From the NCBI RefSeq assembly GCF_014643735.1, contig NZ_BMKA01000002.1, positions 310,001 through 374,000 on the forward strand: a stretch of DNA of 64,000 bases, written 5' to 3'. Both the position numbers and the translations under genes were made by a program. This DNA is from Neptunicoccus cionae. Lineage in GTDB: Bacteria; Pseudomonadota; Alphaproteobacteria; Rhodobacterales; Rhodobacteraceae. The notes beneath the pieces are model-generated. The model saw nothing but the letters and a program-made list of their open reading frames with translations, searched no databases and had not been told where the DNA came from. How positions within the stretch are numbered: position 1 is the stretch's first letter; the number at the start of each line of letters is the position of its first letter. Positions 1-64,000 of the stretch are shown in pieces.

Positions 1-45
1 GGACTGTGGAATGCGGCCAAGGTCGCGGAACGCGCAGCGGGGTAA
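1..45 (+). CDS. possible C-terminal end of a truncated gene
   Basis: Frame 1 is open from the window edge and ends with TAA at 43-45, giving the peptide GLWNAAKVAERAAG. It would be the convergent neighbour of the permease gene that ends at 58. Only 14 residues are visible, so no family can be assigned and the frame may be chance. Confidence 0.25.
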   Translation, partial: GLWNAAKVAERAAG

Positions 46-57
46 TCGCAGCGACTG

Positions 58-804
58 TTAGAACAGGCGGGCGAAGAAAACGGCGCTCATGCTAAGGCCG
101 ACGGCGATGACAATGGCACGCACGGCGGACTTGGGCAGGATGCGGGCCACCGGCGCACCAGCATAGCCGCCGATGGTTGCGGCCACCATCATCACGATGG
201 CTTGGGGCCATTCCACCAAGCCACTGATCGCAAAGGCGGCAACGGAAATCGCCGACAATGCGAAGGACAGGCCGTTTTTCAGCCCGTTCATTTCATGGAT
301 GTTGGTCATCCCCCAAAGCGAGAACAGCGCCAGCAACACGATCCCCAACCCGCCATTAAAATACCCGCCGTACACGCTGACCAGAAACAGCCCCGCTGCG
401 CCAAACGGTGTCACCGCGCGGGCCTTGCGGGCTGCCCAATCGCGGATGGTATCGCCAAACCAGAACGCCAGCGTCGCGGCGAGCAGCAGGAATGGCACAA
501 CCACGGCAAACGCCTCGTTTGAGGAAACCACCAGCAGCAGCGCCCCGACCAGACCGCCAGCCAGTGTTATCACAGTCAAACGAACCATCTGGCGCCGGTC
601 GAACGCCTTCAGTTCGTCTTTGAACCCCACAGCCCCAGCCAGATACCCCGGAAACACCGCCACCGCAGAGGTTGCATTGGCCACAACAGGCGGCACGCCT
701 GTAAAGGCCAGCGCAGGAAACGTCAGAAACGTGCCGCCACCGGCAATGGTGTTCAACACGCCAGCACCAAAGGCGGCTACGATCAGGAGAATATAGTCAG
801 TCAT
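58..804 (-). CDS. TauE/SafE family sulfite-exporter-type membrane permease
   Basis: This 248-residue protein is almost entirely hydrophobic, with about eight predicted membrane segments, the usual size for the TauE/SafE family. A Gly-rich stretch near residues 20-30 (AGGGTFLTFPAL) and a second one near residues 145-158 (GGYFNGGLGIVLL) fit the family's two-fold repeat. Family members export or import sulfite, sulfoacetate or other organosulfur anions across the inner membrane. No sulfur-metabolism gene is next to it, so the substrate is unknown. The gene starts with ATG at 804 and diverges from the iron-binding protein gene at 973. Confidence 0.85.
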   Translation of the reverse strand: MTDYILLIVAAFGAGVLNTIAGGGTFLTFPALAFTGVPPVVANATSAVAVFPGYLAGAVGFKDELKAFDRRQMVRLTVITLAGGLVGALLLVVSSNEAFAVVVPFLLLAATLAFWFGDTIRDWAARKARAVTPFGAAGLFLVSVYGGYFNGGLGIVLLALFSLWGMTNIHEMNGLKNGLSFALSAISVAAFAISGLVEWPQAIVMMVAATIGGYAGAPVARILPKSAVRAIVIAVGLSMSAVFFARLF

Positions 805-910
805 GCCCCTTGCTTAGACCCAAACCCCCCGTCGTGCCAGTTGATTTATCCACACTGAACCGGACAGTCTCCGAGGGCGGTAAATAAATTCCGACAATTT
901 CAGTCACCCA

Positions 911-937
911 TTGACCCGACTAATTTAGTCGTATTAA
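911..937 (+). promoter_or_regulatory. promoter with an IscR-type palindromic operator in its spacer
   Basis: Seen: a perfect inverted repeat CGACTAA-T-TTAGTCG at 917-931, flanked by TTGACC (911-916) and TATTAA (932-937), which can serve as -35 and -10 elements with a 15-bp spacer. Known from memory: the E. coli IscR type 1 motif has the core YYGACTRWWWYAGTCRR, and this site fits all but the last position. Rhodobacterales IscR-like regulators are reported to control iron genes. Inference: an iron- or Fe-S-responsive repressor blocks this promoter when iron is sufficient. Confidence 0.6.
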
Positions 938-972
938 GAGGAGCCACCGAAACTAAGACAGGATTCGAACCT

Positions 973-1977
973 ATGAGATTTATCAGCGCCCTTGCAGCCA
1001 CAGCTGCCACCCTCACCAGCGCCCCAGCCATTGCAGACGTTACCGTCTATTCTTATCGCCAACCTGAACTGGTTTCCCCTTTGCTGGAAGCCTTCACAAA
1101 AGAGACCGGCGTTGAAACAAACCTCGTGTTTCTAAACAAAGGCATGATCGAAAAACTTCAGGCCGAGGGCGACCGCTCCCCTGCTGATCTGGTGATGACC
1201 GTTGATATTTCCCGCCTGCAAGCCCTGGTGGACGCCGGTGTGACACAGCCGGTTCATTCCGAAACGCTGGATGCAAATATCCCTGCCGAATTCCGCCACG
1301 CAGACGGCGAGTGGTTCGGCCTGACATCGCGCGCACGGATCGTTTACGCGTCCAAAGATCGGGTGAAAGACGGCGAAGTTACCACATACGAAGATCTGGC
1401 ATCGGACAAATGGGAAGGCCGCATCTGTATCCGCTCTGGAACCAATGCCTATAACCTCGCACTGGTTTCCGCCATGATCGCCCATCACGGCGAAGAGGAT
1501 ACTAAAACATGGCTGGAAGGTGTTAAATCCAACCTCGCACGCAAACCTTCGGGCAATGACCGTGGGCAGGTAAAAGCGATCCACGCTGGCGAATGCGACA
1601 TTTCGCTCGGCAACACCTACTATATGAAGAAGATGCTGGAGGAACCTGACCAAAAAGCCTGGGCCGATTCCGTGCGCATCGTGTTTCCGAAATTCGAAGA
1701 CGGCGGCACCCACGTGAACCTGTCCGGTGTGGCCCTGACCAAAGCGGCCCCGAATAAGGAAGAAGCGATCCAACTGATGGAATGGCTGTCTTCTGAAACT
1801 GCGCAGGAAATCTATGCGCAGGTGAATGGGGAATACCCGTTGAAAGAAGGCTCCGAGGCGTCCGAACTGGTGCAAAGCTGGGGCGGCTTCACAGCGGACA
1901 ACAAACCGCTTGGCGAAATCGCAAAACTGCGCCCGACCTCGCTGAAGCTGGTTGAAACGGTTGATTTCGACGGCTAA
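973..1977 (+). CDS. Fe(III) ABC transporter periplasmic binding protein (FutA/FbpA type)
   Basis: This 334-residue protein starts with a signal peptide that ends near residue 21 (SAPAIA before DVTVYSYR). The mature part is a type 2 periplasmic binding fold. The adjacent tyrosines in GNTYYMKKML, near residue 217, match the Tyr residues that hold Fe(III) in FutA/FbpA proteins. The role is capture of ferric iron for an inner-membrane ABC importer. No permease or ATPase gene follows, so the rest of the transporter must lie elsewhere. An IscR-like palindrome covers the promoter at 917-931, in line with iron control. A weak ribosome site (AGGA) lies about 10 bases before the ATG, and a hairpin terminator follows the stop. 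Confidence 0.9.
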   Translation: MRFISALAATAATLTSAPAIADVTVYSYRQPELVSPLLEAFTKETGVETNLVFLNKGMIEKLQAEGDRSPADLVMTVDISRLQALVDAGVTQPVHSETLDANIPAEFRHADGEWFGLTSRARIVYASKDRVKDGEVTTYEDLASDKWEGRICIRSGTNAYNLALVSAMIAHHGEEDTKTWLEGVKSNLARKPSGNDRGQVKAIHAGECDISLGNTYYMKKMLEEPDQKAWADSVRIVFPKFEDGGTHVNLSGVALTKAAPNKEEAIQLMEWLSSETAQEIYAQVNGEYPLKEGSEASELVQSWGGFTADNKPLGEIAKLRPTSLKLVETVDFDG

Positions 1978-2003
1978 TAGCCCGCGACATCGCAATCCAC
2001 TAA

Positions 2004-2039
2004 GAAGCGTCCTCTTTTGCAAGGGGGCGCTTTTTCTTT
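2004..2039 (+). terminator. intrinsic terminator of the iron-binding protein gene
   Basis: The arm GCGTCCT (2007-2013) can pair, with G-U pairs, with AGGGGGCGC (2022-2030), and TTTTTCTTT follows. It lies 30 bases after the stop codon. Its right arm plus T-run is the first copy of the 16-bp direct repeat that recurs at 2951-2966. Confidence 0.65.
2024..2039 (+). repeat. 16-bp direct repeat, left copy
   Basis: GGGGCGCTTTTTCTTT occurs here and again, identically, at 2951-2966. The left copy is part of an intact terminator hairpin; the right copy has no matching left arm. The two copies bound a 0.9-kb segment carrying the His-rich gene and an HTH-coding remnant, which looks like an insertion with terminal duplication. 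Confidence 0.6.
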
Positions 2040-2061
2040 CTGCGCAGTTGGTAGGGCGGTG

Positions 2062-2190
2062 TTACCTGCGCCTGCGGGCCAACTCGCGGTAAAGCGCTGG
2101 CGGGGAAACGCCGATCTGTTCGGCCACCAAGATCCACCCTCCCTTGGCCGGCTCACCCCGCGCCAACGCAAGCACGGGAGCGTCTTTAAA
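2062..2190 (-). pseudogene. remnant encoding the helix-turn-helix end of a regulator
   Basis: Read on the minus strand, the frame that ends with TAA at 2062-2064 encodes AEQIGVSPPALYRELARRR close to its C-terminus. This resembles the recognition-helix end of Crp/Fnr-type or similar winged-helix regulators. The frame is closed upstream by a TAA near 2205 with no convincing start codon, so if real it is a 3-prime fragment. It lies inside the direct-repeat-bounded segment, which would fit a deletion or transfer scar. The peptide is short and could be fortuitous. Confidence 0.3.
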
Positions 2191-2280
2191 AAGATGTATC
2201 CACTTAGACATGATAGAGATCATATGGCTAAACCACTTACTTAGGATAACCTGTAGTGGTACCTTGAAGGGAAAGTGAAC

Positions 2281-2877
2281 ATGCGAATGAAGCGACTACT
2301 TGTAACACTTGTGTGGTTCGGGGGCGCTGCATTTGCAATCGCTCAAACCGATCACACAGGTCATACAGGCCATACTGATGGTATGGCTCATTCTTCCGAC
2401 CAAAAGAGCGGTTCCAACTCCACCGCGCTATTGAGCGAGCCGGGCCAAGGGGCCTTTGCAGCGCTCTCGGAAGTGGTGCATGTTCTGGAGGCGGACCCGA
2501 ACACCGATTGGACCAAAGTTGATCTGACGGGGCTGAGGGCGCATTTGCTTGATATGGACCGGCTTGTTACCGACACCATAGTTGCAGAAACCAGCCTCGC
2601 GAATGGGCTTCACGCTGTTGCAACCGGCGATGCAGACACGATCGCTGCGCTTCAGCGCATGGTCCCTGCCCACGCGGCGGAACTGGCCCGCGATGAACAC
2701 TGGACGATCAGAGTGGATCAGACAGACAGCGGTGTAGAACTGCGTGTGACAGCCGACGATCCCGCTACGATTGCACGGATTAAGGGGCTCGGTTTTTTCG
2801 GGTTGATGGCAAGCAAGGACCACCATCGCGCCCATCACCTTAGGATGGCGTTGGGTCAGGATGCCCATAAACACTAA
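2281..2877 (+). CDS. secreted His-rich hypothetical protein
   Basis: A roughly 198-residue protein with an N-terminal signal sequence (LLVTLVWFGGAAFAIAQ), then a His cluster HTGHTGHT near residue 25, and a second His-rich patch at the C-terminus (HHRAHHLRM, then HKH). The start is placed at ATG 2281 because AAGGGA lies about 8 bases upstream; a GTG at 2275 would sit too close to it. The His clusters suggest periplasmic metal binding, such as copper or zinc, but no family is recognised. The gene is alone on a segment between 16-bp direct repeats, next to an iron-uptake gene, so horizontal gain is possible. Confidence 0.75.
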   Translation: MRMKRLLVTLVWFGGAAFAIAQTDHTGHTGHTDGMAHSSDQKSGSNSTALLSEPGQGAFAALSEVVHVLEADPNTDWTKVDLTGLRAHLLDMDRLVTDTIVAETSLANGLHAVATGDADTIAALQRMVPAHAAELARDEHWTIRVDQTDSGVELRVTADDPATIARIKGLGFFGLMASKDHHRAHHLRMALGQDAHKH

Positions 2878-2950
2878 CCGACAGCCTGTTAGGAACTCTG
2901 TGCCCAAGTTTTATCAGCGACCACCGTGACGGGATCACCTATTACAAAAA

Positions 2951-2966
2951 GGGGCGCTTTTTCTTT
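2951..2966 (+). repeat. 16-bp direct repeat, right copy
   Basis: Identical to 2024-2039. Here the stem's left arm is missing, so this copy is unlikely to terminate transcription by itself and looks like a duplicated junction sequence. Confidence 0.6.
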
Positions 2967-2992
2967 TCACGCGGCTGGTCTAAAGCTATGGC

Positions 2993-3922
2993 ATGACACG
3001 TAAAATCATAATCGACACAGACCCGGGACAGGATGATGCGGTTGCCATCCTGCTCGCGCTCGCCAGTCCCGAACTTGAAGTCCTCGGCATCACTGCGGTG
3101 GCGGGGAATGTTCCTCTGGCCCTGACCGAACTGAACACCCGCAAGGTGGTAGAACTGGCGGGGCGCCCCGATATTCCGGTGTTTGCGGGCTGTGATGCGC
3201 CGCTTGACCGTCCGCTGGTCACAGCCGAACACGTCCACGGGCGCACTGGGCTGGACGGGCCAACCCTGCCCGATCCACAGATCCCCTTGCAGGCCAAACA
3301 CGGGGTGGATTTCATCATCGACACCCTGCGCAGCTCCAAAGACGTGACGCTCTGCCCGCTGGGACCGCTGACCAATATCGCAGCCGCCCTGACCCAAGCG
3401 CCGGACATCAAACAGAACATCCAAGAGATAGTTCTGATGGGCGGCGGTTTCTTTGAGGGGGGCAACATCACGCCTGCGGCAGAGTTCAACATCTACGTGG
3501 ACCCAACGGCCGCTGATATTGTGCTGCGCTCCGGCGTTCCGGTGACGATGCTGCCGCTTGATTGCACCCATCAGGCGCTGACCACCGCCCCGCGGGTTGC
3601 AGCCTTTCGCGCCTTGCCCAACCGCGCCGGACCTGTGGTGGCAGAGCTGACCGATTTCTTTGAGCGCTACGACAAAGAGAAATACGGATCTGACGGTGCG
3701 CCGCTGCATGACCCCTGCGTGATTGCCTATCTGCTGCGCCCCGACCTGTTCAACAGCCGCTTTATCAACGTCGAGGTGGAAACCATTTCCAAACTGACGC
3801 TTGGAGCAACTGTCGCGGACTGGTGGCGTGTTACGGACCGTCCCCCAAACGTAACTTACGTAAAAGACGTGGACGCCGACGGCTTTTTTGATCTGCTGGT
3901 CGAACGGATTGGCACGCTCTGA
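2993..3922 (+). CDS. nucleoside hydrolase, inosine-uridine-preferring type
   Basis: This 309-residue protein carries the calcium-binding signature DTDPGQDDA at residues 8-16, which defines the IunH/RihA fold. Downstream motifs MGGGFFEGGNITPAAEFN and IYVDP (about 150-172) and an Asp in LHDPCVIAYLL near residue 240 complete the metal site. The enzyme splits the N-glycosidic bond of ribonucleosides to free base and ribose in nucleoside salvage. It stands alone, convergent with an EamA permease gene that may export or import a related metabolite, though nothing shows this. The ATG follows the right-hand direct repeat by 27 bases. Confidence 0.92.
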   Translation: MTRKIIIDTDPGQDDAVAILLALASPELEVLGITAVAGNVPLALTELNTRKVVELAGRPDIPVFAGCDAPLDRPLVTAEHVHGRTGLDGPTLPDPQIPLQAKHGVDFIIDTLRSSKDVTLCPLGPLTNIAAALTQAPDIKQNIQEIVLMGGGFFEGGNITPAAEFNIYVDPTAADIVLRSGVPVTMLPLDCTHQALTTAPRVAAFRALPNRAGPVVAELTDFFERYDKEKYGSDGAPLHDPCVIAYLLRPDLFNSRFINVEVETISKLTLGATVADWWRVTDRPPNVTYVKDVDADGFFDLLVERIGTL

Positions 3923-3956
3923 CTATCGGGCCCGTGCGGGGATTGCCTGCACGGGA

Positions 3957-4844
3957 TTACCGTTTGCGCGGCTTGTAGTTGATCAACACGATCCCCGCGC
4001 TCACCAGCACCAACGCCGCTACGATCCAGACGGTAATCGTCTCTCTCAACATCAGCCAGCCGAGCAATACGCCGAAGAGCGGTGCGAGAAAACCGAAGCT
4101 GGCCATATCGGACGCTGGGTATTTGGACAGCACCCAAAACCAAGTGGAAAAGCCGAAGCCTACAACCACAACAGCCTGAAACGTTAACACGCCCCAATGA
4201 AAGGGTTCCAACGCGCGCACCTGATCCCCTATCAGAAACGCCACCGGGATCAACACGATAGCCGAGACCACAAGCTGGTAAAGCAGCTGCATTTCGGGGA
4301 CTGAGCGGTTCAACGGGGTGACGCGGGCCACCAGCCCGACCCCAGCCCAAATCATCGCCCCTGCGATGCAAAAAATATCGCCAAGCAATTCGTTCTCGCC
4401 GCCTTCCCGCCCCCACATAGCGACAACAACACCTGTCACCGCCAGAACCAGACCTATAATTTTGTTGCGGGTTAAACGTTCTTCTTTGATCAGGAAATGG
4501 GCACCAAGGGTCATCCAGACCGGCATGGTGTAAAACAGCACAGACACCCGCGCGACAGAGGAATAATCTATAGCCAGAAACAGCATAAGAAATTCCAGCG
4601 CGAACAGGACACCCGCAATCACCCCCCAATTCAGGCTGCCATCGCGGATGGTTAATTTGCGGCGGAACAACAGCGCAAGCGCCAGAACCGGTATTACGGC
4701 GATTGCGCTGCGCAATCCGGCCTGTAGCGCGGGATGCATGCCTTGGGCCACGATCTTAACTAAAACCTGATTAAGCCCGAGCAACAGGGAAACCCCGACC
4801 AACAGGCTGGCGCCGAGCGCGTCGACACGATCTTTCTTTTCCAC
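3957..4844 (-). CDS. EamA-family (DMT superfamily) membrane transporter
   Basis: The 295-residue product has ten hydrophobic segments in two repeats of five, the standard EamA layout. Gly-rich helix pairs such as LGLNQVLVKI near residue 20 and WFWVLSKYPASDM near residue 220 are typical. A basic tail (NYKPRKR) lies on the cytoplasmic side. Members move amino acids, nucleotides or other small metabolites; the substrate cannot be predicted. It is monocistronic and convergent with the nucleoside hydrolase gene, with a 34-base gap. Confidence 0.85.
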   Translation of the reverse strand: MEKKDRVDALGASLLVGVSLLLGLNQVLVKIVAQGMHPALQAGLRSAIAVIPVLALALLFRRKLTIRDGSLNWGVIAGVLFALEFLMLFLAIDYSSVARVSVLFYTMPVWMTLGAHFLIKEERLTRNKIIGLVLAVTGVVVAMWGREGGENELLGDIFCIAGAMIWAGVGLVARVTPLNRSVPEMQLLYQLVVSAIVLIPVAFLIGDQVRALEPFHWGVLTFQAVVVVGFGFSTWFWVLSKYPASDMASFGFLAPLFGVLLGWLMLRETITVWIVAALVLVSAGIVLINYKPRKR

Positions 4845-5214
4845 GAGAACCTCTCCGCGATAAATCCCTGCGCGTTTTCAAAACACCTCATCATGCAACG
4901 AGTCGCTTGGCAATTCGCAAAAGCCGCGAATCCCGAACAAGCGGGTGTGGGGGGTGGAAACGTCCCGTCACTTGCTGTGATCACAAAAACTGCAGCACCC
5001 CATGCTAACCCTGCGTAAATAACTGGCAGTGCCCTTCAGTTTTGCCCCGTGAAGACGCAACCCTAGCGCAAGAGCCTTATTTTCAAGGAAAACTGCCTTT
5101 CCATTTATGCATACCCCCTTTGCGTAGAGATGCGTTGTATCCAAGCGGGGGAATTCATATTGTTGCATTGCAGCAAGAAATTCTGCGCTGCAGCAAAAAC
5201 GAAGGAAAGTCGAA
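4845..5214. other. gene-free divergent promoter region
   Basis: No coding frame in this 370-base gap is convincing. It should hold the EamA gene promoter on one side and the DUF1127/sRNA promoter on the other. The recognisable element is the pair of CTGC-N3-GCAG-like sites at 5163-5193. I could not fix a heat-shock or stress sigma promoter by eye. Confidence 0.6.
5163..5193 (+). promoter_or_regulatory. two PhaR-like sites upstream of the DUF1127 gene
   Basis: TTGCATTGCAG (5163-5173) and CTGCGCTGCAG (5183-5193) have starts exactly 20 bp apart, two helical turns. The second matches the CTGC-N3-GCAG motif reported for the PHA repressor PhaR in Paracoccus and Rhodobacter; the first has one mismatch. 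The same motif precedes phaP at 33227. Control by PhaR is inference. Confidence 0.45.
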
Positions 5215-5445
5215 ATGTCGATCTCTAGCACACACAATGACACAGCACTCGGCGACCTGAAGCACAAGTTCGCCTCTGCGTTTCAAACGATCGCCGAGAG
5301 CTGGAACACGTACCGCCGCAAACGTCAGGCGTACACAACAACTTTTGCCGAGCTCGCAGGCCTCTCCGCCCGTGACCTCGCAGACCTCGGGTTCTCCCGT
5401 GGAGACATCAGACGGGTCGCTCGTGAAGCGGCAGAAATGGTTTAA
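5215..5445 (+). CDS. DUF1127 small protein, CcaF1-like
   Basis: A 76-residue protein whose C-terminal half (about residues 38-70) has the DUF1127 pattern ELAGLSARDLADLGFSRGDI followed by an Arg-rich RRVAREAAE helix. The ribosome site AAGGAAAG lies 8 bases before the ATG. In Rhodobacter sphaeroides the DUF1127 protein CcaF1 is an RNA-binding protein co-transcribed with the CcsR sRNAs under stress sigma factors. The same order is found here: this gene, a second small gene, then three CcsR-like units. A role in sRNA maturation or stability is inferred from that parallel. Confidence 0.85.
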   Translation: MSISSTHNDTALGDLKHKFASAFQTIAESWNTYRRKRQAYTTTFAELAGLSARDLADLGFSRGDIRRVAREAAEMV

Positions 5446-5449
5446 GACA

Positions 5450-5698
5450 ATGAAAACGATTACATACGATAACATCTCTGAATCCGGCTTCGCAGCTGTT
5501 CGGACACGCACAACAGAAGTACTTGCCTCCGGTTGGTCCGCATTCACAGCACGGACTTCCGCGTCCCTGCTGCGCCTGCAAACCTCGCGGATGATCTCTG
5601 CCCTCCAAGGCATGAGCAACGAGCAATTGGACCTGATCGGCATTAAACGCGCTGACATTCCGGCCTACGCACACAAGCTGGTCGTTGAAGAAAACTAA
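5450..5698 (+). CDS. second DUF1127-like small protein
   Basis: An 82-residue protein that starts at ATG 5450, only 4 bases after the preceding stop, so translation is probably coupled. Its C-terminal part (MSNEQLDLIGIKRADIPAYA) resembles the LxxLGI-R-DI core of DUF1127 but lacks the Arg-rich final helix of its neighbour. It may be a diverged duplicate with a different RNA or protein partner. The region upstream of the chosen ATG in the same frame overlaps the first gene and looks non-coding. The sRNA units start 35 bases after its stop. Confidence 0.75.
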   Translation: MKTITYDNISESGFAAVRTRTTEVLASGWSAFTARTSASLLRLQTSRMISALQGMSNEQLDLIGIKRADIPAYAHKLVVEEN

Positions 5699-5732
5699 TT
5701 CGAATAGGCGCCTGTCCTTTCAGGCACCTGAT

Positions 5733-5811
5733 ACAAAACGGTCGTTCCTCCCAGATCCCGTTTCGTAAAGATACCGGCCCTTCTACCCTCCTCCCAGAGG
5801 GGCCGGTATTA
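5733..5811 (+). ncRNA. CcsR/cuckoo-type sRNA, unit 1
   Basis: Two hairpins are visible. The first (5733-5766) has arms ACAAAACGG and CCGTTTCGT with one mismatch and TTCCTCCC in its loop. The second (5771-5809) has a 14-bp stem with one G-U pair and shows CCTCCTCCC (5787-5795) in its loop. This double anti-Shine-Dalgarno hairpin is the hallmark of the CcsR/cuckoo RNA family, known downstream of a DUF1127 gene in Rhodobacter. No T-run follows, which fits release by processing of a longer transcript. It is the most divergent of the three units. Confidence 0.8.
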
Positions 5812-5824
5812 AAACACAACCGAA

Positions 5825-5903
5825 TACCGCGCGGTCGTTCCTCCCAGATCCCGCATGGTACAGACGCCGGTCCCTCTACCTCCTCCCAGAGGGACCGGTG
5901 TTC
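5825..5903 (+). ncRNA. CcsR/cuckoo-type sRNA, unit 2
   Basis: Begins 93 bases after unit 1 by alignment of the shared first-loop block. Hairpin 1 is 5825-5860 with TTCCTCCC in the loop; hairpin 2 is 5864-5901 with a 14-bp stem and CCTCCTCCC at 5879-5887. The AU-rich linker to unit 3 (TTCAAATATAACC) is a plausible RNase E cleavage site. Confidence 0.8.
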
Positions 5904-5916
5904 AAATATAACCGAA

Positions 5917-5994
5917 TACCGCGCGGTCGTTCCTCCCAGATCCCGCTTGGTACAGACACCGGTCCCTCTACCTCCTCCCAGAGGGACCGGTGTC
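5917..5994 (+). ncRNA. CcsR/cuckoo-type sRNA, unit 3
   Basis: Nearly identical to unit 2 with a 92-base period. Hairpin 1 is 5917-5952, hairpin 2 is 5956-5993 with a perfect 14-bp stem, and CCTCCTCCC is at 5971-5979. Near identity to unit 2 points to recent duplication or gene conversion. The sequence ACTCCTCCCTAG follows at 5995-6006, but without a hairpin. Confidence 0.8.
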
Positions 5995-6110
5995 ACTCCT
6001 CCCTAGTCCCATTATCTACTGAAGCGCGCGTTCCCACAGACTGCGTTAATAACTTCCGTCCGGTTCTTTCGAATGCTACATGCTTGGGACAACCAACAGG
6101 AACCGGCCTT

Positions 6111-7361
6111 ATGAACGAACTTCAGATTGCATCCTTGCTTATCGTCCTTGCAGGGGTGTTCGGCGCGATTAACTACCTGTTTTTCAAATTACCCTCTGCC
6201 ATCGGCATAATGATCGTCGCCTTGCTGGCCTCTCTCGCGATCATGGGGGTGGATGCGTTTTATCCCGCTTTGCAAATCCGTGACACGGTGCGCAGTTTTG
6301 TGATTGATCTGGAATTTTCCTCTGCGCTTCTGGAAGGTATGCTTGGGTTGCTGCTGTTTGCGGGGGCACTGCATGTCAAGATCGGCGATCTGCGCCAGCA
6401 AGCTTGGGTCGTTATGCTTATGGCGACGATTGGCGTCGGCCTGTCCACGGCAATTGTAGGGGGCACTGTCGCCTACGCGCTTGGCGTGCCATTGATGATT
6501 GCACTGGTGTTCGGGGCGTTGATTTCCCCGACTGATCCGGTTGCCGTTCTGGGTGTTCTGCGCGCGGCCAATTTGCGCAAGGAATTGGAGACTAAAATAG
6601 CGGGGGAAAGCCTGTTTAACGACGGCGTGGCCTATGTCGTTTTTCTGATCCTTGTTGGTCTCGCCTTTCCCACCGGCGGCGATTCTCATGGCACCACACT
6701 TGCCGGGGCGTTTCAGTTGTTCGGGCAGGAAGCCTTTGGCGGCGCGGCCCTTGGCGGTATCCTTGGCTACCTGACGTTCGCTGTAATGCGACGGATTGAT
6801 GACTATCCGCTAGAAGTGCTTTTGTCCCTTGGTCTTGCCTTTGGCGGCTATCAGCTCGCCACTTATTTCCACCTCTCCGGTCCAATTTTTGCGGTGGTTG
6901 CCGGATTGTTCATCGGAGACGTTGGCGTGAAATACGGTATGAGCGAGGAAACCCGCAAATATCTTGATGCGTTCTGGTCGCTGATCGACGAGATCCTCAA
7001 TGCGATCCTGTTCCTACTGATCGGTGTCGAAGTCTTTGCCGTCGCGTTCAACATGGACGCACTCTGGGCCGGTTTGCTGGCGATCGTTGTGGCATTGGTG
7101 GCACGTCTCGTGGCTGTCTCTGTGCCGATCCTGATGATCAAACCGTTCAAAACCTTCCCCCGCGATGTAATCCCGATCATGACATGGGGCGGGTTGAAAG
7201 GCGGCATTTCCGTAGCGCTTGTGCTGACCCTGCCGGACACAGAATGGAAGCCGCTGTTGTTGTCCATGACTTACATGGTGGTGCTGTTCAGCATCATCAT
7301 TCAGGGCCTGACGATCGCGCCGCTGGCCCGTCGTCTGGGCCGCCAGCCGGATCTGCTGTAA
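6111..7361 (+). CDS. CPA1-family Na+(K+)/H+ antiporter
   Basis: A 416-residue membrane protein with about twelve hydrophobic segments. It contains ISPTDPVAVLGVLR near residue 140 and GESLFNDGVAYVV near residue 165, the ion-site motifs of NhaP/CPA1 antiporters, and no large cytoplasmic tail. It exchanges sodium or potassium for protons and serves pH and salt balance. The start is ATG 6111 behind ACAGGA; the same frame runs back into the sRNA units but that part is not coding. A 7-bp repeat (CCGGTTC 6060-6066, GAACCGG 6100-6106) could fold over the ribosome site. The gene is convergent with mntP, with 12 bases between. Confidence 0.92.
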   Translation: MNELQIASLLIVLAGVFGAINYLFFKLPSAIGIMIVALLASLAIMGVDAFYPALQIRDTVRSFVIDLEFSSALLEGMLGLLLFAGALHVKIGDLRQQAWVVMLMATIGVGLSTAIVGGTVAYALGVPLMIALVFGALISPTDPVAVLGVLRAANLRKELETKIAGESLFNDGVAYVVFLILVGLAFPTGGDSHGTTLAGAFQLFGQEAFGGAALGGILGYLTFAVMRRIDDYPLEVLLSLGLAFGGYQLATYFHLSGPIFAVVAGLFIGDVGVKYGMSEETRKYLDAFWSLIDEILNAILFLLIGVEVFAVAFNMDALWAGLLAIVVALVARLVAVSVPILMIKPFKTFPRDVIPIMTWGGLKGGISVALVLTLPDTEWKPLLLSMTYMVVLFSIIIQGLTIAPLARRLGRQPDLL

Positions 7362-7373
7362 ACTAGAACGCTG

Positions 7374-7940
7374 TCAGACTGCAATATGCGACACAAGAAT
7401 AGACGCGCCCATAAGGATTAGCGCCGCGCCGGCACAGGTGCCCGCTGCGCGTCCGAACCGTTTCCCCAGTAAATGGCCCAGCATAACACCTGCTGTTGAT
7501 GCAACTGTCGTTGTCAGCCCGATTGCAATGGCAACCAGCACAATATTGACGTTCAACAGTGCAAGCGTAATCCCGACCACCATTGCATCCAGTGACGTGC
7601 CAATCGCAGACAGCACCACGGCCCCGCGGCTGCGTGGCATATGCGCTACCGAACCATCGCAAGCAGGCTGATACCACGATTGGAAAGCCATACGCGCGCC
7701 AACACCCCCCAGAAGTACAAAAGCGACCCAGTGATCGATCGCCGCAACATAGCTGACGGCCGCCAATCCTATGACCCAACCGATTATCGGTGTCGCCATT
7801 TCCACCAGCCCGAAGATCATGCCCGTTTGCAAAGCCGCAGCGAAACCGCGCCGATCCGCAGCAGCGCCCTGTCCGAGCGAAACCACAAAAGCATCCATCG
7901 AAAGGCCGACCGCCAGCAATCCCAGTGCAACAGGTGTCAT
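7374..7940 (-). CDS. mntP: manganese efflux pump MntP
   Basis: A 188-residue, six-segment membrane protein of typical MntP length. Its two repeats each hold the conserved acidic motif: GLSMDAFVVSLGQG near residues 13-26 and GTSLDAMVVGITLAL near residue 118. These Asp residues are needed for Mn(II) export in the E. coli protein. The start is ATG 7940; the frame continues upstream but that part has no MntP similarity. The gene diverges from a Fur-family regulator gene across a short AT-rich region with operator-like sequence, which suggests manganese- or iron-dependent control. Confidence 0.93.
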   Translation of the reverse strand: MTPVALGLLAVGLSMDAFVVSLGQGAAADRRGFAAALQTGMIFGLVEMATPIIGWVIGLAAVSYVAAIDHWVAFVLLGGVGARMAFQSWYQPACDGSVAHMPRSRGAVVLSAIGTSLDAMVVGITLALLNVNIVLVAIAIGLTTTVASTAGVMLGHLLGKRFGRAAGTCAGAALILMGASILVSHIAV

Positions 7941-7989
7941 GATAGCTCCAAGTTGGCTCAGGCCGACCCAATGGCGAAATTCTATTTTT

Positions 7990-8028
7990 TTGTCAACAAT
8001 ATCAATTGTATATGAGAATGATACGCAA
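7990..8028. promoter_or_regulatory. candidate metal-regulator operator between mntP and the fur-like gene
   Basis: This AT-rich stretch holds the inverted repeat ACAAT-ATCA-ATTGT (7996-8009) and a Fur-half-site-like GAGAATGATA (8014-8023). It sits between divergent mntP and a Fur/Mur-type gene. Binding by the neighbouring regulator is inference; the match to a full Fur box is incomplete. Confidence 0.35.
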
Positions 8029-8157
8029 CTACAGTTAGCCTTCCTGGCTTTCGCCGGACGCTCGAGATCCGCCCTTTTTTGAAGCACTGCGAACGTTAAC
8101 AGGGTTGCACCAAGCGCCATGGCCGCTAAAACCCCTCACAACAAGAGGGACTCGGCC

Positions 8158-8592
8158 ATGATACCACCCACAATCATAGAGCGATGCGAGGCTGCGGGCC
8201 TGCGCATGACTGAACAGCGCCGCGTGATTGCCCGTGTCCTTCAGAATTGCGACGACCACCCCGATGTGGAAGAACTCTACGCCCGCGCCTCAGAGGTTGA
8301 TGCCGGTATCTCTATTGCCACGGTCTATCGGACGGTGAAACTGTTCGAAGAATCGGGCATACTGGAGCGTCTGGAGTTTGGCGATGGCCGTGCGCGTTAT
8401 GAAGATGCAGAGCGGGACCACCATGATCATCTGATTGACCTGCATTCCGGTGAAGTTATCGAATTTGTCGATCCCGAAATCGAAGAACTACAGGAGCGGA
8501 TCGCAGCCAAGCTCGGCTATGATCTTCGCGGCCACAAAATGGAACTTTACGGCGTTCCCCGCGATACTGGGAAAGAACGGTCAGAAAAGTGA
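8158..8592 (+). CDS. Fur-family metal-responsive regulator (Fur/Mur type)
   Basis: A 144-residue protein with the Fur winged helix (MTEQRRVIARVL, ISIATVYRTVKLFEESGIL) and the His-rich metal motif RYEDAERDHHDHLIDLHSG near residues 80-98. The C-terminal CxxC pairs that hold structural zinc in E. coli Fur are absent, as in alphaproteobacterial Mur proteins that sense manganese. The divergent mntP gene supports a manganese role, although Irr or Fur cannot be excluded. ATG 8158 is chosen because AGAGGGA lies 7 bases upstream; ATG 8119 has no ribosome site. The stop overlaps the next gene's start in GTGA. Confidence 0.88.
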   Translation: MIPPTIIERCEAAGLRMTEQRRVIARVLQNCDDHPDVEELYARASEVDAGISIATVYRTVKLFEESGILERLEFGDGRARYEDAERDHHDHLIDLHSGEVIEFVDPEIEELQERIAAKLGYDLRGHKMELYGVPRDTGKERSEK

Positions 8593-9515
8593 TATTCGCC
8601 CCCCAAAGCGACACATTGCGCGCGATCCTGATGATGATCCTGTCCATGGCAGCATTTGCTGCGACGGATATGTTTGTCAAACTGGCCTCCCTGACGCTGC
8701 CCCCGTCACAGGTGATGTTTTCTATGGGGATTGGCGGCACCATTCTGTTTGGGCTTTTGACCAAGGCCAGCGGCACGCCGGTTCTGTCGCGGCGCATCCT
8801 GCATCCCGCGATCCTTAGCCGCGGCGTTGCGGAAATCATCGCCGCTTGCGGTTTTCTGATGGCGCTGACCATCCTACCGTTCTCTACGGCTTCCTCCATC
8901 CTGCAAGTCACCCCGCTGCTCGTCACGCTTGGCGCGGCGCTGTTTCTGCGGGAAACTGTAAGCTGGCGACGCTGGAGTGCGATCTTCATCGGGATGAGCG
9001 GCGTTCTAATCATCCTCAACCCTTTCGCAGAAACAACCGAGGCCCACCCTGCCTTGTTTTCCACCGGCTCTTTGCTAGCGATTATTGGCGTGTTCGGCCT
9101 TGCGGGGCGTGATCTATCCACACGTTTCATTCCCAAAGACGTGCCCAACCTGCAAGCCTCTACGTGGGGGTTCTTCACCGTTGCGATCGCCGGAGTGATC
9201 CTGTCATTGTTCAGCACGCAGTGGCAGATGCCGAACCTGCTGACGTGGGGCTATATTTGCGGTCTGGTTGCCTTTTCAGGGATCGGCTATTTCGCGATCA
9301 CCTCGGCCATGCGCATCGGGGATATATCTGCCGTGGCCCCGTTCCGCTATTCCCGTATCATTTTTGCCTTCACCCTGTCCGTTATTGTCTTTGACGAGGT
9401 GTTGACCCTTCAAACCCTGTTTGGCGCCGCAGTGATCGTGGCGGCCGGACTCTATGTCTGGCTGCGCGAACGCCGATTGGCCCGCGCCATCCCCCCTGAA
9501 ACCGTAGCGGCATAA
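8589..9515 (+). CDS. DMT/EamA-family membrane transporter
   Basis: A 308-residue protein with ten predicted membrane segments and two EamA repeats, including GVAEIIAACGFLMAL near residue 77 and the C-terminal AVIVAAGLYVWLRERR. It starts with GTG at 8589, overlapping the stop of the Fur-like gene, so the two are translationally coupled and possibly co-regulated by metal. The substrate is unknown. A short cytoplasmic tail ends the protein, and 45 bases separate it from enolase. Confidence 0.85.
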   Translation: MIFAPQSDTLRAILMMILSMAAFAATDMFVKLASLTLPPSQVMFSMGIGGTILFGLLTKASGTPVLSRRILHPAILSRGVAEIIAACGFLMALTILPFSTASSILQVTPLLVTLGAALFLRETVSWRRWSAIFIGMSGVLIILNPFAETTEAHPALFSTGSLLAIIGVFGLAGRDLSTRFIPKDVPNLQASTWGFFTVAIAGVILSLFSTQWQMPNLLTWGYICGLVAFSGIGYFAITSAMRIGDISAVAPFRYSRIIFAFTLSVIVFDEVLTLQTLFGAAVIVAAGLYVWLRERRLARAIPPETVAA

Positions 9516-9545
9516 GCCACATGCCCTGCTAACTGAACGAACTAA

Positions 9546-10838
<1,293 letters not shown>

Positions 10839-10860
10839 TCTAACGCCGCTAAAAAACCAG

Positions 10861-10890
10861 GAAACCGGGCCATCGCGCCCGGTTTCTTAT
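10861..10890 (+). terminator. intrinsic terminator of eno
   Basis: A perfect 10-bp stem, GAAACCGGGC (10861-10870) with GCCCGGTTTC (10877-10886), a 6-base loop and a weak T-rich tail, 22 bases after the eno stop. Confidence 0.75.
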
Positions 10891-11051
10891 TGGCGCGTTT
10901 TGGCGGGTGTGGGCGTTCTATCCTCCCAGACCATCCGATGGTGCGCAATTTACGTGCTGCTGCGCGCGATCACGTCGGCAAAACGCCTAAATAGCTGGAC
11001 GGCGCGCCACGTAACCGATATGAAATCCGCTACAAGAATGAAGGTGCAGTC

Positions 11052-11675
11052 ATGGCCGATCCGGAACATCCGCAGATTTACCTTATTACCCCCCCGCAGT
11101 TTGAGCTTTCAGCCTTCTCGTCAGAGCTGAGCCGAATGCTCGACAGTTTTGCGGTGGCCTGCGTGCGCCTGCGCTGTGCCTCGGAGGCGGCAGCGGATAT
11201 TGGCCGTGCCGCCGACAACCTGCGCGAAGTCTGTCACACCCGCGATGTGCCGCTGGTGGTGGAAAATCACGGCAAAATTGCATCCGTGCACGGGTTGGAC
11301 GGGGTACACCTGACGGACGGGCCGAGACAGGTCCGCGACATGCGCAAATTGCTGGGCGACGATGCGATTGTCGGCAGCTTCTGCGAGAACTCCCGCCACA
11401 TCGGGATGGCCGCGGGCGAGGCCGGAGCCGATTACATCGCCTTTGGTCCATTGGCCGAAAACCCGCTCTCCGTGTCCGATCCAGTGGATTTTGACACGTT
11501 CGAATGGTGGTCCGAGATGATCGAGATACCGGTTGTTGCGGAAGGGGCGATCTCGCTCGATCTGGCCGCGCAACTGGCACCTGTTACGGATTTCTTCGCG
11601 TTCGGTCCCGAAGTCTGGTCCGCTGAGAACGGGCCCGATGCAGCGCTGAAAGCCTACCTAGAGCGGATCATGTAA
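11052..11675 (+). CDS. divergent ThiE/TenI-like TIM-barrel protein
   Basis: A 207-residue protein that aligns by eye with thiamine-phosphate synthase: GLDGVHLTDG near residue 80, then GEAGADYIAFGPL near residue 118 and PVVAEGAIS near residue 160. Several catalytic features of ThiE are altered. The NDR motif reads ENHG, the FPTxTK loop after GP is replaced by AENPLSVSD, and the GGI phosphate motif reads EGAI. It may be a ThiE paralogue with another role rather than the enzyme of thiamine synthesis. Its 3-prime end overlaps the convergent olsA-type gene by 18 bases. Confidence 0.7.
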   Translation: MADPEHPQIYLITPPQFELSAFSSELSRMLDSFAVACVRLRCASEAAADIGRAADNLREVCHTRDVPLVVENHGKIASVHGLDGVHLTDGPRQVRDMRKLLGDDAIVGSFCENSRHIGMAAGEAGADYIAFGPLAENPLSVSDPVDFDTFEWWSEMIEIPVVAEGAISLDLAAQLAPVTDFFAFGPEVWSAENGPDAALKAYLERIM

Positions 11676-12461
11676 GCCACTGCGCACAGCCGTTTCACAC
11701 AACCGCGCCATATCCTTGCGACATTTCACCGTGGCGGCCTGTATCGGCGGGTGAAACACCGCCTCAATCCGGCCCTGACGCCGCTGGGCCAGCACGCGAA
11801 ACAGGTCCGGCGCAAAGGCTGTATCCCCCCACCATCCGTAAAATCGCGGATCTTCCCCGTCAGGCGCGATGTAATTCAGTGTGACCGGTTGCACCCAAAG
11901 GCGATCTTTCAGATCCGGCTCAATGAAGGCGGCGAACAAGGTAGAGCGAAACGGCAGCACTCGTTGTCCGTCCGTGCTGGTGCCTTCGGGAAAGAACAAC
12001 AGCCGATGCCCCTGTACGATATAGTCCTTCACAAGGTTTGTGTGCCGTGCAGCATGGCTGGTGCGCCGTTCGATAAAAATCGTACCGACAGAGCGGGCAA
12101 TTATCCCGATCAACGGCCAGTGCTGCACTTCGGCCTTAGCCACAAACAGCACTTCCTGCACGGCGTTCAGCGTAAATATATCAAGCCACGAGCAATGATT
12201 CGCCACCACTGCGCCGCCGTACTGCATGGGGGAGCCTTTGGGGATCACCGGCAGGCCGATCACTCGCAAGACACCGCGGCAGGCAAGCCCGACGCACCAC
12301 TGCGCAGCCGCTGCGAACCCCAGAACGCGTAACAAAACCATCGGCCCCATCAGCCCGAAAATTATAACTGCCATCGCCGCAACGCGTAAAATGCAGCGGA
12401 GCCAGCCCATTATCCCAAAGGGTTTTACCACGGGGCGGCTGCCATCATCCCATGTGGTCAT
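11658..12461 (-). CDS. olsA: 1-acyl-glycerol/lyso-ornithine lipid O-acyltransferase (OlsA-like)
   Basis: A 267-residue PlsC-family acyltransferase with the NHxxxxD catalytic motif ANHCSWLDIF near residue 88 and the substrate motif FFPEGTSTDG near residue 155. N-terminal hydrophobic helices place it at the inner membrane. It starts at ATG 12461, overlapping the stop of the upstream OlsB-type gene in ATGA, so it most likely adds the second fatty acid to lyso-ornithine lipid. The membrane phosphate-free lipid made this way is common in Rhodobacteraceae. A general PlsC role in phosphatidic acid synthesis is possible in addition. Confidence 0.88.
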   Translation of the reverse strand: MTTWDDGSRPVVKPFGIMGWLRCILRVAAMAVIIFGLMGPMVLLRVLGFAAAAQWCVGLACRGVLRVIGLPVIPKGSPMQYGGAVVANHCSWLDIFTLNAVQEVLFVAKAEVQHWPLIGIIARSVGTIFIERRTSHAARHTNLVKDYIVQGHRLLFFPEGTSTDGQRVLPFRSTLFAAFIEPDLKDRLWVQPVTLNYIAPDGEDPRFYGWWGDTAFAPDLFRVLAQRRQGRIEAVFHPPIQAATVKCRKDMARLCETAVRSGLHDPL

Positions 12462-13234
12462 GCAGCGCGCCCTCGCAACAGTTGCGCCCGTTGTTTGGCG
12501 GGAATCCTCTGCTGATCCAGCACGAGGCACACATCAATCGTGTTAAAGTCCCGATCCACATAGGCACCTTGCCCGACCCAACCACCCAACCGGATATAGC
12601 TTTTGATCAGCGCCGGTATCTGACGCACGGCGACAAGCGGATCGATGTCCCCTGCCGCGACTATATCCATCCCGACGCAACAAGCTTCACGGGCCCTCAC
12701 TCGCAGCGATGGCGGCGCAAGATGTTTATGGTGCAGATAGGACAGACCCTGCGCGTAATCATGCGGGTCTGTTCCGGCAAAAGAGGCGACCCCGAACAGC
12801 AGTTCAATCCGGTTGCGCAGCACATAATCCGCCACCCCCTGCCACAAAAGATGCAGTGCAATACCGTTGCGATAGGCCGGATCGATGCAACTGCGCCCCA
12901 GCTCTACTGCAGCGCGTTCCGACCGGATGATCGGGCCAAGGTCATATTCCTGCGCCCCGTAAAACCCCTGCCCCTGCGCCGCGGTTTCACTGCGCATCAT
13001 GCGATAGGCGCCCACAACATTGTTTTCGGAATCCTCAATTCTGGTGTCGATCAGAAGGAGATGGTCAAAGTAAGGATCAAAGGCGTCTACTTCGCGGTTG
13101 GCAACGTCCCCGTCAAAGGCCGGGCGCGCACCCATTTCCTCTACGAACACGCGGTACCGAAGCCGTTGGGCCGCGGCGCGTTCCTGTTCCGTCTCTGCCA
13201 GCTTCAGCACAAAATGCGACGTGTTCACGATCAT
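12458..13234 (-). CDS. olsB: L-ornithine N(alpha)-acyltransferase (OlsB)
   Basis: A 258-residue GNAT-fold enzyme matching OlsB: RLRYRVFVEEMG near residue 25 and the core VELGRSCIDPAYRNG near residue 115. It transfers a 3-hydroxyacyl group from ACP to ornithine, the first step of ornithine-lipid synthesis. It is the first gene of an olsB-olsA operon with a 4-base overlap. A perfect TTAA-N7-TTAA sequence, the CtrA consensus, lies 20-34 bases before its start, which suggests cell-cycle or CtrA control of this lipid pathway. Confidence 0.9.
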   Translation of the reverse strand: MIVNTSHFVLKLAETEQERAAAQRLRYRVFVEEMGARPAFDGDVANREVDAFDPYFDHLLLIDTRIEDSENNVVGAYRMMRSETAAQGQGFYGAQEYDLGPIIRSERAAVELGRSCIDPAYRNGIALHLLWQGVADYVLRNRIELLFGVASFAGTDPHDYAQGLSYLHHKHLAPPSLRVRAREACCVGMDIVAAGDIDPLVAVRQIPALIKSYIRLGGWVGQGAYVDRDFNTIDVCLVLDQQRIPAKQRAQLLRGRAA

Positions 13235-13253
13235 CTATGGCCCTCCCGACCAA

Positions 13254-13268
13254 TTAAGGAAATATTAA
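13254..13268. promoter_or_regulatory. CtrA-consensus site upstream of olsB
   Basis: TTAA (13254-13257), a 7-base spacer and TTAA (13265-13268) fit the full CtrA consensus TTAA-N7-TTAA. The site lies just upstream of olsB. The chpT gene, whose product relays phosphate to CtrA, begins 0.3 kb away. Confidence 0.45.
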
Positions 13269-13361
13269 CCCAATCGGCATAATTTCGTCGTCAGACTGCA
13301 ATTCAGGAATAAAACTTGAAAACTCAACTGAAAGTAGCATACTCATTCTACAGCACGCCAG

Positions 13362-13526
13362 CTACACTGGCTCTAGGGCCACATGGTCGCCATTGATTAC
13401 AACTTTGCCGACCTCTTCAAAGTTGACGGTTATTTTGCCGTCTACAACAGATTGAACCTGCCCCAGCCCCCATTCGGGGTGTTCGGGACTGCGCACCAAC
13501 TGTCCGGGCGTCAGAAATTCAATCAT
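13362..13526 (-). CDS. DUF3553 small protein
   Basis: A 54-residue protein, MIEFLTPGQLVRSPEHPEWG and so on, matching the small DUF3553 family, whose sequence resembles the beta-barrel CarD/UvrD-tail fold (W-G-LGQVQSVV then KITVNFEEVGK). The role is unknown; similar folds bind RNA polymerase or helicases. The start is set at ATG 13526, since the frame upstream runs antisense into chpT. It is divergent from chpT with facing start regions. Confidence 0.8.
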   Translation of the reverse strand: MIEFLTPGQLVRSPEHPEWGLGQVQSVVDGKITVNFEEVGKVVINGDHVALEPV

Positions 13527-13560
13527 GGAAAGCCTTTTGTTAAGCCTATTGGTGATGCCT

Positions 13561-14163
13561 ATGTATGACACTTCCGATGACATTACAGCCCTAATCAGCG
13601 CCAGAATATGCCACGACCTTGCCAGCCCTCTGGGCGCGATTGCCAACGGCGTCGAACTTCTGGAACTGTCCGGCGTCGCCGATATACCAGAGGCGGTGTT
13701 ACTCTCTGATAGTGTAAATTGCGCGACGGCGCGGATGGCGTTCATCCGTCTTGCTTACGGATTTGCGAACAGCCAGTCCAAGATGGCCCCGTCACAAGCC
13801 CAGCAGTTGCTGTCCGGAAATTTTGCAGATCGCAAGATTGCAATTCAATGGCGGGTGTCGCAAGACATGCCGAAACCACTGGCTAAACTTCTGTTTTTAT
13901 TGGTGCAGTGCTGCGAAACCGCCCTGCCCTACGGCGGCGAAATCCAGCTTCACCAAAGGGGCGAAGTGTTCGACCTGCACACCAACGCCAAAGAGGTCCG
14001 TCATGATCCGGCCCTGTGGGGATGTCTGGCACCCGATGCTGCGCGACCAACGGTAACGTCAGCCCTGGTGCATTTTGAATTGGCACGGCTTCAATCCGGA
14101 AAACTTGGACGGGACATCAGCGTCCGGTTCAGCGACACGACACTCGACATGACCATCGAATAA
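13561..14163 (+). CDS. chpT: histidine phosphotransferase ChpT
   Basis: About 200 residues with the dimerisation/phosphotransfer motif LISARICHDLASPLGAIANG; the phospho-acceptor is His18 if the start is ATG 13561. The remainder resembles a degenerate HATPase domain, as in Caulobacter ChpT. The protein passes phosphate from the CckA kinase to CtrA and CpdR, and in roseobacters it affects motility and gene transfer agent expression. ATGs at 13525 and 13555 are alternatives; 13525 would overlap the start codon of the divergent DUF3553 gene, and no clear ribosome site decides. Confidence 0.85.
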   Translation: MYDTSDDITALISARICHDLASPLGAIANGVELLELSGVADIPEAVLLSDSVNCATARMAFIRLAYGFANSQSKMAPSQAQQLLSGNFADRKIAIQWRVSQDMPKPLAKLLFLLVQCCETALPYGGEIQLHQRGEVFDLHTNAKEVRHDPALWGCLAPDAARPTVTSALVHFELARLQSGKLGRDISVRFSDTTLDMTIE

Positions 14164-14174
14164 AGACTGACGTT

Positions 14175-14708
14175 TCAGCCCACCTCGACAGGCACCAGAC
14201 CTTTGCGGAAGCGCCGCATGTTCGCCTGATACCCCTCGGCGGATCTGGTCAACATGGCTTGCGCCGCCGCGTCCAGTTCGCGCACAACCTTACCAGGTGC
14301 GCCCATGACCAAAGAATTGTCAGGAATGACTTTATTCTCGGTGATTAATGCGTTGGCACCGATCAGGCAGTTATTGCCGATTACCGCGCCGTTCAATACG
14401 GTGGCGCCCATGCCGATCAAGGAATTATCCCCAATGGTACAACCGTGCAGCATCGCCTTATGCCCGATGGTGCAATTCTTTCCAATCGTCAGCGGATAGC
14501 CCATATCTGTATGCAGTACGGAGTTTTCCTGAATGTTGGAGCCTTCCCCCAGCAAAATCAGTTCGTTATCCCCGCGCAGCACCGCCCCGAACCAGACCGA
14601 AGCACCGGTTTCCACCCGCACACGGCCCATCAACTGGGCGCTTGGCGCAATCCAGTAGTCTCCGTCAGGCGCCAGTTCCGGCGCGATTCCGTCCAGTTCG
14701 TAGATCAT
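14175..14708 (-). CDS. gamma-class carbonic anhydrase family protein
   Basis: A 177-residue left-handed beta-helix protein with hexapeptide repeats. The three zinc ligands expected for gamma carbonic anhydrases are present as His66 (SVLHTDMG), His83 (IGHKAM) and His88 (MLHGC), along with Arg45, Asp47 and Gln60 near the site. Such proteins hydrate CO2 or act as structural homologues (YrdA/PaaY). The start at 14708 overlaps the guanylate kinase stop in ATGA, so the two are co-translated. It is convergent with chpT, 11 bases apart. Confidence 0.9.
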
Positions 14709-15352
14709 AGCATCGCCTCACATTCTGCGTTCAATTTGCGCACCCGTTCCACCAAACCCGGTTGACGATCCCGCCGCAAGCGTTCAGCTGTCACAATAGA
14801 GCGCAACTGGGTTTCGCAGGCTTCCAGATCTTCATTCACCAGCACATAGTCGTATTCTGGCCAGTGGCTTATCTCGTCCCGCGCCTTGGACATCCGGTTG
14901 TTCACCACTTCCGCACTGTCCTGACCGCGGGCATTCAGCCGGCTTTCCAGTTCCTCGATTGAGGGGGGCAGCAAGAAAATTGACACCACGTTATCCCGCA
15001 AACTAGAAGCACGAATCTGCTGCCCCCCTTGCCAGTCCACATCGAATAACACGTCTTGCCCCATCGCAACCGCTGCGGCCACGGGGGCGAGTGGAGAACC
15101 GTAGTGATTGCCGAAAACCTCGGCGTGCTCCAGCATTTCACCTTCCGCAACCATCCGAAGGAACTCATCTTGGGATTTAAAGTAGTAATCTTTGCCCTCA
15201 ACCTCTTGGGGGCGCATCGGGCGGGTGGTGGCAGAGACCGAAAAGTCAATCGCGGGGTCTTTGGCCAGAAGCCGTTTGGCCAATGTGGATTTTCCCGCAC
15301 CCGACGGCGATGAGATGATGATCAAAAGCCCGGATCGTATCTGTTCAGACAT
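14705..15352 (-). CDS. gmk: guanylate kinase
   Basis: A 215-residue P-loop kinase with [16 protein letters not shown] at residues 12-27, followed by [20 protein letters not shown], which binds GMP. It makes GDP from GMP and ATP, needed for nucleic acid and (p)ppGpp synthesis. It lies between yicC (3 bases upstream) and a carbonic anhydrase-like gene (4-base overlap). The yicC-gmk order is widely conserved. Confidence 0.97.
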
Positions 15353-15354
15353 GG

Positions 15355-16239
15355 TTACTCCACATTTTGCACCTGCTCGCGCATCTGGTCGATAACAGCT
15401 TTCAGGTCAAGCCCGATCCCAGTCAGATCCGTGTAATTCGCTTTGGAACACAGGGTATTGGCCTCGCGGTTGAATTCCTGCGTTAGGAAATCGAACTTGC
15501 GTCCGATAGGACCGTCCTGCGCCAGCAAATCGCGCGCGGCGGCTACATGGGCTTGCAACCGGTCGAGCTCTTCAGAAACATCCGCTTTCACCGCAAGAAC
15601 GGCGAGTTCCTGTTCCAACCGCTGTTCGTCCACCGCATCAGTGGTTCCAAGGACGCGGGCGAGGTTCATTCGCATGGTTTCCGCCACATGATCCCGCCGC
15701 CCGTCAAGCACATCGCCCGCCTGCCGACACAGCCCGTCGATCTGGTCGATCTGCTGTTTCAAAAGCTCGGCCAGTGCCGCGCCTTCGGCCCCTCGCGCCT
15801 GTGCAAATGCCGCGAGCGCAGTTTCAAAATCCTGCTTCACCGGTTCAATCACAGCCCCGAGGGGATCGGTCTCTGCTTCAACAGTGCCAAATACACCCGG
15901 CAGCGCAAGAATTGCCGCGATATTTAGCGGTGCCACTTCCACCTTGGCTTCATGGGTCGCGATTCTGGCAGCCTCAAGCGCCCGTTCCAGACCTTCCGGA
16001 TTAAGCTGCGCAACGCGGGCAGCGCTGGTACGTTTCATCCGCAGGCCAACCGTGATCGTGCCCCGCTTGCAAATCGCGGCAATCTGTTTACGCGCCACAG
16101 CTTCGAGCCCGTCAAACCCTTCGGCAAGCCGCACCCGCACATCCAATCCACGTCCGTTAACACTGCGGATTTCCCAAGCCCAAGACACTGCGCCACTGCT
16201 ACCATTGGCCGACGCGAAGGCCGTCATAGAATTAACCAT
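15355..16239 (-). CDS. YicC-family endoribonuclease
   Basis: A 294-residue protein with the YicC N-terminal domain ([13 protein letters not shown], then [16 protein letters not shown]) and the C-terminal DUF1732 part, ending [21 protein letters not shown]. YicC proteins were recently shown to be RNases that process small or structured RNAs. The gene starts at ATG 16239 and is the first of the yicC-gmk-carbonic anhydrase operon. Upstream lies a short divergent promoter region shared with the PAS-domain gene. Confidence 0.93.
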
Positions 16240-16367
16240 AAAAGAAAATTTGCCTCACTTTTGAATCGATTGTGTGCCAGATAGTCGGCGAGGGGACTGT
16301 TAAAAAATCCTTATCAAAATACACTACGGTTCTCAACAAATGCGTTCAAACTGCGCAGGGGTTATTA

Positions 16368-17132
16368 ATGCGATATCATATTTCCAAGTTAGGGACGGGC
16401 GATGCTGACGTGCTGCATCTGGCTCGCAAGTCTGCAGATATACAGCATCCCGTCATCCTTGACGTTTTTGATCACTGGGAAGTGTTGCGTGCCGGGCGCC
16501 TCGCACCACTGCGATCGGAATTGGACCCACGCAAGATCAGCCATGTCATCGACCATGTGTTCGTTCTGGAGTATAAAAGCCCCCTTGATGTAAGGTTCCG
16601 GCTCGCTGGTATGGCCCTGTGTAAGTTGCTGGGCATGGAACTGCGCGGTATGCCTGCACGGGCATTGTTCGGTATTGGCCACCGCGACGAATTGGGCCGC
16701 GTGCTGGATGATATTGTGACAGCACCGAAGATTATCGAATTGGTTTTAAAATCTCCTTCTCAAGGGGCACCGGAACTGGGTGCGCGTATGCTTTTGTTAC
16801 CCATGCAAAGTGTAGAAGGGCAGTATTCGCGGATATTGGGCTGTCTGGTATCAGACGATCCGGCGCTTCAGGTTCCGGCGCGGTTTGACATTACAAAGGT
16901 CAACACAACCCGAATCGTAGGTGCGATGGCCCCGTCACGCCCCCGCGGAAAGGGGCATGAGCCAACGCGCAATCCGGCACAGACCGCCCACAGCGTACCG
17001 CAGACGCCAAATGCGTTTCAGGAGCCGCCCTTGTGTTTTGAAAGCCTTCGCAAACCGGAAGCTGGCACCAAATCTGCCACCCGACGTCTGGCAGCAGGGA
17101 AACCCTACCTGCGATTGATTAAGGATGGGTAA
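16368..17132 (+). CDS. PAS-domain protein (PAS_5 type)
   Basis: A 254-residue soluble protein. Residues about 25-165 match the PAS_5-type module common in Rhodobacterales and Rhizobiales, with the phrase RSELDPRKISHVIDHVFVLE. The C-terminal 80 residues are Pro/Arg-rich and low in complexity. No output domain is present, so it may sense a ligand and act through a partner. ATG 16368 is chosen because GCAGGGG lies about 7 bases upstream; an ATG at 16272 in the same frame has no ribosome site. It is followed by a strong terminator. Confidence 0.8.
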   Translation: MRYHISKLGTGDADVLHLARKSADIQHPVILDVFDHWEVLRAGRLAPLRSELDPRKISHVIDHVFVLEYKSPLDVRFRLAGMALCKLLGMELRGMPARALFGIGHRDELGRVLDDIVTAPKIIELVLKSPSQGAPELGARMLLLPMQSVEGQYSRILGCLVSDDPALQVPARFDITKVNTTRIVGAMAPSRPRGKGHEPTRNPAQTAHSVPQTPNAFQEPPLCFESLRKPEAGTKSATRRLAAGKPYLRLIKDG

Positions 17133-17162
17133 ACGAAACCGGTGAGTTCTGACCCCACCAAT

Positions 17163-17193
17163 AAAAAACGCGGCCCCGAAGTGCCGCGTTTTT
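17163..17193. terminator. bidirectional intrinsic terminator
   Basis: The stem is AAAAAACGCGG (17163-17173) with CCGCGTTTTT (17184-17193), with an A-run on one side and a T-run on the other. It can terminate both the PAS gene and the convergent DAHP synthase gene. Confidence 0.85.
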
Positions 17194-17216
17194 CAATTTT
17201 CACAATGCGCGCAGGG

Positions 17217-18587
17217 TTAGATTGCCTGACGCTGCGCCTCAACCCGCTCTTCCAGCTCTCCGGCGACCAAAAACGCCAGTTCCAGCGCTTGGGATGCGTT
17301 AAGCCGCGGATCACATGCCGTGTGGTAGCGATCTGACAGGTCTTCATCCGTCACCGCCCGAACACCACCGGTGCACTCGGTTACATCCTTACCGGTCATT
17401 TCAAAGTGTACGCCGCCGGGCACCGAACCTTCTGCCTTGTGGATGCCGAAGAACTCCCTCACTTCGCGCAGAATGCTGTCGAAGGGACGGGTTTTGTAAC
17501 CGGAGGACGACTTGATCGTGTTGCCGTGCATCGGATCGCAGGACCAAACCACATTGGCCCCTTCTTCGCGCACAGTTTTAATCAGGCGCGGCAGGTGATC
17601 CCCCACGGAACCGGCACCGAACCGGGCGATCAGTGTCAGACGGCCCTCTTCGTTTTCCGGGTTCAGCTTGGCCATCAGAACCTTCAGGTCTTCAGCCGTT
17701 GTGGTTGGGCCGCATTTCAGACCAATCGGATTTTGCACGCCGCGACAGAACTCTACGTGGGCGCCATCTGGCTGGCGGGTGCGATCACCGATCCAGATCA
17801 TATGGCCAGAGCCGGCAACCGGCAGGCCGCTGGTGGAGTCGATCCGGCACAGTGCCTCTTCGTATTCCAGCAACAAGGCTTCGTGGCTGGTATAGAAGTT
17901 CACTGTATGCAGCGAGGATGTGTTGTCAGATGTAACACCAGCCGCTGTCATAAAGTCCAGACTGTCGGAAATCCGGTTGGCCAGTTGTGTGTATTTCTCG
18001 GCCGCCCCTGCCGCATTGGCGAAGCCGAGGTTCCATTCGTGAACACGGTGGATATCGGCAAAACCGCCCATAGAGAACGCGCGCAGCAGGTTCAGGGACG
18101 CCGCAGCCTGCGTGTAAGCTTGCAACATTCGGTCCGGATTAGGAATGCGGGAGTCCGCTGTGAAGTCGATATCGTTGATAATGTCGCCGCGGTAGGACGG
18201 CAGTTCCACGCCATCAATCGTTTCCGTGCCAGCAGAGCGGGGTTTGGCGAACTGGCCGGCAACGCGGCCCACTTTCACCACAGGAACCTTGGCACCATAA
18301 GTCAGCACCACCGCCATTTGCAGCATCACTTTATAGGTGTCGCGCAACATGTCGGCGTTGAATTCCGCAAAGCTCTCGGCGCAGTCACCGCCTTGCAGCA
18401 GGAATGCTTCCCCACGGGAAACAGCAGCCAGTTTCGCCTTCAGCGAACGGGCCTCGCCCGCAAAAACCAGCGGTGGATAGCTGGACAACCGGTTCTCCAC
18501 TGCGTGCAGTGCAGCCGCGTCGGTATAGTCCGGCATCTGAATCCGCTCTTTGGAACGCCAGTCAGATTTTTTCCAAGCCGAAGTCAT
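17217..18587 (-). CDS. aroG: class II 3-deoxy-7-phosphoheptulonate (DAHP) synthase
   Basis: A 456-residue class II (plant-like, AroAII) DAHP synthase. Visible motifs are [11 protein letters not shown] near residue 75, [13 protein letters not shown] near residue 110, and [16 protein letters not shown] with CDPMHGN toward the C-terminus, which hold PEP, metal and erythrose 4-phosphate. It commits carbon to the shikimate pathway. The start is ATG 18587 behind GGAGAG; the open frame further upstream lacks family similarity. It is monocistronic and convergent with the PAS gene. Confidence 0.95.
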
Positions 18588-18809
18588 CGGGTCTCTCCTT
18601 GGTGGGGTATCGGAATTCCGGTCATACAACAGGCCCCGCCCTTTGGCCAGAACTCCAATCGCAGGATCAGCGGCGAATGGCGCTTTTTGGCAGTTTTGAA
18701 AAAGCGATCCAACGATAACGTTAACCCCTTGTGGCAATTTTGCAAAAAACTACAAGTTGAACCCGACCCAAACTGCCCAAGTGATTCGGGCCTATCGATC
18801 GTTGCTGCC

Positions 18810-19817
18810 ATGCCATCTGCCAAACAGACCCCAGCCGAAACCAAGACTCGCAACTACGTTTTTCTATTGCTAGACCAGTTTTCGCTGGTGCCATTTTCCA
18901 CGGCGCTGGATGCCTTGCGCATTGCAAACCGCTTTGACAAACGGCTGCGCTACAGCTGGCACATTGTTTCTGCGGATGGTGCGCCGGTCGCCTGTTCTAA
19001 TGGCACGAAAATCATGCCGGATTCCGGACTGGAGGACGTCGCGCGGGAAGACACCGTGATGATTTGTGGCGGGCTGGAAATCGACCGCACCTCGACCAAG
19101 CCGGTGATGAACTGGCTGCGGCGGGAGGCGCGCAAGGGGGTGTCGATCGGCGGGCTGTGTACCGGTGCGCACACAATGGCCAAGGCCGGATTGCTCGACG
19201 GTAAGAAATGTACGATCCACTGGGAAAACTACGACAGTTTCACCGAAGAATTCGACGAGGTAGAGCTGTATAAGTCGGTCTATATGATTGACGGAAACCG
19301 GTTTACATCGGCGGGCGGGACGTCCTCGCTCGATCTGATGCTGAAACTGATGGCAACACGCGATGGCGAGGATATTGCCAACTGGGTGGCGGACCAGTGT
19401 TTGCACACCAACATCCGCAGCGAGCGGGACGAACAGCGCCTGTCCATTCCAACACGTATCGGCGTGCGGCATCCAAAGCTGTCTACAGTGATCCAGATGA
19501 TGGAAAGCAATATCGAAGAGCCGGTGAGCCCCTCTGTTCTGGCGCAGGACGTGGGCATGTCCACCCGCCAGTTGGAGCGTCTGTTCAGCCGTTACCTTAG
19601 CCGCTCTCCGAAGCGGTATTATATGGAGTTGCGTCTGCAAAAGGCGCGTAATTTGCTGATGCAGACTGAAATGTCGGTGATTAACGTGGCGCTCGCTTGC
19701 GGGTTTGCATCGCCGTCGCATTTTTCCAAATGCTACCGCGCGCAATACGACACCACGCCCTACCGCGAACGGGGCTCACAAGCTTCGCGCAATCCCGACC
19801 TCAAACCTATCGACTGA
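18810..19817 (+). CDS. GlxA-family AraC-type transcriptional regulator
   Basis: A 335-residue regulator with an N-terminal DJ-1/PfpI-like sensor domain (about residues 15-180), including GGLCTGAHTMAKAGLLDG, and a C-terminal AraC double helix-turn-helix (about 225-320; VGMSTRQLERLFSRYL, ACGFASPSHFSKCYR). Relatives such as GbdR, CdhR and ArgR govern use of betaine, carnitine and arginine. The LIV-type operon with a demethylase-like enzyme starting at 21063 is a plausible target. The start is ATG 18810; upstream in the same frame lies only the reverse strand of aroG. Its end overlaps the next convergent gene by 11 bases. Confidence 0.88.
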   Translation: MPSAKQTPAETKTRNYVFLLLDQFSLVPFSTALDALRIANRFDKRLRYSWHIVSADGAPVACSNGTKIMPDSGLEDVAREDTVMICGGLEIDRTSTKPVMNWLRREARKGVSIGGLCTGAHTMAKAGLLDGKKCTIHWENYDSFTEEFDEVELYKSVYMIDGNRFTSAGGTSSLDLMLKLMATRDGEDIANWVADQCLHTNIRSERDEQRLSIPTRIGVRHPKLSTVIQMMESNIEEPVSPSVLAQDVGMSTRQLERLFSRYLSRSPKRYYMELRLQKARNLLMQTEMSVINVALACGFASPSHFSKCYRAQYDTTPYRERGSQASRNPDLKPID

Positions 19818-20907
19818 TCCGGAACAATCCGCCGCGATCCACGCTCAGGAACCAGATAGACCCGTCGGGCGCCTGGCGGATGTCTCGCACCCGTCCGGTT
19901 TCGCGGGACTTCAACTGCTCCCCCGCAGAGAGTTTCGCGCCGGAGCGGTCCAGCCTTGCGATGTGATCGAACTTCAGCGATCCAACAAAGATATCGCCTT
20001 TCCATTCCGGAAACATTTGCCCCGAATAGATCATCATGCCTGATGGTGCGATGGAAGGGTCCCAGTAAAAGGCCGGTTGTTCCATGCCTTCTTTGGTGGT
20101 GCCTTGGCCAATCTTCCCGCCGGAATAGTGCTCGCCGTAGGAAATGACCGGCCAACCGTAGTTTGCGCCCCGTTTCACACGGTTCACCTCATCCCCGCCC
20201 TTGGCTCCGTGTTCCACCACCCAAAGCTGCCCCGACGGGTCAAGCGCGGCACCCTGTGCGTTGCGGTGGCCGTAGGACCAGATTTCGGGCAAAGCGTTTT
20301 TGGTGCCGGTGAAGGGATTAGAGTTCGGCACCCCGCCGCTGCGGGCCACGCGAATGACCGATCCGTTGTGCATCGACAAATCCTGCGCCAATGGGCGGTT
20401 GCCCCGCTCCCCCACGGTCACGAACAATGTGCCGTCGTCCGCTTCAACCACGCGCGATCCGAAGTGCCGCCCGCCGCGGTTGCCCGGTTTCATCTCAAAC
20501 AGCACGCGAACATCCGTCAGCGCGGCGGATTGCGCATCAAACCGCGCCACAGCGAGTGCCGTGCCCGCCCCGCCGGATTGGGATTTCGCATAGGTCAGAA
20601 ACAGCTCGCCGCTTTGTGCAAAATCCCGTGCAAGCACCACATCCAGCAACCCGCCCTGCCCCTTGGCATAGACTTTCGGCACGCCGGAGACGCGGGTCTT
20701 GCCCCCTTTACCGTTAAACAACCACAGCCGTCCCTTACGCTCTGTCACAAGAAACTGCCTGTTTGGCAGAATCGCCACCGCCCAAGGCTCGTCCAGCCCT
20801 TTGGCAAGTTGCGTCACCTGCAGCGACCCGAGCGAGGATGCCACGGTTTGCGCAAGCGCCGCACCGGAAGAAAAGCAAAGCATTACCGCCATTAACATCA
20901 ACTTCAT
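19807..20907 (-). CDS. PQQ-type soluble aldose sugar dehydrogenase (YliI-like)
   Basis: A 366-residue secreted protein with signal peptide MKLMLMAVMLCFSSGAALAQ and a six-bladed beta-propeller of the GSDH/YliI family. Typical elements are GLDEPWAVAILPNRQFLVTE near residue 38, the HFGSRVV segment with the catalytic His, and EIWSYGHRNAQGAALDP near residue 210. It oxidises the C1 of aldoses in the periplasm with PQQ. It is monocistronic, and its 3-prime end overlaps the convergent GlxA-type gene. Confidence 0.9.
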   Translation of the reverse strand: MKLMLMAVMLCFSSGAALAQTVASSLGSLQVTQLAKGLDEPWAVAILPNRQFLVTERKGRLWLFNGKGGKTRVSGVPKVYAKGQGGLLDVVLARDFAQSGELFLTYAKSQSGGAGTALAVARFDAQSAALTDVRVLFEMKPGNRGGRHFGSRVVEADDGTLFVTVGERGNRPLAQDLSMHNGSVIRVARSGGVPNSNPFTGTKNALPEIWSYGHRNAQGAALDPSGQLWVVEHGAKGGDEVNRVKRGANYGWPVISYGEHYSGGKIGQGTTKEGMEQPAFYWDPSIAPSGMMIYSGQMFPEWKGDIFVGSLKFDHIARLDRSGAKLSAGEQLKSRETGRVRDIRQAPDGSIWFLSVDRGGLFRISR

Positions 20908-20963
20908 TACAAAAACTCCTCTTCGGTGGTTACTATGTTACTTGCTGCAAATCCGGCGTGGGA

Positions 20964-21005
20964 CAAGGGTGCCATTTGACCCTTGATCAAGCAAGGATAC
21001 CCTTG
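20964..21005. promoter_or_regulatory. candidate activator sites upstream of the LIV-type operon
   Basis: ACCCTTG occurs at 20979-20985 and 20999-21005, exactly 20 bp apart, with an inverted copy CAAGGGT at 20964-20970. Direct repeats two turns apart are usual for AraC-family activators, and a GlxA-type gene lies 1.2 kb away. A link between them is inference. Confidence 0.35.
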
Positions 21006-21062
21006 CATTTAGTACCATAGTCACTAGTGTCCCTGCCTATTATTCATGCAGGGAGAGAACAC

Positions 21063-22250
21063 ATGAAAAAACTACTGCTCGCATCAGCCGCCACAGTTGC
21101 GCTGGCCGGAACCGCCTTTGGCGAAGCCCATGGCGACGTTAAACTGGGCGTAATCCTCGGCTTCACAGGCCCGATTGAATCGCTCACACCCGCAATGGCA
21201 GCTGGTGCAGAACAGGCGATGGCCGAAGTGTCTGAATCCGGTAAATTCATGGGCGGCAAGTCCATCATGCCCGTCCGCGCAGACAGCACATGCGTTGACT
21301 CCGCTGCTGCCAGCGCCGCTGCCGAGCGCCTGATCACATCTGACGGTGTGTCCGGTATCGTTGGCGCGGACTGTTCCGGTGTGACAACCGCAATCCTGAC
21401 CAATGTTGCTGTTGCAAACGGCATGGTAATGATTTCACCGTCCGCGACTTCACCTGCCCTGTCCGACGTTGACGACAACGGCCTGTTCTTCCGCACATCC
21501 CCATCCGACGCCCGTCAGGGGCAGGTGATGACCGAAGTGATCATGGACCGCGATATCAAATCCGTTGCGATCACCTACACCAACAACGACTACGGCAAAG
21601 GTCTTGCCGATGCGTTCCAGTCTTCTTTTGAAGCAGCCGGTGGCACTGTGACCATCTCCGCTGCCCATGAAGACGGCAAGGCAGACTATTCCGCAGAAGT
21701 TGGCGCACTGGCCGCAGGTGGTGGCGATGCTCTGGTGGTTGTCGGTTATCTCGACCAAGGTGGTAAGGGCGTGATTGAAGCCTCGCTTGACTCTGGTGCG
21801 TTTGAAACATTCGTTCTGTCCGACGGTATGGTTGGCGACAGCCTGCCAGCAGCCATTGGCGAAGACCTGAACGGTTCCTTTGGTCAGGCACCGGGCACAG
21901 ACAGCGAAGGCGCTGCCATGCTGAACGATCTGATGGCTGATGTGGACGCATCCGCGCCATATGTTGCAGAATCCTATGATGCCGCAGCCCTGATCGCACT
22001 GGCGATGCAAGCTGCCGATTCTACTGATCCTTCCGCTTACAAGGAAAAGATCATGGAAGTTGCCAACGCACCGGGCGAAAAAATCATGCCGGGTGAACTG
22101 GGCAAAGCGCTGGAGATCATCGCAAACGGCGGTGACGTTGATTATGTCGGCGGCTCCAATGTGGAATTGATCGGCAGCGGCGAAAGTGCTGGCAGCTACC
22201 GCGAGATCGAGATCAAGGACGGCGCGCTGTCCACGGTCGGCTTCCGCTAA
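21063..22250 (+). CDS. LIV-type ABC transporter substrate-binding protein
   Basis: A 395-residue type I periplasmic binding protein with signal peptide MKKLLLASAATVALAGTAFG. The sequence KLGVILGFTGPIESLTPAMA near residue 27 is the usual first strand of branched-chain amino-acid-type receptors. GGGAGAG lies 8 bases before ATG 21063; the frame upstream of that is not used. It is followed by a strong hairpin before the ATPase genes, so the receptor should be made in excess. The substrate is probably not leucine but an N-methylated compound or amide, judging from the last gene of the operon. Confidence 0.9.
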   Translation: MKKLLLASAATVALAGTAFGEAHGDVKLGVILGFTGPIESLTPAMAAGAEQAMAEVSESGKFMGGKSIMPVRADSTCVDSAAASAAAERLITSDGVSGIVGADCSGVTTAILTNVAVANGMVMISPSATSPALSDVDDNGLFFRTSPSDARQGQVMTEVIMDRDIKSVAITYTNNDYGKGLADAFQSSFEAAGGTVTISAAHEDGKADYSAEVGALAAGGGDALVVVGYLDQGGKGVIEASLDSGAFETFVLSDGMVGDSLPAAIGEDLNGSFGQAPGTDSEGAAMLNDLMADVDASAPYVAESYDAAALIALAMQAADSTDPSAYKEKIMEVANAPGEKIMPGELGKALEIIANGGDVDYVGGSNVELIGSGESAGSYREIEIKDGALSTVGFR

Positions 22251-22268
22251 TCGCTCATTGACGCATTT

Positions 22269-22304
22269 AAGCAGCCCGCAATCCATATTGCGGGCTGCTT
22301 TTTT
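22269..22304 (+). terminator. intra-operon attenuating terminator
   Basis: A perfect 12-bp stem, AAGCAGCCCGCA (22269-22280) with TGCGGGCTGCTT (22289-22300), followed by TTTTTT. It lies between the binding protein and the ATPase gene, so only part of the transcripts should read on. Confidence 0.85.
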
Positions 22305-22321
22305 AGATCGGCACACACACC

Positions 22322-23104
22322 ATGATCAAAGTTGAAAATCTGGCGAAGCGGTTCGGCGGCTTTTACGCTGTGAACAACGCTTCGCTTGAAATCGCCAAAG
22401 GCTCCATCACGGGCCTGATCGGCCCGAATGGCGCGGGCAAAACCACACTCTTTAACGTGATTGCAGGGGTTCACCAGCCCAGCGCCGGACGGGTGCTGCT
22501 GGATGGAGAGGACATTACCGGCCTCCCCCCGCATTCGCTGTTTGACCGCGGCTTGCTGCGGACCTTCCAGATCGCCCACGAGTTTTCCACCATGACCGTG
22601 CGCGAGAACCTGATGATGGTTCCCCCCGATCAGGCGGGCGAACGACTGTGGGACGCTTGGTTCAAACCGGCCCTCGTGCGCAGTCAGGAAGCCGAAATTC
22701 GCAAGAAGGCGGATGAGGTGATCGAGTTTCTGGAAATTTCCCATGTGGCGGATGAACTGGCAGGTAATCTGTCCGGTGGTCAGAAAAAGCTGCTGGAACT
22801 GGGCCGCACCATGATGGTCGATGCCAAGATCGTTTTTCTGGACGAAGTAGGCGCCGGTGTGAACCGCACGCTGCTGAACACAATCGGCGATGCAATTCTG
22901 CGCCTGAACAAGGAACGGGGCTATACCTTCTGTATGATCGAACACGATATGGATTTCATCGGCCGTCTGTGTGATCCGGTGATCGTTATGGCCGAAGGCA
23001 CCGTTCTGGCCGAAGGCTCCATCGACGAAATCAAGGCCAACGAGCAGGTAATCGAAGCCTATCTCGGCACCGGCCTGAAGAATAAGCCGCAGGTGAGCGC
23101 ATGA
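22322..23104 (+). CDS. LivG-type ABC transporter ATPase
   Basis: A 260-residue ABC ATPase with Walker A GPNGAGKTTLFN near residue 37, signature LSGGQKKLLELGR near residue 150 and a switch His near residue 207 (MIEHDMDFI). Walker B reads IVFLDEVGAGVN, with Val where the usual DEP has Pro. LivG-like proteins of about 255 residues pair with LivF-like ones. It overlaps the next gene by 4 bases (ATGA). It powers uptake of the compound caught by the upstream receptor. Confidence 0.93.
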   Translation: MIKVENLAKRFGGFYAVNNASLEIAKGSITGLIGPNGAGKTTLFNVIAGVHQPSAGRVLLDGEDITGLPPHSLFDRGLLRTFQIAHEFSTMTVRENLMMVPPDQAGERLWDAWFKPALVRSQEAEIRKKADEVIEFLEISHVADELAGNLSGGQKKLLELGRTMMVDAKIVFLDEVGAGVNRTLLNTIGDAILRLNKERGYTFCMIEHDMDFIGRLCDPVIVMAEGTVLAEGSIDEIKANEQVIEAYLGTGLKNKPQVSA

Positions 23105-23808
23105 GCTATCTTTCAGCCAGCAACATGACCGGCGGTTATGGCCGGGGGGCGGACATCCTGCACGATTGCACGATTGAGGCCGCGGAAGGCGAAATCGCCG
23201 TGATCGTAGGTCCCAATGGCGCGGGCAAATCCACCGCCATGAAAGCCGTCTTTGGCATGTTGAACCTGCGACAGGGCAGTGTGACGCTGGATGGGGAGGA
23301 CATCACCCATCTGACACCCCAAGACCGCGTTGCGAAAGGCATGGCGTTTGTGCCTCAGACGTCCAACGTGTTCCCGTCTATGAGCGTGGAAGAAAACCTT
23401 GAAATGGGGGCCTTCCTGCGCCGTGACAACATCACTGGCACGATGGAGCAGATCTATGATCTGTTCCCGATCCTCAAGGAAAAGCGCCGCCAGAACGCCG
23501 GAGAGCTGTCGGGCGGTCAACGCCAGCAAGTGGCTGTTGGCCGTGCGCTGATGACCCAACCCAAGCTGCTGATGCTCGACGAGCCGACTGCGGGTGTGTC
23601 GCCCATCGTGATGGACGAGTTGTTCGACCGCATTATCGAGGTCGCGCGCACCGGCATTTCCATCCTGATGGTGGAACAGAATGCCCGTCAGGCGCTGAAC
23701 ATCGCCGACAAAGGGTACGTTCTGGTACAAGGGCGCAACCGGTTCACCGACACCGGCGAGGCGCTGATGAACGATCCCGAAGTCCGCAAAAGCTTTTTGG
23801 GGGGATGA
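23101..23808 (+). CDS. LivF-type ABC transporter ATPase
   Basis: A 235-residue ABC ATPase with Walker A GPNGAGKSTAMK near residue 38, signature LSGGQRQQVAVGRAL near residue 137 and Walker B LLMLDEPTAGVSP. It forms a heterodimer with the LivG-type protein encoded just upstream. The short length without extra domains is usual for LivF. A 97-base gap without an obvious terminator separates it from the permease genes. Confidence 0.93.
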   Translation: MSYLSASNMTGGYGRGADILHDCTIEAAEGEIAVIVGPNGAGKSTAMKAVFGMLNLRQGSVTLDGEDITHLTPQDRVAKGMAFVPQTSNVFPSMSVEENLEMGAFLRRDNITGTMEQIYDLFPILKEKRRQNAGELSGGQRQQVAVGRALMTQPKLLMLDEPTAGVSPIVMDELFDRIIEVARTGISILMVEQNARQALNIADKGYVLVQGRNRFTDTGEALMNDPEVRKSFLGG

Positions 23809-23905
23809 TGCGCAGCACTGTCCCGCCCCGCTCTGCGGCCCGCCCTCTCTTTTCCGGAACATCGGTGACGCCCGTCCGTTCCGCCAGCCATCAGAAAGCT
23901 CTGTC

Positions 23906-24916
23906 ATGGAACTCCTGAACGCCTTCATTCTATTGTCGAATTTCGTGCTGGTGCCTGCCATCGCCTATGGCTCCCAACTTGCGCTCGGGGCGCTGGGGGT
24001 TACGGTGATCTACGGTATCCTGCGCTTCTCCAACTTCGCCCACGGGGACACTATGGCCTTCGGGGCTATGGTGACGATCCTGTTTACGTGGTGGTTCCAG
24101 TCTATGGGCATCAGTATCCACCCGCTGCCTACGGCCCTGCTGGCGCTGCCTTTTGGTATCCTGTTCTGTATCGGCTTCGTGCTGGCGACAGACCGTGTAA
24201 TCTATCGCTTCTACCGCCGCCAGAAAGCCGCGCCAGTGATCTTTCTCATCGCCTCTATGGGGGTGATGTTTGTGACCAACGGTATCGTGCGCTTTATCAT
24301 CGGGCCGAACGACCAGCAGTTTGCCGATGGCGAACGGTTCATCATCAAAGCCCGTACCTTCAAGAAAATGACCGGCCTTGCAGAAGGGCTGTCCTTCAAG
24401 GTGTCCCAGGGCATCACGGTTGTAACCGCCATTCTGGTGGTGATTGCGCTGTTCTGGTTCCTCAACCGCACCCGCACGGGCAAATCCATGCGGGCCTATT
24501 CCGACAACGAAGATCTGGCCCTGTTGTCCGGCATCAACCCTGACAAAGTGGTTATGGTCGCATGGATCATCGCTGCCACGCTCGCCACGATTGCAGGGAC
24601 ACTCTACGGGTTGGATAAATCCTTCAAACCTTTCACCTATCTGCAACTGCTGCTGCCGATCTTTGCGGCGGCGATTGTCGGGGGGCTCGGTTCCCCCATC
24701 GGGGCAATTGCGGGGGGCTTTGTGATCGCCTTTTCGGAAATCATGGTCACCTACGCCTATAAAAAATTCATCGCCTATCTGGTCCCCGAAAGCTGGGAGC
24801 CTGATACGCTGGTGCAACTTCTGTCCACGGATTACAAATTCGCGGTCAGCTTTATGATCCTGCTGCTGGTGCTGCTGTTCCGACCCACAGGTATCTTTGC
24901 GGGGAAATCGGTATGA
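23906..24916 (+). CDS. LivH-type ABC transporter permease
   Basis: A 336-residue inner-membrane permease with about eight to nine hydrophobic segments. ALGVTVIYGILRFSNFAHGD near residue 30 and GLDKSFKPFTYLQLLLPIF near residue 233 match the LivH family; the latter region contacts the ATPases. It is somewhat longer than E. coli LivH, with an insert near residues 135-160. The stop overlaps the LivM-type start by 4 bases. Confidence 0.92.
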   Translation: MELLNAFILLSNFVLVPAIAYGSQLALGALGVTVIYGILRFSNFAHGDTMAFGAMVTILFTWWFQSMGISIHPLPTALLALPFGILFCIGFVLATDRVIYRFYRRQKAAPVIFLIASMGVMFVTNGIVRFIIGPNDQQFADGERFIIKARTFKKMTGLAEGLSFKVSQGITVVTAILVVIALFWFLNRTRTGKSMRAYSDNEDLALLSGINPDKVVMVAWIIAATLATIAGTLYGLDKSFKPFTYLQLLLPIFAAAIVGGLGSPIGAIAGGFVIAFSEIMVTYAYKKFIAYLVPESWEPDTLVQLLSTDYKFAVSFMILLLVLLFRPTGIFAGKSV

Positions 24917-26298
24917 TTGTTACACTTCTCGGACTCGCCTGTTTTGCGCTGCTTGTGGTCTCACTCGCCCCCCGTCTGGTGGGCCTATCACCCTTACCGG
25001 ACCGGATCAGGAACGTATCGCTGTTTGCGATCATGGCGCTTTTGATTACCATCGTTGGTCTGATCCAAAGCTGGAATGTCGCGCTGGCGTTGTTGAACCT
25101 GTGCCTGATCTCTTCGATCATGGCGCTTGGGGTCAATATCCAGTGGGGCTATGCTGGCCTGCTGAACGTTGGGATCATGGGCTTCGCCGCACTTGGCGGT
25201 GTGGCTGCTGTACTGATCTCGGCTGATCCGGTGGCGGACGCATGGGCCGCCGGAGCCTTGGGGATTTTCGTGTCGTTTATCCTCGCTGTGGTCACGGTTA
25301 TGGCCACCGTTTATGCCTATCGGAATATGGCCCCCTCTATGGCCCGCAATCTGGCACTGTTTGCCATTATCGTCATCGGCCTGATTGCGATCCGTTACTT
25401 TTACGGACCGGCAAAAGACGCGATCGAGGACGTTAACCCTGCCTCCGAAGGCTATCTCGGCGGGCTGGGACTGCCGATCATTCTGGCATGGCCCGTAGGC
25501 GGTGTTCTGGCCGGTCTGGCCGCTTGGGTCATTGGCAAAACCGCCCTTGGCCTGCGCTCTGACTATCTGGCGATTGCGACACTGGGGATTGCCGAAATCA
25601 TCGTGGCGATCATCAAGCACGAGGATTGGCTGACACGGGGCGTCAAGAACGTCTCTGGCCTGCCACGTCCCGTGCCCTATGAGATCGACCTCCAGCAATC
25701 CCAGTGGTTCGTGGACATTGCAACCCGTCTGGGACAAGACCCCGCGCTGTCGTCTTCGGTGTTTGTGAAACTCTGCTACGCGGTCCTGTTTACTGTGGTC
25801 CTGCTGGCGGTGCTCTGGCTGTCGGAACGGGCGCTCAATTCGCCGTGGGGGCGGATGATGCGCGCGATCCGCGACAACGAAGTCTCGGCGAATGCGATGG
25901 GCAAGGACGTGGTCGCACGCCACCTTCAGGTCTTTGTGCTCGGCTCTATCGTTGTGGGGATTGCGGGCGCGATGCTGACAACGCTCGACGGACAACTTAC
26001 CCCCGGCGCGTACCAGCCGTTGCGCTATACCTTCCTGATCTGGGTCATGGTGATCCTTGGCGGATCCGGTAACAACTGGGGCGCGGTTCTGGGTGGTTTT
26101 GTGGTCTGGTTCTTCTGGATTCAGGCAGAGCCTATCGGTTCGTGGTTGATGCAAACCCTGACCGCTGGCATGGCCGAGGACAACGCCCTGCGGGTCCATC
26201 TGCTCAACAGCACCGCCCATATGCGTCTGATGACAATGGGGATTATTCTGCTGCTGGTCCTGCGGTTCAGCCCACGCGGCCTGATCCCCGAGAAATAG
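24913..26298 (+). CDS. LivM-type ABC transporter permease
   Basis: A 461-residue permease with about ten membrane segments. It contains LGLRSDYLAIATLGIAEI near residue 214 and RMMRAIRDNEVSANAMGKDV near residue 313, the standard LivM ATPase-contact loop. It pairs with the LivH-type protein to form the channel. The stop is followed by a 29-base hairpin without a T-run (26312-26340) and then the dehydrogenase gene. Confidence 0.92.
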   Translation: MIVTLLGLACFALLVVSLAPRLVGLSPLPDRIRNVSLFAIMALLITIVGLIQSWNVALALLNLCLISSIMALGVNIQWGYAGLLNVGIMGFAALGGVAAVLISADPVADAWAAGALGIFVSFILAVVTVMATVYAYRNMAPSMARNLALFAIIVIGLIAIRYFYGPAKDAIEDVNPASEGYLGGLGLPIILAWPVGGVLAGLAAWVIGKTALGLRSDYLAIATLGIAEIIVAIIKHEDWLTRGVKNVSGLPRPVPYEIDLQQSQWFVDIATRLGQDPALSSSVFVKLCYAVLFTVVLLAVLWLSERALNSPWGRMMRAIRDNEVSANAMGKDVVARHLQVFVLGSIVVGIAGAMLTTLDGQLTPGAYQPLRYTFLIWVMVILGGSGNNWGAVLGGFVVWFFWIQAEPIGSWLMQTLTAGMAEDNALRVHLLNSTAHMRLMTMGIILLLVLRFSPRGLIPEK

Positions 26299-26311
26299 CA
26301 GACACCCTTAA

Positions 26312-26340
26312 CGCCAGAGGGCTGTTCCGGCCCTCTGGCG
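26312..26340 (+). terminator. hairpin between the permease and dehydrogenase genes
   Basis: A perfect 11-bp GC-rich stem (CGCCAGAGGGC with GCCCTCTGGCG) with a 7-base loop and no T-run. It may stabilise the upstream mRNA or weaken read-through into the last gene rather than fully terminate. Confidence 0.45.
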
Positions 26341-26437
26341 CTCCGCTGGCGTTCACGACAAAACCTGTCGCAAACCGGTTTGCCAAATACGACAAACCCG
26401 TCCAGCCTGATCCCGTCCACCACGCGGGAGTTCCAAT

Positions 26438-28861
26438 ATGAAAACCACCACTCGGGTCTGTGTCATCGGCGGCGGCGTTGTCGGCTGTTCGGTGCTCTAT
26501 CACCTCACCAAGCTTGGCTGGTCCGACGTGATGCTGCTGGAACGCTCCGAACTGACCTCCGGCTCCACATGGCACGCAGCAGGCGGGTTTCACACGCTGA
26601 ACGGCGACACCAACATGGCCGCACTGCAAGGCTATACCATCCGCCTGTATAAGGAACTGGAGGCGCTGACCGGCATGTCCTGCGGATTGCATCATGTGGG
26701 TGGCGTTACACTGGCCGACACGCCAGAGCGGATGGATATGCTGCTCGCAGAGCGGGCAAAACACCGCTACATGGGGCTGGAAACGGAAATCATCACCCCC
26801 GACGAGATCGCCAAAATTGCCCCCGTCACCAACACCAAAGGCATCATCGGCGGACTTTACGATCCGCTCGACGGGCACCTTGACCCATCTGGCACCACCC
26901 ACGCCTATGCCAAGGCAGCACGGATGGGCGGCGCCACGATAGAGACCCACTGCATGGTGCGCGAAACCAACCAACGTGCGGATGGCACGTGGGATGTGGT
27001 GACGGACAAAGGCACAATCCACGCGGAACATATCGTTAATGCGGCGGGGCTATGGGCGCGGGAAGTGGGCGCGATGGCGGGGGTTTACCTGCCGCTGCAC
27101 CCGATGGAGCACCAGTATCTTGTAACCGAGACCATCCCGATGATTTCTGAAATCATCGACAGCGGCGGCGAGCACCCCCATGTGATGGACCCCGCAGGCG
27201 AAAGCTATCTGCGGCAGGAAGGCCGTGGCCTGTGTATCGGCTTTTACGAACAACCCTGCCGCCCTTGGGCCGTTGATGGCACATCATGGGACTTTGGCCA
27301 TGAACTGCTGCCCGATGATTTCGACAAGATCGAAGACAGCATCGCCTTCGCCTACAAACGCTTTCCGGTACTGGAAACCGCTGGCGTGAAATCCGTGATC
27401 CACGGCCCCTTCACCTTTGCCCCTGACGGCAACCCGCTGGTGGGACCGATCACCGGACTGCGCAACTACTGGTCCGCTTGCGGTGTCATGGCTGGCTTTT
27501 CCCAAGGCGGCGGTGTTGGCCTGATGTTGGCACAATGGATGGTGGAAGGGGAAACCGAACGGGATGTCTACGCCATGGACGTCGCCCGCTTCGGGGACTG
27601 GATCACACCGGGATACACACGGCCAAAAGTGGTCGAAAACTACCAGAAACGCTTCTCTGTGTCTTACCCGAACGAGGAACTCCCCGCCGCGCGCCCATTC
27701 CAGACCACACCAGCCTACAGCATCTGGGACGCCCAAAACGCTGTCTTTGGCGCGCAATACGGTATGGAAGTGGTCAATTACTTCGCACCCGAAGGCGAAC
27801 CCCGTTTTGAAACACCCAGCTTCCGGCGCTCCAACGCATGGAACGCCACCGCCGCCGAGGTTCGGGCAGTGCGCGAAGCGGTCGGCATTAACGAAATTCA
27901 CAACTTCGGGAAATATATCGTCTCTGGCACAGACGCACGCAGCTGGCTGAACCGGATCATGGCAGGGCGCATCCCGAAACAGGGGCGCATATCCCTGACG
28001 CCGATGCTGTCGCATAAGGGCAAACTGCTGGGGGATTTCACCGTTACCTGCCTATCAGAAACCCGTTTCCAACTTACGGCGAGCTTCGGGATGCAGGCGA
28101 TCCACATGCGCTGGTTCCTTCAGCATCTTTCAGGCGATGTGCAAATCAAAAACGTCTCCACCCGCCGCATCGGTTTCCAGATTGCAGGCCCGAACGCGCG
28201 CGAACTGCTGTCCCGTTGCACCCGCGCGGATGTCTCAAACGAGGCGTTTCGGTTCATGGATGCCAAACACCTGTCGGTCGGCCTGTGCGATGCATTGGTC
28301 CAGCGGGTCAGCTATACCGGCGATCTGGGATACGAAATCTACGTGGACGCAGACAGCCAGCACGCGCTTTACCAGACGCTCGCAACCGCAGGCGCGGACC
28401 TCGGGCTGAAACCATTTGGGATGCGGGCGATGATGTCGCTCCGGCTCGACCGGTTTTTCGGATCTTGGAACGCAGAGTTTTCACCCGATTACACCCCGGC
28501 GGAAACCGGCATGGACCGTTTCATGTCCTACGACAAATCCGCTGACTTCATCGGAAAAGCCGCAGCACTGGCAGAGCGCGCAAGTGGCCCATCCCGCAAA
28601 CTCTGCACCTTTGAGGTGGACGCTTCAGACGCCGATGTGAACGCTTACGAACCGATCTGGCTCAATGGCGAAGTCATCGGCTTTTGCACCTCCGGCGGCT
28701 ATTCCCACCACGCGCAGAAATCCATCGCATTCGGCTTTGTCCCGAGCGGCCAAATCACCAAAGACCTGAACGTCGAAATAGAAATCCTCGGCCAGATGCG
28801 CCCCGCACGCCGGATCACCACGCAGCTTTTTGATCCCGAAATGGCCAGAATGCGCGGCTGA
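26438..28861 (+). CDS. FAD-dependent dehydrogenase fused to GcvT-type domain (DMGDH/SarDH family)
   Basis: An 807-residue protein with two parts. Residues 1-400 are a DAO-type FAD oxidoreductase with the dinucleotide motif VIGGGVVGCSVLYHL and the FAD-attachment-like segment SGSTWHAAGG near residue 42. Residues 430-800 match the folate-binding GcvT fold, including VSYTGDLGYEIYV. Dimethylglycine and sarcosine dehydrogenases have this layout and pass the methyl group as formaldehyde to tetrahydrofolate. As the last gene of the transporter operon it probably demethylates the imported compound. The exact substrate is not evident. Confidence 0.88.
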   Translation: MKTTTRVCVIGGGVVGCSVLYHLTKLGWSDVMLLERSELTSGSTWHAAGGFHTLNGDTNMAALQGYTIRLYKELEALTGMSCGLHHVGGVTLADTPERMDMLLAERAKHRYMGLETEIITPDEIAKIAPVTNTKGIIGGLYDPLDGHLDPSGTTHAYAKAARMGGATIETHCMVRETNQRADGTWDVVTDKGTIHAEHIVNAAGLWAREVGAMAGVYLPLHPMEHQYLVTETIPMISEIIDSGGEHPHVMDPAGESYLRQEGRGLCIGFYEQPCRPWAVDGTSWDFGHELLPDDFDKIEDSIAFAYKRFPVLETAGVKSVIHGPFTFAPDGNPLVGPITGLRNYWSACGVMAGFSQGGGVGLMLAQWMVEGETERDVYAMDVARFGDWITPGYTRPKVVENYQKRFSVSYPNEELPAARPFQTTPAYSIWDAQNAVFGAQYGMEVVNYFAPEGEPRFETPSFRRSNAWNATAAEVRAVREAVGINEIHNFGKYIVSGTDARSWLNRIMAGRIPKQGRISLTPMLSHKGKLLGDFTVTCLSETRFQLTASFGMQAIHMRWFLQHLSGDVQIKNVSTRRIGFQIAGPNARELLSRCTRADVSNEAFRFMDAKHLSVGLCDALVQRVSYTGDLGYEIYVDADSQHALYQTLATAGADLGLKPFGMRAMMSLRLDRFFGSWNAEFSPDYTPAETGMDRFMSYDKSADFIGKAAALAERASGPSRKLCTFEVDASDADVNAYEPIWLNGEVIGFCTSGGYSHHAQKSIAFGFVPSGQITKDLNVEIEILGQMRPARRITTQLFDPEMARMRG

Positions 28862-28897
28862 CCCCATTTTCTCAAAATATCCGCGCCGCAGGCAATC

Positions 28898-29971
28898 CTA
28901 ACCGACCCGCACGATATGCCCTGTCTTTGGATCGGCCCGCCCCGCAGCCAGATCCGCGAAAGGCTGCATCGCCTCTCCAAGACCATCGTGCTGTTCCAGC
29001 GTCAACCAGCGCGCGGCATCCGCCACGATCTGCGCCGTTGCCTCTGTGATCTTGCCCTCAATCACGCCCTTCCCCCAATCCGCTTTGCGCTTGGCAATCT
29101 GGGCGGGCGCGAAAAAGAACTGCGGCTTTGGTCCGGCGAGCCCGTCGGGTTTGGCAAACTGGTCCCAATGGCTCAGCCCGACTGCGCTTGAGTGTTTTAA
29201 TACCCCGTCGAGCCGTTGATGCAGCGCCTGTTTCACCGCCGCATTGCCCGCCATATCCACATAAACCGAATCCACTTGCTTCAGGTGATCCACCTCGTCG
29301 TAGGTTAGGACCGCATCACAAAAGCCCAACTCTTTGACGAATGCCGCATTGCCGGCGCCCGTCAGCCCGACCACCTTGTAAGGCCGATCCACCAGTTCTG
29401 CCAGAAACGCACACAGCCCGAGACCCGTCTTGGACGAGGCCGAGCCGACAATGATCTGTTCTGCCCCGAACCAGTTGTTGTCAGACAGCCAGTCAAACAA
29501 CAGATAGGACGTGGCGATCAGCGGTTGCATCAGCGCCTGATAGGGATCGGAAGCCGCCGCAGGGCCGACACGGGAATAAAGATTGTAAACCTCTGGCAAA
29601 CCGTCCCGGTGGGGCGCGCCGTCCCGCACCGCACTGCGCCCGTGGGCGACAGGTTCGATAACCAGTTCGGACGCCATTGGATAAAAACCGTAGAGCCTCT
29701 CGCCAGTTTCCAGAAACTCGGATCGGCTTTCGACCACACGGGCAAATCCCCAAACCGGAACCAGCCCCTGTCCTTCCTCGGCCACCGGAAAAAACTTCCA
29801 ATAGCCGATGTCAAATCCGGTCGCGGCATAGGTCACGTTATTCGCGGTGAGCGCGAAGCTTTCAATCGCAAGGCGCACCTGTCCGTCGCGCAGTGCTTCT
29901 GCGTCACACGTATCTGTCTTTTGGCGGGTGATGTTTTTCTGGTCGGTCAGAATGCGGGTGACTGCGGGCAT
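28898..29971 (-). CDS. DUF2855 family protein
   Basis: A 357-residue protein of the DUF2855 family, a distant relative of zinc-free medium-chain reductases. IIVGSASSKTGLGLCAFLAE near residue 172 resembles an altered dinucleotide-binding loop, and a GroES-like start (LTANNVTYAATGFDIGYW) precedes it. No biochemical role is established. Its ribosome site AGGAGGA sits in the 15-base loop of a perfect 9-bp hairpin (29972-30004) that ends exactly at the ATG. It follows phaZ by 54 bases on the same strand and may be co-transcribed. Confidence 0.85.
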   Translation of the reverse strand: MPAVTRILTDQKNITRQKTDTCDAEALRDGQVRLAIESFALTANNVTYAATGFDIGYWKFFPVAEEGQGLVPVWGFARVVESRSEFLETGERLYGFYPMASELVIEPVAHGRSAVRDGAPHRDGLPEVYNLYSRVGPAAASDPYQALMQPLIATSYLLFDWLSDNNWFGAEQIIVGSASSKTGLGLCAFLAELVDRPYKVVGLTGAGNAAFVKELGFCDAVLTYDEVDHLKQVDSVYVDMAGNAAVKQALHQRLDGVLKHSSAVGLSHWDQFAKPDGLAGPKPQFFFAPAQIAKRKADWGKGVIEGKITEATAQIVADAARWLTLEQHDGLGEAMQPFADLAAGRADPKTGHIVRVG

Positions 29972-30004
29972 GGGTAAGGCTCCTCCTGATTGGATGCCTT
30001 ACCC
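29972..30004 (-). promoter_or_regulatory. hairpin presenting the ribosome site of the DUF2855 gene
   Basis: Arms GGGTAAGGC and GCCTTACCC pair perfectly over 9 bp. On the mRNA the 15-base loop carries AGGAGGA, and the stem abuts the ATG at 29971. Its loop is complementary over about six bases to the CCUCCU loops of the sRNAs at 5.7-6.0 kb, so a kissing interaction is possible but unproven. Confidence 0.5.
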
Positions 30005-30025
30005 TGCACGCTGGAAGAGGGCCTG

Positions 30026-31348
30026 TTAAGCCTTCTTCGCTGTTTTCGCAACGTCAGCTTGGCCAAGCTTATCCGCCGTCTTCTTTGCAGACTTCGGAGC
30101 CGCTGAAACTTTCTTACGGGCGTCTGGCGCATCGTTATGTTTGTCGATGAAGTTCAACACCGCAGGGCGGATGTCGTTGCGCCATGCGCTGCCGCTGAAG
30201 ATACCGTAGTGACCGGCATCCGGCGCGAGGAAAGTTTCTTGCATATCCTCAGGCAAGTTCGGCAACAGATCCAGCGCCGCAAGGCACTGTCCGGGTGCCG
30301 AAATATCGTCCCGCCCGCCTTCAACAATTTTTACAGCCGTCTTGGTGATCTTGCTGATGTCCACCAGTTTACCGTCTACCTTAAATACATTGCGTGCCAC
30401 TTCGCGGCGCTTGAAGACGCGATCCACGGTGGAGAGGTAGAATTCCGCGGGCATGTCCATAACGGCGAGGTATTCGTCATAGAATTTGTTGTGACGGTCC
30501 AAATCTGCCGCTTCACCGCGCGCCACCGCGCCAATCTGGTCGGCAAAGGCTTTGGCGTGGGTCTGCGCATTCATCGCGATGAACGACGAAAGTTGCACGG
30601 AACCAGGATAAACCTTGCGTCCGACGCCAGCGAAAGCAAATCCAACGGGGGTGATCACACTGTGTTCCAACTGGCCCATCGTCACGCGGTTGCCGAAGTC
30701 CGTGACTTCAGTCGGGTTGGCATCCGGATCAACCGGCCCGCCGATCAAGGTCAGAGTGCGCGGCTGTGGTGCGGTTTCGTCTTCCGCCAGCATCGCAGTC
30801 GCCACCAGTGTCAGTGGCACCGGCTGACAAACGGCGATCACGTGAATGTTTTCGCCCAAGTGCCGCAGCATTTGCACCACGTATTTGGTGTAATCCTCTA
30901 CGTCGAACTTGCCCGCAGACAGGGGCACATCCCGTGCGTTTTTCCACTCCGTGACATAGACGTCACAGTTAGGCAGCAGGCTTGCCACAGTTTTACGGCA
31001 CAGTGTCGCGTAATGCCCGGACATCGGCGCAACCAGCAGCACGCGGCGTTTCACGGGGCGATCCCGTTCTGCCGTGAAGTGGATCAGGTTGCAAAACGGC
31101 AGCTCCAGTTCGATCTGCTTTGTCACCGGATAGTCTGAATCCGCGGAAACAACACTGTCGATGCCCCAAGACGGTTTCGTCGCTATTTTTTCAAAGGTCC
31201 GCTCTGTCACTTCGCCCCAAGCGGAGAAAAGCGCCGGGAGCGGGCTCATGGTTACGGAAAAGGCAGGGTTTTGCCAGAAGGCTTTGGTCGTCGCACCCAC
31301 CCAAGCACTGCTTTGGCGCATGCTTTCGCTCATGTCATAAATGGTCAC
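30026..31348 (-). CDS. phaZ: intracellular polyhydroxyalkanoate depolymerase
   Basis: An approximately 440-residue intracellular PHA depolymerase. HVIAVCQPVPLTL near residue 175 contains the Cys nucleophile motif of iPhaZ proteins, and RPVKRRVLLVAPMSGHYATL precedes it. It breaks down stored PHB granules. The last 40 residues form a Lys/Ala-rich tail (KKVSAAPKSAKKTADK) resembling histone-like tails of granule proteins. GTG 31348 is preferred as start because AAAGG lies about 8 bases upstream; ATG 31381 has no ribosome site. It diverges from phaC across a short region. Confidence 0.9.
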   Translation of the reverse strand: MTIYDMSESMRQSSAWVGATTKAFWQNPAFSVTMSPLPALFSAWGEVTERTFEKIATKPSWGIDSVVSADSDYPVTKQIELELPFCNLIHFTAERDRPVKRRVLLVAPMSGHYATLCRKTVASLLPNCDVYVTEWKNARDVPLSAGKFDVEDYTKYVVQMLRHLGENIHVIAVCQPVPLTLVATAMLAEDETAPQPRTLTLIGGPVDPDANPTEVTDFGNRVTMGQLEHSVITPVGFAFAGVGRKVYPGSVQLSSFIAMNAQTHAKAFADQIGAVARGEAADLDRHNKFYDEYLAVMDMPAEFYLSTVDRVFKRREVARNVFKVDGKLVDISKITKTAVKIVEGGRDDISAPGQCLAALDLLPNLPEDMQETFLAPDAGHYGIFSGSAWRNDIRPAVLNFIDKHNDAPDARKKVSAAPKSAKKTADKLGQADVAKTAKKA

Positions 31349-31437
31349 AGTCTGAACCTTTTGTTGTCTCTTTGCGTGCATGTTGCGTAAAGTAATAGGT
31401 GAATACTAGTGCAATCCTCATTAATGGAGGTTTAATA

Positions 31438-33216
31438 ATGACTGACCAGACGTCACCCGATGCCGAGATTTTAGAGAAAAACTTAAGTAAAATTAATGAT
31501 TTAACCAAGAGAATGATGGCAGCTCTAGCGGATCGAAAAAGTCACAGTCCAAACCTCGAAACCCCCGATCATCAGTTCTATGCCAAGGCCGCAGCCGCCT
31601 ATTTCGCCGAAATGATGAGCGATCCGAGCCGGATTATAGAGGCGCAAGTGGGGTTCTGGACCGATAGTCTGAAGAATTGGTCAGAAATTCAGCAACAAAT
31701 GGCCGGCTCCGGTGAGAATTTGGACGCTGAACCGATGAAGGACAAACGGTTCAAGAATGAAAACTGGGACAAGAACCCCTACTTCAAAATGATCAAACAG
31801 CAGTATCTGCTGTCCTCGAGAACGATTGAAACCATTACCAAAGACATGTCCCACCTGCCCGAGCGGGAGCGGGAGAAGGTAAATTTCTTTGCCAAACAGG
31901 TTGTGGATATGTTCGCGCCGACAAACTTTCTTGCCTCTAATCCTGATGCGCTCGAACGGGCGATGGAAACAAATGGGCAATCGCTTGTGGATGGATTGCA
32001 AAATTTCGTCGCTGATCTGGAAAGCAACCAGCAGGGTATCGCGGTACGTCTGGCAGATCCCGATGCATTTGAGGTGGGCAAGGATATTGCCACCACGCCC
32101 GGTTCGGTTGTGTTTCAGAACCGTATGTTCCAGTTGATCCAGTACAGCCCGAGCACGGATAAGGTCTACAAAAAGCCGCTGCTCATCACTCCGCCGTGGA
32201 TCAACAAGTTCTATATTCTGGATCTGCGCCCTGAAAACAGCCTGATCAAATACGCGGTCGATCAAGGCCATACGGTTTTTGTGGTGTCTTGGGTCAACCC
32301 CGACGCCAGCTATGCAGATTGCGGTTTTGACACCTACCTTGAAGAAGGCCTGCTTGTCGCGCTCGACAAGGTGTTGGAGATCACGAAACAGAAATCTGCG
32401 AACGTGGCTGGGTATTGTATCGGGGGAACCTTGCTGGCCTGTACGATGGCTTACCTGACAGCCATCGGCGAGGACCAGAAGATCAACAAGGCGACCTTCT
32501 TTACCACAATGACCGATTTCAGGAATCCGGGTGAGCTGGGGAACTTCCTTGAACCGGGTTTCCTGAAAGGGATTGAGGCTCAGGTAGAAGAAACCGGCTA
32601 TCTGGAAAGTTACTTCATGTCACGCGCCTTTAGCTTCCTGCGGGCGCGGGATCTGGTCTACGCCCCTGCCGTTCGCTCCTATATGATGGGCGAAGCACCG
32701 CCCGCTTTTGATCTGTTGCAGTGGAATGCCGACAGCACCAACCTGCCCGGACGTATGGCGGTGGAGTATCTTCAGAAGCTTTACGTGGATAATGAACTGG
32801 CGGAAGGCAATTTTGAACTGCTCGGGGAAAAGATCCGGCTCGCCCAGATCAACCGGCCTATTTTTGCGGTGTCGACCATTCAGGACCATATCGCACCTTG
32901 GGCAAGCACGTTCCGCGGACTGACCAAGACGCGGGGCGACCGGACCTTTATCCTGTCCGAAAGCGGACACATCGCTGGCATCGTCAATCCGGCATCAAAG
33001 GACAAATACGGCCACTGGCACAATGCGGAGCCGCCCCGCGATCCGGAGTTCTGGCTGGAGAACGCCACCTTTGTAAAGGAATCATGGTGGCACCGCTGGT
33101 CCAAATGGTTGGCCGAAGGGGAGCAAAAATCGACCGCTCCGCGCAAACCGGGGAGCAAAAATAACCCTGTTATCGAACCGGCACCAGGAAGTTTTGTATT
33201 GAAACCAGGCGTTTGA
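31438..33216 (+). CDS. phaC: class I polyhydroxyalkanoate synthase
   Basis: A 592-residue class I PHA synthase. The lipase-like box GYCIGGTLLACT near residue 325 holds the catalytic Cys; the Asp in TIQDHIAPW near residue 482 and His in SESGHIAGIV near residue 512 complete the triad. It polymerises 3-hydroxyacyl-CoA, chiefly 3-hydroxybutyryl-CoA, on granule surfaces. GGAGG lies 8 bases before ATG 31438; an in-frame ATG at 31399 lacks a site. It is followed by phaP and phaR, and divergent from phaZ. Confidence 0.97.
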   Translation: MTDQTSPDAEILEKNLSKINDLTKRMMAALADRKSHSPNLETPDHQFYAKAAAAYFAEMMSDPSRIIEAQVGFWTDSLKNWSEIQQQMAGSGENLDAEPMKDKRFKNENWDKNPYFKMIKQQYLLSSRTIETITKDMSHLPEREREKVNFFAKQVVDMFAPTNFLASNPDALERAMETNGQSLVDGLQNFVADLESNQQGIAVRLADPDAFEVGKDIATTPGSVVFQNRMFQLIQYSPSTDKVYKKPLLITPPWINKFYILDLRPENSLIKYAVDQGHTVFVVSWVNPDASYADCGFDTYLEEGLLVALDKVLEITKQKSANVAGYCIGGTLLACTMAYLTAIGEDQKINKATFFTTMTDFRNPGELGNFLEPGFLKGIEAQVEETGYLESYFMSRAFSFLRARDLVYAPAVRSYMMGEAPPAFDLLQWNADSTNLPGRMAVEYLQKLYVDNELAEGNFELLGEKIRLAQINRPIFAVSTIQDHIAPWASTFRGLTKTRGDRTFILSESGHIAGIVNPASKDKYGHWHNAEPPRDPEFWLENATFVKESWWHRWSKWLAEGEQKSTAPRKPGSKNNPVIEPAPGSFVLKPGV

Positions 33217-33226
33217 TTGATTTATT

Positions 33227-33266
33227 CTGCGTTGCAGCATAAAATTGTTGAAATGCCGCAACGCAG
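33227..33266 (+). promoter_or_regulatory. PhaR-type operator upstream of phaP
   Basis: CTGCGTTGCAG (33227-33237) fits CTGC-N3-GCAG, and CCGCAACGCAG (33256-33266) is its inverted copy with one change. They lie between phaC and phaP. In Paracoccus and Rhodobacter PhaR binds such TGC-rich sites to repress phaP until polymer is made. Confidence 0.65.
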
Positions 33267-33332
33267 CATCTATATGTTTGTCACAGGCAGCGATCATGCT
33301 GGCTCCGAAATTCCGATCAAAGGATCAAAACG

Positions 33333-33758
33333 ATGGCAAACCAAGACTTCGATTTCGCTAAAGCAACTGAAGAATTCTTCGCTGCTTTCAAAATGGACAC
33401 AAAGATGTTTGACGACGCGACTAAGAACGCCGCTGAATTCAACGTCAAAATGGGCAAGATTGCACTGGCTGCTGCTAAGAGAAACGCAGAACTGACCAAC
33501 GCATGGACTGCTGAAACTCTGAAAACTGTTGAATCAGCAAACAAGGTTCAAAAAGATCCTTCCGCTTACACAACAGTTGCTTCTGATTTCGCATCCGCAC
33601 AAGCACAGTCCCTGCCCGAAAAACTGGCTGCTTACGCTGAAGTTGCAAAAGCTGCTCAACTCGAAGCTGTTGAACTGTTCGTTGCCGCTGGCAAAGACAT
33701 GCAAGCTGAAGTTGCTGCTGCAACTAAAGACGTTACAGCAAAAGCAAAAGCTGCCTAA
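33333..33758 (+). CDS. phaP: phasin, PHA granule-associated protein
   Basis: A 141-residue, Ala- and Lys-rich, wholly helical protein with a phasin_2-like pattern (FAKATEEFFAAFKMDTKMFD at the start, EVAAATKDVTAKAKAA at the end). Phasins coat PHB granules and control their size and number. The ATG follows AAAGGATC by 7 bases. PhaR-type sites lie 70-105 bases upstream, and a strong terminator follows. Codons are strongly biased, as expected for an abundant protein. Confidence 0.93.
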   Translation: MANQDFDFAKATEEFFAAFKMDTKMFDDATKNAAEFNVKMGKIALAAAKRNAELTNAWTAETLKTVESANKVQKDPSAYTTVASDFASAQAQSLPEKLAAYAEVAKAAQLEAVELFVAAGKDMQAEVAAATKDVTAKAKAA

Positions 33759-33799
33759 GCTTTTACCGCGGGTTCCGACCTCCCACGGAAACTGCACAC

Positions 33800-33831
33800 A
33801 AAGGGGTACCGCGCGTCGGTGCCCCTTTTTG
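33800..33831 (+). terminator. intrinsic terminator of phaP
   Basis: The stem AAAGGGGTACC pairs with GGTGCCCCTTTTT around the loop GCGCGTC, with one G-U pair, and ends in a T-run. It lies about 42 bases after the phaP stop. Confidence 0.85.
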
Positions 33832-33906
33832 CGTTTTAGGTTTCCCTCTTTGAATACGCGATGATCTGCGCTACGGTGCAGCATTACCGCGCATTTCGGG
33901 GAAACC

Positions 33907-34467
33907 ATGACCAACACGATTTTGATCAATCGCTACGCCAGCCGACGGCTGTATAACACGCAGACCAGCGAATATGTTACGCTGGACGAGATAGCGGAGC
34001 TGATCAAACAGGGCAACGATGTCGAGATCAAAGACCGCAAAAGCGGTGAAGATCTGACCCGTCAGTTTCTGCTGCAAATTATCACCGAACAGGAAAGCAA
34101 GGGCGAAAACGTATTGCCTGTCAATGTGTTGACGGGGCTCGTGCGGTCCTACAGCACCGCCGCTCAAGGGGTGCTTCCGGATTTCCTGTCAAAATCCTAC
34201 GAAATGTTTTCCGAACAGCAGGCCGCCATGATGGAACGCATCCCTGGCATTGGGTCCGGAATGGCATCTGGCACCAACTGGCAAAAACAGCAGGCTGATC
34301 TGATGCAATCCATGATGGCTGCGTGGATGCCGCAAATGCAAAACAGTGCTGCTGCACCGCAACAAGACCCTGCCCCAGAAGCGGACCCGAAAACCGAAAC
34401 GGACGAAGAACTCTCTGCTGTGAAACAACAGCTGGCAGAGCTGATGAAAAAAGTTGAAGGACTTTAA
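33907..34467 (+). CDS. phaR: PHA synthesis repressor PhaR
   Basis: A 186-residue protein with the PhaR/PHB_acc_N DNA-binding domain at residues 5-65 (INRYASRRLYNTQTSEYVTL) and a PHB-accumulation domain after it, ending in an acidic coiled tail. PhaR binds DNA and nascent PHB granules, and releases phaP and its own gene when polymer forms. CTGC-N3-GCAG sites are visible before phaP, and similar ones before the DUF1127 gene at 5.2 kb. It is monocistronic after the phaP terminator. Confidence 0.95.
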   Translation: MTNTILINRYASRRLYNTQTSEYVTLDEIAELIKQGNDVEIKDRKSGEDLTRQFLLQIITEQESKGENVLPVNVLTGLVRSYSTAAQGVLPDFLSKSYEMFSEQQAAMMERIPGIGSGMASGTNWQKQQADLMQSMMAAWMPQMQNSAAAPQQDPAPEADPKTETDEELSAVKQQLAELMKKVEGL

Positions 34468-34476
34468 GACTTTCTT

Positions 34477-34929
34477 ATGAAACTGAACGTATACCTTGCC
34501 GGCGAAATCCACACCTCCTGGCGTGAAGAGATTATCGCCGAATGCGAAGCCCAAAAGCTCGACATTACATTCACCGCACCTGTGACAGATCACGGCGCGT
34601 CAGATGATTGTGGTGTGGAAATTCTGGGCGCAGAGGAAGATAAATTCTGGCACGACAGCAAGGGCGCGAACCTGAATTCCATCCGCACCCGCAAGGCGAT
34701 CAAGGATGCCGATGTGGTGGTCGTGCGCTTTGGTGAAAAATACCGCCAGTGGAACGCCGCCTTTGACGCGGGATTTGCCCATGCACTGGGTAAATCGTTG
34801 ATCGTGCTACAAATGGACGAGCACCAGCACGCCCTGAAAGAGGTAGACGCCGCGGCGCAGGCGGTCTGTTCCACCCCCTCGCAAGTGGCGAAATGCCTGT
34901 CTTATGTTCTGACCGGACAGCTCGGCTGA
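34477..34929 (+). CDS. YtoQ family protein
   Basis: A 150-residue protein of the YtoQ family, with [17 protein letters not shown] at the start and [19 protein letters not shown] near residue 73. The fold resembles nucleoside 2-deoxyribosyltransferases, with the phrase [14 protein letters not shown]. The function is not established; a nucleotide-hydrolysing role is suggested by the fold only. It lies 9 bases after phaR and 1 base before dtd, so a phaR-ytoQ-dtd transcript is likely. Confidence 0.88.
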
Positions 34930-34930
34930 T

Positions 34931-35368
34931 ATGCGCTGTTTGTTGCAGCGCGTCAGTCAGGGCGCGGTTTCGGTCGACGGCGAAGTTATCGGGGAAACCG
35001 GACCGGGCCTTGTGGTGCTGGCCTGCGCGATGCAGGGCGATACACAGACCAATGTGCAAGCCATGGCGAAAAAGCTGACCGCCCTGCGTATTTTCAAAGA
35101 TGAGAACGGGCGGATGAACCGCTCGCTGCTGGATACCGGCGGCGGCGTTCTGGTGATCAGCCAGTTCACCCTTGCCGCTGATACCAAAAGCGGCAATCGC
35201 CCCGGATTTTCCGCTGCCGCCCCGCCGGAAGAGAGCGAGCGGCTTTACGAGCTACTCTGCGCTACCCTGTCGGATATGGGAATCACCGTCGGCAAAGGGC
35301 GGTTCGGCGCAGACATGCAAGTGTCGTTGGTGAATGACGGTCCGGTTACGATCTGGCTGGAAAAGTAA
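34931..35368 (+). CDS. dtd: D-aminoacyl-tRNA deacylase
   Basis: A 145-residue DTD enzyme that frees tRNAs from wrongly attached D-amino acids and glycine. It carries the active-site motif [18 protein letters not shown] near residue 77 and the [10 protein letters not shown] end, which supplies the Gly-cisPro-type dimer contact. Length and start ([18 protein letters not shown]) fit the family. It starts 1 base after the ytoQ stop and is convergent with the COG0523 GTPase gene. Confidence 0.96.
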
Positions 35369-35374
35369 CGCCCC

Positions 35375-36277
35375 TCACCCAAACGCTTGCGCAATCTGCT
35401 GACGCAACTTTTCCTCGTCAAACGCCGGTTTCAACCCGATGCAGACCAAACCGATGGGGGAGTCTTCGGGGGCTGGTTCGCTGCTCCAACGGCGGGACAC
35501 GGATTGCACCGCGTGAACAGCACCACTTTCATCCCGCACAAAGCCTTTCGCCCGCACCAGATCCAGTTCGTCAGATGCCAGAAATCTGCCCAGCGCCGCC
35601 GGATCGCAGGGTGTTTCCAGCGGCAGACTGACAGAGTCAAAGCCGCTGGTGTCATGCCGTGCGCCGCTGTCGCGATTGCGTCCGACAAAGCTTTGCAGCA
35701 GCACTTCGGGCGGCAGGGCACCATGTTCGGCCCCTAGCAACTGGGCGTTTTTAGCATAGGACAGCGCGAAATCTGTACTGTCGGCCCGGGTCTTGTCGTC
35801 GACCAGATCCACCTTGTTCAGCACCACAATATCCGCATCCGCCAGCTGGCGGGTCACGGTATCGCCCATGTACTTGTGATTGGCATTGGTGCGCAATGTC
35901 TCGGCGTCGGCCACGATCACCACGCCGTCCATGCTATACCCCTGCATCAGCCCGACAGACCCCGCAATCGCACCGGGTAGCGCCACGCCAGACGCCTCTA
36001 GGACCACGTGATCCGGCGCCGGATCCAGCTTGCGTAGATCAGACAGGGCCGCCGCCATATCCGAACCATAGGAACAACAGACACAGCCCCCAGCGATAGA
36101 GATGATGTCATCCTCTTGCGCTTCGATCAGGTCTTCGTCGATGGGCAGCGCGCCGAACTCGTTAACCAGCACCGCCAGCCGCAGCCCGTCTGCATTGCGC
36201 AGTAAATGGTTGACGAGCGAGGTTTTCCCCGCCCCCAGATACCCGCCAATTACAGTAACAGGAAGCGGCTTTATCAC
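35375..36277 (-). CDS. COG0523 (CobW/ZNG1-type) GTP-binding metallochaperone
   Basis: A 300-residue G3E-family GTPase with Walker A GGYLGAGKTS at residues 11-20, the metal-binding CxCC motif at residues 65-68 (GCVCCSYG) and NKVD for guanine near residue 154. A CobW C-terminal domain follows. Such proteins insert zinc, cobalt or other metals into client enzymes. The ATG overlaps the stop of the upstream amidohydrolase gene, a metal-dependent enzyme, which makes that protein a likely client. This pairing is inferred from the overlap. Confidence 0.9.
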   Translation of the reverse strand: MIKPLPVTVIGGYLGAGKTSLVNHLLRNADGLRLAVLVNEFGALPIDEDLIEAQEDDIISIAGGCVCCSYGSDMAAALSDLRKLDPAPDHVVLEASGVALPGAIAGSVGLMQGYSMDGVVIVADAETLRTNANHKYMGDTVTRQLADADIVVLNKVDLVDDKTRADSTDFALSYAKNAQLLGAEHGALPPEVLLQSFVGRNRDSGARHDTSGFDSVSLPLETPCDPAALGRFLASDELDLVRAKGFVRDESGAVHAVQSVSRRWSSEPAPEDSPIGLVCIGLKPAFDEEKLRQQIAQAFG

Positions 36278-37917
36278 AGGTCTGCCGCCGCAAAGATGCG
36301 TCCGCCCTGCACCGTCCCCCAGACCTTAACGTCTTTCAGTTCCGCCGGATCAACGGCTGTGGGATCATCCTCCAGCACAGCAAAGTCGGCCTTCTTTCCG
36401 ATTTCGATCGAACCGACCTCCCCGTCGAGCTTCAGCGTATAGGCCGCCCCGATAGTGATGGCATAAAGCGCATCTGCAACCGGAATTTTCTCGCCCTCGC
36501 CCTGCACACGCCCCGATGCCGTCAGCCGGTTGACCGCACACCAAGCGGTGAACAGCGGGCCAAGCGGCGTCACCGGCGCGTCAGAGTGGATTGCCATCGG
36601 CACACCCGTGTTCAACGCCGTGCGACAGGCATTCATGCGCAGCGCACGTTCAGGGCCGACAGTCAGATTGTAATGTTCGTCCCCCCAGTAAAAATGGTGA
36701 TTGGCGAACAGGTTCACACACATGCCAAGCTGTTTTATCTTGCGAAACTGCGCGGCATCGGCCAACTGGCAGTGTTGCAGCGTATACCGGTGGTCCGGTG
36801 AAGGATGGTTGCGCAGGGCTTCTTCCATCGTTTCCAGCACCAGTTCGGTCGCCTGATCTCCGTTGGTATGGGTATGGATGTGCAGGTCGTTTTCCAGCGC
36901 AAGGTTCAGGATTTGCGACAGGTGGTCCGGCGTGATGTACCACAGCCCGTTGTCCGCCCCGTTGTGATAACCGGGCCAGCGCATCCGGGCCGAGAACCCC
37001 TGAATAGACCCGTCTGCCACAACCTTGATCATCCCAAGGCGCAGTTGATCGGTGGACTTTTCCTTCAATTCCTTCGCGTGGTCGATCAATTCTTCCGGTG
37101 TCAGGCCCATGAAATGGCGCAGCGGGACGATGCGGCTGGGAAAATCCTTTTCGGACGTCACATCCAGCATCATCTCTACCGCTTCGTCGTTCAGACGGGC
37201 GGCCAGATCGGTGATGGTCGTGGTGCCGGTCCGCACGCACAGCTTGCCAAAGTCGCGCAAACCATCGGCGTCACAGCCGAGCACATCGCGATCAAAGCCG
37301 ACGTGTTCGCCCACCGGCATATAGGCATCCGGCCCGCGCAACTCGCCCGTGGGATAACCGTCCGGTCCAAGCGGAATACCTGGATGGTTGATACCGGTTT
37401 TCATCAGTCCGGCCAGCTCCAGCCCTTTGGTGTTCACGTTCATGATGTGACCGGAGGCATGCAGCACCCCGATCGCACGGGTTTCAGAAACAGTGTCCAG
37501 ATCAGCGCGGCTTACCAGTGCGTTGTCCATATAGATCGGGTCCAGCTGCCAGCCCGGCAACGGTGCTTTTGGATCATCCAAATCTGCTTCGGCCTGTTTA
37601 AGACGTTCCAACATGGCGTCGATGGATTTCACACCTTCCCAGACCTTGCCGTTCGGGTCCATCCGGTCGAAGAAACCGCAGTATACATTGCGCCACATCG
37701 TGCCTTCCATCGTGTGGGCGTGACCTTCCACAAAGCCCGGCATCAGCACTTTGTCCGCGAACCGCTCGTCCAGTTCGTAGTCCCCCCAAACCGCCAGTTC
37801 TTCAAGGCTACCTGCCCCCAGAACCCGCCCTTCGCGCACGGCGACATGGCTGACCTCGGGTTGGTTCGGGTTCATGGTGATAATCTTGCGTGCGGAATAA
37901 ATTGTGGTCTGTGACAT
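36274..37917 (-). CDS. YtcJ-type metal-dependent amidohydrolase
   Basis: A 547-residue amidohydrolase-superfamily protein. The first metal motif is PGFVEGHAHTMEG near residue 70, HTHTNGDQATEL near residue 347 provides further His ligands, and the Asp in AIHSDAPVTPLG near residue 445 is catalytic. YtcJ-like enzymes cleave amide or N-formyl bonds of varied small molecules; the substrate is unknown. ATG 37917 is chosen because the TTG further upstream has no support. It overlaps the COG0523 metallochaperone gene by 4 bases. Confidence 0.88.
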   Translation of the reverse strand: MSQTTIYSARKIITMNPNQPEVSHVAVREGRVLGAGSLEELAVWGDYELDERFADKVLMPGFVEGHAHTMEGTMWRNVYCGFFDRMDPNGKVWEGVKSIDAMLERLKQAEADLDDPKAPLPGWQLDPIYMDNALVSRADLDTVSETRAIGVLHASGHIMNVNTKGLELAGLMKTGINHPGIPLGPDGYPTGELRGPDAYMPVGEHVGFDRDVLGCDADGLRDFGKLCVRTGTTTITDLAARLNDEAVEMMLDVTSEKDFPSRIVPLRHFMGLTPEELIDHAKELKEKSTDQLRLGMIKVVADGSIQGFSARMRWPGYHNGADNGLWYITPDHLSQILNLALENDLHIHTHTNGDQATELVLETMEEALRNHPSPDHRYTLQHCQLADAAQFRKIKQLGMCVNLFANHHFYWGDEHYNLTVGPERALRMNACRTALNTGVPMAIHSDAPVTPLGPLFTAWCAVNRLTASGRVQGEGEKIPVADALYAITIGAAYTLKLDGEVGSIEIGKKADFAVLEDDPTAVDPAELKDVKVWGTVQGGRIFAAADL

Positions 37918-38023
37918 ACTGAAAGTCCCGATCTCGTTGTGTGCCAAAAGACTACGGCGCGGCTGCTGATTGGAAAAATAGTTTTATGAGGCTAATACCC
38001 TCAGCAAATCTGAGGAATGATTT

Positions 38024-38857
38024 TCACAGTATAACGCGATGTTCGGGCTGTCCTGCCACATCCAGCTGGATCGAAAAGGTCTGCCCTTCTGATGGCCCGT
38101 CCAGCCCATCCGCAGCAGACGTCACGAAAAGCGTCTTAAGGTCGTCACCGCCAAAAGCAGGACAGGATATTTGCGCAGCGGGGAATTCCACGGCTTCCAT
38201 AAACACACCGTCAGCATCGTAACGGGCCACGCGATGGGCGCCCCACTGGGCGTTCCAAAGGCAGCCTTCGCTGTCCACCACCGATCCGTCGGGGTTAAGC
38301 TCTTCTGTCCGCAGATCAAGGTAGGTTTCCGGCTCTCCGGTCGGCCAGCCCTCTGGGTCGAGCGCGATCTGCATAATCCGGCGGCCACGGGTGTCGGTGA
38401 AATAGGCGCGGTCCCCGCTTGGGGCGAAACAGATGGAATTGCTTATGGTGATACGGTCGAACAACTGGCGCAGCTCTCCGCGATAGTAGCGATAGATCGC
38501 ACCCGCCCAGCTTTGCGCCTCTTTGCCCATGGTCCCTATCCAGAAGCCACCCTGCGGATCAGCGCGCCCGTCATTGGACCGGTTCTGCGGGTTATCTGCC
38601 TCCAACCCGACAATATCCGTGACGGCCTGTGTGTTCAGGTCAAAAGTGAACAGCGCGGTTTCCCCTGCCACCATCAGAGTATCCGCATCAATCCAACCCG
38701 CCGCCGAGACATGGCCGCTGAACTTCCAATCCTCGCCGCTGTCGCAGAGCAGTTTTTTCCCGAGAATATCAAACCAGAACAACTGCTTGCGCAGCGGATG
38801 CCAGAGCGGACCTTCACCCAGAACACAATGGCGGGGATCGTAAAGAGTGACGGTCAT
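38024..38857 (-). CDS. SMP-30/gluconolactonase family sugar lactonase
   Basis: A 277-residue six-bladed beta-propeller lactonase with the metal-binding Glu in VLGEGPLWHP near residue 14, the segment SNDGRADPQGGFWIGTM near residue 100 and the Asn/Asp pairs expected for the divalent metal. It opens aldonolactones made by a sugar dehydrogenase. ATG 38857 follows GGAG by 8 bases. It is the third gene after an SDR and DgoK, so the expected substrate is galactonolactone or a similar lactone. Confidence 0.9.
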   Translation of the reverse strand: MTVTLYDPRHCVLGEGPLWHPLRKQLFWFDILGKKLLCDSGEDWKFSGHVSAAGWIDADTLMVAGETALFTFDLNTQAVTDIVGLEADNPQNRSNDGRADPQGGFWIGTMGKEAQSWAGAIYRYYRGELRQLFDRITISNSICFAPSGDRAYFTDTRGRRIMQIALDPEGWPTGEPETYLDLRTEELNPDGSVVDSEGCLWNAQWGAHRVARYDADGVFMEAVEFPAAQISCPAFGGDDLKTLFVTSAADGLDGPSEGQTFSIQLDVAGQPEHRVIL

Positions 38858-38938
38858 GGGGCTGGCTCCTGTCTGCAACGGCACCACTGTTGCCTGCACG
38901 CGCATCTGCGTCAACGGCAGAATATTTCCCGACCCCGC

Positions 38939-39862
38939 TTAATCTGCTGGCGCGGTGAGGGAGTCGTAAGCCGCCATCAAACCCTCGCGGGTTAGCGGCG
39001 CCGCATCAAACACCGGCGCTTGCAGTCCTTGCAATGACAAGGCACGCGCATAAATCGCCCCGATCTTTGGTGCACCCAGAATTGTAAGGTTCTGCCCCAG
39101 CCAATAGGGCCGTGTTGCGGCCAGTTCCATGCCGATCAGCAGGCCGGACAGACGGGCACGGGCCGCTTCCGGTGCGGGTGTCGACAGTTGCGCGGCGGCG
39201 TGCAAACTGAACAGCTTGGCCGCCACGGATTCAGGGCGGGAGATGGCTTCGCTGACGCCATCCTCGAACGCGGCATCGTCCCAGCCATCAATCGCCACAG
39301 CATTGAGCAGAACCGATTGACGGGCAATCAGCGCGTAAAGCTCTCCGGTCAGGAAGGTCTGGAAGGAAACGACCTCCTCGGCACTGATATGGACCCATCT
39401 GGAATGGGTGCCGGGCATCACCAGCACGCCGTCAAACTTCGGATTGGATTGTAAGAACCCTGCGATCTGCGTTTCCTCACCGCGCATAACGTCTGGCGCG
39501 GGGGCGGTTTGGCTTAGCCCTGGCAGAATAGAAACTGCGATGCGGGGATCGCGAGTCGCAGCACTTACAATCGACGCGGTTGATTGCGGGGCGCAGGGCA
39601 CCGGCTGGAACGGAGCTTCGGCCCAGCCACCGAGCGATCCAACCATGCCCGAGCAGATCACTGGTGTTGTTTTTCCGTCAGTCAGGAAATCTTCGATTAG
39701 GGCGAGCAACGTGGGTTCAAACCCTTCAGGCGTCAACCCGCCCATGCCCTGATCAGCACTGCGTTCGGCCAACAGGTTTTCACCTGCCCCCATCACCCAG
39801 ACACGCAGGTGTGTCAGCCCCCAGTCAACGGCGATCCATTCGGTTTTTTCGCGCAACGACAT
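38939..39862 (-). CDS. dgoK: 2-dehydro-3-deoxygalactonokinase
   Basis: A 307-residue DgoK-family kinase with the N-terminal phosphate loop AVDWGLTHLRVWVM and the family signature around VMPGTHSRWVHIS near residue 170. It phosphorylates 2-keto-3-deoxygalactonate in the De Ley-Doudoroff route. The galactonate dehydratase and the aldolase are not in this window. Its start shares one base with the stop of the upstream SDR gene, so the two are coupled. Confidence 0.92.
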   Translation of the reverse strand: MSLREKTEWIAVDWGLTHLRVWVMGAGENLLAERSADQGMGGLTPEGFEPTLLALIEDFLTDGKTTPVICSGMVGSLGGWAEAPFQPVPCAPQSTASIVSAATRDPRIAVSILPGLSQTAPAPDVMRGEETQIAGFLQSNPKFDGVLVMPGTHSRWVHISAEEVVSFQTFLTGELYALIARQSVLLNAVAIDGWDDAAFEDGVSEAISRPESVAAKLFSLHAAAQLSTPAPEAARARLSGLLIGMELAATRPYWLGQNLTILGAPKIGAIYARALSLQGLQAPVFDAAPLTREGLMAAYDSLTAPAD

Positions 39863-40632
39863 CAGCCCGTCACCACCACGCCGCCATCCACAACCATCGC
39901 CTGGCCGGTCATCATCCGGCTGGCTTTGGAGGCGAGAAACAAAGTGGCGTCTACGATATCATCAGCCACAAGATGCTCCTTCAGACATTGCTTCTCAAGA
40001 TGCGCTGCCAGCCCTTCGGGTGTGGCCCAAAGCTTCATCTGCCGTTCCGTCAGAACCCAACCCGGCATCAGCGCATTCACGCGGATGTTGTGGGGGCCGA
40101 GTTCGCGCGCCAGACCACGGGTCAGGCCCGTGATCGCAGCTTTGGCGGCCACATACCCGGGATAATCCCCGTTCCCCATCATATAGGACACGGAGGAAAA
40201 GTTGATGATGGACCCTCCACCTGCGTCTTTCATGCCATCGACTGCGGCCTGCGCGGTGAACACATGGGGGCGCAGGTTCACAGCCTGCCCTATGTCCCAG
40301 CTTTCCGGCGTGATGTCAGCCAGCTGGTGGCGGTTGTCATTGGCGGCGTTGTTAACCACCACATCAAAGGCACCGTTGATGCTGGCGGCCTGTGCCATCG
40401 CCTCTTTCAAGGCGGGAATGTCGGTAATATCGCACTGAATGAACGCTGGCGTGCTGCCGTACTTCGATCCCATCTTCGCGGCAAATTCGCTCGCGTCGGA
40501 GCGTTGCACAAAGGCGACCTTGGCGCCCTGTTGCAAGAATCCTTCCGTCAGGCTCGCCCCGATGCCCGATCCCCCGCCAGTGATAAACACGCTTTTGTCT
40601 TTCAGGTCGTGGAAGGTGACGGTATCGCTCAT
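39862..40632 (-). CDS. SDR-family sugar dehydrogenase
   Basis: A 256-residue classical short-chain dehydrogenase: cofactor loop TGGGSGIGASL near residue 18, NNAAND near residue 93, and the catalytic Ser and YxxxK in FSSVSYMMG and YPGYVAAK near residues 143 and 158. In this setting it probably oxidises an aldose such as galactose, arabinose or fucose to its lactone for the neighbouring lactonase. It is first in the SDR-dgoK-lactonase operon, behind the LysR gene on the same strand. Confidence 0.88.
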   Translation of the reverse strand: MSDTVTFHDLKDKSVFITGGGSGIGASLTEGFLQQGAKVAFVQRSDASEFAAKMGSKYGSTPAFIQCDITDIPALKEAMAQAASINGAFDVVVNNAANDNRHQLADITPESWDIGQAVNLRPHVFTAQAAVDGMKDAGGGSIINFSSVSYMMGNGDYPGYVAAKAAITGLTRGLARELGPHNIRVNALMPGWVLTERQMKLWATPEGLAAHLEKQCLKEHLVADDIVDATLFLASKASRMMTGQAMVVDGGVVVTG

Positions 40633-40697
40633 GTAAGTTCCTTAGGCGTCTGGGACCGGCGTACCGGTCCTTCTCGAGTTCTGTTCCCTCTCTTTTA

Positions 40698-41615
40698 TCA
40701 CTGCCCTTCAGGATCGCAATCTCTACCCGTCTGTGGCGCCAGTGTCTTCAGCAGACGGGGCAGTTCCAGCACATCAGCCATATCGCTGCGATTGGCCGCC
40801 ACGATATTTTCCTGCGCGGACGGATCGCTGATCTCCACCCGCTGCAAGGGCAGGCCATCGTAACTGTGATCTGACAGCGGCGCGGTATAGCTGATCCCGA
40901 CGCCTTCACCGTTGGCAGCGAAAGAGCGCATGACTTCTAGCGATGCAACACGGTGCGCCACACGGGGCCGCACGCCCACCTCTGCAAATAGCGCGAGCAT
41001 ATGCCGGACCGAGAGCCCTTCATCAAACAGGATCAGATCCCGCGTTGCGAGCTGTCTCAGCGCCACGGAGGGCAGCTGCGCAAGCGGATCATCCGCCGCC
41101 ACAAAGGCTCCGGGTGCCACGGCAGAAAGCCTGTGACGGGTAAATCGGGCATCAAGTCCAAGATCATAAGTAATGGCAAGATCAAGCTGCCCTTCGGCCA
41201 TGTCTGCGGCCAGCGTTTCAAAATCTGCCACCAGCGGGAGAAGCTCGATACCCTCAAATTCTGCCCTGAGGCGTTTCAAGGAGGGGGCCAGCCAGACCGG
41301 TGCAAGATCGGAAAAGCAGCCGATCCGCAGCTTTTTCGGCGGCTTGTTGAAATCAGCGCGGGGGTTTTCCAGTTGCGCCGCACTTGCGAGCAGCGCCTCT
41401 GCTTCGACCAGAAACCCCTTGGCAAACCCTGTCGGACGGATCGGCGCCCCCTTGCGCCGGATGAACAGAGGCCTGCCAAGATGGGTTTCAACCGTGGCAA
41501 CTGCCACTGACAGGGCCGGTTGGGAGATGTTCAGCATCTGGGCAGCCGCGCTCATGCTGCCCGCTTTGGAGACGGCAACCACATATTCATACTGGCGCAG
41601 GGTGAGGTATAACAT
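40698..41615 (-). CDS. LysR-family transcriptional regulator
   Basis: A 305-residue LysR regulator with the N-terminal winged helix (YEYVVAVSKAGSMSAAAQML, then ISQPALSVAVATVE) and a substrate-binding domain from about residue 90. It is followed on the same strand by the sugar-oxidation genes and divides its upstream region with the divergent PhyH-type dioxygenase gene, 84 bases away. Either set may be its target. A hairpin without a T-run lies in the 65-base gap to the SDR gene. Confidence 0.9.
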   Translation of the reverse strand: MLYLTLRQYEYVVAVSKAGSMSAAAQMLNISQPALSVAVATVETHLGRPLFIRRKGAPIRPTGFAKGFLVEAEALLASAAQLENPRADFNKPPKKLRIGCFSDLAPVWLAPSLKRLRAEFEGIELLPLVADFETLAADMAEGQLDLAITYDLGLDARFTRHRLSAVAPGAFVAADDPLAQLPSVALRQLATRDLILFDEGLSVRHMLALFAEVGVRPRVAHRVASLEVMRSFAANGEGVGISYTAPLSDHSYDGLPLQRVEISDPSAQENIVAANRSDMADVLELPRLLKTLAPQTGRDCDPEGQ

Positions 41616-41699
41616 GGAGCTATATTTAAGTTAGGTAATTATGATTTGAAACTATGTCATTAAACAGTCAACCCTGTCACCAGACAAAGGAGACAAAAC

Positions 41700-42497
41700 A
41701 TGCATCATCCGCTGATTACCCAAGACCATATCGACACCTACCAACGGGACGGCGTGGTCCTGATCAAAGGGCTGTTTGCCGATCACGTTGAAACCCTGCG
41801 CGACGGTGTTGAGGTGAATATGAAAGAGCCCGGTCCCTATGCCGCTGAAAACCTCAAAGAAGGGGACACCGGCCGGTTCTTTGACGACTATTGCAACTGG
41901 ACGCGGATTTCCCAGTTTGAAGAGGTGATCCGCAATTCACCCGCAGCGGCGGTTGCGGCTGATCTGATGCGTTCGGAGTCTGTGCAGGTGTTTCACGATC
42001 ATGTTCTGGTAAAAGAGCCCGGCACTTCCAAGCCGACGCCGTGGCATCAGGATGCGCCCTATTATTTCGTCGAAGGCCAGCAGACCATCAGCTTCTGGTC
42101 GCCGCTTGATCCGGTGACGGATGCGTCACTGCGGTGTGTGGCTGGCAGTCATAAATGGGAAAAACAGGTGGTTCCGACCCGCTGGTTGAACGAGGATAAT
42201 TTTTACCCTGACAGTGATGCCTATATGCCGGTTCCTGATCCTGATGCGGAAGGAATGCAAATCACTGAATGGGCAATGGCCCCTGGCGATGCGGTGGCGT
42301 TCAATTACGGCGTTTTGCACGGGGCGCGGGCCAATGTGTCCGACCAGCGCCGCCGCGCGTTTTCCCTGCGGCTGGTGGGTGATGATGCGCGCTATGTAGA
42401 GCGTCCGGGACCGACTTCCCCGCCATTTCCGGGACATGATATGACTGCGGGACAGAAGCTGCGCGAAGACTGGTTTCCGGTGATCTATCAGCGGTAA
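41700..42497 (+). CDS. PhyH-type Fe(II)/2-oxoglutarate dioxygenase
   Basis: A 265-residue phytanoyl-CoA dioxygenase family protein. The HxD of the iron site is in TPWHQDAPYY near residue 114, and the distal His is in GVLHGARAN near residue 206, followed by an Arg (RRRAFSLRL) for 2-oxoglutarate. Bacterial relatives hydroxylate diverse small molecules such as ectoine or phosphonates. AAAGGAG lies 8 bases before the ATG. It is divergent from the LysR gene, the most likely regulator. Confidence 0.88.
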   Translation: MHHPLITQDHIDTYQRDGVVLIKGLFADHVETLRDGVEVNMKEPGPYAAENLKEGDTGRFFDDYCNWTRISQFEEVIRNSPAAAVAADLMRSESVQVFHDHVLVKEPGTSKPTPWHQDAPYYFVEGQQTISFWSPLDPVTDASLRCVAGSHKWEKQVVPTRWLNEDNFYPDSDAYMPVPDPDAEGMQITEWAMAPGDAVAFNYGVLHGARANVSDQRRRAFSLRLVGDDARYVERPGPTSPPFPGHDMTAGQKLREDWFPVIYQR

Positions 42498-42570
42498 CGG
42501 GTATACACAGGCCTGTCAGCGAAATCTAGAAGCTTGATAACGCTTGGGAATCCCGTTTATCACCCTGCAA

Positions 42571-42640
42571 ATATGAAGCGTCATACAAGACGCTTCATAT
42601 AAGACGCGTGTTAAATGAAGCTTCATATATGAAGCTTCAT
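42571..42640. repeat. cluster of perfect palindromes in a convergent gap
   Basis: ATATGAAGCGTC (42571-42582) and GACGCTTCATAT (42589-42600) form a 12-bp inverted repeat with a 6-base spacer. At 42615-42640 ATGAAGCTTCAT, itself a palindrome, occurs twice separated by AT, making a 26-bp perfect palindrome. In all, ATGAAGC appears in alternating orientation four times. There is no T-run, so a simple terminator is unlikely. It could be a protein-binding array or a small intergenic repeat element. The remainder of the 229-base gap shows nothing else. Confidence 0.75.
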
Positions 42641-42726
42641 GATTAACCATTTGTTAGCTTATTCTATCGCACACTAAAGCGAACCAGCCGCTGCACTCAA
42701 TATTGTCACTGGGCACTGAAAGCGCA

Positions 42727-43680
42727 TTAATCCCGATCAGCCGCCGCACGGGACAAACGATCATTGATCGCCAGCCCCAACCCCTTCAGAGGCACCGGCG
42801 AAATCGCGATGGTTCCGGCGTCCCTGCGCGCCAACAGATCCGCCCGACGCAACATATCAAACAAATTGGCAGCCGCCTCGGCCAGATCTCCCGTTTCAGA
42901 CAGGTTCAATTCTGCGCCCGTCACTGCACCAAATCCGATCAGAACCTCATCCGCCCGTGCTTCGCTCGCGTTGATCCGAACCTTCGCATCCGGCGCATAG
43001 TGGGACGCCAACTGCCCCGGTGATCTCGGCGTATCAGGATCTTCGGGACGGGCCACAGCCTGCCCGAGCACGGCCTCGACATCCTCAACCGTCACCCCGC
43101 CCGCCCGTAAAAGCGCAACGTCTTCGCCCACATAAAGAATAGTAGACTCCAGCCCCACGTCGCAGTCACCACCATCGAGCACACCGTCGATTTTACCGTC
43201 GAGACCGTCCAATACATGGCACATCCGCGTCGGGCTGATCCCGCCAGAGGGGTTTGCCGATGGCGCTGCTACCGGACCACCAAAGGCTGCCAGCAGCGCC
43301 CGCGCTCCTTCATGGGCGGGGACACGGATCGCCACGGTATCAAGGCCCGCCGTCACCAGTGAAGACAGTCCAGCACCGTTGCGCACCGGAACAACAAGGC
43401 TGAGCGGTCCGGGCCAGAAGGCTTCTGCCAGCTTGCGGGCAAGGGGGGAAAACACGCCAAAACGCTCGGCCGCGGCAAGATCGGGAAGATGGATGATAAG
43501 CGGGTTGAAAGCTGGCCGCCCCTTGGCCGCATATACCCCCGCCACAGCCGTCCCATCACAAGCATCCGCGCCAAGGCCGTAAACGGTCTCGGTCGCGAAG
43601 GCCAGCAGCCCTCCGCGCCGCAGAACGTCAGCGGCCTGTTTGACCTGATGGCTCTCAAAACGCTGTGTCTGCTTGCCCAT
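42727..43680 (-). CDS. tsaC: L-threonylcarbamoyladenylate synthase (Sua5 type)
   Basis: A 317-residue protein with a TsaC/YrdC domain (KGRPAFNPLIIHL near residue 55, PSANPSGGISPT near residue 140) plus the C-terminal Sua5 domain from about residue 205. It makes threonylcarbamoyl-AMP for the t6A37 tRNA modification. ATG 43680 follows AGGA by 6 bases; the open frame upstream is not similar to the family. It is divergent from the acyl-CoA dehydrogenase gene. Confidence 0.94.
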   Translation of the reverse strand: MGKQTQRFESHQVKQAADVLRRGGLLAFATETVYGLGADACDGTAVAGVYAAKGRPAFNPLIIHLPDLAAAERFGVFSPLARKLAEAFWPGPLSLVVPVRNGAGLSSLVTAGLDTVAIRVPAHEGARALLAAFGGPVAAPSANPSGGISPTRMCHVLDGLDGKIDGVLDGGDCDVGLESTILYVGEDVALLRAGGVTVEDVEAVLGQAVARPEDPDTPRSPGQLASHYAPDAKVRINASEARADEVLIGFGAVTGAELNLSETGDLAEAAANLFDMLRRADLLARRDAGTIAISPVPLKGLGLAINDRLSRAAADRD

Positions 43681-43838
43681 GCTGATCCTGCTCTGGCCCT
43701 TTAAAGGCCCCACAATGACGTTGTGTTCCAGTTGTCGTGACGCAACGGGCAGTTTAGGTTGCCTCGAAACCGCCGTTACCGTGCGTTTACCCGAATGACC
43801 TCGTAATACAAGCCTGCGCCGCAAAAGGACAAGCCCAG

Positions 43839-45518
43839 ATGCCCTATACCGCCCCGACAGACGAACACCTCCACCTTTTGCGCAATGTGCTCGGCTATGA
43901 ACGCATCAGCAGCACCGAACGGTTCGAGGACGCAGGCGACGATATGATTGCCGCCATCCTGTCCGAGGCAGGTAAGATGGCGCAAGATGTGCTGGCGCCA
44001 CTGCAACGCCCCGGCGATCTGGAACCGGCCCATCTTGAAAACGGCGTTGTGCGTACAGCACCCGGCTTTCACGATGGCTACAAGGCGATTGCACAAGGCG
44101 GTTGGGTCGGTGCGGCCGCTGATCCCGAACACGGCGGCATGGGCCTGCCCCTGACAATCACTACACTGGTGGGAGAAATGATGGCTTCGGCCTGTCTGTC
44201 CCTGTCCCTGAACCCGCTGATGACCCAAGGCCAGATCGAAGCGCTAGAGGCGCACGGTTCGGATGCGATTAAGGCGCTTTACCTGCCCAAGCTGATTTCC
44301 GGTGAATGGACCGGCACGATGAACCTGACCGAACCGCAGGCCGGTTCGGATGTAGGGGCGTTGCGCTCCAAGGCGGTGGACAACGGGGATGGCACATTCG
44401 CGATCTCTGGCCAGAAGATTTATATCAGCTGGGGTGATCACGATTTTGGCGGCAATGTTTGCCATCTTGTGCTGGCGCGCCTGCCGGACGGCGTTCCGGG
44501 CACGAAGGGGATTTCCCTGTTTATCGTTCCGAAATTCATTCCCGATGCAGACGGCAATCTGGGTGAGGCCAACAGCCTGCGCGTTGTGTCACTGGAACAT
44601 AAACTCGGTCTGCACGGCTCCCCTACTGCGGTGATGGAATTTGATGGCGCAACCGGCTGGATGGTCGGCCCGCCCCACGGTGGTATGGCGGCGATGTTTA
44701 CTATGATGAACAACGCCCGTCTTGGCGTAGGGACAGAAGGGCTCGGCGTGGCGGAAGCAGCCTATCAGAAGGCGCTCGAATTTGCGCTGGAACGCAAGCA
44801 AGGCAAAACCCCTGTGGACGGCGGCACCGGCACGATTGCGGATCACGCCGATGTGCGCCGCATGTTGCTGACCATGAAGGCGCAAACCGCTGTGGCCCGC
44901 GCGATCATTCTTGATACCGCGATGAGCACCGACTTATTCAACGCCACCCAAGACGCCAGCTTTAAGGCGCGCGCTGCCTTCCTGACGCCAATCACAAAAG
45001 CCTTTGGCACGGACACCGGATCAGAGGTCGCAGACCTTGGCATTCAAGTCCACGGCGGCATGGGATTTGTCGAAGAAACCGGCGCGGCACAATTTGCCCG
45101 CGACGTGCGCGTGACCCGTATCTATGAAGGCACCAACGGCATTCAGGCAATGGATCTGGTGGGACGCAAACTGATGGATGGGGGCGATGCTGCCTTTGCC
45201 ATGTTGGATGAAATCGCAGCGACTGCGAAAGGGAACGAGGCGCTCGCCAAAGCAGAGGCCACCCTGCGCGAAACCACCAAAGCGCTGCTCGATTCAGAGA
45301 TGAATGCACGCTTTGCGGGGGCAACATCCTTCCTGCGCGCCTTTGCCATCACCCTTGGCGGTCACTATCTGACGCGCGGTGCGGACACAGAAAACCGTCG
45401 TGCGCTGAACGCCTTTTATACGGCCCATTTCCTGCCACAGGTCGACGCGCTTTGCGCTGCGGCCACTGCGGGCGATGCGCTGCTTTATGCTTTAGACACA
45501 GACGCATTGGCGGGTTAA
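43839..45518 (+). CDS. acyl-CoA dehydrogenase, long DmdC-like type
   Basis: A 559-residue flavoenzyme, longer than standard 380-residue acyl-CoA dehydrogenases, with an extra C-terminal domain. MNLTEPQAGSDVGALRSKA near residue 155 is the FAD/substrate motif, and TRIYEGTNGIQAMDLVGRKL near residue 430 holds the usual catalytic-Glu region. The domain layout matches the group that includes DmdC of DMSP demethylation and several fatty acyl-CoA enzymes. It is followed after 4 bases by an MBL-fold hydrolase gene, suggesting a shared pathway. Substrate assignment is not possible from sequence alone. Confidence 0.88.
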   Translation: MPYTAPTDEHLHLLRNVLGYERISSTERFEDAGDDMIAAILSEAGKMAQDVLAPLQRPGDLEPAHLENGVVRTAPGFHDGYKAIAQGGWVGAAADPEHGGMGLPLTITTLVGEMMASACLSLSLNPLMTQGQIEALEAHGSDAIKALYLPKLISGEWTGTMNLTEPQAGSDVGALRSKAVDNGDGTFAISGQKIYISWGDHDFGGNVCHLVLARLPDGVPGTKGISLFIVPKFIPDADGNLGEANSLRVVSLEHKLGLHGSPTAVMEFDGATGWMVGPPHGGMAAMFTMMNNARLGVGTEGLGVAEAAYQKALEFALERKQGKTPVDGGTGTIADHADVRRMLLTMKAQTAVARAIILDTAMSTDLFNATQDASFKARAAFLTPITKAFGTDTGSEVADLGIQVHGGMGFVEETGAAQFARDVRVTRIYEGTNGIQAMDLVGRKLMDGGDAAFAMLDEIAATAKGNEALAKAEATLRETTKALLDSEMNARFAGATSFLRAFAITLGGHYLTRGADTENRRALNAFYTAHFLPQVDALCAAATAGDALLYALDTDALAG

Positions 45519-45522
45519 TCTT

Positions 45523-46551
45523 TTGAAGAATATCAACTTCCCCTATGAGACCCCGCCCGCAGAAGGCGAAGCAATCGACGTAGCACCGGGCATCAAGTGG
45601 CTGCGCCTGCCGCTGCCGATGAAGCTGGATCACGTCAATGTTTACGCGCTGGATGACGGCGATGGATGGTGCATCGTCGACACCGGATTTTATTCCAAAC
45701 GGATGGTCTCCACATGGGAGAAAATCGTGGGGGAAACGCTTGGCGACAAGCCGATTACCCGCGTTTTGATAACCCACCACCACCCCGATCACGTGGGCAT
45801 GGCGGGCTGGCTGCAAACCCACCATCAGGCAGAGCTGATCTCTACCCGCACCAGCTGGCTGTTTGCACGGATGTTGTTGCTCGATGCGCAGGACACCCCG
45901 CCCCCCGAAACCATCGCCTTTTATGAAAGCGCGGATATGGAGCCGCGTCTGTTGGAAGAACGGCGCACCCAGAAACCGTTCAACTACGCGGATATTGTGT
46001 ATCCGATGCCGCTCGGCTTTCGGCGCATTCAGGAAGGTGACACGTTAAAGATCGGGGAGCGCACCTTTGATGTGCGCATCGGCAACGGACATGCGCCGGA
46101 GCACGCCACGCTGTGGTCCCGTGACGACAATATTGTTATCGCAGGTGACCAGATCCTGCCGGGCATTTCCCCCAACCTCGGGGTTTATGCCACCGAACCA
46201 GAGGCCGATCCGGTGCAGGGGTGGCTCGACGCTTGTGAAACATTTGCCAAAATCGCGCGGGAAGATCATTTCGTGCTGCCCGGCCACAAACTGCCGTTTA
46301 CCGGCCTGCCCGCCCGTATGCGCCAGTTGATCGACAACCATCACCACGCGCTGGACCGGCTGATCAAGCATCTTGAAACCCCCGCCACTGCGTCCCAATG
46401 CTTCCTGCCATTGTTCAAACGCAAGATCGGTGACGGCGAATACGGGCTGGCACTGGTTGAATCCATCGCCCATTTGAACCATCTTCACCAACAAGGCAAA
46501 ATCACCCGCACCCGCAATACCGCCGGTGCTTGGGTTTATCAGGCTGCCTGA
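45523..46551 (+). CDS. MBL-fold metallo-hydrolase
   Basis: A 342-residue metallo-beta-lactamase-fold protein with the zinc motif THHHPDHVGMAGW near residue 85, further His and Asp ligands in NGHAPEHATLW and GDQILPG, and a C-terminal helical domain. It opens with a TTG codon 4 bases after the acyl-CoA dehydrogenase stop, which suggests coupled translation and low expression. Relatives hydrolyse thioesters or lactones; here a CoA thioester is plausible given its partner. The next ATG (residue 33) would cut into the fold. Confidence 0.85.
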   Translation: MKNINFPYETPPAEGEAIDVAPGIKWLRLPLPMKLDHVNVYALDDGDGWCIVDTGFYSKRMVSTWEKIVGETLGDKPITRVLITHHHPDHVGMAGWLQTHHQAELISTRTSWLFARMLLLDAQDTPPPETIAFYESADMEPRLLEERRTQKPFNYADIVYPMPLGFRRIQEGDTLKIGERTFDVRIGNGHAPEHATLWSRDDNIVIAGDQILPGISPNLGVYATEPEADPVQGWLDACETFAKIAREDHFVLPGHKLPFTGLPARMRQLIDNHHHALDRLIKHLETPATASQCFLPLFKRKIGDGEYGLALVESIAHLNHLHQQGKITRTRNTAGAWVYQAA

Positions 46552-46560
46552 GGGGGTCGT

Positions 46561-47040
46561 ATGGACAACAAGATCAAAACCACCGCAGAGGCGTTGGAAA
46601 GCCACGCCCTGTGCGAGCTTTATTCCGCGCAGGTTGATCGGGACGGAGAAACCAAAACCGAGAATCAGGTCGTGGATAGCGGTGATGCAGGGCGCAAAGC
46701 TGGCCCCAAATCAGAAGCCGAATGGGCCTATGAACGTATCGTCATGTACATCCAGAAATTTGAGGAAACGCTCGATTCAGATCAAGAGGTCGGCATGGGC
46801 TTTGTTGGCGGCGATGTGGGTACTCTGCGGATTCAGGGCATGGGATTTTTTGCACCCGACCTGATCACCTTTTACGGCGCAGCGCCAAATGGGTCAAAAA
46901 CCCAACTCGTTCAACACGTCAGCCAGCTGAATGTCATGCTTGTGGCAGCCCCGAAAGAGGACGAAAAGGCCGAACCACAGCGGATTGGCTTCCGTTTGGC
47001 GGCGAAACTGCACCAAAAATGGGACGAACCCGTTCTCTGA
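46561..47040 (+). CDS. conserved hypothetical protein (DUF6173-like)
   Basis: A 159-residue soluble protein without signal or membrane segment. The central part (SEAEWAYERIVMYIQKFEE, then LRIQGMGFFAPDLITFYG) recurs in Rhodobacteraceae genomes, and I believe it is the DUF6173 family. No catalytic motif is evident and the function is unknown. It follows the MBL-hydrolase gene by 9 bases. Confidence 0.75.
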   Translation: MDNKIKTTAEALESHALCELYSAQVDRDGETKTENQVVDSGDAGRKAGPKSEAEWAYERIVMYIQKFEETLDSDQEVGMGFVGGDVGTLRIQGMGFFAPDLITFYGAAPNGSKTQLVQHVSQLNVMLVAAPKEDEKAEPQRIGFRLAAKLHQKWDEPVL

Positions 47041-47126
47041 GCGTAAACGCGGCAAACTGACAATTGCATTGTCGCAAATTATCGGTCAAAACCTCTGCCA
47101 ACCACGGGATAAGAAAGGGCACCATC

Positions 47127-47261
47127 ATGGCCAACCACGAACATGGTAAAATGAACATCGAAGCACAAGAAGCAGCATTTGACGGCTTCATCCGTTGGAG
47201 CATCCGCGTATCGGTCTTTTCCATCGGCGTTCTGATTTTCCTCGCGCTTTTCAATTCCTAA
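47127..47261 (+). CDS. aa3-type cytochrome c oxidase subunit IV
   Basis: A 44-residue protein, MANHEHGKMNIEAQEAAFDG and then a single membrane helix (VSVFSIGVLIFLALF). This is the small bacterial subunit IV of aa3 oxidases in Paracoccus and Rhodobacter; its role in the complex is unclear. GAAAGGG lies about 8 bases before the ATG. It stands apart from the other oxidase genes, as is common in this group. Confidence 0.9.
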   Translation: MANHEHGKMNIEAQEAAFDGFIRWSIRVSVFSIGVLIFLALFNS

Positions 47262-47294
47262 TTTCAAGGGGCGCCGGAAAAACCGGATTGCCAA

Positions 47295-47879
47295 ATGGGT
47301 TTAATGTCATTTTTCCGCGTCCTTCTTCTCGTCCTTCTGTCAATTACTGTTTCCGCCTGTGGCGGGAAATCCGTCTGGGCGCCTGACGCCGAGGTCGAAA
47401 AGCGCCGGTATGTCAGCCCGGATGATCCCTATTTGATGCTGAAAACCATGATCAACAACCGCACCGGCTCTGGTGGCCATGCGGCTTTGGTGATCAATGC
47501 CAGTGAAACCGTGATGTATGATCCGGCAGGCCGCTGGTCCCATCCGCTCGGGCCGGAGCGTAATGACGTTGTTTACGGCATGTTCCCCGAACTGGAAGAA
47601 AATTACGATAACTGGCACGCCCGTGTGACCCATCACGTGGTGAACCAGAAGATCTATGTCAGCAGTGCCACGGCCGAGAAAGCCTTTGCCCTTGCCAAAG
47701 CCGCCGGCCCTTCACTTGATGCGCAATGTACGCTGAATATTTCAGGTCTGTTAATGCAGCTTGAAGGGTTTCAGGCAATCCAGCGCACCTATTTCCCCGC
47801 CAAGCTGATGCGCAACTTTGCAGACTTGCCCGGCGTGACCACCACCAAGGTTTACCAGACCGACGAAGGCCGCAGCTAA
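47295..47879 (+). CDS. conserved hypothetical lipoprotein
   Basis: A 194-residue protein with a lipoprotein signal: hydrophobic helix LLLVLLSITVSAC, with Cys22 as the lipidation site. The next part (GGHAALVINASETVMYDPAG, then HHVVNQKIYVSSATAEKAF) resembles permuted NlpC/P60-like or Lnb-type folds, with conserved His but no verified catalytic triad. It is anchored to a membrane facing the periplasm. Its function is unknown. It follows the oxidase subunit gene by 33 bases. Confidence 0.8.
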   Translation: MGLMSFFRVLLLVLLSITVSACGGKSVWAPDAEVEKRRYVSPDDPYLMLKTMINNRTGSGGHAALVINASETVMYDPAGRWSHPLGPERNDVVYGMFPELEENYDNWHARVTHHVVNQKIYVSSATAEKAFALAKAAGPSLDAQCTLNISGLLMQLEGFQAIQRTYFPAKLMRNFADLPGVTTTKVYQTDEGRS

Positions 47880-48033
47880 ACTGCTTTACGCTGTCGGGCC
47901 AGCCTGACAGCGCCATCTGCCCTCCTCCCCTCCGCAATTGGCATGCTCTTTGAAACAGCACCCATACGGGCTGTGTGGCGATTGGTGACGGCCATTCGCA
48001 ACTATAGCGCCCAACGCTTTACGCATCCCCAAA

Positions 48034-48069
48034 GAGAACCCCCTCCGAACGACAGTCCGAAGGGGCTCT
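48034..48069 (-). terminator. probable terminator of the D,D-carboxypeptidase gene
   Basis: On the minus strand CCCCTTCGGA can pair, with two G-U pairs, with TTCGGAGGGG across a 6-base loop, extended by AGAG/CTCT. It lies 22 bases after the stop. The tail is only weakly T-rich (CTCTTT). Confidence 0.5.
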
Positions 48070-48090
48070 ATGTCATGCTATTTGCGTGGG

Positions 48091-49464
48091 TCAGGAACCG
48101 GGAGCGATCGGCAAACAGGTCTGATTGCGGGCGCGTAATCTGGCGCAAGCGAGATTGGCTTCGGCTTGGTTTAGCCCCACAAATCGGGCGCGGTACTTCT
48201 TGTACCCGTTGACTGTAGCGTAATCGATCCGGCGTTCGGACCCGTCAAGGGATTGCAGTTCCCGCAGGGCGGTTTGCAGCAAAGCTTTTTCCGCCTGATG
48301 ACGGGAGGAAAACGCCCCGACTTGCACACCCCAATACTGATTGCCCGCGGTTGAGACGCGGCTGACCACGCGCAAAGGTTGCTCCGCCTGCGCAGCCGCC
48401 GCAATAGAAGTCAGCTTACCGCTGCTTGCTTTTACAACGCCATTGGCCTGCGCCTCGCGGTTGGCTGCTTTGACCGCTGCTTCAATCGCTTCCAGTTGTG
48501 CATCGGCCATAAGCGTTGTCGTGGTTGTGGTCGGCGCGGTACGCAACTTGGGTCGTGGGCTGGATTTTACAGCACCGGAATTGGCCACGCGGATGCGTTT
48601 TGCTTGCACGCCCAAATCCACCTTAGGCGGCTTGCGCACGGCAACACGGTTTTTAGAGCGTTTGAACCCCATATCGAGCAGTTCTGCCACGCGGGCATTG
48701 CGCCACGCTGTGGTGCGTCCGCCAAAGACAGTCGCAATCACCCGCTTGTTGCCCCGCTCTGCCGACGCCACAAGATTGAAACCGGCGGCATTGGTGAAAC
48801 CGGTCTTGATCCCGTCCGCCCCTTTGTAAGCACTTAGAAACTTGCGGTTTGTGTTTGGCACATTGCGGATGCCTGCATGGGTCGATTTGCGAGAGAACAG
48901 GTTATAATACTGGGGAAAATCATAAAACAGGCGCCGCCCGAGCAGGGTCATATCGCGGGCAGTGGACAGATGCCCAGACTGCGTCAGACCGTGGGCGTTC
49001 TTGAAGGTAGAGTTCTTCATACCAATTGCCTTGGCCGTGCTGTTCATCATTTTGGAAAATTCAGCTTCGGAACCGGCAATCGCTTCGCCCAGTGCGGTGG
49101 CCGCATCATTGGCGGATTTCACCGCGGCTGCACGGATCAGATAACGCAGGGCGATCTTTTGCCCCGCCCGCAATCCCAGCTTGCTGGGCGGTTCGCTGGC
49201 GGCGTGACGGGAAATGGTGATCTGCTTATCCAGACTGATCACGCCACGCTCCACTGCGTCAAAAACGATATAAAGTGTCATCATTTTGGTAAGGGATGCT
49301 GGATGCAACCGCGCATCCGCATTGCGGGAATGAAGAACCTCACCGGTTCTGGCATCCACGACCATTGCTGCATAAGGCGCGGCCTGTGCCACGTTTGCCC
49401 CAAGGGTTACCACGATAAGAAGATAGAGGGCACATAGCGCCCGTACTGCTACTGCGATTCGCAT
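48091..49464 (-). CDS. D-alanyl-D-alanine carboxypeptidase with SPOR domain
   Basis: A 457-residue periplasmic penicillin-binding protein of peptidase family S11. A signal peptide ends near residue 28 (ANVAQA). The active-site motifs are SLTKMMT near residue 57, SAN near residue 117 and KTG near residue 220. The last 80 residues form a SPOR domain, which binds denuded peptidoglycan at the division septum. It trims pentapeptides. ATG 49464 follows GGAG by 6 bases; ATG 49506 lacks a ribosome site. It is monocistronic. Confidence 0.92.
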   Translation of the reverse strand: MRIAVAVRALCALYLLIVVTLGANVAQAAPYAAMVVDARTGEVLHSRNADARLHPASLTKMMTLYIVFDAVERGVISLDKQITISRHAASEPPSKLGLRAGQKIALRYLIRAAAVKSANDAATALGEAIAGSEAEFSKMMNSTAKAIGMKNSTFKNAHGLTQSGHLSTARDMTLLGRRLFYDFPQYYNLFSRKSTHAGIRNVPNTNRKFLSAYKGADGIKTGFTNAAGFNLVASAERGNKRVIATVFGGRTTAWRNARVAELLDMGFKRSKNRVAVRKPPKVDLGVQAKRIRVANSGAVKSSPRPKLRTAPTTTTTTLMADAQLEAIEAAVKAANREAQANGVVKASSGKLTSIAAAAQAEQPLRVVSRVSTAGNQYWGVQVGAFSSRHQAEKALLQTALRELQSLDGSERRIDYATVNGYKKYRARFVGLNQAEANLACARLRARNQTCLPIAPGS

Positions 49465-49785
49465 CGGTTCTCCGACGTCCTGTATTGCTGCCTGCCTCGT
49501 CGCCATTTTCGGCGTATTGATTAAAATTAGGCTAGCACAAACCCGTTGGGGTGAGAAACCTTTTCTTTTTCCGTGGTTTAGCGGTGTCCACAACGCAACA
49601 GTCCACAACATTACGGGAACACGCCCAGTTCAACCACTAGGTGTAGTACCACCCCTAAACGGCTTTCCCACTATTTGTAAATCGGCCGCTCGAACCTACC
49701 AGAAACGGGGCAAACCCGCACCGGAATCACCCATCAGGATTAGGCTCTTTTTTCTTTGGCTCGAAACGCTATATAGTGTGCTGAA
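49465..49785. other. gene-free divergent intergenic region
   Basis: This 321-base gap separates the D,D-carboxypeptidase gene from clpS. A TATATA at 49770-49775 could be a -10 element for clpS, but I see no good -35. I see no other structure or gene. Confidence 0.55.
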
Positions 49786-50169
49786 ATGCAAACAACCCAG
49801 ACCAATCTCATGACTTCAAGACTGACAATACGGGCGCAGAACGACGGGTCTGATTCGGACATCGGCGATCAGAACGGTGATACCGCGCTGGCCACCAAAC
49901 CCAAATCCAAAACCGCGCGCCCGCCGATGTATAAAGTGATGCTGCTGAACGACGACTACACACCGATGGAGTTCGTCGTGCATGTGCTGGAACGGTTCTT
50001 CGGGATCGGCCACTCAGGTGCAATCGAACTCATGCTGACTGTGCACAAGAAGGGGCTGGCTGTGGTTGGCGTCTTCAGTCACGAGATTGCAGAGACCAAA
50101 GTGATGCAGGTGATGGAATGTGCACGCCAGCACGAACACCCGCTGCAATGCACTATGGAAAAAGAATAG
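49786..50169 (+). CDS. clpS: ATP-dependent Clp protease adaptor ClpS
   Basis: A 118-127-residue adaptor that brings N-degron substrates to ClpAP. The core [20 protein letters not shown] near residue 53 contains the Asn-Asp pair and Met of the N-degron pocket, and [17 protein letters not shown] follows. Two ATGs are possible, at 49786 and 49810; neither has a ribosome site, and the unstructured N-terminal 40 residues do not decide. If TATATA at 49770 is the -10, the later start leaves a more usual leader. clpA is not adjacent. Confidence 0.94.
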
Positions 50170-50215
50170 GCGCCTTGCGCTTAGAATAGGGAGCAGGCGC
50201 GACGCGCCGGATCAC

Positions 50216-51214
50216 ATGAGCACCGTTAACCGCCTTATGCTGCCCTTCGATGAAGGGGCAATCAACCTGCCCGAAACCGGACAGATTGTCGTTCTTCGTG
50301 CAAAGACAGAAGGTTACGGGGATTTCCCCAGAGACCGGCTGACCTGCGTGCAAGGGTTCTACCCGACGTATCAGTTTCTTCAGGCATCAGGATACCAGAC
50401 CACTACCGCGATTCCGGACGGGGCCGCGATGATGATCGTACACCTCACAAAAGCCAAGGACGAAAACCGCGCTCTGCTGGCGCTGGCCTATGATGCGCTG
50501 GAACTGGGCGGCACGCTGGTGGTGGACGGGGCCAAGACCGAGGGCGTGGAAAGCCTTATGCGCGCCACCAAAAAGCTGCATGCGGTCGACGGGCAACTGT
50601 CCAAGGCGCACGGCAAGGTGTACTGGCTAACAAAATCGACGCCGAAAAATCCCTTCTCCGACTGGGCCACAGCGCTGACCCCTGCCCCGAACAAGGACGG
50701 CTTCATGACCGCCGCCGGTGTCTTCTCTGCCGAGGGGATTGATCAGGGTTCAGCGGAACTTGCCCCTGTGTTCGCAGGCAAGCTGAAGGGGCGCGTTGCC
50801 GATCTTGGCGCAGGCTGGGGCTGGCTGGCGCAGCAAGCGCTCGACGCCAACCCCGCGATTGAAAGCCTCGATCTGATCGAAGCAGAACATATGGCGCTGA
50901 ATTGTGCGCAACTCAACCTGAACGATCCCCGTGCGCGGTTTATCTGGGGGGATGCGCGGGAGGTGGCCGCCAAGCGCAGCTATGATGCCGTCATCACCAA
51001 CCCGCCGTTTCACACAGGGCGCAAGGCAGAACCTGCCTTAGGCCGCGCCTTTATCGCAGCGGCCCGTGACATGCTGAAACCGGCAGGGCATCTCTACCTC
51101 GTAGCGAACCGGCAGCTGGCCTATGAGACCACGCTGAACGAATGCTTTGGCCGTGTAGACGTTGTGAACCAGTCCAGCCGCTATAAAATTATCCATGCGC
51201 GAAAACCAAAGTAA
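50216..51214 (+). CDS. RsmC-like class I SAM methyltransferase
   Basis: A 332-residue two-domain protein: a degenerate N-terminal methyltransferase domain, then a catalytic one with the SAM loop VADLGAGWGWLAQQAL near residue 202 and the NPPF motif (AVITNPPFHTG) near residue 262. The architecture fits RsmC/RlmG, which methylate guanine N2 in 16S or 23S rRNA. ATG 50216 is used since the frame before it overlaps clpS. It follows clpS by 46 bases. Confidence 0.88.
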   Translation: MSTVNRLMLPFDEGAINLPETGQIVVLRAKTEGYGDFPRDRLTCVQGFYPTYQFLQASGYQTTTAIPDGAAMMIVHLTKAKDENRALLALAYDALELGGTLVVDGAKTEGVESLMRATKKLHAVDGQLSKAHGKVYWLTKSTPKNPFSDWATALTPAPNKDGFMTAAGVFSAEGIDQGSAELAPVFAGKLKGRVADLGAGWGWLAQQALDANPAIESLDLIEAEHMALNCAQLNLNDPRARFIWGDAREVAAKRSYDAVITNPPFHTGRKAEPALGRAFIAAARDMLKPAGHLYLVANRQLAYETTLNECFGRVDVVNQSSRYKIIHARKPK

Positions 51215-51271
51215 CCTGTCTTCCCTTTTGCTAGACTGGCAGAGGTCGAATCATGAAAAGGTACCCGAAAC

Positions 51272-52078
51272 ATGAGTTTTTCGCTTGAGGGAAAGACCGC
51301 CATTATTACTGGCGCTGCCAACGGGATCGGGCTGGAAATAGCGCGACATTTTTCGGACCATGGGGCCAACGTCATGTTGGTGGATATGGATGAAGAAAAG
51401 CTTGCCACCGAGGCGGAATCCATCGTCGGGGATGGTGCCAATGTACGCAGTTTTTCGGGCGATCTGCGCGAAAAACTGACGGTGGCTAATCTGCTTTCCG
51501 CCACGATTGACGCGTTTGACAGTATCGACATCCTGATCAACGCCAGCCGTCAGGTGCTGCCGTCCAATCCGCTGGATGAAAGCGAAGACCATTTCGAAGA
51601 GCTGTTTCAGCAGAATGTTCTGGCCAATCTGCGGGTGACGCAGGCCGTGGCCAAACGGATGATTGCGCAGGCCAAAGACAAACCTGAAGCCAATTCAATC
51701 GGCGCTGTGATCAACCTCAGCTCTATTGCGGCAGATCGCACCCATGCGGGGCTTCTGGGCTATTCTGTGGCGTGTGCCGCGCTGAACCAGATGACCCGCT
51801 CGCTGGCGGTGTCCTTCGCGGACCAGCGCATCCGCGTCAACGCCATTGCCATCGGTTCAGTCATGAGCGCGAGCCTGCAAGCGCGGTTGAAACAAGACCC
51901 GGAAATGCGCAGCGCAACCCTTGCAACAACGCCTTTGGGCCGTATTGCCGAAGCCCGCGAGGTGGCCGAAACAGCGCAGTTCCTTTCCACAGATGCCTCC
52001 GGGTTTATCACCGGCCAGGTTGTCACAGTGGATGGGGGACGCTCTTTGATTGATCCGCTGGAAACAGCGGCGCATTAA
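51272..52078 (+). CDS. SDR-family protein lacking the catalytic lysine
   Basis: A 268-residue short-chain dehydrogenase fold with cofactor loop TGAANGIGLEIA near residue 12 and the Ser in NLSSIAADRTH near residue 150. The expected YxxxK is YSVACAAL, with Cys at the lysine position (near residue 171). The protein may bind NAD(P) without normal catalysis or use an altered mechanism. The C-terminal VTVDGGRSLIDP is standard. It is monocistronic after the methyltransferase gene. Confidence 0.85.
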   Translation: MSFSLEGKTAIITGAANGIGLEIARHFSDHGANVMLVDMDEEKLATEAESIVGDGANVRSFSGDLREKLTVANLLSATIDAFDSIDILINASRQVLPSNPLDESEDHFEELFQQNVLANLRVTQAVAKRMIAQAKDKPEANSIGAVINLSSIAADRTHAGLLGYSVACAALNQMTRSLAVSFADQRIRVNAIAIGSVMSASLQARLKQDPEMRSATLATTPLGRIAEAREVAETAQFLSTDASGFITGQVVTVDGGRSLIDPLETAAH

Positions 52079-52230
52079 ACGCTGTAGAGCGTCATATTTT
52101 ACCTGATCAAAACAGCAACCTACTAAAAATCTCATCTATAGTTGAATTCTTTTTGATCCACCAAGGCAGTGCCTCCGTACCCCTTACAGAGCCGCGAAAC
52201 ATTTGCGGCCAACAAACAGGAGGTTTACGC

Positions 52231-52647
52231 ATGAAACGCAATCTTATCGCAATGACACTCGGGGCAACACTGCTGTCCGGCGCAGCTTTGGCTGAAGCCC
52301 ACGGTGGCCTGATGGTGGCCGGTTCGGACCAAGACGTGTCCGGCGGTACTGTCACAGCTGAAAAGATCGTCGCAGGCGCGAATGGCTGGCTGGTGGTGCA
52401 CCGCACCGACGACAGCGGCAAACCCGGTCCGGTTGTAGGTCACGCCCCGCTCAAAAAGGGCGAAAACATGGACGTTAGTGCAATTCTGACAGAGCCGGTA
52501 AACAGCGGCGACAAACTGATGCTCATGCTGCACGCAGAAGATGGTGGCATGAAGACTGGCGTGTTTGAATATACGCTCGGTGCGAAAGAAGACGGACCGA
52601 TTAAGGTAGACGACAAACTGGTGATGGCGGTCATTTCCGCTAAATAA
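52231..52647 (+). CDS. secreted DUF7282-like protein
   Basis: A 138-residue exported protein with signal peptide KRNLIAMTLGATLLSGAALA. The mature part (NGWLVVHRTDDSGKPGPVVG, then LMLMLHAEDGGMKTGVFEY) looks like a small beta-sandwich of the DUF7282 type. Such domains occur in secreted or surface proteins; the role is unknown. A strong AGGAGG lies 8 bases before ATG 52231, which decides the start over the in-frame ATG at 52153. Confidence 0.8.
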   Translation: MKRNLIAMTLGATLLSGAALAEAHGGLMVAGSDQDVSGGTVTAEKIVAGANGWLVVHRTDDSGKPGPVVGHAPLKKGENMDVSAILTEPVNSGDKLMLMLHAEDGGMKTGVFEYTLGAKEDGPIKVDDKLVMAVISAK

Positions 52648-52691
52648 CCGTATCCCCCCGGCACCTGCGGCGGCCAAGAGCTGTCGCAGGG

Positions 52692-53660
52692 CTACCGGCG
52701 GCCTGCCACCCGTTTTGCTGAAGGCTTACTGCCAACACGCCCTTCGCGCACCGCCACATAGACACCCGATCCTGCAATCAGAATGATCCCCGCCCAAGTG
52801 GTGCCCGTCGGCCATTCCTGCCAGATCAGGATACCCCAGAACACAGCCAGCAGCAGGGCGGAGTATTCAAACGGTGCAACAATCGCAGCATTCGTGCCCC
52901 GATACGCCAGCGCAATCAGATAGCCAGCGCAGGCGCTGATCCCGCCAAGTGCCAGCATGATAAGACCATCCTTCAGATCCGGCATGGTCCACGCCCGCAA
53001 AAAGAACTCAAGCGCGTCATTGTCGCTGCCCGAATAGCGCCCGTCCCCAAGGCCGAGCGCAAGACCGCCAGAGACCATCAAAAAGGTGATCTGGATATAA
53101 ACCGACATGGTCGAGGCTCGCTCTGACATGCCGGTGTAACGGGTCAACACTTGTAATCCCGCATAGGCCGCCGCCGCCAGAACCGGCAGCAGTGCCACAA
53201 CGGTAAAGCTTGCGCCTGTTGGTTTGACGACCAAAATGACACCGATCAGCCCGACACCCACCGCAAGCCAGCGCCGCATGCCCACCGGCTCACCAAGAAC
53301 CAGCGCTGAAAGGCCGGTGATAAACAACGGCGCTACAAAGAAAATCGCCGAAGCATCCGCAAGTGGCATGGCTGCAATCCCTGCAAAAAAGGCGGAGTTG
53401 GCCACGACCACGCACAGCCCGCGCAGCACATGTATCCACGGGCGTTTCGCACGCAGGGCAGACCAGCCACCATCCAGTGGCACGATGAATATGACCGTCA
53501 GGGCAAGTGCCACCAAGGCGCGCAAGAACACGATCTGGTGCAACGGATAACCGCCGCTGAGGAATTTGATCGACAAGTCGTTCAGGGAAAAGAATATCGC
53601 CGCGCCCAAAGCGCATGAAATTCCAAACGCGACACCGCGCTGTGCAGTTTCCACGGGCAC
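52692..53660 (-). CDS. DMT/EamA-family membrane transporter
   Basis: A 322-residue protein with ten hydrophobic segments in two EamA repeats (SLNDLSIKFLSGGYPLHQIV near residue 25; GTNAAIVAPFEYSALLLAVF near residue 252). The substrate is unknown. It begins with GTG at 53660 very close behind GGAGGAGG, a purine-rich ribosome site that is an ideal complement of the CcsR-type CCUCCUCC loops. A basic cytoplasmic tail ends the protein. It is convergent with the secreted DUF7282-like gene. Confidence 0.85.
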   Translation of the reverse strand: MPVETAQRGVAFGISCALGAAIFFSLNDLSIKFLSGGYPLHQIVFLRALVALALTVIFIVPLDGGWSALRAKRPWIHVLRGLCVVVANSAFFAGIAAMPLADASAIFFVAPLFITGLSALVLGEPVGMRRWLAVGVGLIGVILVVKPTGASFTVVALLPVLAAAAYAGLQVLTRYTGMSERASTMSVYIQITFLMVSGGLALGLGDGRYSGSDNDALEFFLRAWTMPDLKDGLIMLALGGISACAGYLIALAYRGTNAAIVAPFEYSALLLAVFWGILIWQEWPTGTTWAGIILIAGSGVYVAVREGRVGSKPSAKRVAGRR

Positions 53661-53787
53661 CCTCCTCCGACTGATGAAAACGCCCGCGCAATCCGCGGGT
53701 TCGGGGGCAAGCTACGCCGCGTTTATCCGTAAGGCCAGCGCAAAAGTACACACCTCAGGTTGTAGTTTCTTAGCCCCGAACCAGACA

Positions 53788-53816
53788 CAAAAAACCCGGC
53801 GCGATGGCCGGGTTAA
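53788..53816 (-). terminator. intrinsic terminator of trcR
   Basis: On the minus strand AACCCGGC pairs with GCCGGGTT over a 6-base loop, followed by a run of six T. It lies 24 bases after the trcR stop. Confidence 0.85.
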
Positions 53817-53839
53817 TTGGGTCGATCTGCGGAATAAAA

Positions 53840-54595
53840 TTACGCGTCGTCGTCTTCGTCGTCCTCGCCGCCACCTTTAGGCAGGTTGAACAGGCTGTCT
53901 GCATCCACAACCGGTTCGTTTTTCTTCTCTTCCTCGTCCGAGCTGGACAGGGAGAAGGTTTCAAGACCGGACATGTTGGACGGCAGGCGTGGCTCGTCGT
54001 CCATTTGCAGCGATTGCTCGGTCGAAACCAGCTTCAGACGTTCTTCATCGCTCATGGCGGTGCCGTCTTTAGCCGCCTTAGCAGCCGCTTTGCCCACAGC
54101 CTTGTCGAGTTCCAGCTGTTTACACAGACCAAGAGCCACCGGATCAATCGGCGCGATGTTGGCAATGTTCCAGTGGGTCCGCTCACGCAGGGCCTGAATG
54201 GTTGGCTTGGTTGTGCCTACCAGCTTAGAGATTTGTCCGTCGGTCAGTTCGGGGTGGAATTTCACCAGCCAGAGGATCGCTGCAGGGCGGTCCTGACGTT
54301 TGGACAGCGGAGTGTAGCGCGGACCACGGCGTTTTTCTTCGCCGTCAGCGGCTGGATTGTGCTTCAGCTTCATCTTGTGGCGGGGATTTTTCTCCGCCAT
54401 GTCAATTTCCGCTTGGGTCAGCTGATTGTTGGCAATCGGGTCGAAACCCTTGATGCCTTGGGCCACTTCCCCGTCGGCAATGCCGTTCACCTCAAGTTCG
54501 TGCAGCCCGCAGAAATCCGCGATCTGTTTGAAGCTCAACGTAGTGTTGTCCACCAGCCAGACAGCGGTGGCCTTAGCCATAATCGGAAGCGCCAT
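53840..54595 (-). CDS. trcR: cell-cycle transcriptional regulator TrcR (DUF1013)
   Basis: A 251-residue DUF1013 protein. MAKATAVWLVDNTTLSFKQI and then FCGLHELEVNGIADGE form a helix-turn-helix-like start, and SKLVGTTKPTIQALRERTHW near residue 140 forms a second. The last 50 residues are strongly acidic. TrcR proteins are alphaproteobacterial, CtrA-linked cell-cycle regulators and associate with RNA polymerase. GGAGG lies 8 bases before ATG 54595. It is divergent from the RNase T2 gene and ends in a terminator. Confidence 0.92.
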   Translation of the reverse strand: MALPIMAKATAVWLVDNTTLSFKQIADFCGLHELEVNGIADGEVAQGIKGFDPIANNQLTQAEIDMAEKNPRHKMKLKHNPAADGEEKRRGPRYTPLSKRQDRPAAILWLVKFHPELTDGQISKLVGTTKPTIQALRERTHWNIANIAPIDPVALGLCKQLELDKAVGKAAAKAAKDGTAMSDEERLKLVSTEQSLQMDDEPRLPSNMSGLETFSLSSSDEEEKKNEPVVDADSLFNLPKGGGEDDEDDDA

Positions 54596-54727
54596 ATCTC
54601 TTTCCTCCAAATAAACCTCTCCCGCGCCGAGAAATCGGTTGCTCGGGTCGGGACCGTCGCGAATTGCCGTTTCAGGTGGGGAATTCCCAGCCTATATAGA
54701 CAAGGATAGCACAAAGGAAAAGGCCAA

Positions 54728-55372
54728 ATGATCCGTATTCTAATGACCCTTCTTTCGATTACCGCCATTGCAGCAACTACGGCCCGCGCCGAAGGGGAGC
54801 GTCCCGGCCAGTTTGATTACTACGTTATGGCGCTGTCATGGTCGCCAAACTGGTGCGCTTTGGAAGGCGACGCCCGCAATTCGCCACAATGTGCACCGCA
54901 AAAGGATCACGGCTGGGTGCTTCACGGGCTTTGGCCACAAAAGGAACGGGGCTGGCCGTCCTACTGCCGCGCCAACACCCGCGCCCCAAGTCGTGCAATG
55001 ACTGGCGCGATGGCTGACATTATGGGCACTGGCGGTCTCGCATGGCATCAATGGAAGAAACACGGCACCTGTTCGGGGCTGGATGCTGCTGACTATTATG
55101 CTTTATCCAGAGAGGCTTATGCCCGTGTGAACCGCCCCGAGGTGCTGCGCAAGTTGGGCAAAACCATCGCCCTGCCCGCTCGCGTGATCGAAGATGCCTT
55201 TCTGGAAGCTAACCCCGATTTTGACGCCGACCAGATCACCGTGACCTGCAAAAGCAACCACATCCAAGAGGTCCGCATTTGCCTGACACGAGACCTGAAA
55301 CCCCGCCGCTGCGGTGTGGATGCCTTGCACGATTGCACCGCCAAAAAGGCCGTTTTGAACCCGATCAGATAA
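54728..55372 (+). CDS. RNase T2 family ribonuclease, secreted
   Basis: A 214-residue protein with a signal peptide (ITAIAATTARA). Both catalytic segments are present: CAS I as HGLWP near residue 66 and CAS II as WHQWKKHGTC near residue 106. It cuts single-stranded RNA in the periplasm or outside the cell through a 2,3-cyclic phosphate, giving nucleotides for salvage. Eight Cys support disulfide bonds. It is monocistronic. Confidence 0.93.
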   Translation: MIRILMTLLSITAIAATTARAEGERPGQFDYYVMALSWSPNWCALEGDARNSPQCAPQKDHGWVLHGLWPQKERGWPSYCRANTRAPSRAMTGAMADIMGTGGLAWHQWKKHGTCSGLDAADYYALSREAYARVNRPEVLRKLGKTIALPARVIEDAFLEANPDFDADQITVTCKSNHIQEVRICLTRDLKPRRCGVDALHDCTAKKAVLNPIR

Positions 55373-55490
55373 GGCGAAACAGTCACCAAATCATCAAACT
55401 ACCCCCTAAATCCAGCCGCAAAGCTGCCCATATTCACCGATAATTTACCATGAACAAGCTTCAACGCACTCATGCAGAAACGGTGAAAAC

Positions 55491-56168
55491 ATGCTGGCAT
55501 TTATATTGGCACACGCGGCAAACGCCCTGATGTTCGTAGCCTTGCTCGGCGCGTCGTTTCTGATCGGGAATGATGAATCCCCCGAGCAGCCAGTGGCAGT
55601 GAACTTCCCCAAAACCGAAGATAGCAAGCCGCTCCTCCCGCGCGCGCTGTCCGATCAGCGTCCCATCGCCCACAGCACCCCTGCGGCTCCGCAAATCGTT
55701 GAGGCACACGCAATAGAGATGCCTGCGCAGGGAATTGCGGACACGCCTGAAACCACTCCGACCGCAGAAAAAGCGGCGGATGAAGATGTGGTTATTGGGG
55801 ACAGTGGCGATGACATGCTTTGGGGCGCCAGCAATGCAGAACCCCTGCCTGCTACCTCTGATACGGGTATCTTGCTGCTCGATCTGGCATATCAGGTAGA
55901 GCCGGAAGAACCGATCGCTCCACCCGCTGCCTTGGCGGAGCCCGAGGCGGTTGAGATTACCGATTTTGACCCTGCCGAAGACCAGCTTCAAATCGAATAT
56001 AATGCCATGACTGATCCACGAACCGGCGAAACTATCCCTGCGTCCCTTTCGGTGATGACCTCAACAGACGGCACTGGCGCGGATATTGTTATCAACGATG
56101 TGGTGGTGGCAAAACTGGCCGGAGTGCAGGGGATCACCCCGTCCCACATCCAACTGATCGCCCGCTAA
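55491..56168 (+). CDS. membrane-anchored protein with RTX-like fragment
   Basis: A 225-residue protein with one N-terminal membrane helix (FILAHAANALMFVALLGASF), then a Pro/Ala/Glu-rich linker. GDSGDDMLWGA near residue 103 resembles a single hemolysin-type calcium-binding nonapeptide, and ITDFDPAEDQLQIEYN near residue 155 resembles the segment after RTX repeats in roseobacter secreted proteins. It lacks repeat arrays, so it may be a degenerate or miniature member. The function is unknown. An ATG at 55450 is out of frame. Confidence 0.65.
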   Translation: MLAFILAHAANALMFVALLGASFLIGNDESPEQPVAVNFPKTEDSKPLLPRALSDQRPIAHSTPAAPQIVEAHAIEMPAQGIADTPETTPTAEKAADEDVVIGDSGDDMLWGASNAEPLPATSDTGILLLDLAYQVEPEEPIAPPAALAEPEAVEITDFDPAEDQLQIEYNAMTDPRTGETIPASLSVMTSTDGTGADIVINDVVVAKLAGVQGITPSHIQLIAR

Positions 56169-56243
56169 AATTCGCAGGCGCAAGATACGGCAAAGCCGGA
56201 AGATGACCCTTCCGGCTTTACCTGTTGTTCAGTGTTATCTGAT

Positions 56244-57230
56244 TTAAACTTTCAGAACGATCTTTCCGATATGGGTAGACCCTTCCATCCGCGCATGGGC
56301 CTCTGCCGCCTGTGCCAACGGATAGGTGCTGTCCATCACCGGCGCAATTGTACCGTCCGACAGCATGGGCCAGATATTCGCTTCCAGCGCCCGCGCGATC
56401 TCTGCTTTAGCACCATCGCTTTGGGGCCGCAGGGTCGAACCTGTGATGGTCAAACGCTTCACCATGACCTGCGCGAAGTTCAGCTCGCTTACAGGGGCTT
56501 CAAGGAAAGCGATTTGCACCAACCGCCCGTCAAGCGCCAGCGCCTTCACGTTGCGCGGGATATAACTGCCGCCCACCATATCAAGGATCAGGTCGATGCC
56601 ATTTCCGCCGGTGGCTTCTTCCATCACCTCGACGAAATCTTCTTCCTTATAGTTTATCGCCCGCTCCGCGCCGAGCTCTTCGCATTTGGCGCATTTTTCG
56701 GCGGAACCGGCTGTGGCAAACACCCGCGCACCGGCTTTCACGGCCAGCTGGATTGCGGTTGTGCCGATCCCGCTGGACCCGCCATGTACCAAAAACACCT
56801 CACCCGCTTTTAATCCACCGCGCATGAAGACGTTGGAATAGACAGTGAAATATGTTTCACACAGCGCCGCCGCCTGAACCATATCCAGACCCGCAGGCAC
56901 TGGAAGGGCGTGATCTGCGGGGGTCGTGACGTATTCCGCATACCCACCGCCGGGCAACAGGGCGCAAACGCTGTCGCCCACGGCCCAGCGCGTGACACCT
57001 TCACCGATGGCAGCGACCGTGCCAGAACATTCGAGCCCCGGCAAATCGGAGGCACCGGGGGGCGGTGCATATTTGCCAGCCCGTTGCAGCGCATCAGGGC
57101 GGTTCACACCCGCAGCGGCCACCTGAATCAGGATTTCACCGTGACGGGGCGTAGGCACCTCACGCGTGGCGGGTTTCAGAACCTCCGGCGCACCGGGCTC
57201 GGTTATTTCAATAACATTCATATCGGTCAT
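56244..57230 (-). CDS. zinc-free quinone oxidoreductase (PIG3/QOR type)
   Basis: A 328-residue medium-chain reductase: GroES-like start (ITEPGAPEVLKPATREVPTP), NADPH loop VHGGSSGIGTTAIQLAV near residue 145, and no catalytic-zinc Cys/His set. PIG3-like enzymes reduce quinones with NADPH. Its start overlaps the stop of the upstream aminotransferase gene by 4 bases, so both are made from one mRNA, although the link between functions is not obvious. Confidence 0.92.
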   Translation of the reverse strand: MTDMNVIEITEPGAPEVLKPATREVPTPRHGEILIQVAAAGVNRPDALQRAGKYAPPPGASDLPGLECSGTVAAIGEGVTRWAVGDSVCALLPGGGYAEYVTTPADHALPVPAGLDMVQAAALCETYFTVYSNVFMRGGLKAGEVFLVHGGSSGIGTTAIQLAVKAGARVFATAGSAEKCAKCEELGAERAINYKEEDFVEVMEEATGGNGIDLILDMVGGSYIPRNVKALALDGRLVQIAFLEAPVSELNFAQVMVKRLTITGSTLRPQSDGAKAEIARALEANIWPMLSDGTIAPVMDSTYPLAQAAEAHARMEGSTHIGKIVLKV

Positions 57231-58102
57231 AGGGGCATACTTTCATAGTTCGAATGGGCAAAATCCCAATAGAGTTCACGGGCCCGCATCGCGACAGGGG
57301 ATGACGCAAATTCGCGGGTATCCAGTCGGGTCACGGGCATCACCTTAGAGGCGTTTCCGGTCAGGAAAACCTCATCCGCCTCGCGGAAATCTTCAACGGT
57401 CAGCGATACTTCCTGCACGTCATAGCCATCATTGCGCAGCAGCGCGATCACCCGCCGCCGTGTGATCCCGTTAAGGAAGGTGCCGTTTGGATGGGGCGTC
57501 TGCACAACCCCGTCACGCAGCATAAACACATTTGTCGATGCGGTTTCAGCCACATTGTCTTCCAGATCAAGCGATAGGGCATTCTTGAACCCGCGCTTGC
57601 GTGCCTCTGTCAGAATGCGCGCGTTGTTGGGGTAAAGACAGGCTGCTTTCGCCTCGGTCAGCGCCGTATCCTGACGGGGCCGCCGGAACGGGCTGATCGT
57701 GATCGGCATATCGCTAGGTTCGGGCATTGGCAGGGTTTCAAGGCAGATCGCAAAGGCGGTGCTTTCAGGATCGGCGTCCAGCAGCGCCGGAGAGGCCTCG
57801 CGGCTCCACATCATCGGGCGCAGGTAGAGCGCCTCTTTCGTGTCCATTTTCGCGATACCGTCACGGATCAGACCGGCGATTGTGTCGCCATCCACCGGCG
57901 CATCCATGCCCATAGCTTCGGCAGATTTCACCACACGGGCGGCGTGGTGATCAAGATCAGGCGTCACGCCGTCAAAGAACCGCGCCCCGTCGAATACCAT
58001 CGTGCCCTGCCAAGCCCCGTGGTCCGCCGCGCCGATCACCGGCGTGTGCCCTTCATGCCAGTCTCCGTTGAAATAGGTCAGCTGTCGCTTGCCAAGTGCC
58101 AT
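57227..58102 (-). CDS. class IV PLP aminotransferase (branched-chain type)
   Basis: A 291-residue fold-type IV aminotransferase. The PLP lysine is expected in EAKAACLYPNN near residue 160, and the family motif DLEDNVAETASTNVFML near residue 190 binds the substrate carboxylate. RPMMWSREA near residue 102 matches the branched-chain aminotransferase group. It would interconvert branched-chain amino acids and 2-oxo acids. ATG 58102 follows GAGGAAAC; the frame upstream overlaps the next gene and is not similar. Confidence 0.9.
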   Translation of the reverse strand: MALGKRQLTYFNGDWHEGHTPVIGAADHGAWQGTMVFDGARFFDGVTPDLDHHAARVVKSAEAMGMDAPVDGDTIAGLIRDGIAKMDTKEALYLRPMMWSREASPALLDADPESTAFAICLETLPMPEPSDMPITISPFRRPRQDTALTEAKAACLYPNNARILTEARKRGFKNALSLDLEDNVAETASTNVFMLRDGVVQTPHPNGTFLNGITRRRVIALLRNDGYDVQEVSLTVEDFREADEVFLTGNASKVMPVTRLDTREFASSPVAMRARELYWDFAHSNYESMPL

Positions 58103-58211
58103 AGTGTTTCCTCGGTTTGGGAACGTCTTTATTATTCTGGCAACGAAGTGCATTCGGATAACGGATGCAAGCGGCAAATACCGCGCGGGCCACCCGACGC
58201 AGCGACGCCGG

Positions 58212-58925
58212 TCAGGACTTGGGCGCGACATACCCCGGCATATTGCTCTGCGCGGATGTGTCAGGGGCTTTGATCAGATCAAGCAACCGGCCCGGCCCTG
58301 CCATAAATGCTTTGGACAGCGGATTGTCCCGCAACTTTGCCTTGGTGGTCTCGATCTTCATCACATCGCTAATACGCCGGTCGATGAAAGCCCATGTTTC
58401 CGCCGAATCCTCGCTGGTATCCCCAAGCCAGAACAGGACCGCACTGGAATAAACCGCAGACAGCATCGCCCGCTTGGAGTACCAGTTCACATCCCGCGAC
58501 GTGTCACCCAAGGCATCCCAAATCGCGCTGGAGGTTTCCCAGATCAAACCAGCCCCTTCGGCGGCATGATGGGGCAGCGCGAACAGCGTCGACCCACGGT
58601 GCACCAATTCGCGGTCCGCCGTTTCCAAACGCGCACGAAGGCCATAGGCCACGCGGTCAGAGTAACGCATGGACTGCAGGTCTGCCGCTTCCATCGCGGC
58701 AACCATCGCACGGTCCCCCTGCCGGTGATAGGCCACCGCCAGATCAAGCCCCTTGCGCGGACAGGCCTGCGCGGCAAGCCCGGCATCCACGCCGCTCTCG
58801 GCTACGGCGGCGTCGAATGTCGCATCGGACCAGCCGTCAAACACCACATGGGGGATGGCCGCCTCTAACAACGCAGCGCGGGTTTCAAGGATATGGTCGG
58901 CTTCGGTTTTTTGTGTCTCGGTCAT
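58212..58925 (-). CDS. COQ9-family protein
   Basis: A 237-residue helical, TetR-like fold protein of the COQ9 family, with AAIPHVVFDGWSDATFDAAV near residue 24 and the lipid-binding end (NWYSKRAMLSAVYSSAVLFW). COQ9 delivers ubiquinone intermediates to the hydroxylase step; bacterial versions are confined to alphaproteobacteria, close to mitochondrial COQ9. It diverges from rpsU. Confidence 0.92.
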   Translation of the reverse strand: MTETQKTEADHILETRAALLEAAIPHVVFDGWSDATFDAAVAESGVDAGLAAQACPRKGLDLAVAYHRQGDRAMVAAMEAADLQSMRYSDRVAYGLRARLETADRELVHRGSTLFALPHHAAEGAGLIWETSSAIWDALGDTSRDVNWYSKRAMLSAVYSSAVLFWLGDTSEDSAETWAFIDRRISDVMKIETTKAKLRDNPLSKAFMAGPGRLLDLIKAPDTSAQSNMPGYVAPKS

Positions 58926-59007
58926 ACCCTATAAATAGGCCTACCGCCGCCGAAAGCAAAGTCCGGATCGCCAGCGCGACGTTTTACCAGCGCCATGCCA
59001 ACAGCGC

Positions 59008-59036
59008 TGGACAAAAAAAGAATCCGCGTCTATAAG
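59008..59036 (+). promoter_or_regulatory. sigma-70-type promoter of rpsU
   Basis: TGGACA (59008-59013) and TATAAG (59031-59036) are 17 bp apart, near the housekeeping consensus, about 50 bases before the rpsU ATG. Confidence 0.6.
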
Positions 59037-59087
59037 GCGCCTTCCTGCACTTCTGCAAACTCAAACCTAGAAAGGTGGTGACACCAC

Positions 59088-59294
59088 ATGCAGGTATCGG
59101 TACGCGACAACAATGTCGATCAGGCGCTCCGCGCTCTGAAGAAAAAACTGCAACGCGAAGGCGTTTTCCGTGAGATGAAGCTTCGGCAGCATTACGAAAA
59201 GCCTTCCGTTAAGAAAGCCCGTGAAAAGGCCGAGGCAGTTCGCCGTGCACGCAAGCTGGCGCGCAAAAAGCTTCAGCGCGAAGGCATGCTCTAA
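59088..59294 (+). CDS. rpsU: 30S ribosomal protein S21
   Basis: A 68-residue basic protein of the S21 family ([20 protein letters not shown]), helping the small subunit engage mRNA near the anti-Shine-Dalgarno end of 16S rRNA. AAAGGTGGTG lies 8 bases before the ATG. A good sigma-70 promoter precedes it and a terminator follows. Confidence 0.97.
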
Positions 59295-59322
59295 GCACTA
59301 CGCTTCAGACCGAAAAGTCACT

Positions 59323-59350
59323 AAACCCCCGGATCCGTTCGGGGGTTTTG
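59323..59350 (+). terminator. intrinsic terminator of rpsU
   Basis: The stem AAACCCCCG (59323-59331) pairs with CGGGGGTTT (59340-59348) and a short T-run, 28 bases after the stop. Confidence 0.85.
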
Positions 59351-59440
59351 CTTTTGCGGGACGCGAAACAGCCCTGCCCAAGTCCATTTTCTTCAAATAT
59401 CCAAAGTCCAACAGGGCAGCACGAAACAACGCAGGCAGGT

Positions 59441-60019
59441 TCAGGCGCTCCCGCCTTCCATTGACAGAACTCGTGGGTCAATCCCGATCTGTTTCATCGC
59501 TGCCGCCCACTTCCCTTCATGGTCCGCCGAAAACACCAGCGACGCATCCGCATCGCAAATCAGCCAGCCGTTTTCGCGAATTTCTCCTTCAAGCTGCCCC
59601 GGCCCCCAACCGGCATACCCCAGTGCCAGCAGGCAGCTTTGCGGGCCGAACCCCTGCGAAATGTCCTCCAAGATATCCAAAGTCGCGGTCATGCCAAAAT
59701 CGTCATTCACCGTAAGGGTCGAATCTTCTGATCCGTAGTCCCGCGAATGCAGCACAAAGCCGCGCCCGTGTTCAACCGGCCCGCCGTAATGCACATCAAT
59801 GCCTTCAATCGGGCGGTCCGCTTTTATGTCCAACTGATCCAGAAGATCCGCAAACTTCAGGTCCGCTGCGGGTTTGTTTACGATCAAACCCATCGCACCG
59901 CTGTCCGAATGGGCGCAGATGTAGATCACCGAGCGGTCAAAACGCGGGTCGCCCATCGATGGCATTGCCACCAGCAATCGCCCGTCCAGATGCCGTGCTT
60001 CGGATGAATACTCTGCCAT
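59441..60019 (-). CDS. YqgE/AlgH family protein
   Basis: A 192-residue YqgE/AlgH (UPF0301) protein: GRLLVAMPSMGDPRFDRSVI near residue 12, GAMGLIVNKP near residue 42 and VHYGGPVEHGRGFVLHS near residue 80. The function is unsettled; links to alginate control and to mRNA cleavage by relatives have been reported. ATG 60019 follows GGGGAAGTGG; the earlier part of the frame is not similar. It is convergent with rpsU. Confidence 0.92.
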   Translation of the reverse strand: MAEYSSEARHLDGRLLVAMPSMGDPRFDRSVIYICAHSDSGAMGLIVNKPAADLKFADLLDQLDIKADRPIEGIDVHYGGPVEHGRGFVLHSRDYGSEDSTLTVNDDFGMTATLDILEDISQGFGPQSCLLALGYAGWGPGQLEGEIRENGWLICDADASLVFSADHEGKWAAAMKQIGIDPRVLSMEGGSA

Positions 60020-60249
60020 TTTGACCACTTCCCCAGTATTGTACAGGCGCAGAGCCGCGTTAAACAGCGCGCCCCTGATCCGGCAAGGAGCCACCACATA
60101 AGGGGTATCCCGCAGCCGGAGCTGTTTATTCCTATAAGATGCGCTCGTTCGTTCCGGGTTTCAAGTCAGTCCCGCAGCGAAGTCACGGCACTCTCTCTGA
60201 TTTGTGACTTTCGCTTTGGCCGCTGCCCCCATATTCTAAGGGTAGTTAA

Positions 60250-61080
60250 ATGGATATCGAACAGCCCATGATACGCACCTGTCTTACCGCCCTTAGCCTT
60301 GCCTTCGGACTTGGCCTGCCTACCGCGCTTTTGGCGCAGGAATACAATATCCAAGGGGTGGCCCGTCTGGACATCCTTCCCGGCTATGAGACATCGGCAG
60401 GCCATATGATTGCCGCCCGCATTCAACTTGCACCCGGCTGGAAGACCTACTGGCGCGCACCGGGTACCAACGGCATCCCGCCTGCTTTTGATTGGGGCGG
60501 ATCACAGAACCTTAAGGGTGTGGCGTTCCACTGGCCCGAACCCTACGTCTTCATGAAGGACGGCGAACGTACCATCGGCTATGAAAACGAACTTGTCCTG
60601 CCCATCAGCATCACACCCCAGAAATCCGGCGCTCCGGTTTCGCTGAAAGGCGAGGTTCTGTTTGGCGTGTGCGAAGATGTCTGCATTCCGGTCAAAGCGC
60701 GGTTTGCGATGGATGTTGCAGGCAGTGACGCGGGCAGCACCAAGGTGATCAAGGCGGCTTTGCGCAAGAAACCGGCCAGCGGTGCATCCCGTGGAATTTC
60801 GCCGGTGTCCTGCGACATAACCCCGATCAAAGGCGGCTTTCGCATCAGCACCACACTGCGCAGCGTCAAACCGCTGCCCGCTGGCAGCCTGCCTGTGATA
60901 GAGTTTCCGGGCAACGATGTTTGGATCGAACAAAAAGACAACCGGATCGACGGTAAGTCCCTCACCGCAAGCGCCAATCTTTTCGCCTATGGCAGTACAC
61001 CCCTGATGGTGCAGCGCAGTGGCGTCACGGTTACACTGTTGGGGGGACCCCGCGCGGTAGAATTGCGCGGGTGCCCTTAA
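60250..61080 (+). CDS. DsbD N-terminal-like exported domain protein
   Basis: A 276-residue exported protein with a signal peptide (LTALSLAFGLGLPTALLAQ) and the DsbD alpha-like domain (AARIQLAPGWKTYWRAPG near residue 52; GEVLFGVCEDVCIPV near residue 135). The CEDVC pair is the likely redox-active cysteines. The DsbD membrane and thioredoxin-like parts are absent, so it would pair with a separate reductase such as CcdA/ScsB. AAGGG precedes ATG 60250 by 8 bases; ATG 60268 is the alternative. It is monocistronic. Confidence 0.85.
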   Translation: MDIEQPMIRTCLTALSLAFGLGLPTALLAQEYNIQGVARLDILPGYETSAGHMIAARIQLAPGWKTYWRAPGTNGIPPAFDWGGSQNLKGVAFHWPEPYVFMKDGERTIGYENELVLPISITPQKSGAPVSLKGEVLFGVCEDVCIPVKARFAMDVAGSDAGSTKVIKAALRKKPASGASRGISPVSCDITPIKGGFRISTTLRSVKPLPAGSLPVIEFPGNDVWIEQKDNRIDGKSLTASANLFAYGSTPLMVQRSGVTVTLLGGPRAVELRGCP

Positions 61081-61107
61081 GTTAGGCCAAGAGTTGGCTA
61101 AGCTGTC

Positions 61108-61464
61108 CTAAACCGCTTGGGGTGCGGGCGGCGGGCCGTAAGCGTTCGCTTCTTTCTCGCCCTCTGTAACGTACCAGTAGAGCAGCACCAGCATCCCGAT
61201 ACCTGTAAAGGCAAGCAACAACCACCAACCGGTGCGGCCATGATCGTGCAGGCGGCGCACCGCGACAAAGATACTCGGCAGCAGGGTTGCAAGCGACCAC
61301 AGCGGGTTCAGCGCCACAATCCCAAGCACGCTGTCGACGATTGTTGTAATAATGCTTACTATTACTGTGAACAATGTCCACCACCAGAATTCAGAGCGTA
61401 GCGCCCGTCCGTTCCAATCCACATATTTGCTGAATACGGTTTTCACCGCCGTTGTAAAATCCAT
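61108..61464 (-). CDS. DUF805 membrane protein
   Basis: A 118-residue protein with three to four membrane helices and the DUF805 pattern VDWNGRALRSEFWWWTLF and VAVRRLHDHGRTGWWLLL. The function is unknown; the family often appears with stress or phage genes, but here its neighbours are housekeeping. It is convergent with the DsbD-like gene. Confidence 0.9.
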   Translation of the reverse strand: MDFTTAVKTVFSKYVDWNGRALRSEFWWWTLFTVIVSIITTIVDSVLGIVALNPLWSLATLLPSIFVAVRRLHDHGRTGWWLLLAFTGIGMLVLLYWYVTEGEKEANAYGPPPAPQAV

Positions 61465-61536
61465 TGCACTGTCCCTAGTCGGTTATAATGGGATCAACCT
61501 TAGGGTTATTGCATCGCACCGCAAGAATTTTCGGCG

Positions 61537-62142
61537 TCAGGACTTCTTTCCGATCTTTGGTTCGGTCCCTGCCAGTATCCGGCTGATGTTGGCGCGGTGG
61601 CCCCAGAAAATCAGCGCGCCGAGTAGGATGATCAGCACGATCCCCTGACCGTATCCCAGCACCAACGCCCAGATCGGCGTGACAAGCGCACTGGCCAAGG
61701 CGCTGGCGGACGATATCCGCAACAGAACCGCCGCCACCAGCCAGCTTGCACAGGCCGCAAGACCCACAGGAAAGGACAGCGCCAGCAGCAGCCCGAGATA
61801 TGTCGCAACACCCTTGCCACCCTTGAAGCCCAGCCAGACCGGAAACAGATGACCCAGAAACGCCGCCAGCCCGGCAAGTTGCGCGGCCCCTTCTCCGGCG
61901 ATTGAGCGGGCGATTAGAACCGCCACCGCGCCTTTGCCAGCATCAAACACCAGCGTCAGGAACGCGGCCTTCTTGTTGCCCGTGCGCAGCACATTGGTTG
62001 CGCCGATATTGCCTGACCCGATGTCGCGCAGATTGCCCAGCCCCATGACCCGCGCCATCACCATCCCGAACGGCACAGAGCCGAGCAGATATCCGCCAAT
62101 CACCAGCAGCAGAGTCACAAGATCAAAAGTCTGTTCAGGCAT
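61537..62142 (-). CDS. plsY: acyl-phosphate glycerol-3-phosphate acyltransferase
   Basis: A 201-residue, five-helix membrane enzyme with the PlsY motifs SVPFGMVMARVMGLGNLRDI, GSGNIGATNVLRTGNK near residue 42 and GFKGGKGVATYLG near residue 105. It makes lysophosphatidic acid from acyl-phosphate, the first step of phospholipid synthesis. It lies downstream of the pyr genes on the same strand, 33 bases after pyrC', and may be co-transcribed. Confidence 0.95.
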   Translation of the reverse strand: MPEQTFDLVTLLLVIGGYLLGSVPFGMVMARVMGLGNLRDIGSGNIGATNVLRTGNKKAAFLTLVFDAGKGAVAVLIARSIAGEGAAQLAGLAAFLGHLFPVWLGFKGGKGVATYLGLLLALSFPVGLAACASWLVAAVLLRISSASALASALVTPIWALVLGYGQGIVLIILLGALIFWGHRANISRILAGTEPKIGKKS

Positions 62143-62175
62143 CAGAGCCTCCTAAATATGCGCCGGTACCCGCGA

Positions 62176-63456
62176 TCAATCGCGGCTGTAAACCTGCGCG
62201 CCCCCTACAAAGGTCGCCAAGACGGCCCCCTGCATCCGGCGTTCATCATAGGGTGTATTTTTACAGCGTGACAGCATTTTGAAACGGTCCATCACAAAGG
62301 GTTTGTCCGGATCAAACAGCACCAGATCCGCTGGGGCACCTTCTGCCAGCCGTCCACTCTCCAGCCCCATAACCTTGGCCGGATTAAACGAAACTGCGCG
62401 CCACAGGGTCGGCAAATCCAGATGCCCCGCATGTACCAGTGACATCACTGCGGGCAGGATGGTCTCCAGCCCCACCGCACCGCTGGCGGCTTCTTCAAAG
62501 GGCAAACGTTTGCTTTCTTCGTCCTGCGGCGTGTGCAGAGAACAGATCACATCAATCAACCCGCTCGCCACGGCTTGCGCCATTGCGATGCGGTCATCTT
62601 CGTGGCGCAGGGGCGGTTTCAGTTTGAAAAACGTCCGGTAGCCATCAATATCCAGCTCGTTCAGCGTCAGATGATGGATCGAAACCCCAGCCGTCACCGG
62701 CAAACCCGCCGCCTTGGCCCGCTCCAGCACAGGCAGCGACACAGCGGTGGAAAGCTGGTCCACGTGATAACGCACGCCGGTCATTTCTACCAAAGCCATA
62801 TCCCGTTCCAGCTGGATACGCTCCGCCATCGGAGAAACCGCTGGCAGGCCAAGCTTGCTGGCGAAAGGTCCAGCGGTGGCACACGCCCCGTCCGACATCA
62901 CAGGTTCCTGCGCATGGCCGATCACCAGCGCCCCCATTGCACGCGCATAGCTCAGGCAGCGGCCAAAGATCTTGTTGTTGCGGTTAACCGCATCCCCGTC
63001 GCTAAAGGCCACCGCGCCCGCATCCAGCAGAAAGCCGATCTCGGCCATTTCCTTACCGGCGCGATCCTTGGTCAGAGTCGCCATAGGCAATACGTTTACC
63101 TTGGACACATCCCGCGCACGGCGCAGGGCGAATTGCAGGGTTTCGGGGCTATCCACAGCGGGTTCTGTGTCCGAGCGCACAACCATCGTCGTGACCCCGC
63201 CAGCAGCAGCAGCCTCCCCCGCAGTGCGGAAGCTTTCCTTATGCCGCTCTCCGGGTTCGCAAACCTTTACGCCAATATCGATGATACCGGGCGCAAGGCA
63301 TTTGCCGTTGCAGTCCAGCGTTTCATCCGCCTTTGGCAGCGCATCGCCATCCGCAATGATCCGGCTGATCCGACCGGCCTCGATCAGGACAGAGCCACGA
63401 AATTCAGTGGCGGTTTCAGGGTCGATCAGACGGGCGTTTAATAAGAGCGTGGTCAT
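62176..63456 (-). CDS. pyrC': dihydroorotase-like protein, catalytically inactive type (PyrC'/PyrX)
   Basis: A 426-residue dihydroorotase homologue. Active enzymes have DxHxHxR at the first zinc site; here the same place reads DIGVKVCEPG, with both His lost. The catalytic Asp segment (usually TDHAP) reads CSLHTPQD, with Leu for Asp. Such proteins, like Pseudomonas PyrC' (PyrX), do not catalyse but are needed to assemble aspartate transcarbamoylase with PyrB. The pyrB end is 0.4 kb upstream, in agreement. The start overlaps the stop of the zinc-ribbon gene in ATGA. An active PyrC must be elsewhere. Confidence 0.9.
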   Translation of the reverse strand: MTTLLLNARLIDPETATEFRGSVLIEAGRISRIIADGDALPKADETLDCNGKCLAPGIIDIGVKVCEPGERHKESFRTAGEAAAAGGVTTMVVRSDTEPAVDSPETLQFALRRARDVSKVNVLPMATLTKDRAGKEMAEIGFLLDAGAVAFSDGDAVNRNNKIFGRCLSYARAMGALVIGHAQEPVMSDGACATAGPFASKLGLPAVSPMAERIQLERDMALVEMTGVRYHVDQLSTAVSLPVLERAKAAGLPVTAGVSIHHLTLNELDIDGYRTFFKLKPPLRHEDDRIAMAQAVASGLIDVICSLHTPQDEESKRLPFEEAASGAVGLETILPAVMSLVHAGHLDLPTLWRAVSFNPAKVMGLESGRLAEGAPADLVLFDPDKPFVMDRFKMLSRCKNTPYDERRMQGAVLATFVGGAQVYSRD

Positions 63457-63899
63457 ATATATTTCCCGCCCTTACGTGTAGGATTGCCTCTGTGGACCCC
63501 AAGCCCTTTGTTGCAATTATCGCAATTGTATTGGTAACTATAACCTGACTGTGAGCGCCGGACCCTAAACAACTTATCTTCTTTCACGTAACAATAGTTG
63601 CAGTACGGTCTATCCGAGCGCTTGCCATTTTCATCTAATTCAAAAAGAAGACCATCTTCATCTTCCAGATTACCACGCTCATTCAATTTTTTCTTTAGTG
63701 AAGCTATTTCTAACAGTAGTTCTCGTTCGTTCTGCTGAGCGTCCACGAGACTGTTTTTAGCCTCAAGAATGCCATCTACAACTTCGGCAAATCGCAATTT
63801 GAGTTCTGCCTTATCCATCTCATGCGTGATATTGAGAAGCCCCTTTGACACTTTCAATGTCTCGTTTAGCGTGGTCAATGCCGTTACAAAGTCCATCAC
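63453..63899 (-). CDS. AT-rich coiled-coil/zinc-ribbon protein between pyrB and pyrC'
   Basis: A 148-residue protein with a long N-terminal helix or coiled coil (about residues 1-80, with heptad-like ELLLEIASLKKKLNERG) and a C-terminal zinc ribbon: CNYC near residue 99 and CDNCNKG near residue 127. It starts with GTG 63899 or ATG 63896, overlapping the pyrB stop, and its stop overlaps the pyrC' start in ATGA. Base composition is clearly lower in GC than its neighbours. Similar coiled-coil/zinc-ribbon proteins occur sporadically, often on mobile DNA. Its function is unknown. Confidence 0.82.
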   Translation of the reverse strand: MMDFVTALTTLNETLKVSKGLLNITHEMDKAELKLRFAEVVDGILEAKNSLVDAQQNERELLLEIASLKKKLNERGNLEDEDGLLFELDENGKRSDRPYCNYCYVKEDKLFRVRRSQSGYSYQYNCDNCNKGLGVHRGNPTRKGGKYI

Positions 63900-64000
63900 A
63901 CCATCACCCCCACATCCCGTTTCGCGTCCCGTCTAGCCTTCACCAGTAGCTCCATTGCGGCCATGCGCACCGCGACGCCCATTTCCACCTGCTCCTGAAT
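63896..64000 (-). CDS. pyrB: aspartate carbamoyltransferase, C-terminal fragment at window edge
   Basis: The last 34 residues of a protein run off the right edge, ending at 63896. IQEQVEMGVAVRMAAMELL is the classic final helix of PyrB (QV..GVAVRMA). The enzyme makes carbamoyl-aspartate in pyrimidine synthesis and here should form a complex with the inactive PyrC'. The stop overlaps the start of the zinc-ribbon gene. Confidence 0.9.
   Translation of the reverse strand: MQEQVEMGVAVRMAAMELLVKARRDAKRDVGVMV

Follow-up and report, generated by a model that had tools for sequence, protein, structure and literature searches.

PhaR-type boxes at the promoter of a DUF1127/cuckoo RNA module in Neptunicoccus cionae suggest a LysR-activated, PhaR-repressed sub-type of the locus

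Results

Two small DUF1127-type genes precede three cuckoo/CcsR-like RNA units

The window, by which we mean the whole 64,000-nucleotide stretch of Neptunicoccus cionae DNA analyzed here, carries a module of two small protein genes and three RNA units, all running in one direction, with gene 2 placed between gene 1 and the RNAs:

5215..5445, + strand: gene 1, a 76-aa DUF1127 protein with a YRRKR cluster (PF06568, E 4e-11; purifying selection)
5450..5698, + strand: gene 2, an 82-aa diverged DUF1127-like protein (PF06568, E 0.0015, 18.7 bits)
5733..5812, + strand: RNA unit 1, cuckoo/CcsR-like, two hairpins
5826..5904, + strand: RNA unit 2, cuckoo/CcsR-like
5918..5996, + strand: RNA unit 3, cuckoo/CcsR-like

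The two genes are separated by 4 bp, as an earlier note on this DNA had claimed. By family search, the module is flanked by a divergent EamA transporter gene and a Na/H exchanger gene; the start of the latter likewise lies downstream of the module at two further loci (L002 and L003). The PF06568 score of gene 2 is below the Pfam cut-off (18.7 versus 23.3 bits), so the protein is named DUF1127-like only, and neither small protein has an NCBIfam match. A homologue of gene 2 in Pseudorhodobacter turbinis is annotated as DUF1127 domain-containing. Relatives of gene 2 at 73–77% identity were found in Neptunicoccus sediminis, Amylibacter cionae, and one Rhodobacteraceae MAG. Both small genes look to be coding, because dN/dS among the window and three relatives is low: 0.19–0.35 in all six pairs for gene 2 and 0.15–0.24 in five of six for gene 1, the sixth value (1.2) being based on just 1.5 synonymous changes.

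Gene 2 lacks the YRRKR cluster ahead of the domain and contains 6 Arg in 82 residues, versus 8 in 76 for gene 1. The earlier note had presented it as a second, Arg-poor DUF1127-like gene that was new here. The gene is real, but its Arg-poorness is mild and it is not peculiar to this genome; comparison across related genomes, which the same note had proposed, shows that 18 of the 20 loci with boxes described below have it. An amphipathic-helix search gave a best hydrophobic moment of 0.39, within the DUF1127 part of gene 2, from which nothing is concluded.

Cuckoo/CcsR RNAs have a CCUCCUCCC two-loop form. The three units of the window, spaced by 93 and 92 nt, each fold into a shorter first hairpin with a smaller loop containing TTCCTCCC and a second hairpin with a 15-bp stem and a 10–11-nt loop containing CCTCCTCCC. 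Such tandem two-hairpin RNAs with CCUCCUCCC-type loops correspond to the definition of CIN1/cuckoo-CcsR RNAs. When each unit was compared with 150 dinucleotide shuffles, fold z-scores of −5.0, −5.1, and −6.7 were obtained for units 1, 2, and 3, respectively, which bears out the earlier description of three 92–93-base units with two hairpins and anti-Shine-Dalgarno-type loops. Scores with RNA model R1 were 96.5, 97.6, and 102.4 bits, values that are not independent given that the model was built with these same units. Two-sided changes were seen in 13 of 33 base pairs of a 10-sequence RNA alignment and in 7 of 22 pairs of a 13-sequence alignment. No Rfam family matched at its gathering threshold anywhere in the window. 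The loops, which resemble the anti-Shine-Dalgarno end of 16S rRNA, could mask ribosome-binding sites. The label of "stress" sRNA would apply here by analogy, having been taken over from Rhodobacter.

The number of units varies, with six in Amylibacter cionae and three in each of the other two close relatives. Four of the six (L004, 5273–5821) are nearly identical, which suggests recent copy-number growth.

A pair of PhaR-type boxes overlaps the predicted transcription start

Upstream of gene 1, the following promoter elements could be delineated:

5099..5111, + strand: T-N11-A dyad TTCCATTTATGCA, probably recognized by a LysR-type activator, 65 bp ahead of the TGC of box 1
5117..5124, + strand: half-site CCTTTGCG adjoining the dyad, a possible LysR activation site (17-nt run invariant in the window and three relatives)
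5135..5140, + strand: putative −35 element TTGTAT (TTG in the consensus of the boxed loci)
5158..5163, + strand: putative −10 element TATTGT after a 17-bp spacer (consensus TA..tC, directly ahead of box 1)
5163..5173, + strand: PhaR-type box 1, TTGCATTGCAG
5183..5193, + strand: PhaR-type box 2, CTGCGCTGCAG

The earlier note had placed two CTGC-N3-GCAG sites 20 bp apart in front of the genes. Two boxes whose starts are 20 bp apart are indeed present, but box 1 begins with TTGC rather than CTGC. A pair at such spacing occurred in none of 100 shuffles of the window. The single box is not rare in itself: YTGCRNYGCAG has 8 matches in the window versus 2.5 expected, and the looser YTGCNNYGCAR has 379–440 forward matches per genome in three relatives, as against 110–125 for a reversed control. 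The single loose pattern was dropped as evidence because it is too common, and the pair and a binding-site matrix were used instead.

An upstream alignment of the window with three relatives, which had been picked through gene 2 and not through the boxes, extends over ~300 columns at 67% identity overall. Its longest invariant run, of 41 nt, spans the −10 element and both boxes. A further conserved block, AAACGTCCCGTCACTTnCTGTGATCACAAA with the palindrome TGTGATCACA (4959–4990), is shared by the same four sequences; it lies ~170 bp upstream of the boxes, closer to the divergent EamA transporter gene.

The boxes resemble published PhaR sites and recur at phaP

Motifs reported for PhaR are CTGCNNNGCAG in R. 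sphaeroides and YGCRNYGCR in S. meliloti, according to PMC12542648. Both boxes match YGCRNYGCR; CTGCNNNGCAG is matched by box 2 and, save for one base, by box 1. A matrix was compiled from eight S. meliloti sites in that source, seven of them from promoters classed there as efficiently shifted; for the exoL site the shift class is missing, and the first pair is presumed to belong to phaP1. Four exoH sites and SMc03880 (weak shift), also printed in the source, were omitted. When all 21-mers of the window were scored, box 1 ranked first (21.6), a box ahead of phaP second (21.0), and box 2 third (19.8), the fourth site reaching 16.4. Thirty 64-kb null sequences from a Markov model contained on average 0.1 sites each with a score of 19.8 or more, and the top null score was 21.7. 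As this equals box 1, one box alone would be weak evidence; the weight lies with the pair, its place, and phaP.

The phaP box belongs to a PHA locus within the same window, in which phaZ-phaC-phaP-phaR are found (phaZ, phaC, and phaR by family search) and whose phaR lies 28 kb from the module:

33227..33237, + strand: PhaR-type box CTGCGTTGCAG ahead of phaP, used as an internal reference
33256..33266: weaker partner box CCGCAACGCAG ahead of phaP; the same two-box layout occurs in relatives
33333..33758, + strand: phaP, a phasin by position between phaC and phaR; homologues lie beside phaR in relatives
33907..34467, + strand: phaR, PHA synthesis repressor (TIGR01848 equivalog, E 2.3e-42; PF07879, PF05233)

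No Pfam or NCBIfam family matched phaP, which is named by place only. Among the 13 genomes carrying the module, phaP lies beside phaR at 10 of 13 loci (one cut at an edge), and all nine readable phaP promoters carry two boxes 26–30 bp apart, the second often in a loose form. At 5 of 13 phaR loci, a strict box lies no more than 100 bp ahead of the PhaR domain. The phaR gene itself is present in all 13 module genomes and in 44 of 45 further genomes; its co-occurrence with the module is therefore uninformative and was dropped as evidence.

The box pair marks a subset of DUF1127/cuckoo loci

A gene-2 profile matched 30 of 394 family genomes at E ≤ 1e-5, the weaker matches being perhaps other DUF1127 proteins. 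At the nine retrieved loci with E ≤ 2e-16, a loose form of the upstream pair was present without exception, whereas among 21 weaker loci a like pair was seen at four (L070, L071, L073, and L074) and 17 were without; GC-rich loose matches at L075 and L083 were left uncounted. Twenty boxed loci were aligned, comprising the window, three members of its clade, a Pseudorhodobacter turbinis plasmid, and 15 others, with the more degenerate pairs of L070 and L074 omitted. As this alignment was anchored on and chosen by the box pattern, the conservation of the boxes within it is partly circular. One locus (L135, genome G097) has only one DUF1127-type gene after the boxes.

The strict pair pattern occurs in 39 of 394 genomes versus 7 for a reversed control. 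Thirty such loci were retrieved: six are modules, one is a stand-alone cuckoo RNA, two are other DUF1127-type genes, and four lie at phasins (two by BLAST, two phasin-like by eye). The remaining 17 are in other or unclear places, many within ORFs, so a pair does not by itself establish function.

At the stand-alone cuckoo RNA (L093, 1373–1453, − strand), a box pair, a dyad, and a divergent LysR gene are present; no protein gene intervenes between RNA and boxes, and the RNA ends in a U-run. The two other DUF1127-type genes (L113 and L117, around 1500; found by regex) have no cuckoo motif and also stand behind CTGC pairs, and PhaR control of DUF1127 proteins may therefore be wider. In three genomes (loci L090, L101, and L108), a ribF-like gene (by eye) begins ~470–515 nt away from a box pair, and two of these loci have in common CTGCCNTGCAGCATAGC..ATGCTGCG.TGCAG.

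At E ≤ 0.001, RNA models R1 and R2 matched 80 and 39 of the 394 genomes, respectively. Retrieval of 60 cuckoo-model loci, less 15 boxed ones and 6 duplicates, left 39 other cuckoo loci, some of whose weak RNA-model matches may be false. At least three CTCC motifs were present in 33 of these and an upstream DUF1127-type ORF (regex) in 25, and a box pair in none of the 39 distinct loci read. Among them is L134, the second gene-2/cuckoo locus of genome G197, with a gene-2-like ORF and no boxes. Boxed and unboxed cuckoo loci also occur together in G377. Genomes G197, G058, and G150 have degenerate boxes, and G275 has none.

A LysR gene accompanies the module, and a LysR-type dyad lies upstream of the boxes

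LysR proteins favor T-N11-A sites near −65. The T-N11-A pattern is common, with 16 matches on both strands of the window, and only its fixed place is informative. A dyad TTCC-N5-GGCA or similar was located by regex 65–66 bp ahead of the pair at all 10 boxed loci examined (L162–L171); the window clade has TTCC-N5-TGCA at a distance of 65, and in L135 the distance is 69. The adjoining half-site has the consensus CCt.TGcC over 16 loci. The promoter dyad is likely to be the operator of a LysR-type activator. Dyad, half-site, −35, −10, and boxes over the start follow one another as would be expected of a promoter that is both activated and repressible.

In 9 of 13 module genomes, as well as on the Pseudorhodobacter turbinis plasmid, a LysR gene (PF00126, PF03466) runs divergently from the gene-2 module, as judged from coordinates. 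An orthologue at 47–100% identity is present in all 13, the G162 copy having one internal stop. There is no LysR gene within the window; in the genomes of the three relatives it lies elsewhere. Two module-free genomes contained LysR paralogues only (up to 36%), and in 40 genomes chosen for other cuckoo matches, including G118 with its weak gene-2 match, no LysR match above 37% was found. Among five genomes chosen for gene 2 without the strict pair, three have the LysR protein at 44–52%. In G275, LysR and both module genes are kept, together with a site that resembles the dyad (by eye; regex negative), but there are no boxes, and dyad and boxes are thus separable.

Four Sulfitobacter plasmids (L128–L131) have kept the LysR gene, which now stands before ANTAR and NrtA-type genes. 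They carry one CTGC box and no module, an arrangement that fits either PhaR or the LysR protein itself as the binder of the box.

Discussion

The sequence supports the genes, the RNA folds, and the boxes, including how well these are conserved and how closely they resemble published PhaR sites. From this we infer binding, repression, PHB release, LysR activation, processing, and targets. The reading that we favor, with a probability of roughly 0.73, is that the module represents a distinct sub-type of the DUF1127/cuckoo (CcaF-CcsR, CIN1) locus that would be activated by a LysR protein, repressed by PhaR, and released upon PHB granule formation. The suggestion of the earlier note that the PHA repressor may control the sRNA operon gains strong sequence support from the motif, the matrix, the phaP boxes, and the 20 aligned loci.

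Gene 1, gene 2, and the three RNAs would form one transcription unit. A LysR-type activator, encoded apart from the module in the window clade and adjoining it in 9 of 13 module genomes, would bind the dyad near −65 and drive the promoter at ~5135–5163, and PhaR, bound to the two boxes over the transcription start and 5′ leader, would block transcription. PhaR is reported to move from DNA to PHB granules (PMC12542648), and expression of the operon is therefore expected to increase with PHB: as granules form, PhaR would be drawn onto them and the operon freed together with phaP. The transcript would then yield two DUF1127-type proteins and three RNAs exposing CCUCCUCCC and able to pair with ribosome-binding sites. 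The gene 1 product would aid RNA maturation, by analogy with CcaF1 (PMC10253847).

The binder of the boxes could be another protein. If the CTGC boxes were the operator of the linked LysR-type regulator, PhaR would be uninvolved. In favor of this, a LysR orthologue accompanies the module in all 13 genomes, divergent across the boxes in nine, and the LysR gene by the stand-alone RNA (G003) and those on the four Sulfitobacter plasmids have a pair or a box. However, boxes of the same kind precede phaP, both in the window and in all nine readable relatives, and they match the S. meliloti PhaR sites. A separate T-N11-A dyad is available to the LysR protein at a distance typical of such regulators, and in G275 the LysR gene, the two small genes, and what by eye looks like a dyad occur with no boxes. 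On balance, we regard the LysR protein as an improbable owner of the boxes.

A slightly better case, though still an unlikely one, can be made for PhaR as a minor modulator of what is mainly a heat/oxidative stress (RpoH-type) unit, as in R. sphaeroides. TTGTAT-17-TATTGT could suit more than one sigma factor, but a minor role sits poorly with boxes that overlie the predicted start and lie in the longest stretch of unchanged upstream sequence. That the boxes are a product of chance or a relic, functionless in the window genome, we hardly credit. Single boxes are frequent (379–440 per genome against 110–125 for the reversed control), and box 1 is equaled by the best of the scores (21.7) from the 30 null sequences; yet chance does not readily account for a 41-nt invariant run where identity over ~300 upstream columns is 67%, for a pair absent from 100 shuffles, or for like pairs at many loci.

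That cuckoo RNAs lie behind DUF1127 genes and that PhaR controls the sRNA mmgR is already known. Among the closest known systems is ccaF1-CcsR1-4 (CIN1) of R. sphaeroides, in which a small DUF1127 gene is likewise followed by tandem homologous RNAs; as described in PMC10253847, it has one DUF1127 gene and an RpoHI/RpoHII promoter. Measured against that description, the window module adds a second DUF1127-like gene, a PhaR-type pair, and a LysR-type dyad. In Sinorhizobium meliloti, PhaR binds a site in the mmgR promoter in gel shifts, and the sRNA is overproduced without PhaR (PMC12542648). Unlike the window RNAs, mmgR is stand-alone and of another family, and DUF1127 is unmentioned in the parts of PMC12542648 used. 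The alphaproteobacterial phaP/phaR regulon shares the same boxes, and the single site of SMa1961, located between the −10 element and the start, resembles box 1 in place. The boxes of that regulon flank the −35 element, whereas in the window module the target is an sRNA/DUF1127 unit and the boxes follow 20 bp apart from −10 onward. No published link of PhaR to cuckoo/CcsR RNAs or DUF1127 was found in a literature search that did not extend to the 2015 cuckoo, 2015 CcsR, and 2021 CcaF1 papers.

The gene atu1667 is of the DUF1127 type. In Agrobacterium and relatives, one LysR protein, VtlR, activates a small-protein gene together with sRNAs, as stated in PMC7486931. The VtlR sRNAs given there are AbcR/VrsA, and the likeness to the window module is one of regulatory layout.

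More tentatively, and with greater doubt than we attach to the regulation of the module itself, LysR and PhaR may constitute a family-wide two-input switch that converts stored-carbon status into a burst of anti-Shine-Dalgarno RNA and two DUF1127-type proteins, re-setting the translation of central carbon genes; gene 2, without the Arg cluster, might then act alongside the RNA-binding gene 1 or as its counterpart. If LysR activation and PhaR repression of the module hold true, the level of a cuckoo RNA family would depend directly on how full the PHB store is. The cuckoo RNAs would thereby gain a non-stress input, and a testable role would emerge for the LysR gene and for the product of gene 2.
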